A stretch of DNA of 39,124 nucleotides from a virus, in the IMG/VR virus record IMGVR_UViG_3300046794_000596, positions 1-39,124 of that record; one strand, written 5' to 3'. Each line of letters starts with the position of its first letter. The stretch's first letter is position 1. Of the stretch, positions 1 through 39,124 are shown in pieces. Below the pieces are notes generated by a model that did not search any database, had not been told where the DNA came from, and saw only the letters and a program-made list of their open reading frames with translations. The translations under genes and the position numbers were made by a program.

Positions 1-1608
1 GGCCTCGCGGTCGACGCGAAGGCGCAGGCGGCCGGTGCCGGTGGACGGGTCGGGTTGGAGGAGCGCGCGGGTGGCGAGCCACATCTCGTCGCGTTTCCTG
101 TAGGGCCGCATGACGGCGCCGGGGTCGTCGCGTTCGGGGGACTCGGAGACCATGACGCCGAAGATGACGGAGTTGTGGCGGCCGTTTTGCCCCCACACTT
201 CGAGCATGCCGACGGCTCCGTGCCCGAGACCGTTCTTGTCGATCTTGACGTGGACTTTGGCGGTGGAGCCGAGGGCTTCGGCGAGGCGTTCCGCGGCGAG
301 GACTTCCTCCAGGATCTTCTTGGCGACCTTGACTTGGTTGTCGTTGGCGGCGCCGCTGGAGTGGTGGCGGTGCTCGATGACGTCGCCGACGATGCGGTAG
401 ATCGTGAACTCGTCGCCACCGTCGGCGGCGACGTCCACGCCGAGGCGCACCCAGGCGCCGCGCTTGACGGTGTGCTTGGCGCTCTCGCCTTCCAGGCCGA
501 GGTCGCACAGGCGCACCCAGCCCGGGCCGGTGGGGTCCTCGTTGTTCTTGGCGTCTTCGACCCAGGTGGTGGGGATGACCTTGCCGCCGCCGCCCTTGGG
601 GAACTTGGCGTGCACCTTGGCGATGACGTACGGATGGTCTTCGCCGTACTCGCGGATGGTGCGGTCGATCCAGTCCTGGGCGGGGAGGTGGATGGCCAGG
701 GAGTGGCGTTCCACGGACGGCGGGCAGTCGAGGCAGTAGGGGACCCGCTCCCCCGTGATGGCCGGTGAGTCGTAGGTGGCGATGGGGACGGTGACGGTGC
801 CGGGCTCCTCGGGGTCATCGCCTTCCTCGCACATGACTTCGAACCAGCTCCTCGGGTCGTCCATGGCGGGGTTGCCGATGGCCAGCATCCGCGACTCGCC
901 GACCAGCAGGTTGTTGGTGCCGTTACCGATGCTGCGGGCGATACCGCCAGCCTCGTCCACGATGATGATCAGCTTGGGGTTTCCGTGGATGCCCTGCATG
1001 GAGGCCTCGTCGTGGGCCTGCGCGGTGAAGCCGTACGCCACGATGACGTTGTTGTTCCATTGGTCGGGCATCTTCCACTGGACTTCGTCGCAGAAGCCCG
1101 GGAGGCCGGCCCGGGACACCGTCTTGCGGATGTGCGGCCAGAGCTGGTTACGGACCTGCCGGAAGCGGGTGGCGGTGGTGACGACGAGCATCGTGCCGAC
1201 CGGGTTCGTGGCCCCTGCCCACGCCGCCAATCGGCCCGCGATGTACGTCTTCCCCACGCCGAACCCTGCGGGCACCATGACGCGCGTGTAGTGGGGGACG
1301 GCGTCCACGATCTCGCGCTGCTTGCTCCAAATCGACTCCCCCAGCACGTCTTCGATGAACCCGCTCGGGGTGTCGGCCCACAGCCCGTACAGGGTCCCGG
1401 TCTCCCGCTCGACCTCCGCCAGGACGTGCGTCAGATCGTTGCCGTCGAGCGTCTTGAGCGCTGCACGGCGGACGGGGATGGGGGCGCGGAGCAGCGTGTC
1501 GGCGATGCTCGACGCTTCCTTGGAGCGGACGCCGGAGCGGTTGTCTACGACGGTTTGCGCGGCGGCCACGGCGGGGGTCGGGGGTTTCGGGGCGGCCATG
1601 GCGCGCAC
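1..1608 (-). CDS. terL: Terminase large subunit (partial, runs off left edge)
   Basis: This is the packaging motor ATPase/nuclease that pumps phage DNA into the prohead. I translated 536 codons; the C-terminus lies beyond base 1. The N-terminal ATPase half shows a Walker A, AGFGVGKT, at about residues 114-121. A Walker B, LIIIVDEAG, follows at about 213-221. The RNase H-like nuclease half starts near RLGVDVAADGG (first acidic residue near 392), with a second acidic strand at VHVKIDKNG. An in-frame TAG at 1627-1629 limits the start to GTG 1608 or ATG 1599. I chose GTG because an AGG lies about nine bases upstream, but ATG is possible. An ECF-type promoter-like element (1806-1834) and a strong hairpin (1744-1777) lie upstream. 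The family call is secure; the start is not. Confidence 0.93.
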   Translation of the reverse strand, partial: MRAMAAPKPPTPAVAAAQTVVDNRSGVRSKEASSIADTLLRAPIPVRRAALKTLDGNDLTHVLAEVERETGTLYGLWADTPSGFIEDVLGESIWSKQREIVDAVPHYTRVMVPAGFGVGKTYIAGRLAAWAGATNPVGTMLVVTTATRFRQVRNQLWPHIRKTVSRAGLPGFCDEVQWKMPDQWNNNVIVAYGFTAQAHDEASMQGIHGNPKLIIIVDEAGGIARSIGNGTNNLLVGESRMLAIGNPAMDDPRSWFEVMCEEGDDPEEPGTVTVPIATYDSPAITGERVPYCLDCPPSVERHSLAIHLPAQDWIDRTIREYGEDHPYVIAKVHAKFPKGGGGKVIPTTWVEDAKNNEDPTGPGWVRLCDLGLEGESAKHTVKRGAWVRLGVDVAADGGDEFTIYRIVGDVIEHRHHSSGAANDNQVKVAKKILEEVLAAERLAEALGSTAKVHVKIDKNGLGHGAVGMLEVWGQNGRHNSVIFGVMVSESPERDDPGAVMRPYRKRDEMWLATRALLQPDPSTGTGRLRLRVDREA

Positions 1609-1743
1609 GGTGCCTGGCCTGCGCCGCTAGCGTCCCGGGCAGCGAAGGGGCCCCCGCGCCCGTCGTCCGTTCTCCGTGGCCCCGGGGGGGAGTAGGGCAT
1701 TGGAGGTGCGGTCGACGGGCCCGGGGGCCCTGGCGGGGTGTGG

Positions 1744-1777
1744 ACGGCCCCCCGGGGTGGGGTGGGGGGCCGTCCGG
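1744..1777. terminator. 12-bp GC hairpin upstream of terL
   Basis: GGACGGCCCCCC and GGGGGGCCGTCC form a perfect 12-bp stem with a 10-base loop. It lies in the 220-base gap between the small membrane gene and terL, downstream of the promoter-like element at 1806-1834. It would therefore be in the terL 5' leader. There is no U-tract. It may terminate read-through from the upstream genes or attenuate terL. Confidence 0.5.
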
Positions 1778-1805
1778 CGGGGTGAGTGACCTGCCTTCAC
1801 CGCCA

Positions 1806-1834
1806 TAGACGGAGTGAGGCGCGCAGACGCTACA
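1806..1834 (-). promoter_or_regulatory. ECF-type promoter-like element, copy 1 (before terL)
   Basis: On the minus strand it reads TGTAGC, 17 bases, CGTCTA, with CTCACTC just before the second box. Copies 2 (14837-14866, minus) and 3 (38737-38765, plus) share both boxes and the CTCACTCCGTC core, and all three precede genes. The first box overlaps the stop codon of the gene at 1830-2045. The shape (-35 ending in AAC/AGC, -10 CGTC) is that of ECF sigma promoters of the BldN type. Promoter activity is inferred. Confidence 0.55.
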
Positions 1835-2045
1835 GGCGTGGCGGAAGTTTTTTCCTGGGGTGTCGCGCGGCCAGGCGGCGGCCGAGGTAGCCGCCGGCGA
1901 ACTGGAGCGCGATGAACGCGGCGGCCCCGGCGGTGAACCGTGCCGCGGTGAGCTCGTGGCCCCCGCGCGGCAGCACGATCGCCGCGAGTGCGGCGAGGCT
2001 GATGATGCTGGGGGCGATCGCCTGGTACATGGCCTGCCGAAACAC
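1830..2045 (-). CDS. Small two-helix membrane protein
   Basis: This is a 71-residue protein not assigned to a family. Two hydrophobic stretches (SIISLAALAAIVL and FTAGAAAFIALQFAGGYLG) are joined by a short polar loop. A basic tail, RRLAARHPRKK, suggests a membrane hairpin with a cytoplasmic positive end. The GTG start at 2045 follows an excellent SD (AGGGAGGA, 8 bases upstream). The alternative ATG at 2030 has none. It sits 20 bases after the repeat protein and 222 bases before terL. A holin-like or other small membrane role is possible, but nothing proves it. Confidence 0.7.
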   Translation of the reverse strand: MFRQAMYQAIAPSIISLAALAAIVLPRGGHELTAARFTAGAAAFIALQFAGGYLGRRLAARHPRKKLPPRL

Positions 2046-2065
2046 GTGCTCGTCCTCCCTGCGGC

Positions 2066-3496
2066 TCAGGTGGTGGGGTTGAGGGCGCGGTTGACGATCG
2101 CCACGTCGCGGCCGATGGCTTCGGCGAGGCGGGGCTGAGTCCAGCCGTACGGTTCGGCGTTGAGGGCGCGGATCGCGGCGGTGCGGATCTCGATGGCTGC
2201 GGTGCGGCGCGCGGCCGCGGCCTCGTACACCGTGGCGATCTGCGGGAGTTCCTCGGCGGCGTTCGCAACGAACTGCACCCCGGCGGCCCGGGCGGCAGTG
2301 GGCTGCTCCTCCCGGCGGGGCAGGGCGGCGCCACGCTCCAGGCCGAGGGCGCGCTCCAGGACGCGGCGCATGCCCTGACGGGACAGGCCTGCGGAGTGGT
2401 AGGCGGCCCGGGCGGTGGTGAAGAACGCGAGGGAGGCGAGCGCCTGGTCCCGCTCGGGCAGTAGGCCGGCCATCTCGTCCTCCGCCTGGTCGACGGCGTC
2501 GGCGGCGCGGCGCAGCCGGTCCTCTGGGGAGACGGCGGTGCTGGCGAACTCGGCGCGGATCTCCTCGGTGGCCGTGCGGCGGATCTCGGGGAAGTCGGGG
2601 CGCTCCATTGGGCCGGAGGCGACGCGGCCGCCGGCCGTGCGTACCGCTTCGTGGGCGGCTTGGAGGCGTGCCAGGGCTGCGTCCCGGCGGGCTTCCGCGG
2701 CTTCGTAGAGCTGCGCGGCTTCTATCCCATGCGGGATGCAGTCCGGGAGGTGCTGGATGCCCACGCCCTTGGCGGCGGCCGCGGGGTCCTTCGGCCAGGC
2801 GCCGGGGGTGCGGCCGTCCTGCATGGTGCCGAGCGCGCTGCTGACGATGCGCCGCATCTGCATGTGGGTGATGCCGAAGTCGGCGGCGAGGTCCTGGCGC
2901 GGCTCGTACAGGGCGGCGGAGGTAAGGCACTGGTCCCGCTCGCGCTTGACCCCGGCCATCTCCAGGCTTGCCTGCGCGGCGATGTCCTCGGCGGCCGCGC
3001 GCTGCTCGGCCGGGTCGGTGACGGGGTCGAGGGCTGCGGCCACTTCCCGGACGGCGGCGGCACGGAGCTCGGCGTAGAGGGCGGCGAGGGCGGCGCGGGT
3101 GTGCTCCTGGGCGATGGCGTAGGCCTCGCACACCTGTCGTGTCTTGTCGTACAGGGCGTCGGGGTGCGGAATGCCGGCGGCCTGTGCGGCGGCCGCGCGC
3201 TCCTCGGGCTGGAGGTTGCTCCACGGCTCGGTGACGCCGGTGGTGGCGCGGGCGATGGCGGCCATCTGCTTCCACGTGACGCCGAGGCGGGTGGCGCCGT
3301 CCACGTCCGGGGGCTCGTACGCGGCGACCGCGGTGAGCAGCTGGTCGCGTTGGGGGGTGAGGGCGGCGAGCTCTCGGCGGCCTTGCTCGTGGAGTTCCGC
3401 GGCGTGCTGACGGCGCTCGTCCTCGGCACAAACGTCGAGGGAGGCGGCGATGTAGTCCGCTGCGGTTGCCGTGCCGTTGCTGCGACTGGCGTTCAT
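2066..3496 (-). CDS. Hypothetical protein with three repeated helical/HTH units
   Basis: This is a 476-residue, Ala/Arg/Glu-rich helical protein. A unit recurs three times: a helix with an (E/Q)RDQ motif (QRDQLLTAVAAYEP, ERDQCLTSAALYEP, ERDQALASLAFF), followed by an HTH-like stretch (LGVTWKQMAAIARATTG, FGITHMQMRRIVSSALG, AGLSRQGMRRVLERALG). A fourth HTH-like segment ends the protein (WTQPRLAEAIGRDVAIVNRAL). This suggests a multi-headed DNA-binding or coiled-coil protein. The ATG at 3496 is preceded by AAGG. A promoter module of the TTGACGTGGTGTAC type lies 96 bases upstream inside the preceding gene. No named family is recognised. Confidence 0.75.
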   Translation of the reverse strand: MNASRSNGTATAADYIAASLDVCAEDERRQHAAELHEQGRRELAALTPQRDQLLTAVAAYEPPDVDGATRLGVTWKQMAAIARATTGVTEPWSNLQPEERAAAAQAAGIPHPDALYDKTRQVCEAYAIAQEHTRAALAALYAELRAAAVREVAAALDPVTDPAEQRAAAEDIAAQASLEMAGVKRERDQCLTSAALYEPRQDLAADFGITHMQMRRIVSSALGTMQDGRTPGAWPKDPAAAAKGVGIQHLPDCIPHGIEAAQLYEAAEARRDAALARLQAAHEAVRTAGGRVASGPMERPDFPEIRRTATEEIRAEFASTAVSPEDRLRRAADAVDQAEDEMAGLLPERDQALASLAFFTTARAAYHSAGLSRQGMRRVLERALGLERGAALPRREEQPTAARAAGVQFVANAAEELPQIATVYEAAAARRTAAIEIRTAAIRALNAEPYGWTQPRLAEAIGRDVAIVNRALNPTT

Positions 3497-3551
3497 GGTC
3501 CCGACCTTCGGGCGTGCACCCTGGCGGGGGTGCTGGTGGCAGGGGCCTCCC

Positions 3552-3722
3552 CTAGCCGCGCATCCTTCGCCGCGAAGCGTACACCACGTCAATGCGGTGT
3601 GGGGGAGTGATGCGCGCCAAGTCGCGTCGCGCGAGCTCCGCGAGGACGTCTCGGGCGGGCTGTGGGGTGCTGTCGAGGCGTACCCGGGGCGGGATGGTGC
3701 GGGGCATGGTTGCGGTGCTCAC
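3552..3722 (-). CDS. Short hypothetical protein (56 aa)
   Basis: The GTG start overlaps the stop of the preceding gene (GTGA), so translation is probably coupled. The product is basic and polar, with a helical centre (ARDVLAELARRDLARI). No motif is recognised. Its last codons contain the promoter module that serves the next gene, so this stretch appears to be both coding and regulatory. Confidence 0.55.
   Translation of the reverse strand: MSTATMPRTIPPRVRLDSTPQPARDVLAELARRDLARITPPHRIDVVYASRRRMRG
3575..3593 (-). promoter_or_regulatory. Promoter module copy a
   Basis: The minus strand carries TTGACGTGGTGTACGCT, matching the window-wide module TTTGAYGTGGTGTACNNT (TAC-N-N-T would be a -10). It lies 96 bases upstream of the 476-residue protein. 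The ACGAGCGA leader box seen at most other copies is absent here. Confidence 0.55.
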
Positions 3723-4156
3723 CGGGCGTTCCTCGCCTTCGTGTGGAGATCGCCGAAGTTGGCTCGGCTGTGGCGGACTTCGGCGCGGTTCGCGAGGCGT
3801 GCCAGGCACAGGGTGCGGGAGGCGACCGTCACGGTGACGCCGATGCGTCTGCTGCCGCAGCCCACCCAGCCGGTGGAGAGGGGGACGCGCCGGAGGGTGC
3901 GCCATCCGCCGATGGTCCAGCGGCCCGTCCGCCGGCCGAAGTCGCGGAACCACATGTCGAAGGTGCCGGGCGCGGTGCCGACCTTGCCCGCGGCCACGGT
4001 GAAGCCGAGGACGGTGAGGGCGGCGCCGATGATGCGGGTGCGGCCGTCCTCGTGGGTGCGGATGGGGCAGGCCAGTAGGCGGCCGCCGCCGCGCCACACC
4101 ATGAGGTACCAGCGCATGGTCAGCGGGTAGACGCGGGCGCATCCGGGGGCGGTCAT
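3719..4156 (-). CDS. Hypothetical protein with one hydrophobic segment (145 aa)
   Basis: The ATG at 4156 overlaps the TGA of the HNH gene (ATGA), with GGCAGG upstream. A stretch, IIGAALTVLGFTVAAG, near residues 47-62 could span the membrane or be a buried core. The remainder is basic and Trp/Arg-rich (MWFRDFGRRTGRWTIGGW). It is the middle member of a coupled three-gene chain, HNH to this gene to the 56-aa gene. Family unknown. Confidence 0.6.
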   Translation of the reverse strand: MTAPGCARVYPLTMRWYLMVWRGGGRLLACPIRTHEDGRTRIIGAALTVLGFTVAAGKVGTAPGTFDMWFRDFGRRTGRWTIGGWRTLRRVPLSTGWVGCGSRRIGVTVTVASRTLCLARLANRAEVRHSRANFGDLHTKARNAR

Positions 4157-4518
4157 CGGGCACCTGCCAGCGGGGTGCTCACCAGGGTGCGGGTGCCATC
4201 GGCGTACAGGATGTACTCGCGGCCGCCGGGGTAGGTGACGGCCATCTCGCCGGGCAGCATCGGGCGGCGGACCTTCCAGCCGTAGGCGTAGGACTCGCGG
4301 GGGTGGTCCTCGAACCAGCTGTTGCATTCGGTGCACACGAGCAGGAGATTGTGCGGCTGGTTGATCCACTCCTCGCGGGCGCCGCCCATGCCGCGGTTGA
4401 CGCGGTGGTGGATCGTCAAGTTCGCGGGGGTGTTGCAGCGCACGCAGCGGCCGCCGTCGCGGATGAACACGAGTTGGCGCACGGCGTCGGTGGGGCCTGT
4501 GCGGCGTCGAGAGGCCAC
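4153..4518 (-). CDS. HNH endonuclease
   Basis: This is a 121-residue protein with the classic HNH layout. A CVRC knuckle comes first, then TIHHRVNRGMGG with the His pair. NQPHNLLLVCTECN supplies the conserved Asn and the second C-x-x-C, and WFEDHP completes the fold. In many tailed phages a small HNH protein encoded near terL assists the terminase in cutting or packaging DNA. The position about 2.5 kb from terL on the same strand fits that role, though a homing-type nuclease cannot be excluded. The GTG start at 4518 has GGAG about 11 bases upstream. Confidence 0.88.
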   Translation of the reverse strand: MASRRRTGPTDAVRQLVFIRDGGRCVRCNTPANLTIHHRVNRGMGGAREEWINQPHNLLLVCTECNSWFEDHPRESYAYGWKVRRPMLPGEMAVTYPGGREYILYADGTRTLVSTPLAGAR

Positions 4519-4615
4519 GGCAGGGGTTCTCCGTCCCGCCCGGCACGCTGGGCCGCAGGGAGCGCGGCCGCGGGGAAGCGGCAGGGCAGGGCGGGAACAT
4601 GCACGCCAGGTGCGG

Positions 4616-5113
4616 TTACCGTCCTGCGGTCTGCCGGTGCACGGCGGAGAACAGCCGGTTCACGGCGTCCTGGGAGCCCCGGAGATCCCGCTCGTCCAAG
4701 GCGGCCAGGGCGTCGGCGGCGGCCGCGCGCACTGGGCGGGGGAGCTCGTCCTCGGAGGCGAGTTGGTAGGCGGCGGTGCGGCGGGCAAAGCGCTCATCCG
4801 CGGTGACGCCGCCGACGCTCATGGGGAACACGGCGGCCTCGTATTTGGCGACGGCGGCGAGCATGCCGTGGGAGAGACCGTCGGCGTAGCCGCGGGCCGC
4901 CCCGTTCGCCTCGGCAGCGGTCGTCTCGGCGATGGCGCGGTGGCGCACGAGGTATCCCCCGAGGAGGGCTCCGCCCCCAGCGACCAGCGCCACGAGGACC
5001 GCGATGACCCAGCCGCCTGCGGCCGCCCCCACCAGGGCCCCCAACGCTGCCACCATGCAGGCGGTCAGCAGGGTCAGGTTCCGGTGGGCGCGGGCGGCCG
5101 TATGCGGGGTCAT
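4616..5113 (-). CDS. Membrane-hairpin protein with helical cytoplasmic domain
   Basis: This is a 165-residue protein. Two adjacent hydrophobic helices (about residues 10-50, LLTACMVAALGALVGAAAG and WVIAVLVALVAGGGALLGGYL) form a membrane hairpin. A soluble helical domain of about 110 residues follows, rich in Ala/Glu/Arg. The ATG at 5113 overlaps the TGA of the upstream gene (ATGA). A holin-like or membrane-anchored scaffold role is conceivable; no family is recognised. Confidence 0.68.
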   Translation of the reverse strand: MTPHTAARAHRNLTLLTACMVAALGALVGAAAGGWVIAVLVALVAGGGALLGGYLVRHRAIAETTAAEANGAARGYADGLSHGMLAAVAKYEAAVFPMSVGGVTADERFARRTAAYQLASEDELPRPVRAAAADALAALDERDLRGSQDAVNRLFSAVHRQTAGR

Positions 5114-5619
5114 GCGGTCAGTGTGCCAGCCTCCTGCGGGGCCTCCCCCAGCTCCTGGGCGCGGGCGGTGGCGATGGCGTCGAGGAGCTCGACCGCGAGC
5201 GGGACGGGTACGCACTCGATGTGGATCTTCCCGGTGTCGCCTTCGCCGATCTCCACGATCCATTCGGCGCCGGTCGCCTCGTCGTCGTAGTGGAAGGTGC
5301 CGGGTTCCTCGTCGGCGAGCGGGCCCTCGGCTTCATCGAACCAGGCCTCCCCGAATACCTCGTCAACGGCTGCGGCGATGACGCTGTTGGGGATGTCGGT
5401 GATCTCGACGGTGGCGCGGGTGTCCTCATCGACGCAGACGCGGCCTTCGCCGAGGTCTCCGGGCTTGCCGATGGAGAGGGTGACGGGGCAGCAGTAGGTC
5501 GGGGTCTTGGTGCGGTCGAGGCCGGGCAGTGCCAGGCGCAGAGCGTTGATGGCGCGGTCTTGTAGGTGGTCGGAGGTTTCCTGCCACTCTTCGATGGCTT
5601 GGAGTACGTCGGGTCTCAT
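5110..5619 (-). CDS. Acidic hypothetical protein (169 aa)
   Basis: This is a strongly acidic protein with mixed alpha/beta character. Examples are RVCVDEDTRATVEITDIP and EWIVEIGEGDTGKIHIECVP, with a CC pair at about residue 43. Such small acidic phage proteins are often DNA mimics or early proteins, but no signature allows a call. It is the first gene after the palindrome array (5783-5904), which therefore lies in its upstream region. The SD at 5619 is weak. Confidence 0.65.
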   Translation of the reverse strand: MRPDVLQAIEEWQETSDHLQDRAINALRLALPGLDRTKTPTYCCPVTLSIGKPGDLGEGRVCVDEDTRATVEITDIPNSVIAAAVDEVFGEAWFDEAEGPLADEEPGTFHYDDEATGAEWIVEIGEGDTGKIHIECVPVPLAVELLDAIATARAQELGEAPQEAGTLTA

Positions 5620-5782
5620 GCCCGAAGGTGAAGCCGCTGCTCCGGTTTACGTCTCGGGCGTGAGGCCGCTTCAGCGGCCGAGAAATCGCCGGTCGGGAGG
5701 GGTCGGCCCGCGGCCGGCCACCGGGGGTCACCCACAGAGAGTTCGTCTTGTTAGTTCGGTTGGTTGAGTTCTTCTTGTTTAC

Positions 5783-5904
5783 ATGCGCTACAGCGCATCA
5801 GGCCTCATACGCTGGAGCGCATCAGGCCTCGTACGCCGTAGCGCATGAGGATTTCACCACGTGCGCTACAGCGCATGAGGAAACCCTGATGCGCTCCAGC
5901 GCAC
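5783..5904. repeat. Five iterated 16-bp palindromes (operator/centromere-like array)
   Basis: The five units are at 5783-5798 (ATGCGCTACAGCGCAT), 5807-5822, 5831-5846, 5861-5876 and 5889-5904, with centre spacings of 24, 24, 30 and 28 bases. The first two units share a 24-base period that includes CAGGCCTC. Each unit is a near-perfect palindrome around GCGCTnnAGCGC. The array fills most of the 303-base gap between a double-HTH gene and the acidic protein gene, in locally AT-richer DNA. The DNA-binding protein encoded next door (5923-6864) is the obvious candidate ligand. A parS-like or packaging site is an alternative. Confidence 0.85.
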
Positions 5905-5922
5905 GAGGATTAATCCCGCAGG

Positions 5923-6864
5923 TCACAACGCCCGTGCGGCGCGCTCCAGCAGCGACAGCAGCCAGCGGCGTACCGGGCCCCGCGGACGCCCGATCTCGAT
6001 CACCACATCCGGCCAGGGCTTCACGGGCGCAACCCGGTTGGTGGTGATCGCGTCCGCCGAGATCACACCGGCCTTGATCGCGTCCGCGGACAACGGCTCG
6101 AAGCGCGTACCGGGGGGCAGCTTGCCCATGTCCAGCCGGGGCGCGATCTCCGGCCCCCGCCGCGGCAGGATGGACAGGGTGGGGTTCGCGGGCATCGACA
6201 GCAGGTGTTGCTCCAAGAGTTCCCGGGGGACCGTGGACAGGTCCAGGAGCCCCTTCTCCTCCAGCGTCGGTACCGGTTCGGCTGCGCCCTGCGCCTGCTC
6301 CATCTTCACGTCCTTGACGCGCCGGTACAGGGCCAGACACAGCCGCTCGTACTCGGTGAGGACGCTCCCGCTGAAGTGGACCCGGGCGCCGCGCGCCATC
6401 CACCGCTGGAAGGTGCGCCGTGTCACCCCGGCGGCCGCGGCCGCCGCCGCGCGGCCGTCCCCGGCGGACAGGCTCGCCACCACCGTGTTCAGGACGGCGT
6501 CCGTAAGAACCGGCGGCCGACCCATCGGCGGCCGCTCCACCGCCTTCGGGCCCGTCCCGTTGGACGGGTGCGCCTCCATGGCCCGGGCCCTGTCGCGGCG
6601 CTCCTCCGCCTCCTGCACCGCCTTGAAGAGGCGCAGGCGCATCCACGCGTGCGACGTGAGGGCGCTGCGGTGGTCGGCTCCAGCCTCGTGCAGCCGTCGG
6701 CCCTCGCCGAGCCACAGCATGAAATGGCCGAAGGAGACTCCGGCTGAACGCGCGGCCTCCGCACGCGACTTGCCCCGCTCGACGGCATCCGCGAGGGGCC
6801 TGATCTTGTCGGCGGTGAGCAGAGGCGGGCGGCCACGGCGGGGCAGGGGCTTGGTCTCAGTCAT
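5923..6864 (-). CDS. Tandem helix-turn-helix DNA-binding protein (terS-like or repressor)
   Basis: This is a 313-residue protein with two homologous homeodomain-like HTH segments. Each is introduced by a GRPP AT-hook-like motif. The first is RRGRPPLLTADKIRPLADAV followed by an SAGVSFGHFMLWL recognition helix. The second is MGRPPVLTDAVLNTVVASL followed by AAGVTRRTFQRWM. The C-terminal 130 residues are unassigned. The HTH-then-conserved-Trp arrangement is seen in small terminase subunits and relatives, and the gene lies nearer to terL than the other terS-like gene (37106-37729). The adjacent palindrome array makes a site-specific binding role likely. Confidence 0.72.
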   Translation of the reverse strand: MTETKPLPRRGRPPLLTADKIRPLADAVERGKSRAEAARSAGVSFGHFMLWLGEGRRLHEAGADHRSALTSHAWMRLRLFKAVQEAEERRDRARAMEAHPSNGTGPKAVERPPMGRPPVLTDAVLNTVVASLSAGDGRAAAAAAAGVTRRTFQRWMARGARVHFSGSVLTEYERLCLALYRRVKDVKMEQAQGAAEPVPTLEEKGLLDLSTVPRELLEQHLLSMPANPTLSILPRRGPEIAPRLDMGKLPPGTRFEPLSADAIKAGVISADAITTNRVAPVKPWPDVVIEIGRPRGPVRRWLLSLLERAARAL

Positions 6865-7012
6865 GCCGCGGACCGTAGGAACCGGCCGGGCCTTGCGTCG
6901 CCCGCTGCGCATCCCCGCCTGCACCACGCGACGCAAGCCGCACGCCTGCCCCAAGTTGCGGTGTGACCGGAGCGCAGCAGAGCGCCCCCACGCCGGCCCG
7001 GAGGCCTCCCGC

Positions 7013-7405
7013 ATGTCGCCGTCTGTCGAACGTTCCGTCCGTGCCATGTGCACCGCTGTATGGCTCGCCGTGATCAGCTTCCTGTACAACGTCGCCGCGA
7101 TGTGGCTCGGCCTCCGGGAAGAACCGGTCACGTACTTCGCGCTGCTCTCCCTCGTCACCGGCGGCACCGCGGCCCTGACCGGCAACGGCATCGGGGCGTG
7201 CCTGGCGTTCATCGTGTCCGGGTCGCTCGCCCCCATCTCCTGGTGGGCGGCGTTCATCCCCGCCGCGGTGGTCGTCCTCTACCGGGTCGCGTGGCGCGCG
7301 ATCGTGCTCGCCCGGCGGGACAAGTCGGTGCCCCTCGGGCCGCCGCTGGGCTTCTGGCGGACGCTTCAGGCGTGGGCGGGGTGGAGCCTCGCCGACCCCG
7401 CCTGA
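7013..7405 (+). CDS. Polytopic membrane protein (holin-like size)
   Basis: This is a 130-residue protein with three to four hydrophobic segments. They include MCTAVWLAVISFLYNVAAMW, YFALLSLVTGGTAALTG, LAFIVSGSLAPISWWAAFI and PAAVVVLYRVAW. A basic tail (RRDKSVP) follows. GGAGG lies nine bases before the ATG at 7013. The gene is divergent from the double-HTH gene and overlaps the next gene by TGATG. Size and topology resemble holins, but the endolysin is 29 kb away, so this is only a possibility. Confidence 0.7.
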   Translation: MSPSVERSVRAMCTAVWLAVISFLYNVAAMWLGLREEPVTYFALLSLVTGGTAALTGNGIGACLAFIVSGSLAPISWWAAFIPAAVVVLYRVAWRAIVLARRDKSVPLGPPLGFWRTLQAWAGWSLADPA

Positions 7406-7770
7406 TGCAGGCCTGGGCGCACCTGCACCTGCCCCGGCTCCGGTCGGGAGTGCTGGACGTGATCAGCCTGAAGGTGCCGGGCGAGAAGATCCGGTACGCC
7501 TCGTACGTAGGCCTGACGATGGCCGAGTTCAGGGTCCATGAGCGTGGGCGCCAGCGGTGCATCCGGGAGGGTGTGCGCAACGTCCACGCCTGGGTGGTGG
7601 GCAGTCCGGCGGTGGTCTGGGAGGGCGGCAAGCCGATCGTCACCCCCGACTGGGAGCGAGCGGTGTACGACCCCTGGAAGGGCGGCACGTTCGTGGACGC
7701 CACCACGCTGGAACCCGTCCTCCAGGCGGAGACGGTGATCCTGATCGGAAAGGCCGTCTACTACCGCTGA
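7405..7770 (+). CDS. Hypothetical protein (121 aa)
   Basis: The ATG overlaps the previous TGA, so expression is coupled to the membrane protein. It has mixed alpha/beta composition with several Trp/Tyr residues (HAWVVGSPAVVWEGGKPIV, WERAVYDPWKGG). There is no signal peptide and no recognised family. The tRNA-like element begins 45 bases after its stop. Confidence 0.62.
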   Translation: MQAWAHLHLPRLRSGVLDVISLKVPGEKIRYASYVGLTMAEFRVHERGRQRCIREGVRNVHAWVVGSPAVVWEGGKPIVTPDWERAVYDPWKGGTFVDATTLEPVLQAETVILIGKAVYYR

Positions 7771-7815
7771 CAGCAACGATGTTGCCGTGAAGCAGCAGGC
7801 CGGCCAGACTGCACC

Positions 7816-7931
7816 GGACGCACGGCCCCGCGCGCCACTGGACGTGAGGCGGGGCGGCCACCGCTGCCGCCATGTACACCGCTTCCGGCGCCACCGAAGG
7901 GGTTCGAATCCCCTGTGGGAGCCGTGCGTCC
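7816..7931 (+). other. tRNA-like element (T-arm plus long closing stem)
   Basis: A perfect T-arm is visible at 7898-7914: stem AGGGG/CCCCT around the loop TTCGAAT. The whole segment is closed by an 11-bp perfect stem, GGACGCACGGC (7816-7826) with GCCGTGCGTCC (7921-7931). A 6-bp stem with a 7-base loop (GGCGGC CACCGCT GCCGCC) sits in the middle, but its loop lacks U33. Ten bases separate the T-arm from the outer stem strand, so it is not a canonical tRNA. It could be a decayed tRNA, a tRNA-derived att core, or a tRNA mimic. Confidence 0.35.
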
Positions 7932-7964
7932 CCTTTCTTCTCCCCGCGACGTACTGTCGAACGC

Positions 7965-8402
7965 GTGAGCGAGACATCCGAGCCCATCCCCGATGCGGTA
8001 CCGACCCGCCCGTGGCGCGCCGAGGACGGGCGGCCGCCTGTCGTGTGGACGTGGCCGAGCAGCGACCCACCGGTCTTGTGGGTGCTCTCCGGCGGCCGCT
8101 GGCGGTACGCGACCGTGATGGCGAAGCAGGTGTGGGCCGACGGGACGGTGCACTATCAGGTGTCCGTCGATCTGCTCGGCGACACGGCAGTGTCCGCGCG
8201 CCTGTACCGGTGGCCTCAGCCCGGATTGCGCGTGGCGCGCCGCAGCCGCTACGAACCGACGACCGGCGTCGACACGGCCCATGAGGGCGATATGCCCCGC
8301 AAGCTCCGCCGAGCCGTGGCGGGGCCTCCAAGCGGTGCGGCTACAGGCAGCAGTCCACGAGCTCCGCAGACAGGTGGCCGCCGGAGAGCGGGTCGCCGGT
8401 GA
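7965..8402 (+). CDS. Hypothetical protein, probably frameshifted near 8321
   Basis: The GTG at 7965 gives an ORF of 145 residues. The first ~110 have good coding character (PPVLWVLSGGRWRYATVMAK, LYRWPQPGLRVARRSRYEP). After VAG at about residue 120 the reading turns Pro/Ser/Gly/Arg-rich with no sense. Removing one G from GGGG at 8321-8324 continues smoothly as VAGLQAVRLQAAVHELRRQ. No clear SD precedes it; TACTGT nine bases upstream would fit a leaderless transcript. The product is unknown. Confidence 0.55.
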   Translation: MSETSEPIPDAVPTRPWRAEDGRPPVVWTWPSSDPPVLWVLSGGRWRYATVMAKQVWADGTVHYQVSVDLLGDTAVSARLYRWPQPGLRVARRSRYEPTTGVDTAHEGDMPRKLRRAVAGPPSGAATGSSPRAPQTGGRRRAGRR

Positions 8403-8610
8403 GCTGGATGCGGACCGGGCGGCCGCCCATGCGGCCGTCGTGGCACGGATGCCACCCGAAAGTCACCCGAAAGTCACCCGAACGGGTGATGTGATGGTCC
8501 ACCAAGCGAAGAGCGGGACCGTCTCGGATAGAAGGCCGAACATTGCCCGTTTCCCCAGGTCAGAGGCCTTCGTGAGGTGCCAGGATAGAGAAATCTCATG
8601 GTGCCGCTAG
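8325..8610 (+). pseudogene. Out-of-frame continuation of the preceding gene
   Basis: In the +1-shifted frame the sequence encodes a plausible amphipathic helix (LQAAVHELRRQVAAGERVAG, then ELDADRAAAHAAVVARMPPE) up to a stop at 8610. It would join to the 7965 gene after a single-base change in the G-run at 8321. From about 8455 the DNA is a short direct repeat (CCGAAAGTCAC twice) plus CACCCGAACGGGTG, and coding character fades. It is either a degraded gene, a programmed +1 shift or a sequencing error. Confidence 0.45.
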
Positions 8611-8636
8611 TGGCGGTGTCCGGGATCGGCAAACTT

Positions 8637-8822
8637 GCAGATCAGCCCGCGCGCCGATGGTCGCCGAGCTCCCGCTATTCCAACGCACTGCTTAGTGCGC
8701 TGATCTGCGGTTCTGCGGGTTCGGAAGTGCCCGGCCTGCTGATTTCATTGCTCTCGGCGGTCGCAAGACCGTCGACACGGAGAGGGACCGCCCCCTGCCA
8801 GGGGCGGCCCCGAGTCTCCGTG
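8637..8822 (+). other. Highly structured leader or ncRNA region
   Basis: There are two nested stem structures. GCAGATCAGC (8637-8646) pairs with GCTGATCTGC (8699-8708) and encloses a CGCACT-gctt-AGTGCG hairpin (8684-8699). CACGGAGA (8776-8783) pairs with TCTCCGTG (8815-8822) and encloses CCGCCCC-ctgcca-GGGGCGG (8788-8807). No convincing coding frame covers 8611-8866. It ends 45 bases before the next start codon, so it may be a regulated 5' leader. Confidence 0.45.
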
Positions 8823-8866
8823 AATCGCAGGTCTGACACGACGACAACACCGGAGGTATCACCATC

Positions 8867-9079
8867 GTGACACGCCGACGCAAGATCATCGATCCCGAGA
8901 AGCCCGCACTTTGCACGATCCACCGCCCGTCGAAAACGACATCGGCGATCGTCTCGTCCCTCCTGGTCCAGGCGGCGCACGCGGCCGGATACATCCCCGG
9001 CGGACCGGCGGCCGGACTCGCGTTCGTCTTCGCCGCGGCCGGAGTCCTCGCCATGGACTGTGTCGACCGCGGCGAGTGA
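8867..9079 (+). CDS. Small membrane protein (70 aa)
   Basis: The GTG start has CGGAGG 11 bases upstream. A basic N-terminus, TRRRKIIDPEK, and a CTIHRP motif precede a hydrophobic half (SAIVSSLLVQAAHAAGYI and AAGLAFVFAAAGVLAMDC). This suggests one or two membrane helices. It follows a strongly folded leader and ends in a hairpin terminator. Its size resembles the protein at 1830-2045, but there is no clear sequence match. Confidence 0.68.
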   Translation: MTRRRKIIDPEKPALCTIHRPSKTTSAIVSSLLVQAAHAAGYIPGGPAAGLAFVFAAAGVLAMDCVDRGE

Positions 9080-9088
9080 CCCACCGGC

Positions 9089-9116
9089 GGGGAGCGTTCG
9101 GTTCTGGGCGCTCCCC
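9089..9116. terminator. Hairpin between convergent genes
   Basis: GGGGAGCG and CGCTCCCC form an 8-bp stem with a 12-base loop, exactly between the plus-strand gene ending at 9079 and the minus-strand gene ending at 9130. It is a likely bidirectional terminator, though without a U-tract. Confidence 0.65.
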
Positions 9117-9129
9117 GCTCCGGGGCGGA

Positions 9130-9549
9130 TCAGGCGGCCTTGCCGACGTCGCCCTGTCCGAGGGGGGCAGCGGCCCGCTTGAGGGCCTGCCGGGCGTCGA
9201 CCAGGTCCGCGCCCTTGACCCCCTTCCGTTCGCAGCGCTCCCACCACGGGTCGCACTGCACGGCGGCGGTGGCCTCGCGCAGCTTCTCGAACAGCCGGTC
9301 GTACTCGGCGGATTCCTCGTCCGTCCAGCCGGGCGTCGCGGGCCGTCCTCGGCGCTCCCTGCCCCGCTCCTCCTCGTCCGGCCAGCCAGGGTGCGCCTCA
9401 CGGGACCACGGGAGCGTGGCCTGATGGGCGTGAAGCGCGGCGTACAGCTCGGCGGCCGCGCGCTGGGCGGTGCGCAGTCCGTCGGGGAAGTTGAGGGGAT
9501 CGAACGGTGCGGCGGCGGCCGGCTCGGGGGCAGAGGCAGGGGTGGTCAT
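9130..9549 (-). CDS. Hypothetical helical protein (139 aa)
   Basis: The ATG at 9549 (MTTPASAPEP) follows CCGAGGC. A Pro/Ala-rich N-terminus leads into helical stretches (LRTAQRAAAELYAALHAHQA, EYDRLFEKLREATAAV), a WW pair with nearby Cys (CDPWWERCERK) and a C-terminal helix. No family is recognised. It is the last gene of the long minus-strand block and is separated from it by a 12-bp inverted repeat. Confidence 0.65.
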   Translation of the reverse strand: MTTPASAPEPAAAAPFDPLNFPDGLRTAQRAAAELYAALHAHQATLPWSREAHPGWPDEEERGRERRGRPATPGWTDEESAEYDRLFEKLREATAAVQCDPWWERCERKGVKGADLVDARQALKRAAAPLGQGDVGKAA

Positions 9550-9616
9550 GCCTCGGAGCCTAAGACGGCCCACTGACAACGCCCGGCCACCGCGAGGGGC
9601 GGGGCCGGGCGTGAAG

Positions 9617-9657
9617 TGACGTGACGCGACAGTGCTACAGGCGGCCGCGTCACGTCA
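9617..9657. repeat. 12-bp inverted repeat containing tandem TGACG
   Basis: TGACGTGACGCG (9617-9628) and CGCGTCACGTCA (9646-9657) form a perfect inverted repeat, each arm containing two TGACG steps. It begins right after the stop of the gene at 9660-9953 and lies about 70 bases upstream of the 9549 start. It could be a terminator or a dyad operator. The loop strand carries TGTAGC on the minus strand, as in the ECF-like elements, but without the second box. Confidence 0.55.
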
Positions 9658-9659
9658 CG

Positions 9660-9953
9660 TCAGAGCGGGCATTCGGGATGCGGGTGAACTTCCTCGCCGT
9701 CCTCCTCGAAGCACAGGCCACAGGACAGCAGTCGGGGCGCTGCCCGCTCGGACGCTGCCGCGAGCAGGGGCCACAGGATGATGCGGTGCACCACCATCAG
9801 CGCCTCCGACCCGTCCGCAGCCGCCACGGTCGTCACATCCGGCCGGCACGGGCACGGCGCGCCGGTGGTGGCGTGCTCGATGTCATCCCCGACCGGCACC
9901 ACGTGCAGGGCGTCGCTCTCGCCCACGGCTCCCTGAAGGCTCGACGCGGTCAC
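9660..9953 (-). CDS. Small Cys/His-rich protein, zinc-binding candidate (97 aa)
   Basis: The GTG start overlaps the TGA of the coiled-coil gene. Potential metal ligands are CPC at about residue 36, CGLC near residue 82, and a C-terminal HPHPEC. The middle (EALMVVHRIILWPLLAAASE) is helical. The Cys/His spacing suggests a zinc site that folds the tail back on the core. Function unknown. Confidence 0.62.
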   Translation of the reverse strand: MTASSLQGAVGESDALHVVPVGDDIEHATTGAPCPCRPDVTTVAAADGSEALMVVHRIILWPLLAAASERAAPRLLSCGLCFEEDGEEVHPHPECPL

Positions 9954-11761
9954 GGCTGCATCCCGGTGGGAACGGGGAGCCCGACGCTCTCCAGCAACGC
10001 CCGGTTGGCTTCCGCGGCGCGGCCCGGGCGCTGCTCGCGGTGGTTGAGCGGGCAGCACGCGGCGTGGATCGCCTCGTAGTAGGCGCGGGTCAGGTCGATG
10101 GCCTCCGCGTCCGTGCGGGCACGCCCGTCCTTCAAGGCGCCCAGCAGTGCGTCCACGGGGTGCCCGAGCTCGGCGTTGCCCGGCACACAGCGGCCAGCGC
10201 GCGCCTCCCACGACGGGGCTCTCAGGGCGTCGCCCATCGCCTCCCACAGCATCTCCCAGGTGGGGCCCTGCGCGAACGGGGCGATCCGGCGGGCCTGCTC
10301 GCGCAAGGCCTTCACGCGCGCGATCGCATACTCCGCGGCGTTCAGGCGGGTGATGGTGTGCCGCAGCGCGTGCTCCCCGTACGCGGCCTCCCACTGCTTC
10401 AGCGTCTCGTGGGAGCGGCGCGCATCCCGCCGGGCGTCTACGAGCTCCACAGCCTGCCGCGCGGCCTGCCCCGTCGCGTGCTCCATGCGGGCAGTAGCCA
10501 TCTTGCTCGTGGCCTTGTGGTGTCTGGCCCAGCGGCGAGCGGACAGCCACGCGTTCCGGTAGCGGTCGCGGGCTGCCTCGCACCGGTCCACGGCGGCGAG
10601 ACCTTCCGCAAGAGCCGTCTCGGCGCGCCGCTCCGCTTCGGTGCGCCGGGCGCGGGCCTCCAACCCGGCCTCCTCCGGCTTCATGCCGTAGTAGATGCCG
10701 AGGTGGATCCACACCTGCCCCCACGTCCGGGCGTCCCGGACCAGGGCGAGGGTGCGCTGAGCGGCGTTCGGGGTCTGGGAGCGCAGGTTGAGGGCGGCGA
10801 CGGCGGCCTTGCGAGCGTGCTCCTTCGCCTCGCGGAGAGCCTTGTCGATGCGGTCGCGGTCGGCCTCCATCTCCGCCGCCTTTGCCTTCCACATGGCGCG
10901 CCCCGCTATGAGCTGCTCCATGCGCCGGTCGGACTGCTCGGTGACGCGGTCGCGGATGGCGTCCCATGGGGCGCTGGTACCGAGTCCGAGCGCCTCGGAC
11001 AGGGCGGCGCGGTGCTCCTCGGCCTGTTCGGCGCGCTGCTTCGCCTCTCTCCACTGCCGGTTGCGCAGCCTGATCTGTGCCCACAGGTTCTGTATCTGGG
11101 TGGGGTCGGCGCCGTTGGCGCGGAGTCCGGCGCGGAGCGTGCGCACGTCGCCCTCGGCGAGGGTGGCGCGGAGCTCGGCCTGCTCGGCGCGCTGGCACTG
11201 CGCCATCAGGTCGCGGTGGCATCCGCGGTGGGCGAGGGCGTCAGCGGCGGTGGATTCCATGGCGCGTTCCATCGCCTCGGCGCGCCGCTCGTTCTGGCTG
11301 GCGCGGGCGCGCTGCTCGGCGAGCCTGGCGGAGACCCGATGGCACTGGGCCTCCCACTCCTTCGCAAGCTCGCGGTAGTGGTCGACGGTGCGCTGCATCA
11401 TCCCGCCGACGCGATCGGCCCGGTGCTGCTCCTCAATCTCGCGGTAGGCGGCGAGCTCTGCCTCCGCCTGCTCGGCGCGCTGCTCCGTCTCGCGTATGGC
11501 GGCGTCGGCGGCCTGAACGGTCTGCCGGTGCCGTTCCATGGCGCGCTGTTGGCCGCGTTCGCTGGCGCGTGCGGCGTCGCCCTCGGCGAGTTCGGCCTCA
11601 ACGTGCATGCACAGCAGGGCGGCCTCGTCGCTGCTGAGTACGCCACGCTTCGCCCGTGACAGCAGGGCTGACAGGGTGCGGCGGCGCCCGGTGCGCAGCT
11701 GCTCGGTTTCGGCGCGACGGGCGTCACGCTTGTGCTTCAAGGCGCGGCGGGTGCTGCTCAC
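9950..11761 (-). CDS. Long coiled-coil protein (603 aa)
   Basis: Almost the entire protein is charged helix with heptad-like Ala/Glu/Arg/Gln patterns, such as ETEQRAEQAEAELAAYREIE and EAKQRAEQAEEHRAALSEAL. A basic N-terminus (RRALKHKRDARRAETEQLR) precedes it. A C-terminal quarter of mixed composition carries PFAQGPTWEMLWEAMGDAL. The GTG start overlaps the upstream TGA. Such proteins occur in Streptomyces phages and plasmids without assigned function; a structural or scaffold role is possible. Confidence 0.72.
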   Translation of the reverse strand: MSSTRRALKHKRDARRAETEQLRTGRRRTLSALLSRAKRGVLSSDEAALLCMHVEAELAEGDAARASERGQQRAMERHRQTVQAADAAIRETEQRAEQAEAELAAYREIEEQHRADRVGGMMQRTVDHYRELAKEWEAQCHRVSARLAEQRARASQNERRAEAMERAMESTAADALAHRGCHRDLMAQCQRAEQAELRATLAEGDVRTLRAGLRANGADPTQIQNLWAQIRLRNRQWREAKQRAEQAEEHRAALSEALGLGTSAPWDAIRDRVTEQSDRRMEQLIAGRAMWKAKAAEMEADRDRIDKALREAKEHARKAAVAALNLRSQTPNAAQRTLALVRDARTWGQVWIHLGIYYGMKPEEAGLEARARRTEAERRAETALAEGLAAVDRCEAARDRYRNAWLSARRWARHHKATSKMATARMEHATGQAARQAVELVDARRDARRSHETLKQWEAAYGEHALRHTITRLNAAEYAIARVKALREQARRIAPFAQGPTWEMLWEAMGDALRAPSWEARAGRCVPGNAELGHPVDALLGALKDGRARTDAEAIDLTRAYYEAIHAACCPLNHREQRPGRAAEANRALLESVGLPVPTGMQP

Positions 11762-12120
11762 TGGATCGGCTCCACAACGGTGGTGTGACACGGGCAGGTG
11801 TCGGGGCATTCGGGAATGTCGAGGGGGATCCGGCGGCCGCTGTCGGCGGCGGGGTCCTCGGCCGGCTGCGGCGCTTCGGCGTCGAGAGGCCGCCACACGG
11901 TGTGCGCCTTCTCCACATGCCCGGACGCGCGGCTGCCGGTGCGCTCCCCGTCGTCGTCATAGGTGGCGAGGTAGTTCTCCCAGAACGTGACGCGGCCCTT
12001 CGCGCCCGCGAGGGTGTAGGGGCCCTCGTACTTCACCTCTGGCTTGCCGGTGTCCCGGTCGGTGATCGTGATGACGGCGCGGAAGACCGCTTTGCCGTCG
12101 GCTCCCATGTTGCGGGCCAT
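11758..12120 (-). CDS. Hypothetical protein (120 aa)
   Basis: The ATG overlaps the previous stop (TGATG). The N-terminal half is beta-rich (AVFRAVITITDRDTGKPEVK, YEGPYTLAGAKGRVTFWENY). The tail is acidic with a CPDTCPCH cluster that may bind metal. It is part of the coupled chain 13379 to 9660. No family is recognised. Confidence 0.65.
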   Translation of the reverse strand: MARNMGADGKAVFRAVITITDRDTGKPEVKYEGPYTLAGAKGRVTFWENYLATYDDDGERTGSRASGHVEKAHTVWRPLDAEAPQPAEDPAADSGRRIPLDIPECPDTCPCHTTVVEPIQ

Positions 12121-13379
12121 CAGCGGCGCTCCCTGGCGCTGGAAGCGGTGGCCACCGGCCAGGCGCGCATGAGCTTGCGGGCGTGCAGCTCCAGCAGGTT
12201 GATGGCGCGGTCCATGCCGGGCGCGGTGTCCGGGAAGTAGCTCAGGCTCTGGGGGTGACCCTCCTTCTCCCGCAGCCCGTCGGCGAGCTCGCGGGCGTGT
12301 TCGGCGAGGACGATCCGGGCGGCAGCGTCAGCGGCCTCCAAGTCGGAAGGGCGCTCCTCGTCGTACAGCGTGTCGGCGAGCGCGCCAAGTACCGCGGAGG
12401 GGCGGGGCGCGTCGGGCATCTGCTCGGCGAGGACGTCGAGCGCAACGTCATGGGAGATGCTGCGGCCGTCGGCGTACTGGCGGGCGAGGCGTGCGGCGAC
12501 GCGCAGCCCGGCCCGGTAGGCGTTGTGGGTCGGCCCGGTCTGGTGGGCGCGGGTGGACGCTGCCATGTGTTCGAGCACCTGTGACAGCCCTGCGGCGCCC
12601 GGGTACGGGATCGGCTCGTCGCCCTCGGCGAGCGCGGCCTCCTCCATGCGGTCGGCGACCTGCCGCAGCGTGTACGCGACGGCGGCCTTGCTCCTGTGCG
12701 GCGCTCCGGCCTCGACAGTGATGGAGTCGGGGTCGCCTTCGTCGGGCCGGATGACGACGAACGCCAGGGCGTCGCGGCCGTCGAGGATGGCGAGGCGGCC
12801 CCGCTCTTCGGGTATGACCAGACCTGCGGCCACGGCGTTGAGGAGAGCGTCAAGGCCTGCGGGGCGTTCCACGGTCGGCTCGGGGGCGGGGTGCGGGCTC
12901 GACTGCTCACCGTCGGCGGGGTGCACATCATTGGCGGCGGGACGCGCGGCGGCGCGCTGCTCGGCCTGCTCGATGACGGTCGTGATCGCGGCGCGCAACT
13001 CCGGTATCTGGGCCGCCGGTACGGCCACGGGTACGGTGTCGTCGGGCTCGTCGTCGCCCGCGCACCGGGTGCCCGTGAACGTGGTCCAGTCGTCAGCGAG
13101 GGTGACGATGAGGGAGTCGCCCGTGTGGTCAGTGAACTCATACGCGGTGCGCGCGTCGAGGTGGCGGTCGAGGGCGCGGGCCTGTTCGGCGGGAAGCCAC
13201 ACGTTGGTGAGCGCGCCTCCGATGGTGAGGTCTTCGGCCTCGAACCACACGTAGGGGCGGTGCGTGGAGTCGTGTACGGGCCGGATGGTGAGTCGGTGGT
13301 CCTGCGCGTCGGTGTAGGCGTACGGGGCCTGTTCGACGGTGGGCTCGGTCTCGGTCTCGGTGGCGTGCTGCACGGTCAT
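12120..13379 (-). CDS. Hypothetical protein, two-domain (419 aa)
   Basis: The ATG at 13379 follows GAAGGGG. The N-terminal ~150 residues are beta-rich and acidic (DHRLTIRPVHDSTHRPYVWF, SLIVTLADDWTTFTG). A Pro-rich linker is followed by a helical second half (AYTLRQVADRMEEAALAEGD, VLGALADTLYDEERPSDLEA). Actinomycete phages and integrative elements carry similar low-complexity proteins of unknown role. It is upstream in the coupled chain with the 120-aa and coiled-coil genes. Confidence 0.68.
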   Translation of the reverse strand: MTVQHATETETEPTVEQAPYAYTDAQDHRLTIRPVHDSTHRPYVWFEAEDLTIGGALTNVWLPAEQARALDRHLDARTAYEFTDHTGDSLIVTLADDWTTFTGTRCAGDDEPDDTVPVAVPAAQIPELRAAITTVIEQAEQRAAARPAANDVHPADGEQSSPHPAPEPTVERPAGLDALLNAVAAGLVIPEERGRLAILDGRDALAFVVIRPDEGDPDSITVEAGAPHRSKAAVAYTLRQVADRMEEAALAEGDEPIPYPGAAGLSQVLEHMAASTRAHQTGPTHNAYRAGLRVAARLARQYADGRSISHDVALDVLAEQMPDAPRPSAVLGALADTLYDEERPSDLEAADAAARIVLAEHARELADGLREKEGHPQSLSYFPDTAPGMDRAINLLELHARKLMRAWPVATASSARERR

Positions 13380-13504
13380 GGCTGGGTGTTCCCCTTCGGG
13401 GTGGACGCCGGGGTGATGGCTCGGCAGGCGATGGTCAGGACGTGGGCGGCGATGCGTGGGCCGAGTTCCAGGACGGCGAGCGGCCACAGCAGCAGCGCGG
13501 ACAT
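13376..13504 (-). CDS. Small hydrophobic peptide (42 aa)
   Basis: This short frame starts at ATG 13504 and ends in an ATGA overlap with the 419-aa gene. It encodes MSALLLWPLAVLELGPRIAA followed by HVLTIACRAI. It fits exactly between two stop/start junctions, and the hydrophobic N-terminus suggests a membrane peptide. GGAGGCG is 17 bases upstream, farther than usual, so translation may rely on coupling. Confidence 0.5.
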   Translation of the reverse strand: MSALLLWPLAVLELGPRIAAHVLTIACRAITPASTPKGNTQP

Positions 13505-13517
13505 GCGTGCGGGGCGA

Positions 13518-13892
13518 TCAGCGCCTCCGGGCCGGCGGAGGGGCGAGCACCTTCGGGGCGGGCTGCTTCGGTGCGGCGGGGACCTTCGCAGCGGGGACCT
13601 TGGCGGCGGGCTGCTTCACGGTGGAGCCGGGGCGCGGCGTCGTCCCGGTGTGCGAGCCGTAGCCGGGCGTGTAGCCGGAGCCGGACGCAGAACCGGAGCC
13701 GGAGCCGAACAGCGCGCACGGGCGCACGCCGGACGGCACCAGGTCCACCGAGCCGGCGTGGGACACCGGGCACCGCGGCAGGTCGTCGTCGGTGTCGGTC
13801 ATGACCACGGAGAACAGGGCGATCAAGCCCACGGTCAGAGCGGCGGCCGAGAGGAGTGCCGTCGCGTTACGACGGCGGTAGTGGTTGTACAC
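13518..13892 (-). CDS. Membrane-anchored protein with low-complexity outer tail (124 aa)
   Basis: A GTG start with AAAGGCG is chosen. A basic N-terminus, YNHYRRRNA, precedes a membrane helix (TALLSAAALTVGLIALFSVV). The exported part has a Cys pair (RCPVSH, RPCALF), a GSGSGSASGSG linker and PAAKVPAAKVPAA repeats ending in PPPARRR. It looks like a surface-exposed anchor or linker protein. An earlier start at 13973 would extend it without an SD. Confidence 0.62.
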   Translation of the reverse strand: MYNHYRRRNATALLSAAALTVGLIALFSVVMTDTDDDLPRCPVSHAGSVDLVPSGVRPCALFGSGSGSASGSGYTPGYGSHTGTTPRPGSTVKQPAAKVPAAKVPAAPKQPAPKVLAPPPARRR

Positions 13893-13923
13893 CTGACGCC
13901 TTTCAAGGGGTGGTTGAGCGTGG

Positions 13924-14343
13924 CTACAGAAGGGGTTGCGCGTACGGGCCGGGCTGTTCGATGTAGTGCTCATCGCCGGGGAAGCGGCCCCCCCTGTCGG
14001 GGGTGAGCACCTGCCAGGCGGGCGTGTCCAGGGCCATGCCGAGGAAGCGGGTGGTGTCCTGGGCGGGGCGCAGGCGTACCACGTGGCCGTTCAGCACGTC
14101 ATCGAGCTCGGTACCGTCGGCCGGGTCGAGGCCATCGCACACGAGCTGTTCCGCGGCCCTGGTCACGACGACATACGCGAGCCGGTAGGGCAGTCCGGTG
14201 GTGACGAGTTCGTAGGCGCGGCCGGGCCGCTTGCCGAGACCAACGGTGTACGAGTACGGCGGCGCGTGCCCGGCGGGGTCCATGAGGTGCGTGACCTTGT
14301 GCGGCGGCAGATAGTCCGAGTCGTTCGGACTGGCAAACATCAC
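13924..14343 (-). CDS. DUF4262 family protein
   Basis: This is a 139-residue protein with the DUF4262 signature. An N-terminal PPYSYTVGLG is followed by ELVTTGLPYRLAYVVVTRAA and a central LRPAQDTTRFLGMA. The family is widespread in actinobacteria and mobile elements and has no proven biochemical role. The start GTG 14343 (or ATG 14340) overlaps the stop of the preceding gene, so the two are coupled. Full length for the family. Confidence 0.78.
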   Translation of the reverse strand: MMFASPNDSDYLPPHKVTHLMDPAGHAPPYSYTVGLGKRPGRAYELVTTGLPYRLAYVVVTRAAEQLVCDGLDPADGTELDDVLNGHVVRLRPAQDTTRFLGMALDTPAWQVLTPDRGGRFPGDEHYIEQPGPYAQPLL

Positions 14344-14804
14344 TTGGCGGCTTCGGCGGGCAGCAGGGCGTACCGAAGGGACATCGCCACGGCGCGGCCT
14401 TCCGGTCCGCTGGTGCGGTCCAGGCGCTCCGTCTCCGCCCGGGCGTGCTCCAGAGTGCTGCCGTAGGCGTCAGCCCGGTGCTGGAAGATCTGGATTCGGG
14501 TGGTGTGGTCTTCCTCGGAGCAGCGGGATGCGGCCTGCACGGAGCGGATGAGGAGCGTGGCGAGGCTGTTGCGCATCTCGGCGGTGGCGTGCCCGAGCAC
14601 CCACAGCAGGTGTCCGCCGGTGCTGAGCGGGTCATGGGGGGCGACGGGTTCCTCACCGGCGCGCAGCCGCGCCACCTCGGCGCGCAGCGCTTCGAGTTCG
14701 GCCACCAGCTCTGACGTGCTCTTCTGCGGCGGGGTGGGCGTGTCCAGGTCGATGGCGGGCGCGTCCGGGGTGGGGGCGGTGGCGGTGGCGTCGGTGTCGC
14801 TCAT
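14340..14804 (-). CDS. Hypothetical coiled-coil protein (154 aa)
   Basis: The ATG has a strong SD (GGGGAAGGA). A Thr/Pro-rich N-terminus leads into a coiled coil (SELVAELEALRAEVARLRAG) and a helical core (LLWVLGHATAEMRNSLATLL). It is the first gene downstream of ECF-like promoter copy 2, with a predicted leader of about 26 bases. It is coupled to the DUF4262 gene. Confidence 0.68.
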   Translation of the reverse strand: MSDTDATATAPTPDAPAIDLDTPTPPQKSTSELVAELEALRAEVARLRAGEEPVAPHDPLSTGGHLLWVLGHATAEMRNSLATLLIRSVQAASRCSEEDHTTRIQIFQHRADAYGSTLEHARAETERLDRTSGPEGRAVAMSLRYALLPAEAAK

Positions 14805-14836
14805 GGGGTCCTTCCCCTGGGGTGATGGCTGTCGGG

Positions 14837-14866
14837 TAGACGGAGTGAGGGCCCGGATGCGTTACA
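14837..14866 (-). promoter_or_regulatory. ECF-type promoter-like element, copy 2
   Basis: The minus strand reads TGTAAC, 18 bases, CGTCTA with the CTCACTCCGTC core, as in copies 1 and 3. It lies 33-62 bases upstream of the 14804 start, an ideal promoter position. Recognition by the phage-encoded ECF sigma factor is inferred. Confidence 0.6.
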
Positions 14867-14897
14867 GGTGGGCCCGGTGGGCGAGTTGGGGCGCTGG

Positions 14898-15107
14898 TCA
14901 GGGCTGCCGGGTGTCGAGCTCCTCGGCGCACCAGGCGGCCAGGTCGCGGAGGGCTTCGGGGCTGAGGGCGCGCAGCAGCGGCACGACGCGTTCCTTGTCG
15001 GCGAGGACAGCGGCCGTCATGGGCGCGGCGGGGATGGCGCCGGGGTTGTAGGCGACGAGGGCGCGGTGCGCGCCGACGGTGAAGGCGGAGCCGTCGGGGA
15101 TGTTCAC
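14898..15107 (-). CDS. Small hypothetical protein (69 aa)
   Basis: The GTG at 15107 is preceded by GAAGGGAACG. The N-terminus is beta-like (AFTVGAHRALVAYNPG); the rest is a helical acidic domain (VVPLLRALSPEALRDLAAWC). Family unknown. A 9-bp hairpin separates it from the upstream gene. Confidence 0.6.
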   Translation of the reverse strand: MNIPDGSAFTVGAHRALVAYNPGAIPAAPMTAAVLADKERVVPLLRALSPEALRDLAAWCAEELDTRQP

Positions 15108-15128
15108 GGGCGTTCCCTTCGGGGAGCG

Positions 15129-15157
15129 GGCCCGGGGCGCAATGGTGTCCCCGGGCC
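15129..15157. terminator. Intergenic hairpin
   Basis: GGCCCGGGG pairs with CCCCGGGCC (9 bp, 11-base loop) between the stop at 15170 and the start at 15107. It is one of the recurring stop-hairpin-SD junctions of this block. Confidence 0.5.
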
Positions 15158-15169
15158 TGCGGGCGGGCG

Positions 15170-15835
15170 TCAGAGCGTGGCGGCGTCGGCGGCTGCGAGG
15201 ACGGGAGCGGTGAAGGTGCGGGCGACGGCCACGGCGGGACGGCGCCAGCCCGGGGACTGGCACAGGAATTCCCAGACCTCTTCGGTCAGCGCGACGTACT
15301 GATGGCCCTCGTGGTCGGGCACTTCCCCGGGGCGGTGTGCGCCGTTGACGTCGATGAGCGCGCCGTCCGGGCGGACGACGACCACGTGTTCGAAGCGGCA
15401 GGCGCACAGCTCTTCGTCGGGGCTGTCGCTGCACAGGTCCGGGTCGTAGCAGCACTCGTCCGAGATGATCACGGCCATGGTCCAGCCGGTGACTTCGAAC
15501 AGGGCGCGGGCCAGGGCGTGGCACTGCCCGCGGATGAACGCGGTACGCGCCCGGTCATCAAGCTGTCCGGTGGTGACGGTGACCGTCTCGCCGTCCGCGC
15601 CGAGGAGAGCGATCTCCAGCCCAAGCGGGAGCGGGTAGAGCGCTGCCAGTTCGCCCATGACGCCGTTCAGGAAGTCGATGGCCTCGGTCGATGCTGTGGT
15701 GCGCGCCTCGTCGTACTCGGCGTAGAAGTCTTCGTCAGCGTCGCCGCACGGGTCGCGGTACTGGTCCAGCGACGCCTTGTGGCGGTCCGCGAGCGCCCAG
15801 AACTCGATCAGGAGATCCACGATTGCGGCGCTCAT
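15170..15835 (-). CDS. Cys-containing hypothetical protein (221 aa)
   Basis: The ATG at 15835 has GGAAAGG and overlaps the upstream stop. The N-terminal half is helical and acidic. The second half is mixed, with a cysteine cluster in DECCYDPDLCSDSPDEELCA followed by a beta strand (EHVVVVRPDGALIDVNGA). The cluster may bind metal. The EALIDVNGAH-type ending recalls small cysteine-protease-like or toxin-modifying folds, but I cannot assign one. Confidence 0.65.
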   Translation of the reverse strand: MSAAIVDLLIEFWALADRHKASLDQYRDPCGDADEDFYAEYDEARTTASTEAIDFLNGVMGELAALYPLPLGLEIALLGADGETVTVTTGQLDDRARTAFIRGQCHALARALFEVTGWTMAVIISDECCYDPDLCSDSPDEELCACRFEHVVVVRPDGALIDVNGAHRPGEVPDHEGHQYVALTEEVWEFLCQSPGWRRPAVAVARTFTAPVLAAADAATL

Positions 15836-16125
15836 GTCCCGGTCCTTTCCGTGGGGTTGTCCCCGGGCCGGCTGGCGGGCAGGGAGCACTCATGGGCGGG
15901 CGGGAACAGGGGCTGTGCGTCGCCCCGGTCGGCGTCGTTGTCGCGGTCGGCGTCGTTGTCGCGCTGGACGCGATCGAGGATCACGTCCGCCGTGTCGGGG
16001 TCGAAACACAGGAGCAGATCCGTCATCAGGTCGGAGGCCTGCCAGTGCTCGGGCTCGTGCAACTCGTGTTCGCCGACGCGGGCGGCGTACTCGGTGAGGA
16101 CGGCTGCGGCCGCCGCGCGGCTCAC
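15832..16125 (-). CDS. Small hypothetical protein (97 aa)
   Basis: The GTG start overlaps the upstream TGA. A helical N-terminus (AAAAVLTEYAARVGEHELHE) is followed by DLMTDLLLCFDPDTADVIL, an acidic repeat (RDNDADRDNDADRGD, a short in-frame DNA duplication) and a disordered tail. It is the middle gene of a three-gene coupled chain (16427 to 15170). Confidence 0.58.
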   Translation of the reverse strand: MSRAAAAAVLTEYAARVGEHELHEPEHWQASDLMTDLLLCFDPDTADVILDRVQRDNDADRDNDADRGDAQPLFPPAHECSLPASRPGDNPTERTGT

Positions 16126-16427
16126 GGCGCAATCTCCGGCGGCTGCGGCTGCTCCGGCAGCGGGGCGCGCAGGACGGCGAGGGCGGCGAGTACGGCGCGC
16201 GACACGGTGCCGAGGAACTGGCCGCGCTGTCCGTCGGTGCGCTCGGCGAACCGGTCGGCGGCCAGGGTCATGAACTGGGTGGTGGGCGCGCCTTCGTCGG
16301 TGGTGAGCGTGGCGAGCATGGCGGGCGTTGCGCGGTGCAGGTCGATGGCCATCTCGACGACGACGGGGTGTGTGGTGAGGGTGCGTACGGACTCGTCGAA
16401 CGTGGGGCTGAGCGGGGCGGCGGTCAT
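16122..16427 (-). CDS. Small hypothetical protein (101 aa)
   Basis: The ATG at 16427 has GGAGAG about 9 bases upstream. It is helical (FDESVRTLTTHPVVVEMAID, VSRAVLAALAVLRAPL) with a Pro-rich end. It is the first gene of the coupled chain 16427-15170. No family is recognised. Confidence 0.6.
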   Translation of the reverse strand: MTAAPLSPTFDESVRTLTTHPVVVEMAIDLHRATPAMLATLTTDEGAPTTQFMTLAADRFAERTDGQRGQFLGTVSRAVLAALAVLRAPLPEQPQPPEIAP

Positions 16428-16479
16428 CGGGCGTGGCTCTCCGATCGATGGCGCTGGACTTGAGGGCGCGCAGCATGAA

Positions 16480-16513
16480 GGGCGGGACCGGCTTAGGTCG
16501 CGCGGTCCCGCCC
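16480..16513. terminator. Intergenic hairpin
   Basis: GGGCGGGACCG pairs perfectly with CGGTCCCGCCC (11 bp, 12-base loop) between the gene stopping at 16531 and the start at 16427. Confidence 0.55.
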
Positions 16514-16530
16514 CGGGCTGTGGCGGAGGG

Positions 16531-16770
16531 CTAGGCGGGCTGGAAGCGGACGCTGCGGCCGCCGTTCGGGGCGGTGAGGGTGAACGCCCCGGCGTCGTGC
16601 GCAGTGATGTCGGCGCCGTTGCGGATCGACTTCTGTGCGCTGGCCATGGCCATCCCCCACGGCATCGTGGCGATGGTCGTGCCGTTGACGGTCGCGGTGT
16701 ACTCGCGGGCAGCGGTACGGGGCAAGACGGTGGCGCGCAGCACGTCGCGGCGCTCCTCGATGGTGGACAC
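16531..16770 (-). CDS. Small hypothetical protein (79 aa)
   Basis: The GTG at 16770 has AGGAAGG 12 bases upstream. It is predicted all-beta with a central amphipathic helix (EYTATVNGTTIATMPWGMAM, ASAQKSIRNGADI, AFTLTAPNGGRSVRF). It may be a compact single-domain protein. Family unknown; flanked by hairpins on both sides. Confidence 0.6.
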   Translation of the reverse strand: MSTIEERRDVLRATVLPRTAAREYTATVNGTTIATMPWGMAMASAQKSIRNGADITAHDAGAFTLTAPNGGRSVRFQPA

Positions 16771-16842
16771 GGCTCGGTGGCCTTCCTGGTTGCGGTTCGG
16801 AGCGTTGGGGTGGGCAATCTCGCTCGTGATCGCCCGTAGGGT

Positions 16843-16868
16843 CCCCGGGCCGGCCGTCGGGCCCGGGG
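16843..16868. terminator. Intergenic hairpin
   Basis: CCCCGGGC pairs with GCCCGGGG (8 bp, extendable) in the gap between the gene stopping at 16953 and the start at 16770. Confidence 0.5.
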
Positions 16869-16952
16869 CGTGGCGGAGGGGTGCAGTGCTGATGTCTTCT
16901 ACTGCCGCGAGCCCCGACCCGAGATCCGGGCGGGGCTGCGGTGCAAGGTTGA

Positions 16953-17132
16953 TCAGTTCAGGGAGTTGAGCTGACACAGGCGGTAGCGCTTGCCGGACTC
17001 GGTCACCCAGGCGAACACGTCCCCCTTCTCGCGGGGCGAGTACGCGACCTCCGGGCACTTCTTGTGCCATGCGGCCTGCACCGTGATCTTGTATCCCTGC
17101 TTCTGCAACCGGACTGCCTGTTCACTCGTCAT
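16953..17132 (-). CDS. Small basic protein (59 aa)
   Basis: It starts at ATG 17132 with a clear SD (GAGGGAG). The sequence is MTSEQAVRLQKQGYKITVQA, then AWHKKCPEVAYSPREKGDVF and a short tail YRLCQLNSLN. The two Cys and the basic helix could suit nucleic-acid binding. It is the first gene after promoter module b and is probably transcribed from it. Confidence 0.68.
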   Translation of the reverse strand: MTSEQAVRLQKQGYKITVQAAWHKKCPEVAYSPREKGDVFAWVTESGKRYRLCQLNSLN

Positions 17133-17163
17133 TTCTGCTCCCTCTCGTGACTGCCAACACCTG

Positions 17164-17183
17164 AACGGTACACCACGTCAAAG
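17164..17183 (-). promoter_or_regulatory. Promoter module copy b
   Basis: The minus strand carries TTTGACGTGGTGTACCGT, followed by GTTGGCAGTCACGAG. It lies 50 bases upstream of the 17132 start. The candidate -10 is TACCGT. The leader box is partial (CACGAGAGG). Confidence 0.65.
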
Positions 17184-17220
17184 TCCGAGGGGAACAGAAC
17201 GGGGCGAACTACCGCACCAG

Positions 17221-17835
17221 TTAGCGGATATGCGCGCGGGCCCGCGCGATCCACCAGCTCCGGCGCTCCGCCGGTATCGGCCACCGGTGCACGCCGAACT
17301 CCGCCCGGCCGTCCCCGCGGTCCGGGTAGCGGTGCACCGTCAGCGTTCCCCCGGGAAACACCTCGCACGGCTCACCGACCTCGAACACGATCCGGGTGCG
17401 GCCCATGCGCCGCACCCACGCGTACGAAACGGCGCCATGCTCCGGCACCTTGAAGCGCGGCGGTCCGATGTGCAGCCGGTAGCGGTCGCAGGCGGAGGCG
17501 ATCGCGGGATGGTCGTGCTCGTCCTTCCAGTGACCGCAACGGGCACACTCCGGCGTCCTCGGCGACCGCGCGCACGGAACGGCCAGCAGCACCAGGCCGG
17601 CCGCCGGGCGCAGCGGCTCGGCCCGGTACGCGATACGGACCGCCTCCGCCTCCGCGGTGCCGCTTCCGCCGGTACGCAGCACCACGGCCAGCAGGGCGCG
17701 CACCAGGGCCCGGGAGACCGGCACGGCGCTCTCCTCGTCCTCGGCGGCGCTGAGGACGTACGCCTCATGGTCGGCGTCCAGCGGCCGCACACTACGGCAG
17801 GGAGTCGCAACAGCGGCGGGAACGGCGGCAGTCAA
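17221..17835 (-). CDS. Hypothetical protein with C-x-x-C/H motif (204 aa)
   Basis: A TTG start is preferred because AGGAAGGA lies 10 bases upstream; the next GTG has no SD. The N-terminal half is helical. The centre carries CARCGHWKDEHDHPA, a probable zinc knuckle. A beta-rich C-terminus follows (RTRIVFEVGEPCEVFPGGTL) with several Trp. No named family is recognised. A 12-bp hairpin precedes it. Confidence 0.66.
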   Translation of the reverse strand: MTAAVPAAVATPCRSVRPLDADHEAYVLSAAEDEESAVPVSRALVRALLAVVLRTGGSGTAEAEAVRIAYRAEPLRPAAGLVLLAVPCARSPRTPECARCGHWKDEHDHPAIASACDRYRLHIGPPRFKVPEHGAVSYAWVRRMGRTRIVFEVGEPCEVFPGGTLTVHRYPDRGDGRAEFGVHRWPIPAERRSWWIARARAHIR

Positions 17836-17860
17836 CGGAGCTCAGTCCTTCCTGGACAGG

Positions 17861-17902
17861 GCTGCGCCCCGGGTCGGCTCGGTGGCCAGTCCGGGGCGCA
17901 GC
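17861..17902. terminator. Intergenic hairpin with CCGGGGCGCAGC arm
   Basis: GCTGCGCCCCGG (17861-17872) pairs perfectly with CCGGGGCGCAGC (17891-17902). The arm CCGGGGCGCAGC recurs in the hairpins at 18324 and 19317. Confidence 0.6.
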
Positions 17903-17910
17903 AGGACGGG

Positions 17911-18102
17911 TCAGCGGCGGGAGAGGGCATTCCGCGGGGTGCGGGGCACCGTGGCGTGACGCGGCGCCGTAGCGGCCGCAGGCTCCGGCTCCGGCTCGGC
18001 GGGCTCCGGTTCGGGCGCGGGCCGGCTGGGGCGCAGCGGTGCGCCCGGGTCAGCCGTCTTCCTTCTCTGCGGTGTAGTTGGACTCAGCGCGCGCCAGGAC
18101 AT
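17911..18102 (-). CDS. Possible Pro/Glu-rich short protein
   Basis: The frame ending at 17911 has strong third-position G/C bias over its last 47 codons (RPAPEPEPAEPEPEPAAATA, then a basic end). It is followed by the hairpin-plus-SD junction that follows real genes in this block. No good start or SD is visible; ATG 18102, inside the upstream gene, is a guess. Confidence 0.3.
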   Translation of the reverse strand: MSWRALSPTTPQRRKTADPGAPLRPSRPAPEPEPAEPEPEPAAATAPRHATVPRTPRNALSRR

Positions 18103-18265
18103 CGAGGCCGCTGTCATGGGCCCGTGTGTCGGCAAGGTGCGCAAGGTCGGTGACCAGGTCGGCGATATCGGCGCCCCAGCTCTCGGAGTACGCCTCCCAC
18201 GCCTCCCGGGCGCGCTCTCCGCGCGACTGGGGGCTCTGGTTCTCGTCACGAGCGATGTCGTCCAC
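18050..18265 (-). CDS. Small acidic helical protein (71 aa)
   Basis: The GTG at 18265 is preceded by GGAGGG. It is a helical, acidic protein (ENQSPQSRGERAREAWEAYS, ADLVTDLAHLADTRAHDSGL). Unknown function. A 10-bp hairpin lies upstream. Confidence 0.65.
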   Translation of the reverse strand: MDDIARDENQSPQSRGERAREAWEAYSESWGADIADLVTDLAHLADTRAHDSGLDVLARAESNYTAEKEDG

Positions 18266-18323
18266 GGGGATCCCTCCGTTCAGCTCAGGCCCGGCAAGGT
18301 GGCGCCGGAAGCGGAGGGATGAT

Positions 18324-18356
18324 GCCGGGGCGCAGCGGTGAACGTCGCGCCCCGGC
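18324..18356. terminator. Intergenic hairpin
   Basis: GCCGGGGCGC pairs with GCGCCCCGGC (10 bp, 13-base loop) between the gene stopping at 18369 and the start at 18265. It shares the CCGGGGCGCAGCGG sequence with the hairpin at 19317. Confidence 0.55.
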
Positions 18357-18368
18357 GGGAAGCGGCGG

Positions 18369-19229
18369 TTACGGCACGACCATCAGGTCGGCGATGAACG
18401 CGGCCACGCGCTCCGTCTCGTCCGCGGACACGGTGAGCACTTCGGTCTCCCGCCTGGAGCCGTCGGCGGCCGTCCGCACGTGCCAGTGGCCCCGGCGGAT
18501 CCCCACCATCTCGTCCACGAACACTTCCTCTTCGCCCTCCACCGACACGTACGCGACGACGTGAGGGCCGGACCCGTCGAACTCGTCAGCGTCCAGGCCG
18601 TACGGGAACACCAGCCACGAGTTACCCATGTCGTCGTACTCCTCGCCGGTGATGCCATACGGGCGCAGCGCGGCGTTCAGGGCGTGGTCTGGGGTGTCCT
18701 CAAGGTGCAGCGTCAGGGCGTGCGCCTCCAGGCGGCCGCTGCCGTAGATGGCGGCCTCGTACCGCGAGAGCAGCGGGGACCGGTCCATCCTCCGGTACTC
18801 GGCCGCACCGAGGGCGTACAGGTGCTGCTCGTCGCTCTCCCCGGTGACGTCCTCCCACATGTCCCACGGCCACAGGTCACCGATCTCGTACCGGCCCCAC
18901 GGGTCGGGCTTGACGACCTTCTGCCCGCCTTCACAGTCGTAGTCCTCGGTCCACGTGAAGGTGAGCGTGCCGTCCTCGGCGAACGCGGCCGTGAGCCCGC
19001 AGTCGGCGTCCTCCGTGTGCAGGTCGTTGACGATCTTCTCGGCCGTGGCCCGGGTGAACAGGTGCCCGGAGAACGGCGTCCACCCCGAGCTCAGCGGCAG
19101 CCCAACGTACGGGCCCAGCGACGTGCCCTCCACGGTGAACAGTTGGATGCTCAGGCGCTCCCCCGTGCTGTGCAGGGGAACGGTCACGGCGGGCGGGGCG
19201 GCCACGGGGAACAGCGGCGTCTCACTCAT
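18369..19229 (-). CDS. Hypothetical acidic protein (286 aa)
   Basis: The ATG has GAGAGGA upstream. It is acidic and Trp/Tyr-rich with beta-strand repeats, for example GTLTFTWTEDYDCEGGQKVV, WGRYEIGDLWPWDMWEDVTG and PHVVAYVSVEGEEEVFVDEM. There is no signal peptide or metal motif. It is large and well conserved in codon pattern, so certainly coding. Family unknown. Confidence 0.72.
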   Translation of the reverse strand: MSETPLFPVAAPPAVTVPLHSTGERLSIQLFTVEGTSLGPYVGLPLSSGWTPFSGHLFTRATAEKIVNDLHTEDADCGLTAAFAEDGTLTFTWTEDYDCEGGQKVVKPDPWGRYEIGDLWPWDMWEDVTGESDEQHLYALGAAEYRRMDRSPLLSRYEAAIYGSGRLEAHALTLHLEDTPDHALNAALRPYGITGEEYDDMGNSWLVFPYGLDADEFDGSGPHVVAYVSVEGEEEVFVDEMVGIRRGHWHVRTAADGSRRETEVLTVSADETERVAAFIADLMVVP

Positions 19230-19316
19230 GGGTTGGGGTGTCCTCTCGAATGCTCAGCGGTATGGGGGAAGGGGGCAGTGCAGGCGGGCGTGTCAGCCGT
19301 CGAGCTCATCGGCCTG

Positions 19317-19341
19317 CCGGGGCGCAGCGGACGCGCCCCGG
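19317..19341. terminator. Intergenic hairpin
   Basis: CCGGGGCGC pairs with GCGCCCCGG (9 bp, 7-base loop) immediately downstream of the gene stopping at 19354. Confidence 0.55.
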
Positions 19342-19353
19342 GGCCAGTCCGGG

Positions 19354-19644
19354 CTAGTTGGCGGAGCGCAGCCAGTCGCAGGCGGCCTTAAAGCCCTGCT
19401 CGCAGTCGTCGACCTTCGCGTCGCGGAAACCGTCGTCGAACTCGGCGCCGCCCGGGGCGCTCTCACCGCCAACGCGCACGGTGACCGTGGCGGGCGGGCG
19501 GGTCCGGTGCGCGCCATCGTCGGAGCGGGCCGCACCCACAGACGCCATGAACGCCACCACCACAAGGGAGCAGAGGACCAGGAGCGTGAAGAACGCGGAG
19601 ATGCGCTCGCGGATGCGCTGGACGCGGAGGCGGAAGGCCTTCAT
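19354..19644 (-). CDS. Secreted or membrane-anchored small protein (96 aa)
   Basis: The ATG overlaps the upstream TGA. A basic N-terminus (KAFRLRVQRIRERI) precedes a membrane helix or signal anchor (FFTLLVLCSLVVVAFMASVG). An exported polar domain follows with two Cys (DDCEQGFKAACDWL) that could form a disulfide. A host-surface role such as superinfection exclusion is possible but unproven. Confidence 0.65.
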   Translation of the reverse strand: MKAFRLRVQRIRERISAFFTLLVLCSLVVVAFMASVGAARSDDGAHRTRPPATVTVRVGGESAPGGAEFDDGFRDAKVDDCEQGFKAACDWLRSAN

Positions 19645-20006
19645 CGCTGGCCTCCCTCGGGGAGCGTCAGACCGACGGCGCGGGCGGCCAGGAGCGCGGC
19701 CACGGCTTCGGCGTACGCGGTGTTGGCGTCGTCCAACTCCCACCCGGTCGCGCCCGCCCGCATCGCGTCGCCCGCCTCGGCCATGCGGCGCAGCGCGGCG
19801 GCGGGCTCGGTGACGTAGGCCAGGAGGCCGGCCGGGGTGATGCACCACGTCTCGTCGGGGTCGAGCACCAGGCCGCGGCGGTCGATGGCGTGGCCGTCGG
19901 GGCACGCGAAGTCCCCGTTGCTGATGGCGTGCAGCGGCAGCGTGCCGCAGGCGCCGCACATGATCGGGTTGGCTGCGGCCAATTCGAGGGCGGTGACGGT
20001 CGTCAT
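19641..20006 (-). CDS. Zinc-ribbon-like protein (121 aa)
   Basis: The ATG has GGAAGAGG. An N-terminal knuckle (MCGACGTLPL) and a CPDGH fit a C-x2-C...C-x3-H zinc ribbon over residues 17-38. A helical C-terminus follows (ALRRMAEAGDAMRAGATGWE, AEAVAALLAARAVG). It is the first gene downstream of promoter module c and is coupled to the secreted protein gene. Confidence 0.66.
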   Translation of the reverse strand: MTTVTALELAAANPIMCGACGTLPLHAISNGDFACPDGHAIDRRGLVLDPDETWCITPAGLLAYVTEPAAALRRMAEAGDAMRAGATGWELDDANTAYAEAVAALLAARAVGLTLPEGGQR

Positions 20007-20041
20007 GGGACCTCTTCCGTTGGGAGCGGGCCGGGCGGCGC

Positions 20042-20116
20042 GGCTCGCTCGTGCCGCGCCGTCCCGGTGAACCCAACGCTATATGACGTTCCCGCACACT
20101 GACAACCACATCAAAG
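20042..20116 (-). promoter_or_regulatory. Promoter module copy c
   Basis: The minus strand carries TTTGATGTGGT at 20115-20105, then a conventional-looking TTGTCA...TATAGC pair, then the leader box GGCACGAGCGAGCC (20055-20042). Here the first box is diverged after GTGGT and the spacing to the leader box is longer than at the other copies. It is divergent from copy d. Confidence 0.55.
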
Positions 20117-20186
20117 CAGTGCGCGGCGGCTGCACCTCAATCGCCCAGCAAATTCAGGAAGTTGCGTAGAGCTGTGGTCCTCGGTC

Positions 20187-20230
20187 TTTGATGTGGTGTA
20201 CAGTTCTTCTTGTTGGACGGCACGAGCGAG
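20187..20230 (+). promoter_or_regulatory. Promoter module copy d
   Basis: TTTGATGTGGTGTACAGT (20187-20204) is followed by TGTTGGACGGCACGAGCGAG. The candidate -10 is TACAGT. The gene starts 74 bases after it, with CCAGAAGGG as SD. Confidence 0.68.
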
Positions 20231-20277
20231 CCGGACAACACCCGCTCCCACTCACCCGACCAGAAGGGCCCGACCCC

Positions 20278-20745
20278 ATGGCCATCACCCTCGCCAAGTC
20301 GCTGCGCCTGTACATCGCGATCATCGACGGCAGCGGCACCGTGATCGACGCCGAACCGGCCCACGCAGACGCCGACTACGTGCAGGCCTTCGAGGTTGCG
20401 TGCATCGTGGACTGCCTCGCCACCCGCCGCGTGCAGGCCATCGACCGGCACTCCGCCATCCTCACCGCGTCCGCCGAGATCGCCGCCGAGGAGAACGGCA
20501 CGGGCGTCAGCCTGGACAAGCCGGTCCGCCCCTTCGTCGCGATCGTCAACGGCCACGACCAGGTCATCGGCGCCGAACCCATGGCCGCCATCGACTGGCA
20601 GGCCTTCGAGGTCGAGTGCATCGTCCACTGCCTCACCACCCGCTCCGTCGACTCCATCGACCGCTTCTCCGCCATGGCCACGGCGCGCGCCGAGATCGCC
20701 GCGGAGAACGCCGGGATGGTGTACACCCCGCTCGACCGCATCTGA
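20278..20745 (+). CDS. Internally duplicated hypothetical protein (155 aa)
   Basis: Two homologous halves of about 65 residues are obvious. LRLYIAIIDGSGTVIDAEPA aligns with VRPFVAIVNGHDQVIGAEPM, AFEVACIVDCLATRRVQAID with AFEVECIVHCLTTRSVDSID, and ILTASAEIAAEE with MATARAEIAAEN. Each half has two conserved Cys. The ATG at 20278 follows AGAAGGG; the start is fixed by the SD and by the module d leader. Function unknown; a pseudo-dimeric fold is likely. Confidence 0.72.
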   Translation: MAITLAKSLRLYIAIIDGSGTVIDAEPAHADADYVQAFEVACIVDCLATRRVQAIDRHSAILTASAEIAAEENGTGVSLDKPVRPFVAIVNGHDQVIGAEPMAAIDWQAFEVECIVHCLTTRSVDSIDRFSAMATARAEIAAENAGMVYTPLDRI

Positions 20746-20756
20746 CACACCCCCAC

Positions 20757-20785
20757 GGGCGCGCCGGACCCCACACGGCGCGCCC
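20757..20785. terminator. Intergenic hairpin
   Basis: GGGCGCGCC pairs with GGCGCGCCC (9 bp, 11-base loop) shortly after the stop at 20745. The remaining ~175 bases to the next start hold no gene. Confidence 0.55.
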
Positions 20786-20961
20786 CCGGGCCCGGCACCA
20801 CCGGGCCGGCCATGAGCCCCGAGCCCCCCGCTCGCGCGCGTAAGACGGTCTCACGGGTTCCACGAACGCCCCCCTTTCGCTGTTCAGCGCTTCGCCCTCC
20901 GGTCTCGTCAGTGGCGCGCTGCGGCGGTCTCTCCTTCCCTTCTCTGCCCTTGGAGGCATCC

Positions 20962-21636
20962 ATGCCGTTCCTGACCCCTGCCCTGATCGAGCCGATCCCG
21001 TTCGACCCGTTCGCGGTGGGCCGCGACTTCGGGGTCCGTGAGGTCACGTCCCGCCTCATGGAGCGCGGTACGCCGGAGACCCGCCGTGAGCACGACTGGT
21101 TGCGGTGCCAGTTGGAGCAGGCCCTCGTGAAGGTGGAGGAGGTGGTCCCTGAGGGGATGTCGCTCCGTATGCGGTCGAAGGACGGGATGGTCTACCTGGC
21201 GTTCTCGTCCGGGCTGTTGGGGAGTGGCCGCATCGCCTCCGGGATCGACGCGTTGACTGGCCGGTCGGTGTTCCAGGTGCGCGGGTCGGGGCTCGCCGCT
21301 CCCGTGGCCGCGTCGGTGCTGGCGTCGGTGCGGACGCGCATCGTCGGGTTGAAGCGGCCCATGCGGATCGTGGCCCGTCCTACGGGGCCGTCGGCGTTCG
21401 ACCCGGCGCTGTACCGGCCCACCCGGCTGATGACGTTCCGCCCGCGGGGAATCGGCTCTAGCGATGCCTCGAAGCACGCTCGGGTGGACGTGATGACGTG
21501 CTGGGTCGATGACGTGTCCGGGCTGCTGGGCGCTCTGGTGACGGGTGTGGAGGTCGGGCGCGAGGCCGTAGCCCGAACGATGCCGCCGGATGCCGTCCAC
21601 GCGTACTCCGATGACGCGGTGCGCCTCAGCCACTGA
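20962..21636 (+). CDS. Hypothetical protein (224 aa)
   Basis: The ATG has TTGGAGG upstream. It contains amphipathic helices (EHDWLRCQLEQALVKVEEVV) and beta segments (MSLRMRSKDGMVYLAFSSGL). A basic central region (RTRIVGLKRPMRIVARPTGP) and an acidic end follow. No family is recognised. It is part of the plus-strand block whose genes are separated by hairpins. Confidence 0.66.
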   Translation: MPFLTPALIEPIPFDPFAVGRDFGVREVTSRLMERGTPETRREHDWLRCQLEQALVKVEEVVPEGMSLRMRSKDGMVYLAFSSGLLGSGRIASGIDALTGRSVFQVRGSGLAAPVAASVLASVRTRIVGLKRPMRIVARPTGPSAFDPALYRPTRLMTFRPRGIGSSDASKHARVDVMTCWVDDVSGLLGALVTGVEVGREAVARTMPPDAVHAYSDDAVRLSH

Positions 21637-21645
21637 GCCGGCCGT

Positions 21646-21671
21646 GGGGCGCGGTGTCTGCGCCGCGCCCC
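21646..21671. terminator. Intergenic hairpin
   Basis: GGGGCGCGG pairs with CCGCGCCCC (9 bp, 8-base loop) ten bases after the stop at 21636. Confidence 0.58.
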
Positions 21672-21821
21672 GCCTCCCCTTGTTCCGCTGTGTTCCGCAC
21701 TCGGCCGTAGGCGCTCCCGGGCGTCGCGGCCGTGTGCAGGGCGCGCCGTAACCGTGCCTCCCGGGCCATCATCCGCCGCCCGGTGTCTCTCTCATCCGTC
21801 AACAGCCCCGGAGGGCTCACC

Positions 21822-22637
21822 ATGACGACTGCCGTCCGTACCGACCTGTACGCGCTGATCACCGAGACTCAAGCCGAGATCCGCGAGTGCGAGAAGAGTC
21901 CCCGCGCGGGGACGCTGCGCACCCTGATCGAGCGCCTGGAGGCCTTCCCCGGAGATGAACTGTCCGGTGAGGCGTTCGCGGCGCTGCACCAGGCCGTGCG
22001 GGTGGCGTCCGGCGCCATCACGTCCCCGGAAACGTCGGCGCTGGTGGATCTCGCCTACGAGTCCGAGGTGATGTACCGGGAGGGCCCGGAGGAGAGCGCG
22101 CAGGACGAACCGACGTTCGCTGTCGTGGTCCGGCTCACGGCCATGTGCCACGCCCGGTTCGCAGGCCTGAGCCGCACGGACCTGTGCAAGGCGCCATGGG
22201 AGCGGTCCTACCGGAAGGGTGTCGCGGCGCTCGGGGTGCTCATGGAGGAGATCGCCGACGCGCCCGAATGGAACGCCCACCGGGTGGAAGCCACGATGCT
22301 CGCCTTCGAGGCGGACGTGCGGCGCGCCATCGCTTACCGGGCCCTGTACGCGGCGCGTGACGCGCTGGTGAAGGTGGCCGAGACGGCGGGGCTCTTCGTC
22401 ATCGGCGGCCGTCAGCCCGTCCGCGGTCTGGAGGGACGCGGCTGGGTGCGGCGGATCGGCAACGCCCTGTGGCAATTCGAGGTCACCGAGGCGCGTCCGC
22501 TGGAGAAGGCGCGGGGCGGGCTGATCGTCGCCACCCTCGTGGCCCCCGGTGCGGCCAAGGAGCGTCACGCCCTGCCGCGGCGCTTCGAGTACGGGCCGCA
22601 CCGTGCCGCGGAGGACGCGGCCTTGGAGCGGATCTGA
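21822..22637 (+). CDS. Hypothetical helical protein (271 aa)
   Basis: The ATG has GGAGGG upstream. It is mostly helical (LYALITETQAEIRECEKSPR, ALVDLAYESEVMYREGPEES, FEADVRRAIAYRALYAARDA), ending in a beta-rich piece (GNALWQFEVTEARPLEKARG). No motif is recognised. Confidence 0.68.
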   Translation: MTTAVRTDLYALITETQAEIRECEKSPRAGTLRTLIERLEAFPGDELSGEAFAALHQAVRVASGAITSPETSALVDLAYESEVMYREGPEESAQDEPTFAVVVRLTAMCHARFAGLSRTDLCKAPWERSYRKGVAALGVLMEEIADAPEWNAHRVEATMLAFEADVRRAIAYRALYAARDALVKVAETAGLFVIGGRQPVRGLEGRGWVRRIGNALWQFEVTEARPLEKARGGLIVATLVAPGAAKERHALPRRFEYGPHRAAEDAALERI

Positions 22638-22646
22638 CAGACCGCC

Positions 22647-22673
22647 GGCCGGGGCGCACCGTCGGCCCCGGCC
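22647..22673. terminator. Intergenic hairpin
   Basis: GGCCGGGG pairs with CCCCGGCC (8 bp, 11-base loop) ten bases after the stop at 22637. Confidence 0.55.
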
Positions 22674-22761
22674 CCCTTGCCCGCTGCCCCCTCCCCTCGG
22701 CCGTACCGCGGCCGTGCGTAGGGCGCACCGTGCCCCTGAATGACCTTGTGAGGAGACCGTC

Positions 22762-23430
22762 ATGCTCGCTCCGATCTCGCCCTTTGCGCCGTTGAAGACG
22801 GCCGAGCCGGAGTCACCCGGTGCGGCCGTGCACTCGGCCAGCGGGTTCCCGCCGCCGTGCGTCCCGCTGCTCTTCACCGATGGCGACCGCTACGAGTGGC
22901 CCGCCGCCGGGGACGTGTGGGAGCGAACCGCCGGATCGTGGAGGCCCGTTCCCGAGGGCGGTTCCGGATGGCTCTCCGACGGGGAGGTCCGGGCGCAACT
23001 GCACCGGTCCGTCGTCCAGTGGGACCCGGGTCACCGGTTCGTGCCCGTGCGGCCGTGGCGGGCGAACCTCCCCGGGAAGCAGCTGCGCAGCGTCGAGGAC
23101 GTCGAGGGCCTGGTCGTGGACGGCGCCCGATCCGCGGCCGCTTACGTCGAGCAGGCCAACCAGTTCGTTCCCCTGCGGGACTTGGTGGCCGACTACGACG
23201 AAGACTTCGCGTACGACCTCCCCGCGAGGCTGACCATCCCGGATCTGCGTCAAGCTCTGGCCGCGATCCTGGAGGGCCACGCGCACCCCCAGGTCTCCTA
23301 CGACCCGTCGGCGGGCCGGTTCCACGTCCGGTACGAGCTGGAGCCGCTCGACGGGTGGCGTGCCGGATACCCGACGGTCGAGGGCTGTGCCCTCACGTTC
23401 GTGCTCGCCGCGTATCCGGCGGATGCCTAG
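22762..23430 (+). CDS. Hypothetical protein (222 aa)
   Basis: The ATG follows GAGGAGA. It is Trp-rich and beta-rich in the first half (YEWPAAGDVWERTAGSWRPV). A helical region (TIPDLRQALAAILEGHAHPQ) and a beta end follow. There is no transmembrane segment. Family unknown. Confidence 0.66.
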   Translation: MLAPISPFAPLKTAEPESPGAAVHSASGFPPPCVPLLFTDGDRYEWPAAGDVWERTAGSWRPVPEGGSGWLSDGEVRAQLHRSVVQWDPGHRFVPVRPWRANLPGKQLRSVEDVEGLVVDGARSAAAYVEQANQFVPLRDLVADYDEDFAYDLPARLTIPDLRQALAAILEGHAHPQVSYDPSAGRFHVRYELEPLDGWRAGYPTVEGCALTFVLAAYPADA

Positions 23431-23511
23431 CCGTGCAGCCCGCCCCTGAAAGTCGTTGAACCCTGGGGTCGGCCCCGCGGCCGGCCCCGTCCCTTCCCCT
23501 GGAGAGAGCAC

Positions 23512-23799
23512 ATGGCGAACAAGAACGAGCGGGGCAGGATCGGTGACCTGCTGCTCGGTGAGGCGGTGGCGCTCGCGGAAGCGCTGGAGCCGTTCGGGCA
23601 GACGCTGCTGACGATGACGCCGGACACGTGGCCGGAGGACGCCACCGCGGTGCGCGTGGCTCACCACGGGTTCGAGGTCGCATTGGAGTCCGCGCGCGCC
23701 GTGGGCCACGGGGTCAGCCTGGTGGAGATCGCCAGGCAGACCGAGGAGCGGCGGGAGTACTTGCGCATGGGTGGCCCCGGACGTCTGGGACCGCAGTAA
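23512..23799 (+). CDS. Small helical protein (95 aa)
   Basis: The ATG follows GGAGAGAG. It is compact and all-helical (IGDLLLGEAVALAEALEPFG, ALESARAVGHGVSLVEIARQ), with a possible weak HTH in the second half (GVSLVEIARQTEERREYL). It is too short for a confident DNA-binding call. Confidence 0.63.
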   Translation: MANKNERGRIGDLLLGEAVALAEALEPFGQTLLTMTPDTWPEDATAVRVAHHGFEVALESARAVGHGVSLVEIARQTEERREYLRMGGPGRLGPQ

Positions 23800-23811
23800 C
23801 TGTCCTTCCCG

Positions 23812-23834
23812 GCCGGGCGGTTCCGCCGCCCGGC
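23812..23834. terminator. Intergenic hairpin
   Basis: GCCGGGCGG pairs with CCGCCCGGC (9 bp, 5-base loop) 12 bases after the stop at 23799. Confidence 0.62.
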
Positions 23835-23865
23835 TGTCCCTTCCCCCTGTTTTGGAGAGAGAGCA

Positions 23866-24933
23866 ATGCCTACTTCGCCCCGCCAATCGGTGCTGCCGTC
23901 CGTTGACCTTGCCGCCCGAGTGACGATGCTGCTGGCTCGCACGTTCCCCGAGTGCGTCCCCGGTCATCAGGACGGGTTCGACGTGCACTCGCTGGATTAC
24001 CGGGAGCCGCGCCGCATGTTCGTCCGCTGGGTTGCCGGCGTGGAGCCGCGCGCGGCCGCGCTGGACAAGCGGGCGGAGCTGGCGGCCGTGCTGGAGCAGG
24101 CCGGGTACGTGGTGACGCTGCCCCCGGGGCTGGTGGACACGTACGTCGCTGACCGGCCGCACCGCGATTCCGGCTCCCGGTACGAGGTGGTGCCGACCCT
24201 TGATGCGCGGTGGCTGGTGATGGACCGGTGGACGCGGGTCCACGCCGCAGTTGTCGAGACGGAGGAAGAGGCGCAGGCGGAGGCGGCGCGCTGGGACCGG
24301 GGCCAGGCTCTCGCGGACGCGCGGAAGGCTGTGGTTCCTGAGCTGTTGCCGTACCTGGACGGCGCGGATGAGCTGCTGGGCGATGGCGTGTGGTGGCTGC
24401 ACCGCGAGGTCCACGACATAGCGCGGTACACCGAACCGGTGCGGCATGAGCGGCTGGATGCCCTGGTCGACGTGGCCAACGCCCTGCGGCGCGGCGAGCA
24501 CATCGGGCATGCGGGCCGCTTGGTAAAGTACGCGACGCCCTACCCCGGGACAGCCCTGAACTCGCGGTTCGAGGTGCATTGGGTGCCGCAGAGTGAGGCT
24601 CCGGCCGTCGGGTACTTCCCGGATCCGACGTGGGCGCACTTCCCTCAGCAGGACGCGGCGATAGCGGTGTTGGCCGCGGGAGGCCTGGTACCGGCCCGGT
24701 TCGGTGTCGGTCTCGGCTACGGGGCCTACATGTGCGAGTCCGCGGGGTTCATGGTGAGTTCGCGGGAACCGAGGGACGTCAACGCTCCCGGGTTCGTGGT
24801 CTCCGCGGCCGGTGACTCGGCGGTGGAGCAGCAGGGGCGGGTGCCTGAGGTGATGCGGGCGGCCGGCTGGCGGGTGTCCGACGATCAGGACTGGCCGGAC
24901 TCGTGGACGGTGTACCCGCCGGAGGCCGGGTAG
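23866..24933 (+). CDS. Hypothetical protein (355 aa)
   Basis: The ATG follows GGAGAGAGAG. This long mixed alpha/beta protein has a helical centre (EEEAQAEAARWDRGQALADA). The ending is Trp-rich (AGWRVSDDQDWPDSWTVYPP), a style seen in several actinomycete mobile-element hypotheticals. No catalytic motif is visible. Confidence 0.7.
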   Translation: MPTSPRQSVLPSVDLAARVTMLLARTFPECVPGHQDGFDVHSLDYREPRRMFVRWVAGVEPRAAALDKRAELAAVLEQAGYVVTLPPGLVDTYVADRPHRDSGSRYEVVPTLDARWLVMDRWTRVHAAVVETEEEAQAEAARWDRGQALADARKAVVPELLPYLDGADELLGDGVWWLHREVHDIARYTEPVRHERLDALVDVANALRRGEHIGHAGRLVKYATPYPGTALNSRFEVHWVPQSEAPAVGYFPDPTWAHFPQQDAAIAVLAAGGLVPARFGVGLGYGAYMCESAGFMVSSREPRDVNAPGFVVSAAGDSAVEQQGRVPEVMRAAGWRVSDDQDWPDSWTVYPPEAG

Positions 24934-24953
24934 CGGTCTGGCTTGCGGGGGTG

Positions 24954-24974
24954 AGGCCCGGGGTTTCCGGGCCT
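24954..24974 (+). terminator. Intrinsic terminator-like hairpin
   Basis: AGGCCCGG pairs with CCGGGCCT (8 bp, 5-base loop), followed by TTTCCCT. It lies 21 bases after the stop at 24933 and just before promoter module e, so it insulates two transcription units. Confidence 0.7.
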
Positions 24975-24990
24975 TTCCCTATCCCAACTC

Positions 24991-25032
24991 TTTGATGTGG
25001 TGTACGTTTTTCATGTTGGCAGTCACGAGCGA
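24991..25032 (+). promoter_or_regulatory. Promoter module copy e
   Basis: TTTGATGTGGTGTACGTT (24991-25008) is followed by CATGTTGGCAGTCACGAGCG. The candidate -10 is TACGTT. It lies 86 bases upstream of the 25077 start, whose SD is CCAGAAGGGG, as at copy d. Confidence 0.68.
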
Positions 25033-25076
25033 GACAGCCAGCGCAAACGCTCCGAAACACGACCAGAAGGGGCACC

Positions 25077-25880
25077 ATGCCCACGACCATGACCGGCGCC
25101 CGACACTCCGTCGCCGACATCCTCACCGCCACCCGCCCGCAACTGGGCCCCGAATGGATGGCGTTCCCCGCCGGTGACGGCCGCACGGGAAGCCTGCGTT
25201 CCCACTTCGGGCACGTCGTCACCTTCGACGGCGTCGCGGGCCGAACCCTGTTCGCCACGGCCCTGCTGCCCAACGGCGGCCGCGCCCCGTACGCGGGCAT
25301 GGCGAAGAACGTCACCACCGAGGCGTTCGCGGCCACGCTCACCGAGATGATCCGGGGCACCCTGGCGCCTCTCCACGACTCGGTGTCCCCGGCACGGCTC
25401 ACCGTCGAAGAGGTTTTCAAGGCTGTCGGCGGCCGCGCCCGCGGGGCGACGTGGCGTCACGGCACGGCGCACATCCACTGGATGCTCCGCAGCGGCGGCC
25501 GTGCACGTGTGGAGGTCCGTTCGCCGAACGGCGTCGCCCAGCACGCCCAGTTGCGCGCAATGCTGACGATCAGCGACCCGTCCGCCGAGGAAGCCGCCGC
25601 GGTGCTCCGCGCTATCGACACCACGAATGCGGACCTGCGGCAGCACGAGCCCGTTCACGGCGACCTCGCCACCCTGCTGAAGGCGGCCGGGCCCGGGCTG
25701 CGTCCCGTCGCCACGTACGACCGGCCCCCGCTGGGCGGACGGCTCACCTCGATCCTCACGGTCGATGACCTCGTGACCGTCGAACTTGGCTACCGCAACA
25801 CGGGCCCGGACGCCTGGGTCGGTCAGATCGGTGTGTACGGCTCCCTGCGCAACGTGCTCGCCGCCGCCCGCTCGGTCTGA
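25077..25880 (+). CDS. Hypothetical protein (267 aa)
   Basis: The ATG is fixed by the SD AGAAGGGG. Predicted alpha/beta repeats include HVVTFDGVAGRTLFATALLP and AHIHWMLRSGGRARVEVRSP, ending in VTVELGYRNTGPDAWVGQIG. It heads a unit driven by module e with the next gene. Family unknown. Confidence 0.68.
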   Translation: MPTTMTGARHSVADILTATRPQLGPEWMAFPAGDGRTGSLRSHFGHVVTFDGVAGRTLFATALLPNGGRAPYAGMAKNVTTEAFAATLTEMIRGTLAPLHDSVSPARLTVEEVFKAVGGRARGATWRHGTAHIHWMLRSGGRARVEVRSPNGVAQHAQLRAMLTISDPSAEEAAAVLRAIDTTNADLRQHEPVHGDLATLLKAAGPGLRPVATYDRPPLGGRLTSILTVDDLVTVELGYRNTGPDAWVGQIGVYGSLRNVLAAARSV

Positions 25881-25961
25881 CCCCTTCCCCCTTCACCATC
25901 CGGCCGGCTGCGCGCACCTCGCGCGCGGCCGCGCCTGGCTCGTCGATACGGAGTTCCCATC

Positions 25962-26963
25962 ATGAGCAGCCCCGCCATCCTCGGCATGAAGCGCACGCAA
26001 GCTTCCATTGCCGCGAAGAAGCGCACCCTGCAAGCCCAGTTGGCCACCCTCGATGAGCGGCTGAAGTCGATCAAAACCGAACGCGTGGCCGCAACCCATC
26101 GCGTGAACCGCCTGCGCGGCCTCCACGACAACGCTGCGGCTCAGCTCGAAGAGCACCGGGAGCTGCTGTCGGTGCTGCCGGAGGACCCGCGCCGCGACGA
26201 GCGGATCGCCGGGGAGGCCAAGGATGTGGAGGCGCTGCGCCGCGAGCTCCCCTACGCCCGCGCCCTGGCCGCTGCCGCCACGGTCGCGGAAGAGGCCGCC
26301 ATGATCGATGTCGACTGGTGCAAGCAGGACTTGCTCAACGTGGACCGTTCCCCGCGCGCCCAGCACGGAGAGGCCGAGCCTGTTAGCGGGCGCGCCGAAT
26401 CGCTGGCAGTCGCCGCGGGGTATGAGCTCATCCACACTCATCGGCGTTGGGAGACGGGCGAGTGGAGGGAGATGAACCGGTATCACCTGACGCAGAGCAA
26501 GACGACCCGGCTTCTCGACCTCTGGCTTCGGGCGGACGGCGCGCGCGTCCTGCGCGATGCGGCGGGCATCCTGTTCATCGCGCGGCCCGAGGCGGTCATC
26601 GAGCTCCGTCCCACCTCGCTGCGGGTCGCCCCGAACGAGGGTGACGTCCTGGTCGCCGCGCTCGCCGCGTACGGGCTGAAGGCCTTCGAGGGGAGCGAGG
26701 ACGGGCCTACCTTCCTCGTGGTGCCCTTGGACCCGTCCACGCCCGAGAGCGAGATGTACAACGGCCCGCGGCTGCTGATCTCCTCCGGGGAGGACGCGGA
26801 TCGTCCCGTCCGCGAGCACGACGAGCCGTGGGTGACGGCGCTGTACGACGCGGACGGCAACCACATGGACGAGGTGTACGCCGGTGAGCCCGGCCGCAGC
26901 ATCGCCCAGGACTCCGCGTCGTGCGCCCGGGCCATCGCCGAGTTCGCAGCCCGCGACCTGTAG
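25962..26963 (+). CDS. Coiled-coil plus globular hypothetical protein (333 aa)
   Basis: The ATG follows GGAG. The N-terminal ~100 residues are coiled coil (AAKKRTLQAQLATLDERLKS, AAAQLEEHRELLSVL). A mixed domain follows with HTHRRWETGEWREMNRYHLT and beta strands (GPTFLVVPLDPSTPESEMYN). No enzyme motif is seen. The repeat cluster begins 97 bases after its stop. Confidence 0.68.
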   Translation: MSSPAILGMKRTQASIAAKKRTLQAQLATLDERLKSIKTERVAATHRVNRLRGLHDNAAAQLEEHRELLSVLPEDPRRDERIAGEAKDVEALRRELPYARALAAAATVAEEAAMIDVDWCKQDLLNVDRSPRAQHGEAEPVSGRAESLAVAAGYELIHTHRRWETGEWREMNRYHLTQSKTTRLLDLWLRADGARVLRDAAGILFIARPEAVIELRPTSLRVAPNEGDVLVAALAAYGLKAFEGSEDGPTFLVVPLDPSTPESEMYNGPRLLISSGEDADRPVREHDEPWVTALYDADGNHMDEVYAGEPGRSIAQDSASCARAIAEFAARDL

Positions 26964-27059
26964 GCCACAGCTGCCCTGCGGGCGGTGTCAGTTGACGTTC
27001 CCTGCCGCGCCGTCGGCGGCCTGTGCCATAGTGGTCGGGCCGCCGGTGTCCGGTCGGCA

Positions 27060-27252
27060 GTGCTCCCCGCCGCTGCGGGGGTGAACCTACGCGGTCGAAT
27101 CTCCGGGCCGTCGAGTGCACTTTGTCCCCGCCGAAGCGGGGGTTCCCGGTCACGAGCGTGCGGCCGGCTCTGCTCCCCGCCGTCGCGGGGGTGACTCCTC
27201 ATGCTTCCCATGAGGCTCCGCTGACCATGCCCCGCGCTTGTGGGGGCGAACC
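27060..27252 (+). CRISPR. Degenerate type I-E-like repeat cluster (four units, no cas genes)
   Basis: Four 28-base units lie at 27060-27087, 27121-27148, 27170-27197 and 27225-27252. Their cores are CTCCCCGCCGCTGCGGGGG, TCCCCGCCGAAGCGGGGG, CTCCCCGCCGTCGCGGGGG and GCCCCGCGCTTGTGGGGG. Units 1 and 4 end GTGAACC/GCGAACC. This is the stem-loop and flank pattern of actinobacterial type I-E repeats. Start-to-start distances are 61, 49 and 55; the first equals the type I-E period (33-base spacer), while the others are 12 and 6 short. The repeats are diverged, and no cas genes are in the window. Alternatives are tandem operators or attenuator hairpins. Confidence 0.5.
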
Positions 27253-27264
27253 GGAGGAACTGAA

Positions 27265-27954
27265 GTGTCTCGAACCACGTCGCGGCCGCACCCGTTGGCC
27301 GACTACGCCGAGCGGATCGACGCCGAGGCCGTCTACACCGTGCGGCAGGTCGCTGCGCTGATGGAGCTCGCGGTGTCGAGCGTCGACGGGATGGCGCGCT
27401 ACGGGTGGCTGCCCGGCAGCCGTATGCGCCCTCACCGGCGCGGCGGCCGCCAGTACACATGGACGGGGCGGCAGTTGCTCCGGCTCGCCTTCCGCCCCAT
27501 CAGGGTCCAGTACGACCACGAGCGGTTCTCCGCATCGACGCTGTACCGGGTGGGCTGCCGGTGCCCGGTGTGTACGGCCGCGCACAGCGCCGAGAGCAAG
27601 GACCGCAGGCGGGCGCTTGCCGAGGATGCTTTCCCCGAGCCGAAGCGGCGACGGCTGGTCGAGCTCGTCAGCGGCTCCATGCCGGTGCCCGACGCTGCCC
27701 AGAAGATCGGGGTGACGATCTACCAGGTCTACGGGCGTGCCGCATGGGATGCCGAGTTCGCGGAGGCGCTGGACGAGGCCGGTTGGTCGCTGTGCGTTCT
27801 CGGCGACGACTCGCCCGCGTGCGGGACCGCTGGCGCGTACCGGGGGAACCCCTCGGTGACGTCGCCGAGGCCCGCGTGCCGGGGCACCGGATGCCGGGAG
27901 TCGCGGCGGGAGAGCTCGCGGAAGGAGCGCGGCGGGGAGCTGGTGGGCGGCTGA
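27265..27954 (+). CDS. HTH DNA-binding protein with Cys cluster (229 aa)
   Basis: The GTG at 27265 has CCGGAGGA. The N-terminus is an excisionase/MerR-like HTH (AEAVYTVRQVAALMELAVSS) with a wing containing RQYTWTGRQLLRLAF. A Cys cluster (GCRCPVCTAAH) near residue 95 could bind zinc. A second HTH-like stretch follows (SMPVPDAAQKIGVTIYQVYG). The last 50 residues are disordered, Ser/Arg-rich and contain Cys. Its leader is the repeat cluster, and the last repeat abuts its SD, so it may be regulated through that structure. Confidence 0.72.
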   Translation: MSRTTSRPHPLADYAERIDAEAVYTVRQVAALMELAVSSVDGMARYGWLPGSRMRPHRRGGRQYTWTGRQLLRLAFRPIRVQYDHERFSASTLYRVGCRCPVCTAAHSAESKDRRRALAEDAFPEPKRRRLVELVSGSMPVPDAAQKIGVTIYQVYGRAAWDAEFAEALDEAGWSLCVLGDDSPACGTAGAYRGNPSVTSPRPACRGTGCRESRRESSRKERGGELVGG

Positions 27955-27974
27955 GCGCGCCTGCGGCCGGCGGT

Positions 27975-27998
27975 GGCCCCGGACTTCGGTCCGGGGCC
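27975..27998. terminator. UUCG-loop bidirectional terminator
   Basis: GGCCCCGGAC-TTCG-GTCCGGGGCC is a perfect 10-bp stem with a UUCG tetraloop between convergent genes. The inner CCCCGGAC/GTCCGGGG stem is the same as in the terminator at 35515-35546. Confidence 0.8.
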
Positions 27999-28008
27999 GT
28001 TCGCATGC

Positions 28009-28602
28009 TCAGGCCGGGGCGTCGAGGACCGCGGTGACGTACGAGGTGATGACGCTCTTCTCCTGCTCGGTCAGTGCCTTGCCCCGGCGGGCGAGAAGCA
28101 CCTGGTCGAACTCTCGCATGACCCTGACCAGCAGGTTGTCCTCTGTGGCTTCCAGCATGCGGAGGGTGGCTTGAAGAGCCCCGTTCAGGGTGTCGGCGGC
28201 AGAGGCTGTGAAGAGGAACCGGTCGCCGATGCCGAAGTAGCCGCGCAGCCCGTGTAGGTCGCGCACGCTGGGTGTCTTCTCGCCGTTGCACAGTCGGCGG
28301 ACCCACTCGTGGCTGCGCTGGAGATGCTCTGCGATCTCCTGGCGGATATCGGCGGGCCGCTTTCCCGTCTCGGCGATGCGCGCCTGGTACAGCGCGTGGA
28401 CTCGCGCGCACACCCGCTGCTCGATGTCGTCGTCGGGAACCTGCCCGCCGTTGAGGAGCGTCTGTACATGGGCGACCGGCAGCGCCGTGCGGCGTGCGAG
28501 TTCTGCCGCGTTGAGCACCTCATCGCGGTCGCGGCCGCTACCGGCGATGAGGTCGTTTATTCGTGCCAATGTCGCACAAAGGGCGGGATAGTACTGGCTC
28601 AC
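28009..28602 (-). CDS. XRE-family transcriptional regulator (197 aa)
   Basis: The GTG at 28602 follows GGGGAGCG. The DNA-binding core is IRQEIAEHLQRSHEWVRRLC followed by NGEKTPSVRDLHGLRGYFGI. This is the arrangement of Streptomyces XRE regulators, in which the HTH is followed by a Gly/Phe-rich strand (GIGDRFLFTAS). An N-terminal second HTH-like stretch (NAAELARRTALPVAHVQTLL) and a helical C-terminal dimerisation region complete it. It is divergent from an ATPase-like gene with a dyad between them, as in host regulator pairs. A phage immunity repressor is a fair alternative. Confidence 0.82.
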   Translation of the reverse strand: MSQYYPALCATLARINDLIAGSGRDRDEVLNAAELARRTALPVAHVQTLLNGGQVPDDDIEQRVCARVHALYQARIAETGKRPADIRQEIAEHLQRSHEWVRRLCNGEKTPSVRDLHGLRGYFGIGDRFLFTASAADTLNGALQATLRMLEATEDNLLVRVMREFDQVLLARRGKALTEQEKSVITSYVTAVLDAPA

Positions 28603-28694
28603 TGATGACGCTCCCCGTGTGTGGCTGGTCAAGCCCCTGGGCGTGCGGGCCCATGTGGAGGGTCAGCCTAGTAACCCACGATGGTTGGCGGATC

Positions 28695-28734
28695 GACAAC
28701 TATCGTTGACAGCTAAGTTTCCACATACAAAGAT
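28695..28734 (+). promoter_or_regulatory. Promoter with overlapping dyad operator
   Basis: TTGACA (28706-28711), 17 bases and AAAGAT (28729-28734) form a plausible sigma-70-type promoter for the gene at 28828. The dyad GACAACTATCGTTGAC (28695-28710) overlaps the -35, so binding would repress. The XRE regulator encoded divergently is the natural candidate. Confidence 0.55.
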
Positions 28735-28827
28735 CTCGGACAGTGGCGCGTCAGTCACAGCGCGGATTGAGCGTTGGCTGACGTGAGCGCTCTCCCCTCT
28801 CCTCACCCTGTAGCACGGAGGGTCCGT

Positions 28828-29304
28828 ATGAACGCGACGTCGCCGGATATGCCGGGCGCATGGGACGGTGGTAGTTCCTTGTCGTGGCCCCACCTGCCGG
28901 AGAAGGCGCCGTTCCCCACGGGCATTGGCATCACCCGCCGCAGCCGCTTCGCCGTGGCGACCACGGCGATGGCGCCGATACAGGCCCGGAACGTGGCGCG
29001 CACCATCCTGGAACTCATCCTCACGACGTCGGAGGCCTCCAACGCGGTCAGCCGACAAGTCCAGGCCTGTGTCGCCGAGCTCGTCGCCATCGCCTACACC
29101 CGCAACGTCGGCTCGCATCTGCTGTGCGAACTGTGGCGCGACAGCGAGCACGTGTTCACCGCGGTGCAGCACGCCGAACCCCTGCCGCTCATGCCCGACG
29201 ACACCACGATCGGCCTGCGCGTGGTGAAGGCCCTCGCCGACGACTACGGCTCGCACATGGTGGACGGCGTCTTCCAGATGTGGGCGGCGGTCCGCATCGC
29301 CTGA
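28828..29304 (+). CDS. GHKL ATPase-like (RsbW/anti-sigma-type) protein
   Basis: This 158-residue protein resembles the Streptomyces small ATP-binding proteins of the HATPase_c_2/RsbW type. It shows a diverged N-box (VAELVAIAYTRN), an acidic middle (LPLMPDDTTIGLRVVKALAD) and a closing strand (YGSHMVDGVFQMWAAVRI). The first 30 residues are a Pro-rich leader. Some catalytic residues of the ATP lid are weak, so ATP binding may be lost. The ATG follows GGAGGG. Paired with an XRE regulator it resembles common chromosomal modules of the host. Confidence 0.68.
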   Translation: MNATSPDMPGAWDGGSSLSWPHLPEKAPFPTGIGITRRSRFAVATTAMAPIQARNVARTILELILTTSEASNAVSRQVQACVAELVAIAYTRNVGSHLLCELWRDSEHVFTAVQHAEPLPLMPDDTTIGLRVVKALADDYGSHMVDGVFQMWAAVRIA

Positions 29305-29307
29305 CGG

Positions 29308-29324
29308 TGTTCCCCGGGGGAACA
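29308..29324. terminator. Palindrome between convergent genes
   Basis: TGTTCCCC-G-GGGGAACA is an 8-bp palindrome with a one-base centre in the 26-base gap between the ATPase-like gene and the winged-helix gene. It has no hairpin loop, so it may be a protein site as well as a terminator. Confidence 0.45.
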
Positions 29325-29330
29325 GTCCGC

Positions 29331-30752
29331 TCACGCGTACACCTGCCGGTACTCCAGGGCGCCCGGCGGGAGCAACTCCCAGTGCTCCATGCGCTGCTCC
29401 GCCTCCACGCGGGCGGCCGCTCGCTCCTCGGCTTCCGCCCATAGGTCCGCGCACGCCCGCGGCGCGCTGCTGCCGGAGGTGAGCCGGTCGATCTCCTCCG
29501 AGGTGAGCAGCACCCGGTCAGGGCGTGCCCCTTGCAGCCCTCGGGGAATCCGGCGGACGCTGCCACGCCCGGGCGGGGTGAGTGCGCGCACCTTCTCCCG
29601 CAGATGCTGGGTCTGCTCCCACCGGGCGGCGAACTTGGCGGGACGCTTGGCCAACCACCCGTCCCAGCGGTTTTCGTCGGCCGGCGCCTGGCGGTAGGGG
29701 CGGACCGAGCCGTCAGGCAGGATGATGTGCCCGCTGTTGGCCTGACGGCGGAGCTCCGCGGAGAGGTAGGCGCCGACGTTCCGCGGCCGCCGCTGCACGT
29801 TCCACCGCGCGAGCTCCCGGGCCGTCTCCTCCCAGCTCCAGCCCGCAACGAACAGCGGCCGCAGTGCGTAGGCGAGCCGTCGCACGCATGACCCTTGCGT
29901 CCACCAGGTGTGAAGCTGAACCTGCCGTGCCTGCCACATCGCCCCCGCAGCCTGCTGCGGACTCCACCCCGTGGGGTTCTTGGGCTGGTGCGGGGTCTTC
30001 TCGGCGCCAGCGCGCTTGCGCGCTGTGTCTTTCTTCCCCCCACCAACTCTTGCTGTAGTACGGGGCTTAGGTACCTGCACAGAAGGGGTCCACGAGCCCG
30101 AGTTATCCACAGGCTTAGGTGTGCTCCTTTTGGCCTGCTTCGCCTGGGCTTCAGCGACCGCGAGGACGCGGCCGTCCTCGGTCACTCCGACGACCCTGGC
30201 CCCGTAGCCGTCTCCGTCGATCCGCCGGCCGTGCGCCTGGTCCCACACCGGGGGCGCCACGGGCGCGTAGATCGTGGCCGTGCGCTTGAAGCCCACGCCC
30301 GGGCCGAAGCCGTCGCCGTGCCGGGTACGGAGTGCGTTGCGGCGGGCGCTTCCCCGCTCCACCCAGACCAGCAGGCCGAGCGCGCGCAGGTACCCGACGT
30401 GCTGGGCGATGCAGCTGCGCGACAGCCCGAGCCGCTTGACCATGCTGTCGAGGCAGTAGGCGACCGTGCCGTCTTTGCTGCCCGGCATGCGCGCTGCGAT
30501 GTCCTCGGCAACCCGGATGGTCGTCTTCCCCGCGCCCGGGCAATACCCGGAACCGACCATGAAATGGACCGCCTTGAGGAAGTCCTCGGGGCAGCGAACA
30601 CGACGAGAGGAGGTGCTGGTGACCCACTGCTGACGCTCTTCTTGCACGAGCGTGAACCCGAGGGTGGGAACGCCCTCGGTGGCGGGGATCACGGCACTGT
30701 TTTGTCGGCGCGTCGCCGGGATGGGCTGGCAGCGCGCGCGGGCATGCGGCAT
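29331..30752 (-). CDS. Winged-helix replication-initiator-like protein (473 aa)
   Basis: The N-terminal third has a winged-helix segment: DSMVKRLGLSRSCIAQHVGY followed by LRALGLLVWVERGSARRNAL, with an RTATIYAPV wing strand. A basic Pro/Lys linker and a helical C-terminal half (WSPQQAAGAMWQARQVQLHT, WSWEETARELARWNVQRRP) follow. This architecture matches HTH_36-type plasmid and integrative-element Rep or regulator proteins of Streptomyces. The start is set at ATG 30752 (AGGAG five bases upstream); the adjacent ATG 30755 is equally possible. A repeat-rich gene-free region lies upstream, as expected for a Rep-origin pair. Confidence 0.7.
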   Translation of the reverse strand: MPHARARCQPIPATRRQNSAVIPATEGVPTLGFTLVQEERQQWVTSTSSRRVRCPEDFLKAVHFMVGSGYCPGAGKTTIRVAEDIAARMPGSKDGTVAYCLDSMVKRLGLSRSCIAQHVGYLRALGLLVWVERGSARRNALRTRHGDGFGPGVGFKRTATIYAPVAPPVWDQAHGRRIDGDGYGARVVGVTEDGRVLAVAEAQAKQAKRSTPKPVDNSGSWTPSVQVPKPRTTARVGGGKKDTARKRAGAEKTPHQPKNPTGWSPQQAAGAMWQARQVQLHTWWTQGSCVRRLAYALRPLFVAGWSWEETARELARWNVQRRPRNVGAYLSAELRRQANSGHIILPDGSVRPYRQAPADENRWDGWLAKRPAKFAARWEQTQHLREKVRALTPPGRGSVRRIPRGLQGARPDRVLLTSEEIDRLTSGSSAPRACADLWAEAEERAAARVEAEQRMEHWELLPPGALEYRQVYA

Positions 30753-30778
30753 CATGGCTCCTGGTTCGGGCACTGAAA

Positions 30779-31323
30779 AAGGGCATGCAAAAGCCCCATT
30801 TGGGTCCCGGAAGGTCGAAATTCGGAGAGCCGATCAGACGATCGGATCTCCTCGTCGGACCTGTTACGTCCGGCGATGAAGGGCCGTAGAAGGTCGCTCG
30901 GGTGCGAACCGGGCGATACGACCGCGGTCAGCGGGATGAGGGTCGTGATCCGGGGTGCGAGCCGGATCGGGAGCCGTTTCCCGCGGGTCAGCTAGGGCAT
31001 AGACCTCCGAGGGGGAGCGCCAACACCACGAACTCCAGCAACACATCAAGGCCCACCGGATGCCGGCGCACGACGCGCCGCCCGGTGGGCCTAGTGCTTG
31101 TTGCGTGATCCCACCCGCAGGCAGGTACATTGGTGCTCATCGAGACCAGATCCTCTGTGTTAGGTCTCCCAGAGCCCCGCCAGGGCGCTTGGCTGCAACG
31201 GTTTGGACGCCGGGTTGCAGCAAGCGGGCGGGGCGTTTCTGGTTCTGTGTGGTGTTGTCATGGGTTCCTCGCGTGTTGCGCGCGCGAGGCATGTTGACCG
31301 CGATGCTAGCGGTCCGCTTCAGA
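30779..31323. other. Gene-free region rich in inverted repeats (possible origin or regulatory region)
   Basis: No convincing gene lies here. Dyads include GATCCGG/CCGGATC (30947-30953 with 30962-30968), AGGCCCACCGG/CCGGTGGGCCT (31049-31059 with 31082-31092), a candidate ncRNA (31130-31245) and CCTCGCG/CGCGAGG (31267-31273 with 31283-31289). The region separates a Rep-like gene from the next minus-strand pair and is less GC-rich than its surroundings. Confidence 0.5.
31130..31245 (+). ncRNA. Candidate small structured RNA
   Basis: TACATT at 31128-31133 could be a -10. Downstream is GAGACC (31142-31147)...GGTCTC (31163-31168). Then comes a long stem: GCCCCGCC, CGCTT and GCTGCAAC (31174-31199) pair with GTTGCAGC, AAGCG and GGCGGGGC (31214-31234), about 21 bp with two bulges, followed by GTTTCTGGTT. 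It reads as a 5' hairpin plus terminator without an ORF. A plain terminator for plus-strand transcripts is the simpler alternative, but no plus gene precedes it. Confidence 0.4.
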
Positions 31324-31392
31324 CTAGACCGTCCCCTGCCCCTCACGGGTGCAACATCCGGCGCAGGGGCGCGCGTGTCGGTGACAGGTCAT
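31324..31392 (-). CDS. Possible Cys-rich microprotein (22 aa)
   Basis: ATG overlaps the preceding TGA (TGATG) and encodes MTCHRHARPCAGCCTREG plus GTV. Four Cys and two His make a metal-binding micropeptide conceivable. The evidence is only the coupled start and the composition. Confidence 0.35.
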   Translation of the reverse strand: MTCHRHARPCAGCCTREGQGTV

Positions 31393-31934
31393 CAGCGTCC
31401 CTCTTGGGCCCGGTTGTAGAGCCTGCTGGCCTGATCGGCTTGGTACTCGGCGAGGTCCTGCTCGGGGACGTAGGCGACGGGCAGGCCGGTGACGGTGTCG
31501 CAGATGGCCCACGGCAGCGGCTTGCTGCGGTAGCGCTGGTTGTCCTGGGGCCGGTGCTCGGACTTGTAGCGGGCGGTGGGCTGCCATCGGTCGGACAGCG
31601 GGCCGGCGGACTGGAACAGGTCGCTGATGCGCTGCTCGGTGTCGGGCGATGCGCTCTCGGGCTCGACGGCTGTCGGAGAGCTCGGAGGGGCGGGCCAGTC
31701 GTTGGTGTTGATGCCGACGGCCGCCAGCTCCGGCATCGGCGTGCGGGTGCTGCGAGCCATCAGGTAGGTGTTCTGCTCCTCCCGGGTACCGGCCTGCCGG
31801 AACCCGAGTGCGACGTGCATCGCGCGCAGCTCGCCGGTGAGTTTCTCGGCGGTCGCGAGGTCGTTGTTGTACTGCGCGGCGGAGAGGGCATGCACCATGC
31901 GGGTACGCCAGGCAGTAATCGAGTGAGCCTCCAC
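31392..31934 (-). CDS. Hypothetical protein (180 aa)
   Basis: The GTG at 31934 has GAGGATG upstream. A helical N-terminus (TAWRTRMVHALSAAQYNNDL, ATAEKLTGELRAMHVALGF) is followed by a Ser/Pro-rich disordered centre. The ending, PWAICDTVTGLPVAYVPEQD, is followed by a helix. Unknown function. It lies between the gene-free region and the 77-aa gene. Confidence 0.66.
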   Translation of the reverse strand: MEAHSITAWRTRMVHALSAAQYNNDLATAEKLTGELRAMHVALGFRQAGTREEQNTYLMARSTRTPMPELAAVGINTNDWPAPPSSPTAVEPESASPDTEQRISDLFQSAGPLSDRWQPTARYKSEHRPQDNQRYRSKPLPWAICDTVTGLPVAYVPEQDLAEYQADQASRLYNRAQEGR

Positions 31935-32026
31935 AGCTACATCCTCGCTGGTCGGTTCTGTGCATTCACTGTGCCGTCACCAGGTCTCCACGAGCCTTCC
32001 GAGACTCCTGCTGAGGGGGCACACAG

Positions 32027-32260
32027 TCACGGCGCAGCCACTTGAAGGCGCTGGCAGGGCCGCGGGTGAAGGCGCACGCGCTTGTACAGCGTGACGCTGC
32101 CCTCGCGGCGCACGGTGACGCTTCCCTTGCGGCGTCCGGCGCGCAGTACCTTCGTCATCTGGTCGGGTGTCAGGCCGATGAGAAGGGCGCTCTCGTCAGC
32201 ACCGATCCAGGTCTCCCACGGTAGTTGATTCACGTGCTGCGCGACGTTGGCGGCGTGCAT
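32027..32260 (-). CDS. Small HTH-like protein (77 aa)
   Basis: The ATG at 32260 has GGGGGAG upstream. ESALLIGLTPDQMTKVLRAG resembles an HTH, and a wing-like hairpin follows (RKGSVTVRREGSVTLYKRVR). This is a minimal winged-helix candidate for an early regulator. It is driven by promoter module f, 88 bases upstream, and lies opposite the sigma-factor operon. Confidence 0.63.
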   Translation of the reverse strand: MHAANVAQHVNQLPWETWIGADESALLIGLTPDQMTKVLRAGRRKGSVTVRREGSVTLYKRVRLHPRPCQRLQVAAP

Positions 32261-32293
32261 GGCCGCTCCCCCTTTCGTCTTCTGGTGGGCCGG

Positions 32294-32348
32294 TTCGCTC
32301 GTACCGGCGTCGGAGTGGCACACCTAGGTTAGTGCACGCCACGTCAAA
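32294..32348 (-). promoter_or_regulatory. Promoter module copy f
   Basis: The minus strand carries TTTGACGTGGCGTGCACT (one deviation, GTAC to GTGC). The leader box GGTACGAGCGAACC follows, about 28 bases downstream. It precedes the 32260 start. Confidence 0.6.
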
Positions 32349-32660
32349 GACTGCAAGAGCGTCAACTTCCTTGCCTGTGAGGCAAAGCAGTCTTAGGAAG
32401 CTGTGAACACGCCGAGCAGGTTATGTATCAAGTTGGTAACTGAGTGGTGCCCGGGCTTGCCGTGACTGCTAAGTGAACTGCCCCACTTGCCCCGGATTCA
32501 CCTAGGAGTACTACGGGCGCATATGTCCTTACAGGGCATACGCTTCTATCCGTACACATCACAATCTTTCGATTCTCCGTACGAATCAGTAGTAGCCAAC
32601 CGCTTCACTGCTGACGGAAGATGGCGTTCCAGACTTCAACAACGCGGAGCGGGGGAGCGG
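32349..32660 (+). promoter_or_regulatory. AT-richer control region of the sigma operon
   Basis: This 312-base gene-free stretch has clearly lower G+C than the flanks. It holds a near-direct repeat (CCGTACACATCA and CCGTACGAATCA, about 32551 and 32578) and the dyad GATTC-N7-GAATC. No match to the TGTAAC-N17-CGTC element is found, so the sigma gene does not obviously control itself. Confidence 0.45.
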
Positions 32661-33374
32661 ATGCGCGAGACGCCGGCGGCGAGCTCGGAGCAGTCGAGCA
32701 AAGGTGGTGCTGGCCACCCACTGGAAGTAGCCGCCGCTCAGGCGGCCGCCGACCCCGGTGACAAAGCCGCTCTCGCTGAGCTCTTCAACGGCCTGTACGA
32801 ACCCGTGGTCCGCTTCATGCAGGCTCGCGTCTACGACCCCGCCACCGCGGAGGACTTGGCGCAGGAAGTGTTCGTGAAGATGGTGCAGGGCATCCGCGGC
32901 TACACCGGCGGCGGGATCTACGCGTGGGTGTGGACGATCGCCCGCAGTGTCGCCAGCGACCACTTCCGGCCGCTGAGAAACCGGGGCTACGAGCAGCCCA
33001 CCGGCGAGATGTGGCAGCTCGACATGCCGAGCGCCGACATGGGCCCTGAGGAAATCGCCCAGTGGGCCGACCTGCGCAACGCAATCAACCGAAAGCTGAA
33101 CAAACTTCCAGAAACTCAGCAGGAGGTTTTGCGCCTCCGGCTCGTCGCTGGGCTCTCTACCACGGAGACGGCAGAAATCATGGCCAAGCCTGTGGGTACC
33201 ATTCGCGTATTGCAGTGCCGCGCCCTGGCGAAGCTGCGGAAGCTGATGCCGGAAGGCGGCAGCACCCTGGCTACGTACCTGCTGTCCGCGTCCGACGCGG
33301 AGCAGGGTGAGGCATTGACGAATGCGGCGCCGGTGAGGGTGAGGGAGATTGGGCATGCTGGGTCTCGGCGATAG
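32661..33374 (+). CDS. ECF-type RNA polymerase sigma factor
   Basis: This is a 237-residue group-4 sigma factor. Sigma-2 spans about residues 36-105, with the core-binding DPATAEDLAQEVFVKMVQGI and the -10-recognition stretch YAWVWTIARSVASDHF. Sigma-4 spans about 143-197 with LPETQQEVLRLRLVAGLSTT and the recognition helix PVGTIRVLQCRALAKLRKL. The 30-residue N-terminal tail is unstructured. The ATG at 32661 follows GGGGAG; upstream in-frame starts lack an SD. It overlaps the next gene. The VGTIRVLQ...RAL pattern is close to the BldN-type ECF group, whose promoters have a CGTAAC/CGTC form. This fits the TGTAAC...CGTC elements in the window. Confidence 0.9.
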   Translation: MRETPAASSEQSSKGGAGHPLEVAAAQAAADPGDKAALAELFNGLYEPVVRFMQARVYDPATAEDLAQEVFVKMVQGIRGYTGGGIYAWVWTIARSVASDHFRPLRNRGYEQPTGEMWQLDMPSADMGPEEIAQWADLRNAINRKLNKLPETQQEVLRLRLVAGLSTTETAEIMAKPVGTIRVLQCRALAKLRKLMPEGGSTLATYLLSASDAEQGEALTNAAPVRVREIGHAGSRR

Positions 33375-33747
33375 TGGTCTTTCTGGTCGCGCGGAGCGGC
33401 TCGACCGCTGCTTGTCGGATGAGGCCGTGCCTGACGACCCGGACACGGCGCAGATGGTCATGGCCGCGGCCGCTCTCCGACCCAAGCACCCCATCAGCCC
33501 ATCAGCGCGCGCCCGCGCCTTCGACGCGATGATGCGCGAAGCCGACCGCGCCACCCGTGGGCCCCTGGCGACACCGGCCACCGAGGACGTCGTGGACCCC
33601 GGTATCCACTTCCGCGTCGCTCAGGCCGGGCCAGGCATGCGCATGCGCGTTGCCGACATCGAGGTAGTGGATGACAAGCGCATGGAGCAGATCGCCGCGA
33701 AGCTTGCGGCGCGTCTAGGTCAGAGAGCCCCGGATCGGAATCAGTGA
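33355..33747 (+). CDS. Putative anti-sigma-like cytoplasmic protein (130 aa)
   Basis: The ATG at 33355 lies inside the end of the sigma gene (GAGGGAG seven bases upstream), so the two are coupled. The first half is helical (RAERLDRCLSDEAVPDDPDT, MVMAAAALRPKHPISPSARA). It recalls the cytoplasmic, sigma-binding N-terminus of RsbN/DUF5667-type anti-sigma proteins, except that no membrane helix follows. The rest is mixed and basic. It also overlaps the next gene by GTGA. The anti-sigma role is inferred from position and weak similarity. Confidence 0.55.
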   Translation: MLGLGDSGLSGRAERLDRCLSDEAVPDDPDTAQMVMAAAALRPKHPISPSARARAFDAMMREADRATRGPLATPATEDVVDPGIHFRVAQAGPGMRMRVADIEVVDDKRMEQIAAKLAARLGQRAPDRNQ

Positions 33748-35507
33748 GCGGCACACAAGAACTGCGGGTTCTCCAGGAGGACATGGGCTCTGACGCCGTC
33801 ACCCTGGAGAACGTTGAAGAGGGCATCACCTACCTCTTCGTCAGCCCCAACCAGAGCTTCGACTCTGCGGTCAAGAGCACCCTCAAGGCCTGCCCCGAGC
33901 TGTCCATGACGCAGGTGCAGGACCTCGTGCGCAAGTACTGCCCGGACATCCGCGAGATGAACGAGCGCCTCAGGGCGGACCAGCCCCCCATACCCCGGTT
34001 CGAGGCCGCACCCGAGGCCGGCACTGTGATGCCCCCCGTGGAGAAGGGCGCGCACCGTCGATACCGGCCGCCGCGGTGGGTCCGTATCGCCGCTGTCGCC
34101 GCGCCCGCTCTGGTCGGCGGCACCTTGCTGGCTCAGCTCATCCACCCGCAGCAGTCCGCCAACCAGGGCCGCCAGGCTGCGGGCGCCTCCATCAGCCAGA
34201 AGGACGTGCCCTCCGTCTTCGATGACCCCACCTACAAGCAGTACGTCTCCGGTGGGAAGTTGCGCTGCCAGGCGGTCGGCCAGTACGCGGCCAAGTGCGT
34301 CGATGAAGACGGCCAGACCATGGTCAGTGAGGCGAGCGTAGGCGACTCGATCGTCTTCACGTTCTCCTACGACAGCGAGAAGATCGGGTTCCGCGTCTTC
34401 GATGACGCATCGGACGCCGCCGTGTGGGCGGCCGAGGACGGCAACCACAAGCTGTACGAGAACATGCAGGTCGTCGGCCGGGTCGTGCTGTGGGGCACCG
34501 ACACCAAGCGACTGCGCGACTGGGCTACGGCCATCTCCAACCACCAGGCGGAGCAGGGGGGTCGCGGCCAGGCTCTTGCCGCCTCCCTCTCGATGACCGC
34601 CGCTCTGCCCCCGCGGCTGGCTGAACTCGCCTTCGGCACGCTGGGCGTGACCGAGAAGGTGGTCAGAACGGCCGCCCATGCGGGCACCGTTCGGGCGGCG
34701 CAGATGCTGCGCGCCGTGGAGCTGGTGATGGGTGTCGCGGCGAAGCCGGACAACGACGGGGGCGGAAACGTTCCCTCTGGCTCCAATGACGCGGTCGCGA
34801 TCGCGGCGAATGCCCCGCAGCCTCCCACCGACAACGATCTCGACGCGAACGGCGGTGAGGGCACGACGCCCGTGGCGGCGCACCCTGTTGCGGCAGTGCC
34901 GACCACCCCGGTCACGCCTTCGACCCCGGTCACCCCGACCCCGGTCACCCCGACGCCGACGCCGGTGGATACGACGCCGGTCGACACGACGCCCGCGGAC
35001 ACGGCCCCGTCCGACACAGCGCCCGCGGACACGGCGCCCGCGGACACGACGCCGCCGCCCGCCGACCCAGCCCCGTCCGACCCGACGCCGCCGCCCGCCG
35101 ACCCGGCCCCGTCCTACCCGACGCCGCCGCCCGCGGACACGGCCCCGTCCGACCCGGCCCCGTCTGATCCGGCGCCCGCGGACCCGGCGCCGTCCGACCC
35201 GGCGCCCGCGGACCCGGCTCCGTCCGACCCGACGCCGCCGCCCGCGGACACGGCCCCGTCCGACCCGGCCGCTCAGGACCCGACGCCGGTACCGAGCGCC
35301 CCCGAGACGGGCGACCCGAGCACGCCGCCGGCGGACGACTCGACCAACGTGGACGACACCCACGTGCCGCCCGGCCAGGACCAGCACGAGGACACGCCGC
35401 CGCCCGGGCAGGCCAAGCAGGACGACGGCAACAACCAGGGCCAGGACGACGCCGGGCAGGGGGATGACCTGCTCATCCTGGATTCCGCCTGGACCGTGGC
35501 AGCCTGA
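33744..35507 (+). CDS. Single-pass membrane protein with Pro-rich tail, putative sigma regulator (587 aa)
   Basis: The N-terminal ~110 residues are cytoplasmic and helical, with Cys in LKACPELSMTQVQDLVRKYC. One membrane helix (about 113-134, WVRIAAVAAPALVGGTLLAQ) leads to an exterior domain. That domain has two Cys (LRCQAVGQYAAKCVDEDGQ) and beta strands (DSIVFTFSYDSEKIGFRVF). A helical stretch is followed by a ~170-residue Pro/Ala/Asp/Thr tail that could cross the cell wall. Coupled to the sigma and anti-sigma-like genes, it is best read as the membrane sensor arm of that system. A surface protein that merely shares the operon is an alternative. Confidence 0.62.
   Translation: MSGTQELRVLQEDMGSDAVTLENVEEGITYLFVSPNQSFDSAVKSTLKACPELSMTQVQDLVRKYCPDIREMNERLRADQPPIPRFEAAPEAGTVMPPVEKGAHRRYRPPRWVRIAAVAAPALVGGTLLAQLIHPQQSANQGRQAAGASISQKDVPSVFDDPTYKQYVSGGKLRCQAVGQYAAKCVDEDGQTMVSEASVGDSIVFTFSYDSEKIGFRVFDDASDAAVWAAEDGNHKLYENMQVVGRVVLWGTDTKRLRDWATAISNHQAEQGGRGQALAASLSMTAALPPRLAELAFGTLGVTEKVVRTAAHAGTVRAAQMLRAVELVMGVAAKPDNDGGGNVPSGSNDAVAIAANAPQPPTDNDLDANGGEGTTPVAAHPVAAVPTTPVTPSTPVTPTPVTPTPTPVDTTPVDTTPADTAPSDTAPADTAPADTTPPPADPAPSDPTPPPADPAPSYPTPPPADTAPSDPAPSDPAPADPAPSDPAPADPAPSDPTPPPADTAPSDPAAQDPTPVPSAPETGDPSTPPADDSTNVDDTHVPPGQDQHEDTPPPGQAKQDDGNNQGQDDAGQGDDLLILDSAWTVAA
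34960..35280 (+). repeat. Tandem Pro-Ala-Asp coding repeat
   Basis: Short degenerate units encoding TPADTAPSDTAPADTAP, then PPPADPAPSDPTPPPADPAP and variants, fill about 320 bases of the membrane protein gene. Such GC-rich repeats change length easily by slippage. Confidence 0.85.
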
Positions 35508-35514
35508 ACAGCGC

Positions 35515-35546
35515 GAGGGGCCCCGGACGTTGGTCCGGGGCCCCTC
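35515..35546. terminator. Strong bidirectional terminator
   Basis: GAGGGGCCCCGGAC-GTTG-GTCCGGGGCCCCTC is a perfect 14-bp stem with a 4-base loop between the convergent sigma operon and ssb. Its inner stem matches that of the terminator at 27975-27998. Confidence 0.85.
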
Positions 35547-35565
35547 AGCGTTGCTGGGCAGTCGA

Positions 35566-36051
35566 TCAGAACGGAGGCTCCTCGCCGTAGGACGGCGGCG
35601 CCCCCGTCGCCCACGGGTCGTCTGCACCCTGCCCCTGCCCCTGCCTCTGGGCCTGGCCTGCCTGCGGCTGCGAACGCTGCGCGCTGCTACCGGTCTTGGT
35701 CACCTTCGCCGTGGCGTTGCGCAGGCTCGCGCCGACCTCGTCCACGTCGAGCTCGTACACGGTGCGCTTGACGCCCTCACGGTCGTCGTAAGAGCGCTGC
35801 TTCAGACGGCCCTGCACGATGACGCGCATGCCCCGCTGGAGCGACTCAGCGACGTTCTCCGCAGCCTGCCGCCACACCGAGCACGTCAGGAACAGGCTCT
35901 CGCCGTCCTTCCACTCGTTGGTCTGCCGGTCGAAGGTGCGCGGGGTGGACGCGATGCGGAACTTCGCGACCGCGGCACCGGAGGGGGTGAACCGCAGCTC
36001 AGGGTCATCGACCAGGTTGCCGACGACGGTAATGACGGTCTCGCCTGCCAC
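35566..36051 (-). CDS. ssb: Single-stranded DNA-binding protein
   Basis: This is a 161-residue SSB that binds and protects ssDNA during replication and recombination. The OB-fold runs from [20 protein letters not shown] through [39 protein letters not shown] follows, and then [21 protein letters not shown] Gln/Gly-rich linker leads to an acidic tip, GEEPPF, the usual partner-docking end (DDxPF type). The GTG at 36051 has AAAGG upstream. Full length for the family. Confidence 0.95.
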
Positions 36052-36105
36052 AGGTGGCCTTTCAGGGTGAGGTCCGGCCCGCGGGATGCGGGCCGGCGGT
36101 GAGGG

Positions 36106-37035
36106 TCAGGAGAACAGGATGCGCCATGTGAGGGGTCCGACCATCCCGTCGGCGTCGCCACGCAGCTCCTTGCGGGAGTTCTGGAAGTCCCGCACGTTCA
36201 GGCGGTCGGACTCGCCCCACTGCTCGGACGGACCGACACGGTAGTGGTGGCCGAACCCCTTCTTCACCAGGCGCTCACCGAGCTGCTTGATGTACTTGTT
36301 CTTCTTGCCCGGGCCGAACTTGTCGCGGCCGGGGAACGCCGGGGGCGCGGTCGGCTTGGGGGCGGGCTTGGTGGTCGAGCCGCCCCCTGTCGAGCCGCCC
36401 GTGGCCTTGGCGACGATCGCCTTGGCCTTGGCCAGGATCTTGGCGAACGGAATGCTCCCGGGGTCGCCGTGGACGTTCTCCGGGGCATGCATGTGGCCGC
36501 AGATGCCCTTGAATGCCTCCCACTCGGCGAAGGTCATGCGCGCGGACGTCTTGCCGTACGAGGACGGGTAGGGCAGCCACTCCGACGGGCCCGACAGCGG
36601 GATGTCGAAGTGCTGGTGCATCCACGCGATGAGCTCGGCGAGCGCGTCGTAGCACCACTCGGGAGCGTCCGGCCAGTAGATGTAATCCACCCCGGCCTTC
36701 AGCTTGCCCCACGTCGCCTTGTGCTTCGGGTCGCACGTGCCCACCAATTCGAGCTGGATCACGTTGCAGGTGTTCGTCTCGACTCCGCCGGGGAGATTGA
36801 CCAGAGCTCGCGCCGAGCGGTTCAGCAGGAAATGCTGGTAGACGTCGAACTTCTTCGTCTTGCAGTTGGGCTGCGCCGTGAGGTTCGGGGCCTCGGCGCC
36901 GTTGCTGTAGGAGACGACGCCGGTCCCCTCGGTGGTATGCAGCCCGAGGACGTTGGGGTCCATCAGGTCGCCCTCGTACGTGTCGCCGTAGTAGTGCGAC
37001 CCGCGGATCGCGCCCGGGTACAGGGTGGTGGCCAT
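36106..37035 (-). CDS. Endolysin: amidase plus peptidoglycan-binding domain
   Basis: This is a 309-residue lysin that would cleave host peptidoglycan at the end of infection. The N-terminal ~180 residues look like an N-acetylmuramoyl-L-alanine amidase fold: GLHTTEGTG supplies a zinc His, QHFLLNRSARALVNLPGG the substrate strand, and ICGHMHAPENVHGDPGSIPF the second His and the closing HxDP-like site. A Lys/Thr/Pro linker is followed by a C-terminal cell-wall-binding domain (NKYIKQLGERLVKKGFGHHY, and DFQNSRKELRGDADGMVGPL then TWRILF). The ATG has GGAGGAAG upstream. There is no signal peptide, so a holin is needed for export. Confidence 0.88.
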   Translation of the reverse strand: MATTLYPGAIRGSHYYGDTYEGDLMDPNVLGLHTTEGTGVVSYSNGAEAPNLTAQPNCKTKKFDVYQHFLLNRSARALVNLPGGVETNTCNVIQLELVGTCDPKHKATWGKLKAGVDYIYWPDAPEWCYDALAELIAWMHQHFDIPLSGPSEWLPYPSSYGKTSARMTFAEWEAFKGICGHMHAPENVHGDPGSIPFAKILAKAKAIVAKATGGSTGGGSTTKPAPKPTAPPAFPGRDKFGPGKKNKYIKQLGERLVKKGFGHHYRVGPSEQWGESDRLNVRDFQNSRKELRGDADGMVGPLTWRILFS

Positions 37036-37105
37036 GGCGTGCTTCCTCCGGTGCTGGGGGCTGGGAGGAGCACGGTGGCGAGCCGGAGGGGTTAACGTCC
37101 CGGGC

Positions 37106-37729
37106 TCACTGGCCGTCCGGATCGGGCCCGTCGACCAGGCCGTCCGGCTCGTCGGCGGGGTACTGGAGAACGTGCAGAGTCTCGGCGAGACGGGTCGCCA
37201 GATCCGCGGCCGGGCCGGTCTGTTCGACCTGGAGCGGGCCGCCGGCCGCGCCGGTCAGCTCGACCTCCAGGTGGTCTTCCTTGCCGTACTGCCTGCGGTG
37301 CTGCCGCTCCAGGTACCAAGCAGCCGCCCGCCAGTCCGGAGGCGTGGTGATGGTCTCCTCCAGCACCTTGCCCGAGTGCGGATCGAATTTGCGGTGGGTG
37401 GTGACGATGCCGCCTCGGCTGGCCCTGCGGATGTCCATGGCGGCGGCCAGGGCAGCGGTAGCGCGAGCCCGCTCGACCTTCTCGTAGAACTCCACGAAGT
37501 GGTCGAGCTCGGGGTCCGGGTCCTCTCCGGCGGCGCGGTCGATCGCCTCGGTGCGCCCGTAGGCCATCCATCGCAGGAACGTCGCCCGGGAGATGCCCGC
37601 GTTGACCGCGGCCAGGTCGATGGCGAGGCCTGCGCGGCTCGCCTCGATCAGGCGTGCCTCAACCTCCGGCGTCATCAGTCGCGCGCGCGCCGGGGTGGCG
37701 TGTTTGCGGCGGTGCTTACGACGAGGCAT
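37106..37729 (-). CDS. Terminase small subunit-like protein
   Basis: This 207-residue protein has an N-terminal basic tail (PRRKHRRKHATPARARL). An HTH (AIDLAAVNAGISRATFLRWM) is followed by AYGRTEAIDRAAGEDPDPEL and helix DHFVEFYEKVERARATAALA. The conserved segment TTPPDWRAAAWYLERQHRRQYGK is the usual ending of actinophage terS proteins. terL is 35 kb away in this window, so the pair is split, or the genome is circularly permuted. No clear SD precedes the ATG. Confidence 0.75.
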   Translation of the reverse strand: MPRRKHRRKHATPARARLMTPEVEARLIEASRAGLAIDLAAVNAGISRATFLRWMAYGRTEAIDRAAGEDPDPELDHFVEFYEKVERARATAALAAAMDIRRASRGGIVTTHRKFDPHSGKVLEETITTPPDWRAAAWYLERQHRRQYGKEDHLEVELTGAAGGPLQVEQTGPAADLATRLAETLHVLQYPADEPDGLVDGPDPDGQ

Positions 37730-37755
37730 GGCGCGGAACGTAGATGATCAGCCGG

Positions 37756-38388
37756 TTACTGTCCCGGCGTGAACAGGTGCCCGCAGGCGGGGCAGCACGC
37801 GCTCGCGGAGCGCTCGTTGTCGCCGCTGTCGGCAAATCCGTCGCCTCCGAAGTCGTCGTCCAGGCCCTGCCGTTCCTCGGCGCTCTCGTCGCCTGCGGGG
37901 CCCTGGGGCAGCTTCTCGGGATCGACCTCGCGGAGCAGCTGCTCCATCTCGGCGTCGGTGTAGCAAAGGGAGTCGAACAGGTCCGCGTCGCTCGTGGCGA
38001 GGTCTTCGAGGATCTCGGCGAGCGCACCCGGGTACCAGCCGCCCGCTTCCTCCAGCCGGTTGAGGAGGATGAGCACGGCGCGCGCCTCACGGTCGCTCTT
38101 GGAGGACCAGCCGCGGGTCACCGGGACCAGCCACCCGCTGTCGTCGTCGGTCAGCAGCCCATCGGGGATGGACTCGCCGCGCACCTGCATCTCGATCAGC
38201 GCCGAGCGGCGGCCGTGACCGGCGATCGTCAGGCCGGTGCGCTCGTCCACGACCGGGGTGTTGATGAACCCGTGCTCCTTGATGCTCGCGATGATCCGCT
38301 CAAGCTCGTGCTTGCGCGGGTTGGCCGGGTCCGGTGGCAGGTCCGTGAGCGGGATGTACGTGATGTAGCGGGGTGCCTCAAGTGGCAT
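37756..38388 (-). CDS. ParB-like nuclease-domain protein
   Basis: This is a 210-residue protein with an N-terminal ParB/Srx fold (YIPLTDLPPDPANPRKHELE, then IASIKEHGFINTPVVDERTG and the GHGRRSALIEM box). Acidic helices follow, then a C-terminal zinc knuckle (CCPACGHLF). Actinophages commonly carry such a gene just upstream of terS; it may modify or bind DNA rather than segregate it. It lacks the classical central HTH of chromosomal ParB. The ATG has GCAGGAG. Confidence 0.82.
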   Translation of the reverse strand: MPLEAPRYITYIPLTDLPPDPANPRKHELERIIASIKEHGFINTPVVDERTGLTIAGHGRRSALIEMQVRGESIPDGLLTDDDSGWLVPVTRGWSSKSDREARAVLILLNRLEEAGGWYPGALAEILEDLATSDADLFDSLCYTDAEMEQLLREVDPEKLPQGPAGDESAEERQGLDDDFGGDGFADSGDNERSASACCPACGHLFTPGQ

Positions 38389-38423
38389 GTGCTGCTCCTG
38401 CCGCGCCGGTCAGTGAGAGGGGT

Positions 38424-38625
38424 GGGAAGCGGCCGGCGGTCAGCGAGCCCGCGGACTTTTACCGCGGCATCCCGGCTCGCTACCGGGACATGCCGTCATG
38501 GCCGGACCGTCCGGCCGCTTCCCTGGCCGACGTCGTCTCACGAGTCCGGACGAGACGGCGTCGGTGCCCGGGGTGTGCGTCGGCGGTTGCGCGTTCCGCC
38601 GGGCTCACTCCAAGCGGGCGCAACG
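38424..38625. repeat. Nested inverted-repeat region (origin, cos/pac or regulatory)
   Basis: An outer 13-bp dyad, GGGAAGCGGCCGG (38424-38436) with CCGGCCGCTTCCC (38511-38523), encloses AGCGAGCC/GGCTCGCT (38442-38449 with 38474-38481). That in turn encloses CCGCGG-N7-CCGCGG. A second structure follows, GACGTCGTCTC/GAGACGGCGTC (38529-38539 with 38552-38562, one mismatch). No gene is present between 38389 and 38846. The position beside parB-like and terS genes suits a packaging or origin site. Confidence 0.6.
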
Positions 38626-38675
38626 TAGGTCGCCACGCGGGTTTCTGTCTCGGGTTCAGACTCTGGCGAAGATCC

Positions 38676-38716
38676 TTTGACCTGGTGTACAGTCGGCGAT
38701 TGTGGCTGTACGAGCG
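38676..38716 (+). promoter_or_regulatory. Promoter module copy g
   Basis: TTTGACCTGGTGTACAGT (38676-38693) is followed by the leader box GTACGAGCGAACAGCC. The candidate -10 is TACAGT. It lies upstream of the 38847 gene in tandem with an ECF-like element. Confidence 0.63.
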
Positions 38717-38736
38717 AACAGCCGCACCGGGTCTGT

Positions 38737-38765
38737 TGTAACGCTTTCGGGTCTCACTCCGTCCA
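38737..38765 (+). promoter_or_regulatory. ECF-type promoter-like element, copy 3
   Basis: TGTAAC (38737-38742), 17 bases, CGTCCA with CTCACTCCGTC at 38753-38763. It is on the plus strand, while copies 1 and 2 are on the minus strand, and each reads toward a gene start. Here it lies in tandem behind module g, so the 38847 gene would have two differently controlled promoters. Confidence 0.6.
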
Positions 38766-38846
38766 TAGGGCGAGTGACCACCGGCAGCAGGCCACCGCTC
38801 CGAAGCCGGTCCAACCGACCGGCACACCAGAAAGGGTGCGACGTAC

Positions 38847-39124
38847 ATGTCCCAGGAGAAGCCGAGCGCGTCCACGGAGACGCCGCCCGAGCCGTCCCCC
38901 CAGGAGCTGGCGATGAGCGCCGCGATGGCCTACCGCGTGTTGGCCTTCTGGAAGGGCATCTGCCAGCCGGTCATCGACGCCAACGCCGAGTACATCCGCG
39001 ACAACGCCGGCATCCTGTCCACCACCGCCGACGTCGATGGGGTCCGGGCCGCCACGTTCACCGAGAGCGTCAGGAAGCCGTTCTTCGAGATCACCGACGC
39101 GGACGCGTTCTTTGAATGGGCGGA
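38847..39124 (+). CDS. Hypothetical protein (partial, runs off right edge)
   Basis: The ATG at 38847 follows AGAAAGGG. The visible 92 residues have a Ser/Pro-rich acidic start (MSQEKPSASTETPPEPSPQE). A helical region (AMAYRVLAFWKGICQPVIDA) and a beta-like segment (DADAFFEWA) follow. No family can be named from this part. It has two putative promoters. Confidence 0.68.
   Translation, partial: MSQEKPSASTETPPEPSPQELAMSAAMAYRVLAFWKGICQPVIDANAEYIRDNAGILSTTADVDGVRAATFTESVRKPFFEITDADAFFEWA

Follow-up and report, generated by a model that had tools for sequence, protein, structure and literature searches.

The locus and the four repeat units

The window (the whole stretch of 39,124 nucleotides that was analysed) is an IMG/VR virus contig and was found to contain genes for a terminase small subunit, a ParB-like protein and an endolysin, in agreement with the phage-like region of the original prediction. 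The lack of cas genes, claimed at the same time, holds for the part that was scanned, as no cas family was found among 14 of the about 44 predicted window proteins compared with Pfam and/or PHROGs. At 33744-35507 of the plus strand, the window also encodes a 587-aa predicted protein with a probable membrane segment followed by a long Pro/Thr/Asp-rich repeat tail.

A cluster of four hairpins was found directly upstream of the gene P0001 (27265-27954, plus strand), which begins with a GTG start codon and encodes a protein of 229 aa. The hairpin sequence CCCCGCnnnnGCGGGG was present exactly at 27065, 27126 and 27175, followed by a fourth hairpin at 27230 with one G-U pair. The exact sequence occurred in the full window in the first three hairpins only. 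When two mismatches were allowed, 20 matches were found in the whole window against 27 expected from shuffles, which is no excess, and it is thus the exactness and the clustering of the hairpins that are unusual. Each unit was found to contain a 5-nt flank, a 6-bp stem, a 4-nt loop and an 8-nt handle, with unit starts at 27060, 27121, 27170 and 27225, and all four units lie on the coding strand and are oriented towards P0001. The intervals from unit to unit were 61, 49 and 55 nt, as predicted. The 61-nt period of the first pair was retained, whereas its division into 28 + 33 nt had to be replaced by 29 + 32 nt because the repeats of Streptomyces arrays are 29 nt long.

Repeat unit 1 (GTGCTCCCCGCCGCTGCGGGGGTGAACCT) occupies 27060-27088 of the plus strand and is followed by spacer 1 (27089-27120), which has the exact type I-E spacer length of 32 nt. 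Repeat unit 2 (TTTGTCCCCGCCGAAGCGGGGGTTCCCGG, 27121-27149) is followed by spacer 2 of 20 nt (27150-27169), its 49-nt interval being the second mode of the phage survey described below, and repeat unit 3 (CTGCTCCCCGCCGTCGCGGGGGTGACTCC, 27170-27198) by spacer 3 (27199-27224), for which 26 nt were read from the unit spacing. Repeat unit 4 (27225-27253) is degenerate, with the G-U pair in its stem, and adjoins the ribosome site, where the sequence GGAGG (27253-27257, plus strand) was read as the Shine-Dalgarno sequence of P0001. The cluster (27060-27253) reaches the ribosome site, and the feature is therefore best taken to extend as far as the P0001 start codon (27265); the proposed 5′ leader of the P0001 transcript, 27060-27264, would be an RNA of 205 nt.

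The presumed promoter of the leader contained the -10-like hexamer CATAGT (27027-27032, plus strand), about 27 nt before unit 1. By eye, a TAnnnT-like hexamer was present shortly 5′ of unit 1 in most P0001 leaders, the distance in the window being larger than in most relatives. An 8-bp inverted repeat, CGGCGGCC-16-GGCCGCCG, surrounds the -10 sequence (27014-27045) and is a possible operator (p 0.07 against shuffles). Similar inverted repeats were found in L013 and L016, but the median p across 19 leaders was 0.63, so that a P0001 operator in the promoter is not a general trait.

Comparison with type I-E repeats of Streptomyces

The reference repeats were read from arrays in 39 sequence segments, each no longer than 20 kb and mostly taken from the surroundings of Streptomyces cas6e genes. 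They were found to be 29 nt long (28 nt as read in group C) and to form group A (CTGCTCCCCGCGCnnGCGGGGATGGTCCC), group B (GTCCTCCCCGCCGACGCGGGGGTGTTCCG and GTGGTCCCCGCCGACGCGGGGGTGAACCG) and group C (GTCGTCCCCGCGCCTGCGGGGGTTGCTC). The predicted type I-E likeness was borne out by direct alignment with these repeats. Identity to the nearest repeat, non-palindromic flanks included, was 25 of 29 positions for unit 1 and 22 of 29 for unit 2 (both group B), followed by 23 of 29 for unit 3 and 20 of 29 for unit 4 (groups A and B alike). The likeness to a host repeat by which RNA anti-CRISPRs (Racrs) are recognised is thus present at 20-25 of 29 positions, the reference being Streptomyces type I-E arrays. 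The 8-nt handles were degenerate in some units, most of all in the last.

Units leaning to group A and units leaning to group B were found together, by profile score, in 14 of 21 P0001 leaders, most clearly in L007 and L014; true arrays do not mix repeat groups in this way. In the window leader, units 1 and 2 lean to group B only and units 3 and 4 lean to neither.

The units might also have no relation to CRISPR repeats and share only an outward resemblance with them, being GC-rich hairpins or operator sites in the DNA. GC-rich palindromes arise easily in a genome of 71% GC, the fold of the whole leader was no more stable than that of shuffles (z -0.16), and an Rfam search with the leader gave no match. 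However, the likeness covers the asymmetric flanks and the 61-nt (29 + 32) period, the G-U pairs of the stems suit an RNA more than a DNA palindrome, and the units are always oriented towards the gene, so that a chance resemblance is considered improbable.

Conservation of the units and search for spacer targets

Between divergent leaders, units 1, 2 and 3 were found to be 74, 76 and 67% identical, whereas spacers 1, 2 and 3 were 59, 51 and 49% identical against 54, 53 and 48% in shuffles. Spacer 1 was therefore slightly above the shuffled level, and spacers 2 and 3 were at that level. Equal conservation of spacers and repeats, named beforehand as a result that would speak against the original interpretation, was not what this comparison gave, since the repeats are kept and spacers 2 and 3 are not. 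Substitutions in the stems were compensated, pairing having partly been used to find the units. Among the spacers of the P0001 leaders, 32 nt, the type I-E value, was the most frequent length.

The spacers did not match any phage searched, nor any plasmid searched except their own source plasmid. Nor did their own promoters, the window or cas regions totalling about 0.69 Mb contain a site for them above the shuffled level, and the seed runs into their own promoter were 4.09 against 4.00 in shuffles. When the spacers of Streptomyces arrays were compared with the window, the best matches had 7 mismatches; there were 6 of these against 1 in the reversed control, which is not convincing. Self-targeting hosts were looked for in short contigs and none was found.

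A relic mini-array, one of three readings originally offered, or a captured mini-array directed against competing viruses would account for the repeat-spacer geometry, and virus-borne mini-arrays in viruses without cas genes have precedent in archaeal viruses (PMC6858448, PMC11656645). Virus-borne mini-CRISPR arrays (PMC6858448) differ from the present leader, which contains unequal repeats with spacers of 32, 20 and 26 nt instead of near-identical repeats with regular spacers, and no viral protospacers. The retention of the units beside spacers 2 and 3 at the shuffled level, the lack of spacer matches in the phages and in the plasmids other than the source, and the conservation of the cassette of leader and gene likewise speak against it, and the reading is regarded as most improbable.

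The spacers bear in the same way on a guide function, by which crRNA-like RNAs, as in CreA and CreR (CreTA modules and Cas-regulating RNAs; PMC9458426, PMC12737573), would lead the host Cascade to repress a phage promoter or the promoter of the host cas operon. The leader shares with these systems ectopic degenerate repeats, which are typical of CreA (PMC9458426), around short pseudo-spacers, and the 32-nt spacers and repeat-spacer-repeat form would suit a guide. No spacer was found to match its own promoter or a cas promoter, however; the spacers differ between leaders, no resident CRISPR locus is linked and up to six units are present. Such a guide is considered very unlikely.

The P0001 gene and its leader in other replicons

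The P0001 protein was found to contain an N-terminal winged-HTH-like part, followed by a GCRCxxC zinc-type motif and a second HTH-like part. The predicted fold (mean pLDDT 76, pTM 0.44) has the same winged-HTH-like N-terminal part, and the fold search gave short, weak partial matches to BldC and to MarR/MerR-type regulators, all with E > 0.1. Nothing was found above the cut-off in Pfam and NCBIfam and nothing with PADLOC, and PHROGs gave weak HTH/HNH matches only. P0001 may be the regulator of its operon, in a role like that of Aca proteins.

P0001 has relatives in phages, on plasmids and in Streptomyces genomes. Between one and six such hairpins were present on the strand of the gene, within 330 bases upstream of the relative, at 24 of the 25 loci. 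In total, these upstream regions (8.25 kb) contained 75 hairpins, whereas the remaining 377 kb of the same loci contained 34. No hairpin was seen at L010, at L043 or at L029, which is a broken copy; detection was strict and required a 4-nt loop. Most leaders hold 3-6 units, and the last hairpin lies 31-45 nt 5′ of the start codon in most loci. The hairpin of the one-unit leader L026, at -36, is still near the ribosome site. Nothing else was common to all loci when the gene neighbours, which vary and are mostly of unknown function, were compared, and the annotated phage collection contained no relative of the leader or of P0001.

Among large-phage contigs that share the terminase of the window, G001 and G002 were found to carry both leader and P0001, whereas G408, G409, G411 and G413, some of which are fragments, contained neither P0001 nor the cluster; this joint presence or absence indicates that leader and gene travel together. 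Cas6e was present in 5 of 15 cassette-bearing genomes against 160 of 394 genomes of the genus Streptomyces (about 41%). Streptomyces sp. DH12 (L020) is an example of a strain with both the cassette and a type I-E system. The cassette neither requires nor shuns a resident type I-E system, which fits mobile counter-defence and poorly fits an obligate control by Cascade.

A plasmid-borne type I-E operon was found in L349 (9678-18640; NZ_CP107915.1 189677-198639; also L008 and L136), with a helicase, Cse1, Cas7, Cas5 and Cas6, no annotated cse2, cas1 or cas2 nearby and an array of 3 units. 3′ of the array lies a relative of P0001 that has a decayed leader and a C terminus extended by a long stretch.

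The strict link of leader and P0001 across phages, plasmids and chromosomes, the finding that related phages have both or neither, and the hairpin kept near the ribosome site even in a one-unit leader could be explained if the leader mainly controls P0001 in cis. The ribosome site would then be opened or blocked when Cas6e cuts the last unit or Cascade assembles on it. One hairpin would do for this purpose, yet most leaders contain several; free-standing clusters that end in terminators exist in other phages (see below), and Cas6e in cassette genomes is not above the genus baseline. As the main function, such a sensor is regarded as rather unlikely.

Irregular clusters in other viral contigs

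Viral contigs were scanned with two patterns, and the survey figures refer to the matches listed. Many phages besides the window were found to carry clusters of unequal type I-E-like units. Among the matches listed, and after strict removal of related spacers, unequal neighbours were separated by 61 nt in 37 of 129 cases and by 62 nt in 11 more, followed by a second peak at 49-50 nt (36 of 129) with few values between the peaks. A ladder of 6 nt (a Cas7 step), considered from raw peaks at 43, 49, 55 and 61 nt, was rejected, as 61(-62) and 49-50 nt alone survived the removal of related spacers and the remaining 31 intervals showed no 6-nt period among the matches listed. Both intervals were found within one cluster in L277 (49, 49, 61, 49, 61) and L266 (61, 61, 49, 49, 49). 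The 49-50-nt interval was also present in degenerate clusters of Streptomyces genomes (G090, G169, G203) and occasionally inside true arrays (G075, G202, G248), so that this spacing is not unique to mimics. In type I-F, L = 6N - 4, and shortened complexes bind without triggering cleavage (PMC7296934). By extension from I-F to I-E, the 12-nt difference between the intervals might represent two Cas7 footprints.

A terminator-like hairpin was found within 170 nt 3′ of 56 of 77 listed clusters against 100 of 385 random pieces, the finder being loose with a background of 26%. The position of these hairpins points to free-standing RNAs, the clear cases being L277 (11310-11710) and L044 (minus strand, about 3070-3440), which contain six or more unequal type I-E-like units followed by an intrinsic terminator. 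The promoter-like sequence of L044, CATAGTGG, is that of the window. The P0001 leaders are the protein-gene version of this wider class of clusters.

The 437-kb jumbo-phage contig IMGVR_UViG_3300021978_000001 (L161, L260, L271 and L285) was found to contain several type I-E-like arrays and a Cas5-like protein, and several of its arrays finish with a shortened interval (48-52 nt) directly before a gene.

Relation to known systems and proposed function

Racrs are solitary repeat units, examples being RacrIE1/RacrIE2 and RacrIF1; type I-E is among the systems that such units inhibit, and a Racr may be transcribed together with a protein gene, as RacrIC1 is with AcrIC5 (PMC10651486). Inhibition by way of Cas6/Cas7 and a position close to acr genes are further marks of the class. 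The present leader is likewise a repeat mimic on a mobile element without cas genes, shortly behind a presumed promoter, but it contains several unequal units with spacer-length gaps ahead of an HTH-type gene. With four units in the window and one to six in relatives, it is not a Racr in the narrow sense of a solitary unit. The multi-unit form was outside the scope of the Racr search because repeats in arrays, or with a similar repeat within 100 bp, were discarded there (PMC10651486). The order of promoter, inhibitor and HTH-type protein in a mobile cassette is also that of acr-aca operons, with the differences that the inhibitor would here be an RNA and that P0001, as a putative regulator, was above the cut-off for no family searched.

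The reading preferred here, given about an even chance of being correct, is that 27060-27264 is the 5′ leader of P0001 and acts as an RNA anti-CRISPR of several units to which a regulator gene is attached. Transcription would begin near repeat 1, and in a type I-E host Cas6e would bind and cut the crRNA-like hairpins. The cut pieces, each with a repeat hairpin, a 5′-handle-like end and a filler of 20-32 nt, would tie up Cas6e, Cas5 and Cas7 without a useful target, and the shortened filler of some pieces might yield an undersized Cascade. The operon would be regulated by P0001, a protein of DNA-binding type translated from the same RNA. As the last hairpin adjoins the ribosome site, Cas6e or Cascade bound there could also shift the translation of P0001 according to the host's system.

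The proposed action of the leader as a decoy is supported by the type I-E repeat likeness with asymmetric flanks, the 32-nt commonest spacer, the conservation of repeats over spacers, the compensated stems, the targetless spacers, the terminator-ended phage clusters and the mixed-group leaders, and the decoy's target is common, given the frequency of Cas6e in Streptomyces. The tight tie to one gene family, which a trans-acting decoy would not need, counts against it, as do the degenerate handles, the group-B lean limited to units 1 and 2 in the window and the self-targeting hosts not found in short contigs. The other two readings originally offered, a repeat-mimic anti-CRISPR and a recruited regulatory leader, both still stand: the terminator-ended relatives favour the former as the general function, whereas the nearly constant position of the last hairpin, next to the ribosome site in a single gene family, speaks for some regulatory role of the leader. 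The roles of RNA decoy and cis-acting sensor can coexist.

More broadly, and more tentatively, actinobacterial phages and plasmids may carry undescribed multi-unit crRNA mimics, which would combine on one transcript unequal units imitating several type I-E repeat types of the host genus with filler often 12 nt short, leading to an undersized, cleavage-dead Cascade; the P0001 cassette would be an RNA-acr/aca operon that could also sense the host CRISPR system. No description of multi-unit or leader-embedded Racr forms was found in the open-access literature, outside which lie preprints and most subscription journals. If the clusters inhibit immunity, RNA anti-CRISPRs of actinobacterial phages would be commoner and more elaborate than thought, and the 20-nt filler, if the proposal is true, would be a natural poisoning of Cascade through subunit number. 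The share of sampled Streptomyces with Cas6e gives this relevance for phages and plasmids whose hosts produce antibiotics.

Two further families of small genes recur 3′ of degenerate clusters in different phages, one in L220, L265 and L290 and the other in L252, L291 and L293, and are possible further examples of linked regulator or anti-CRISPR genes.
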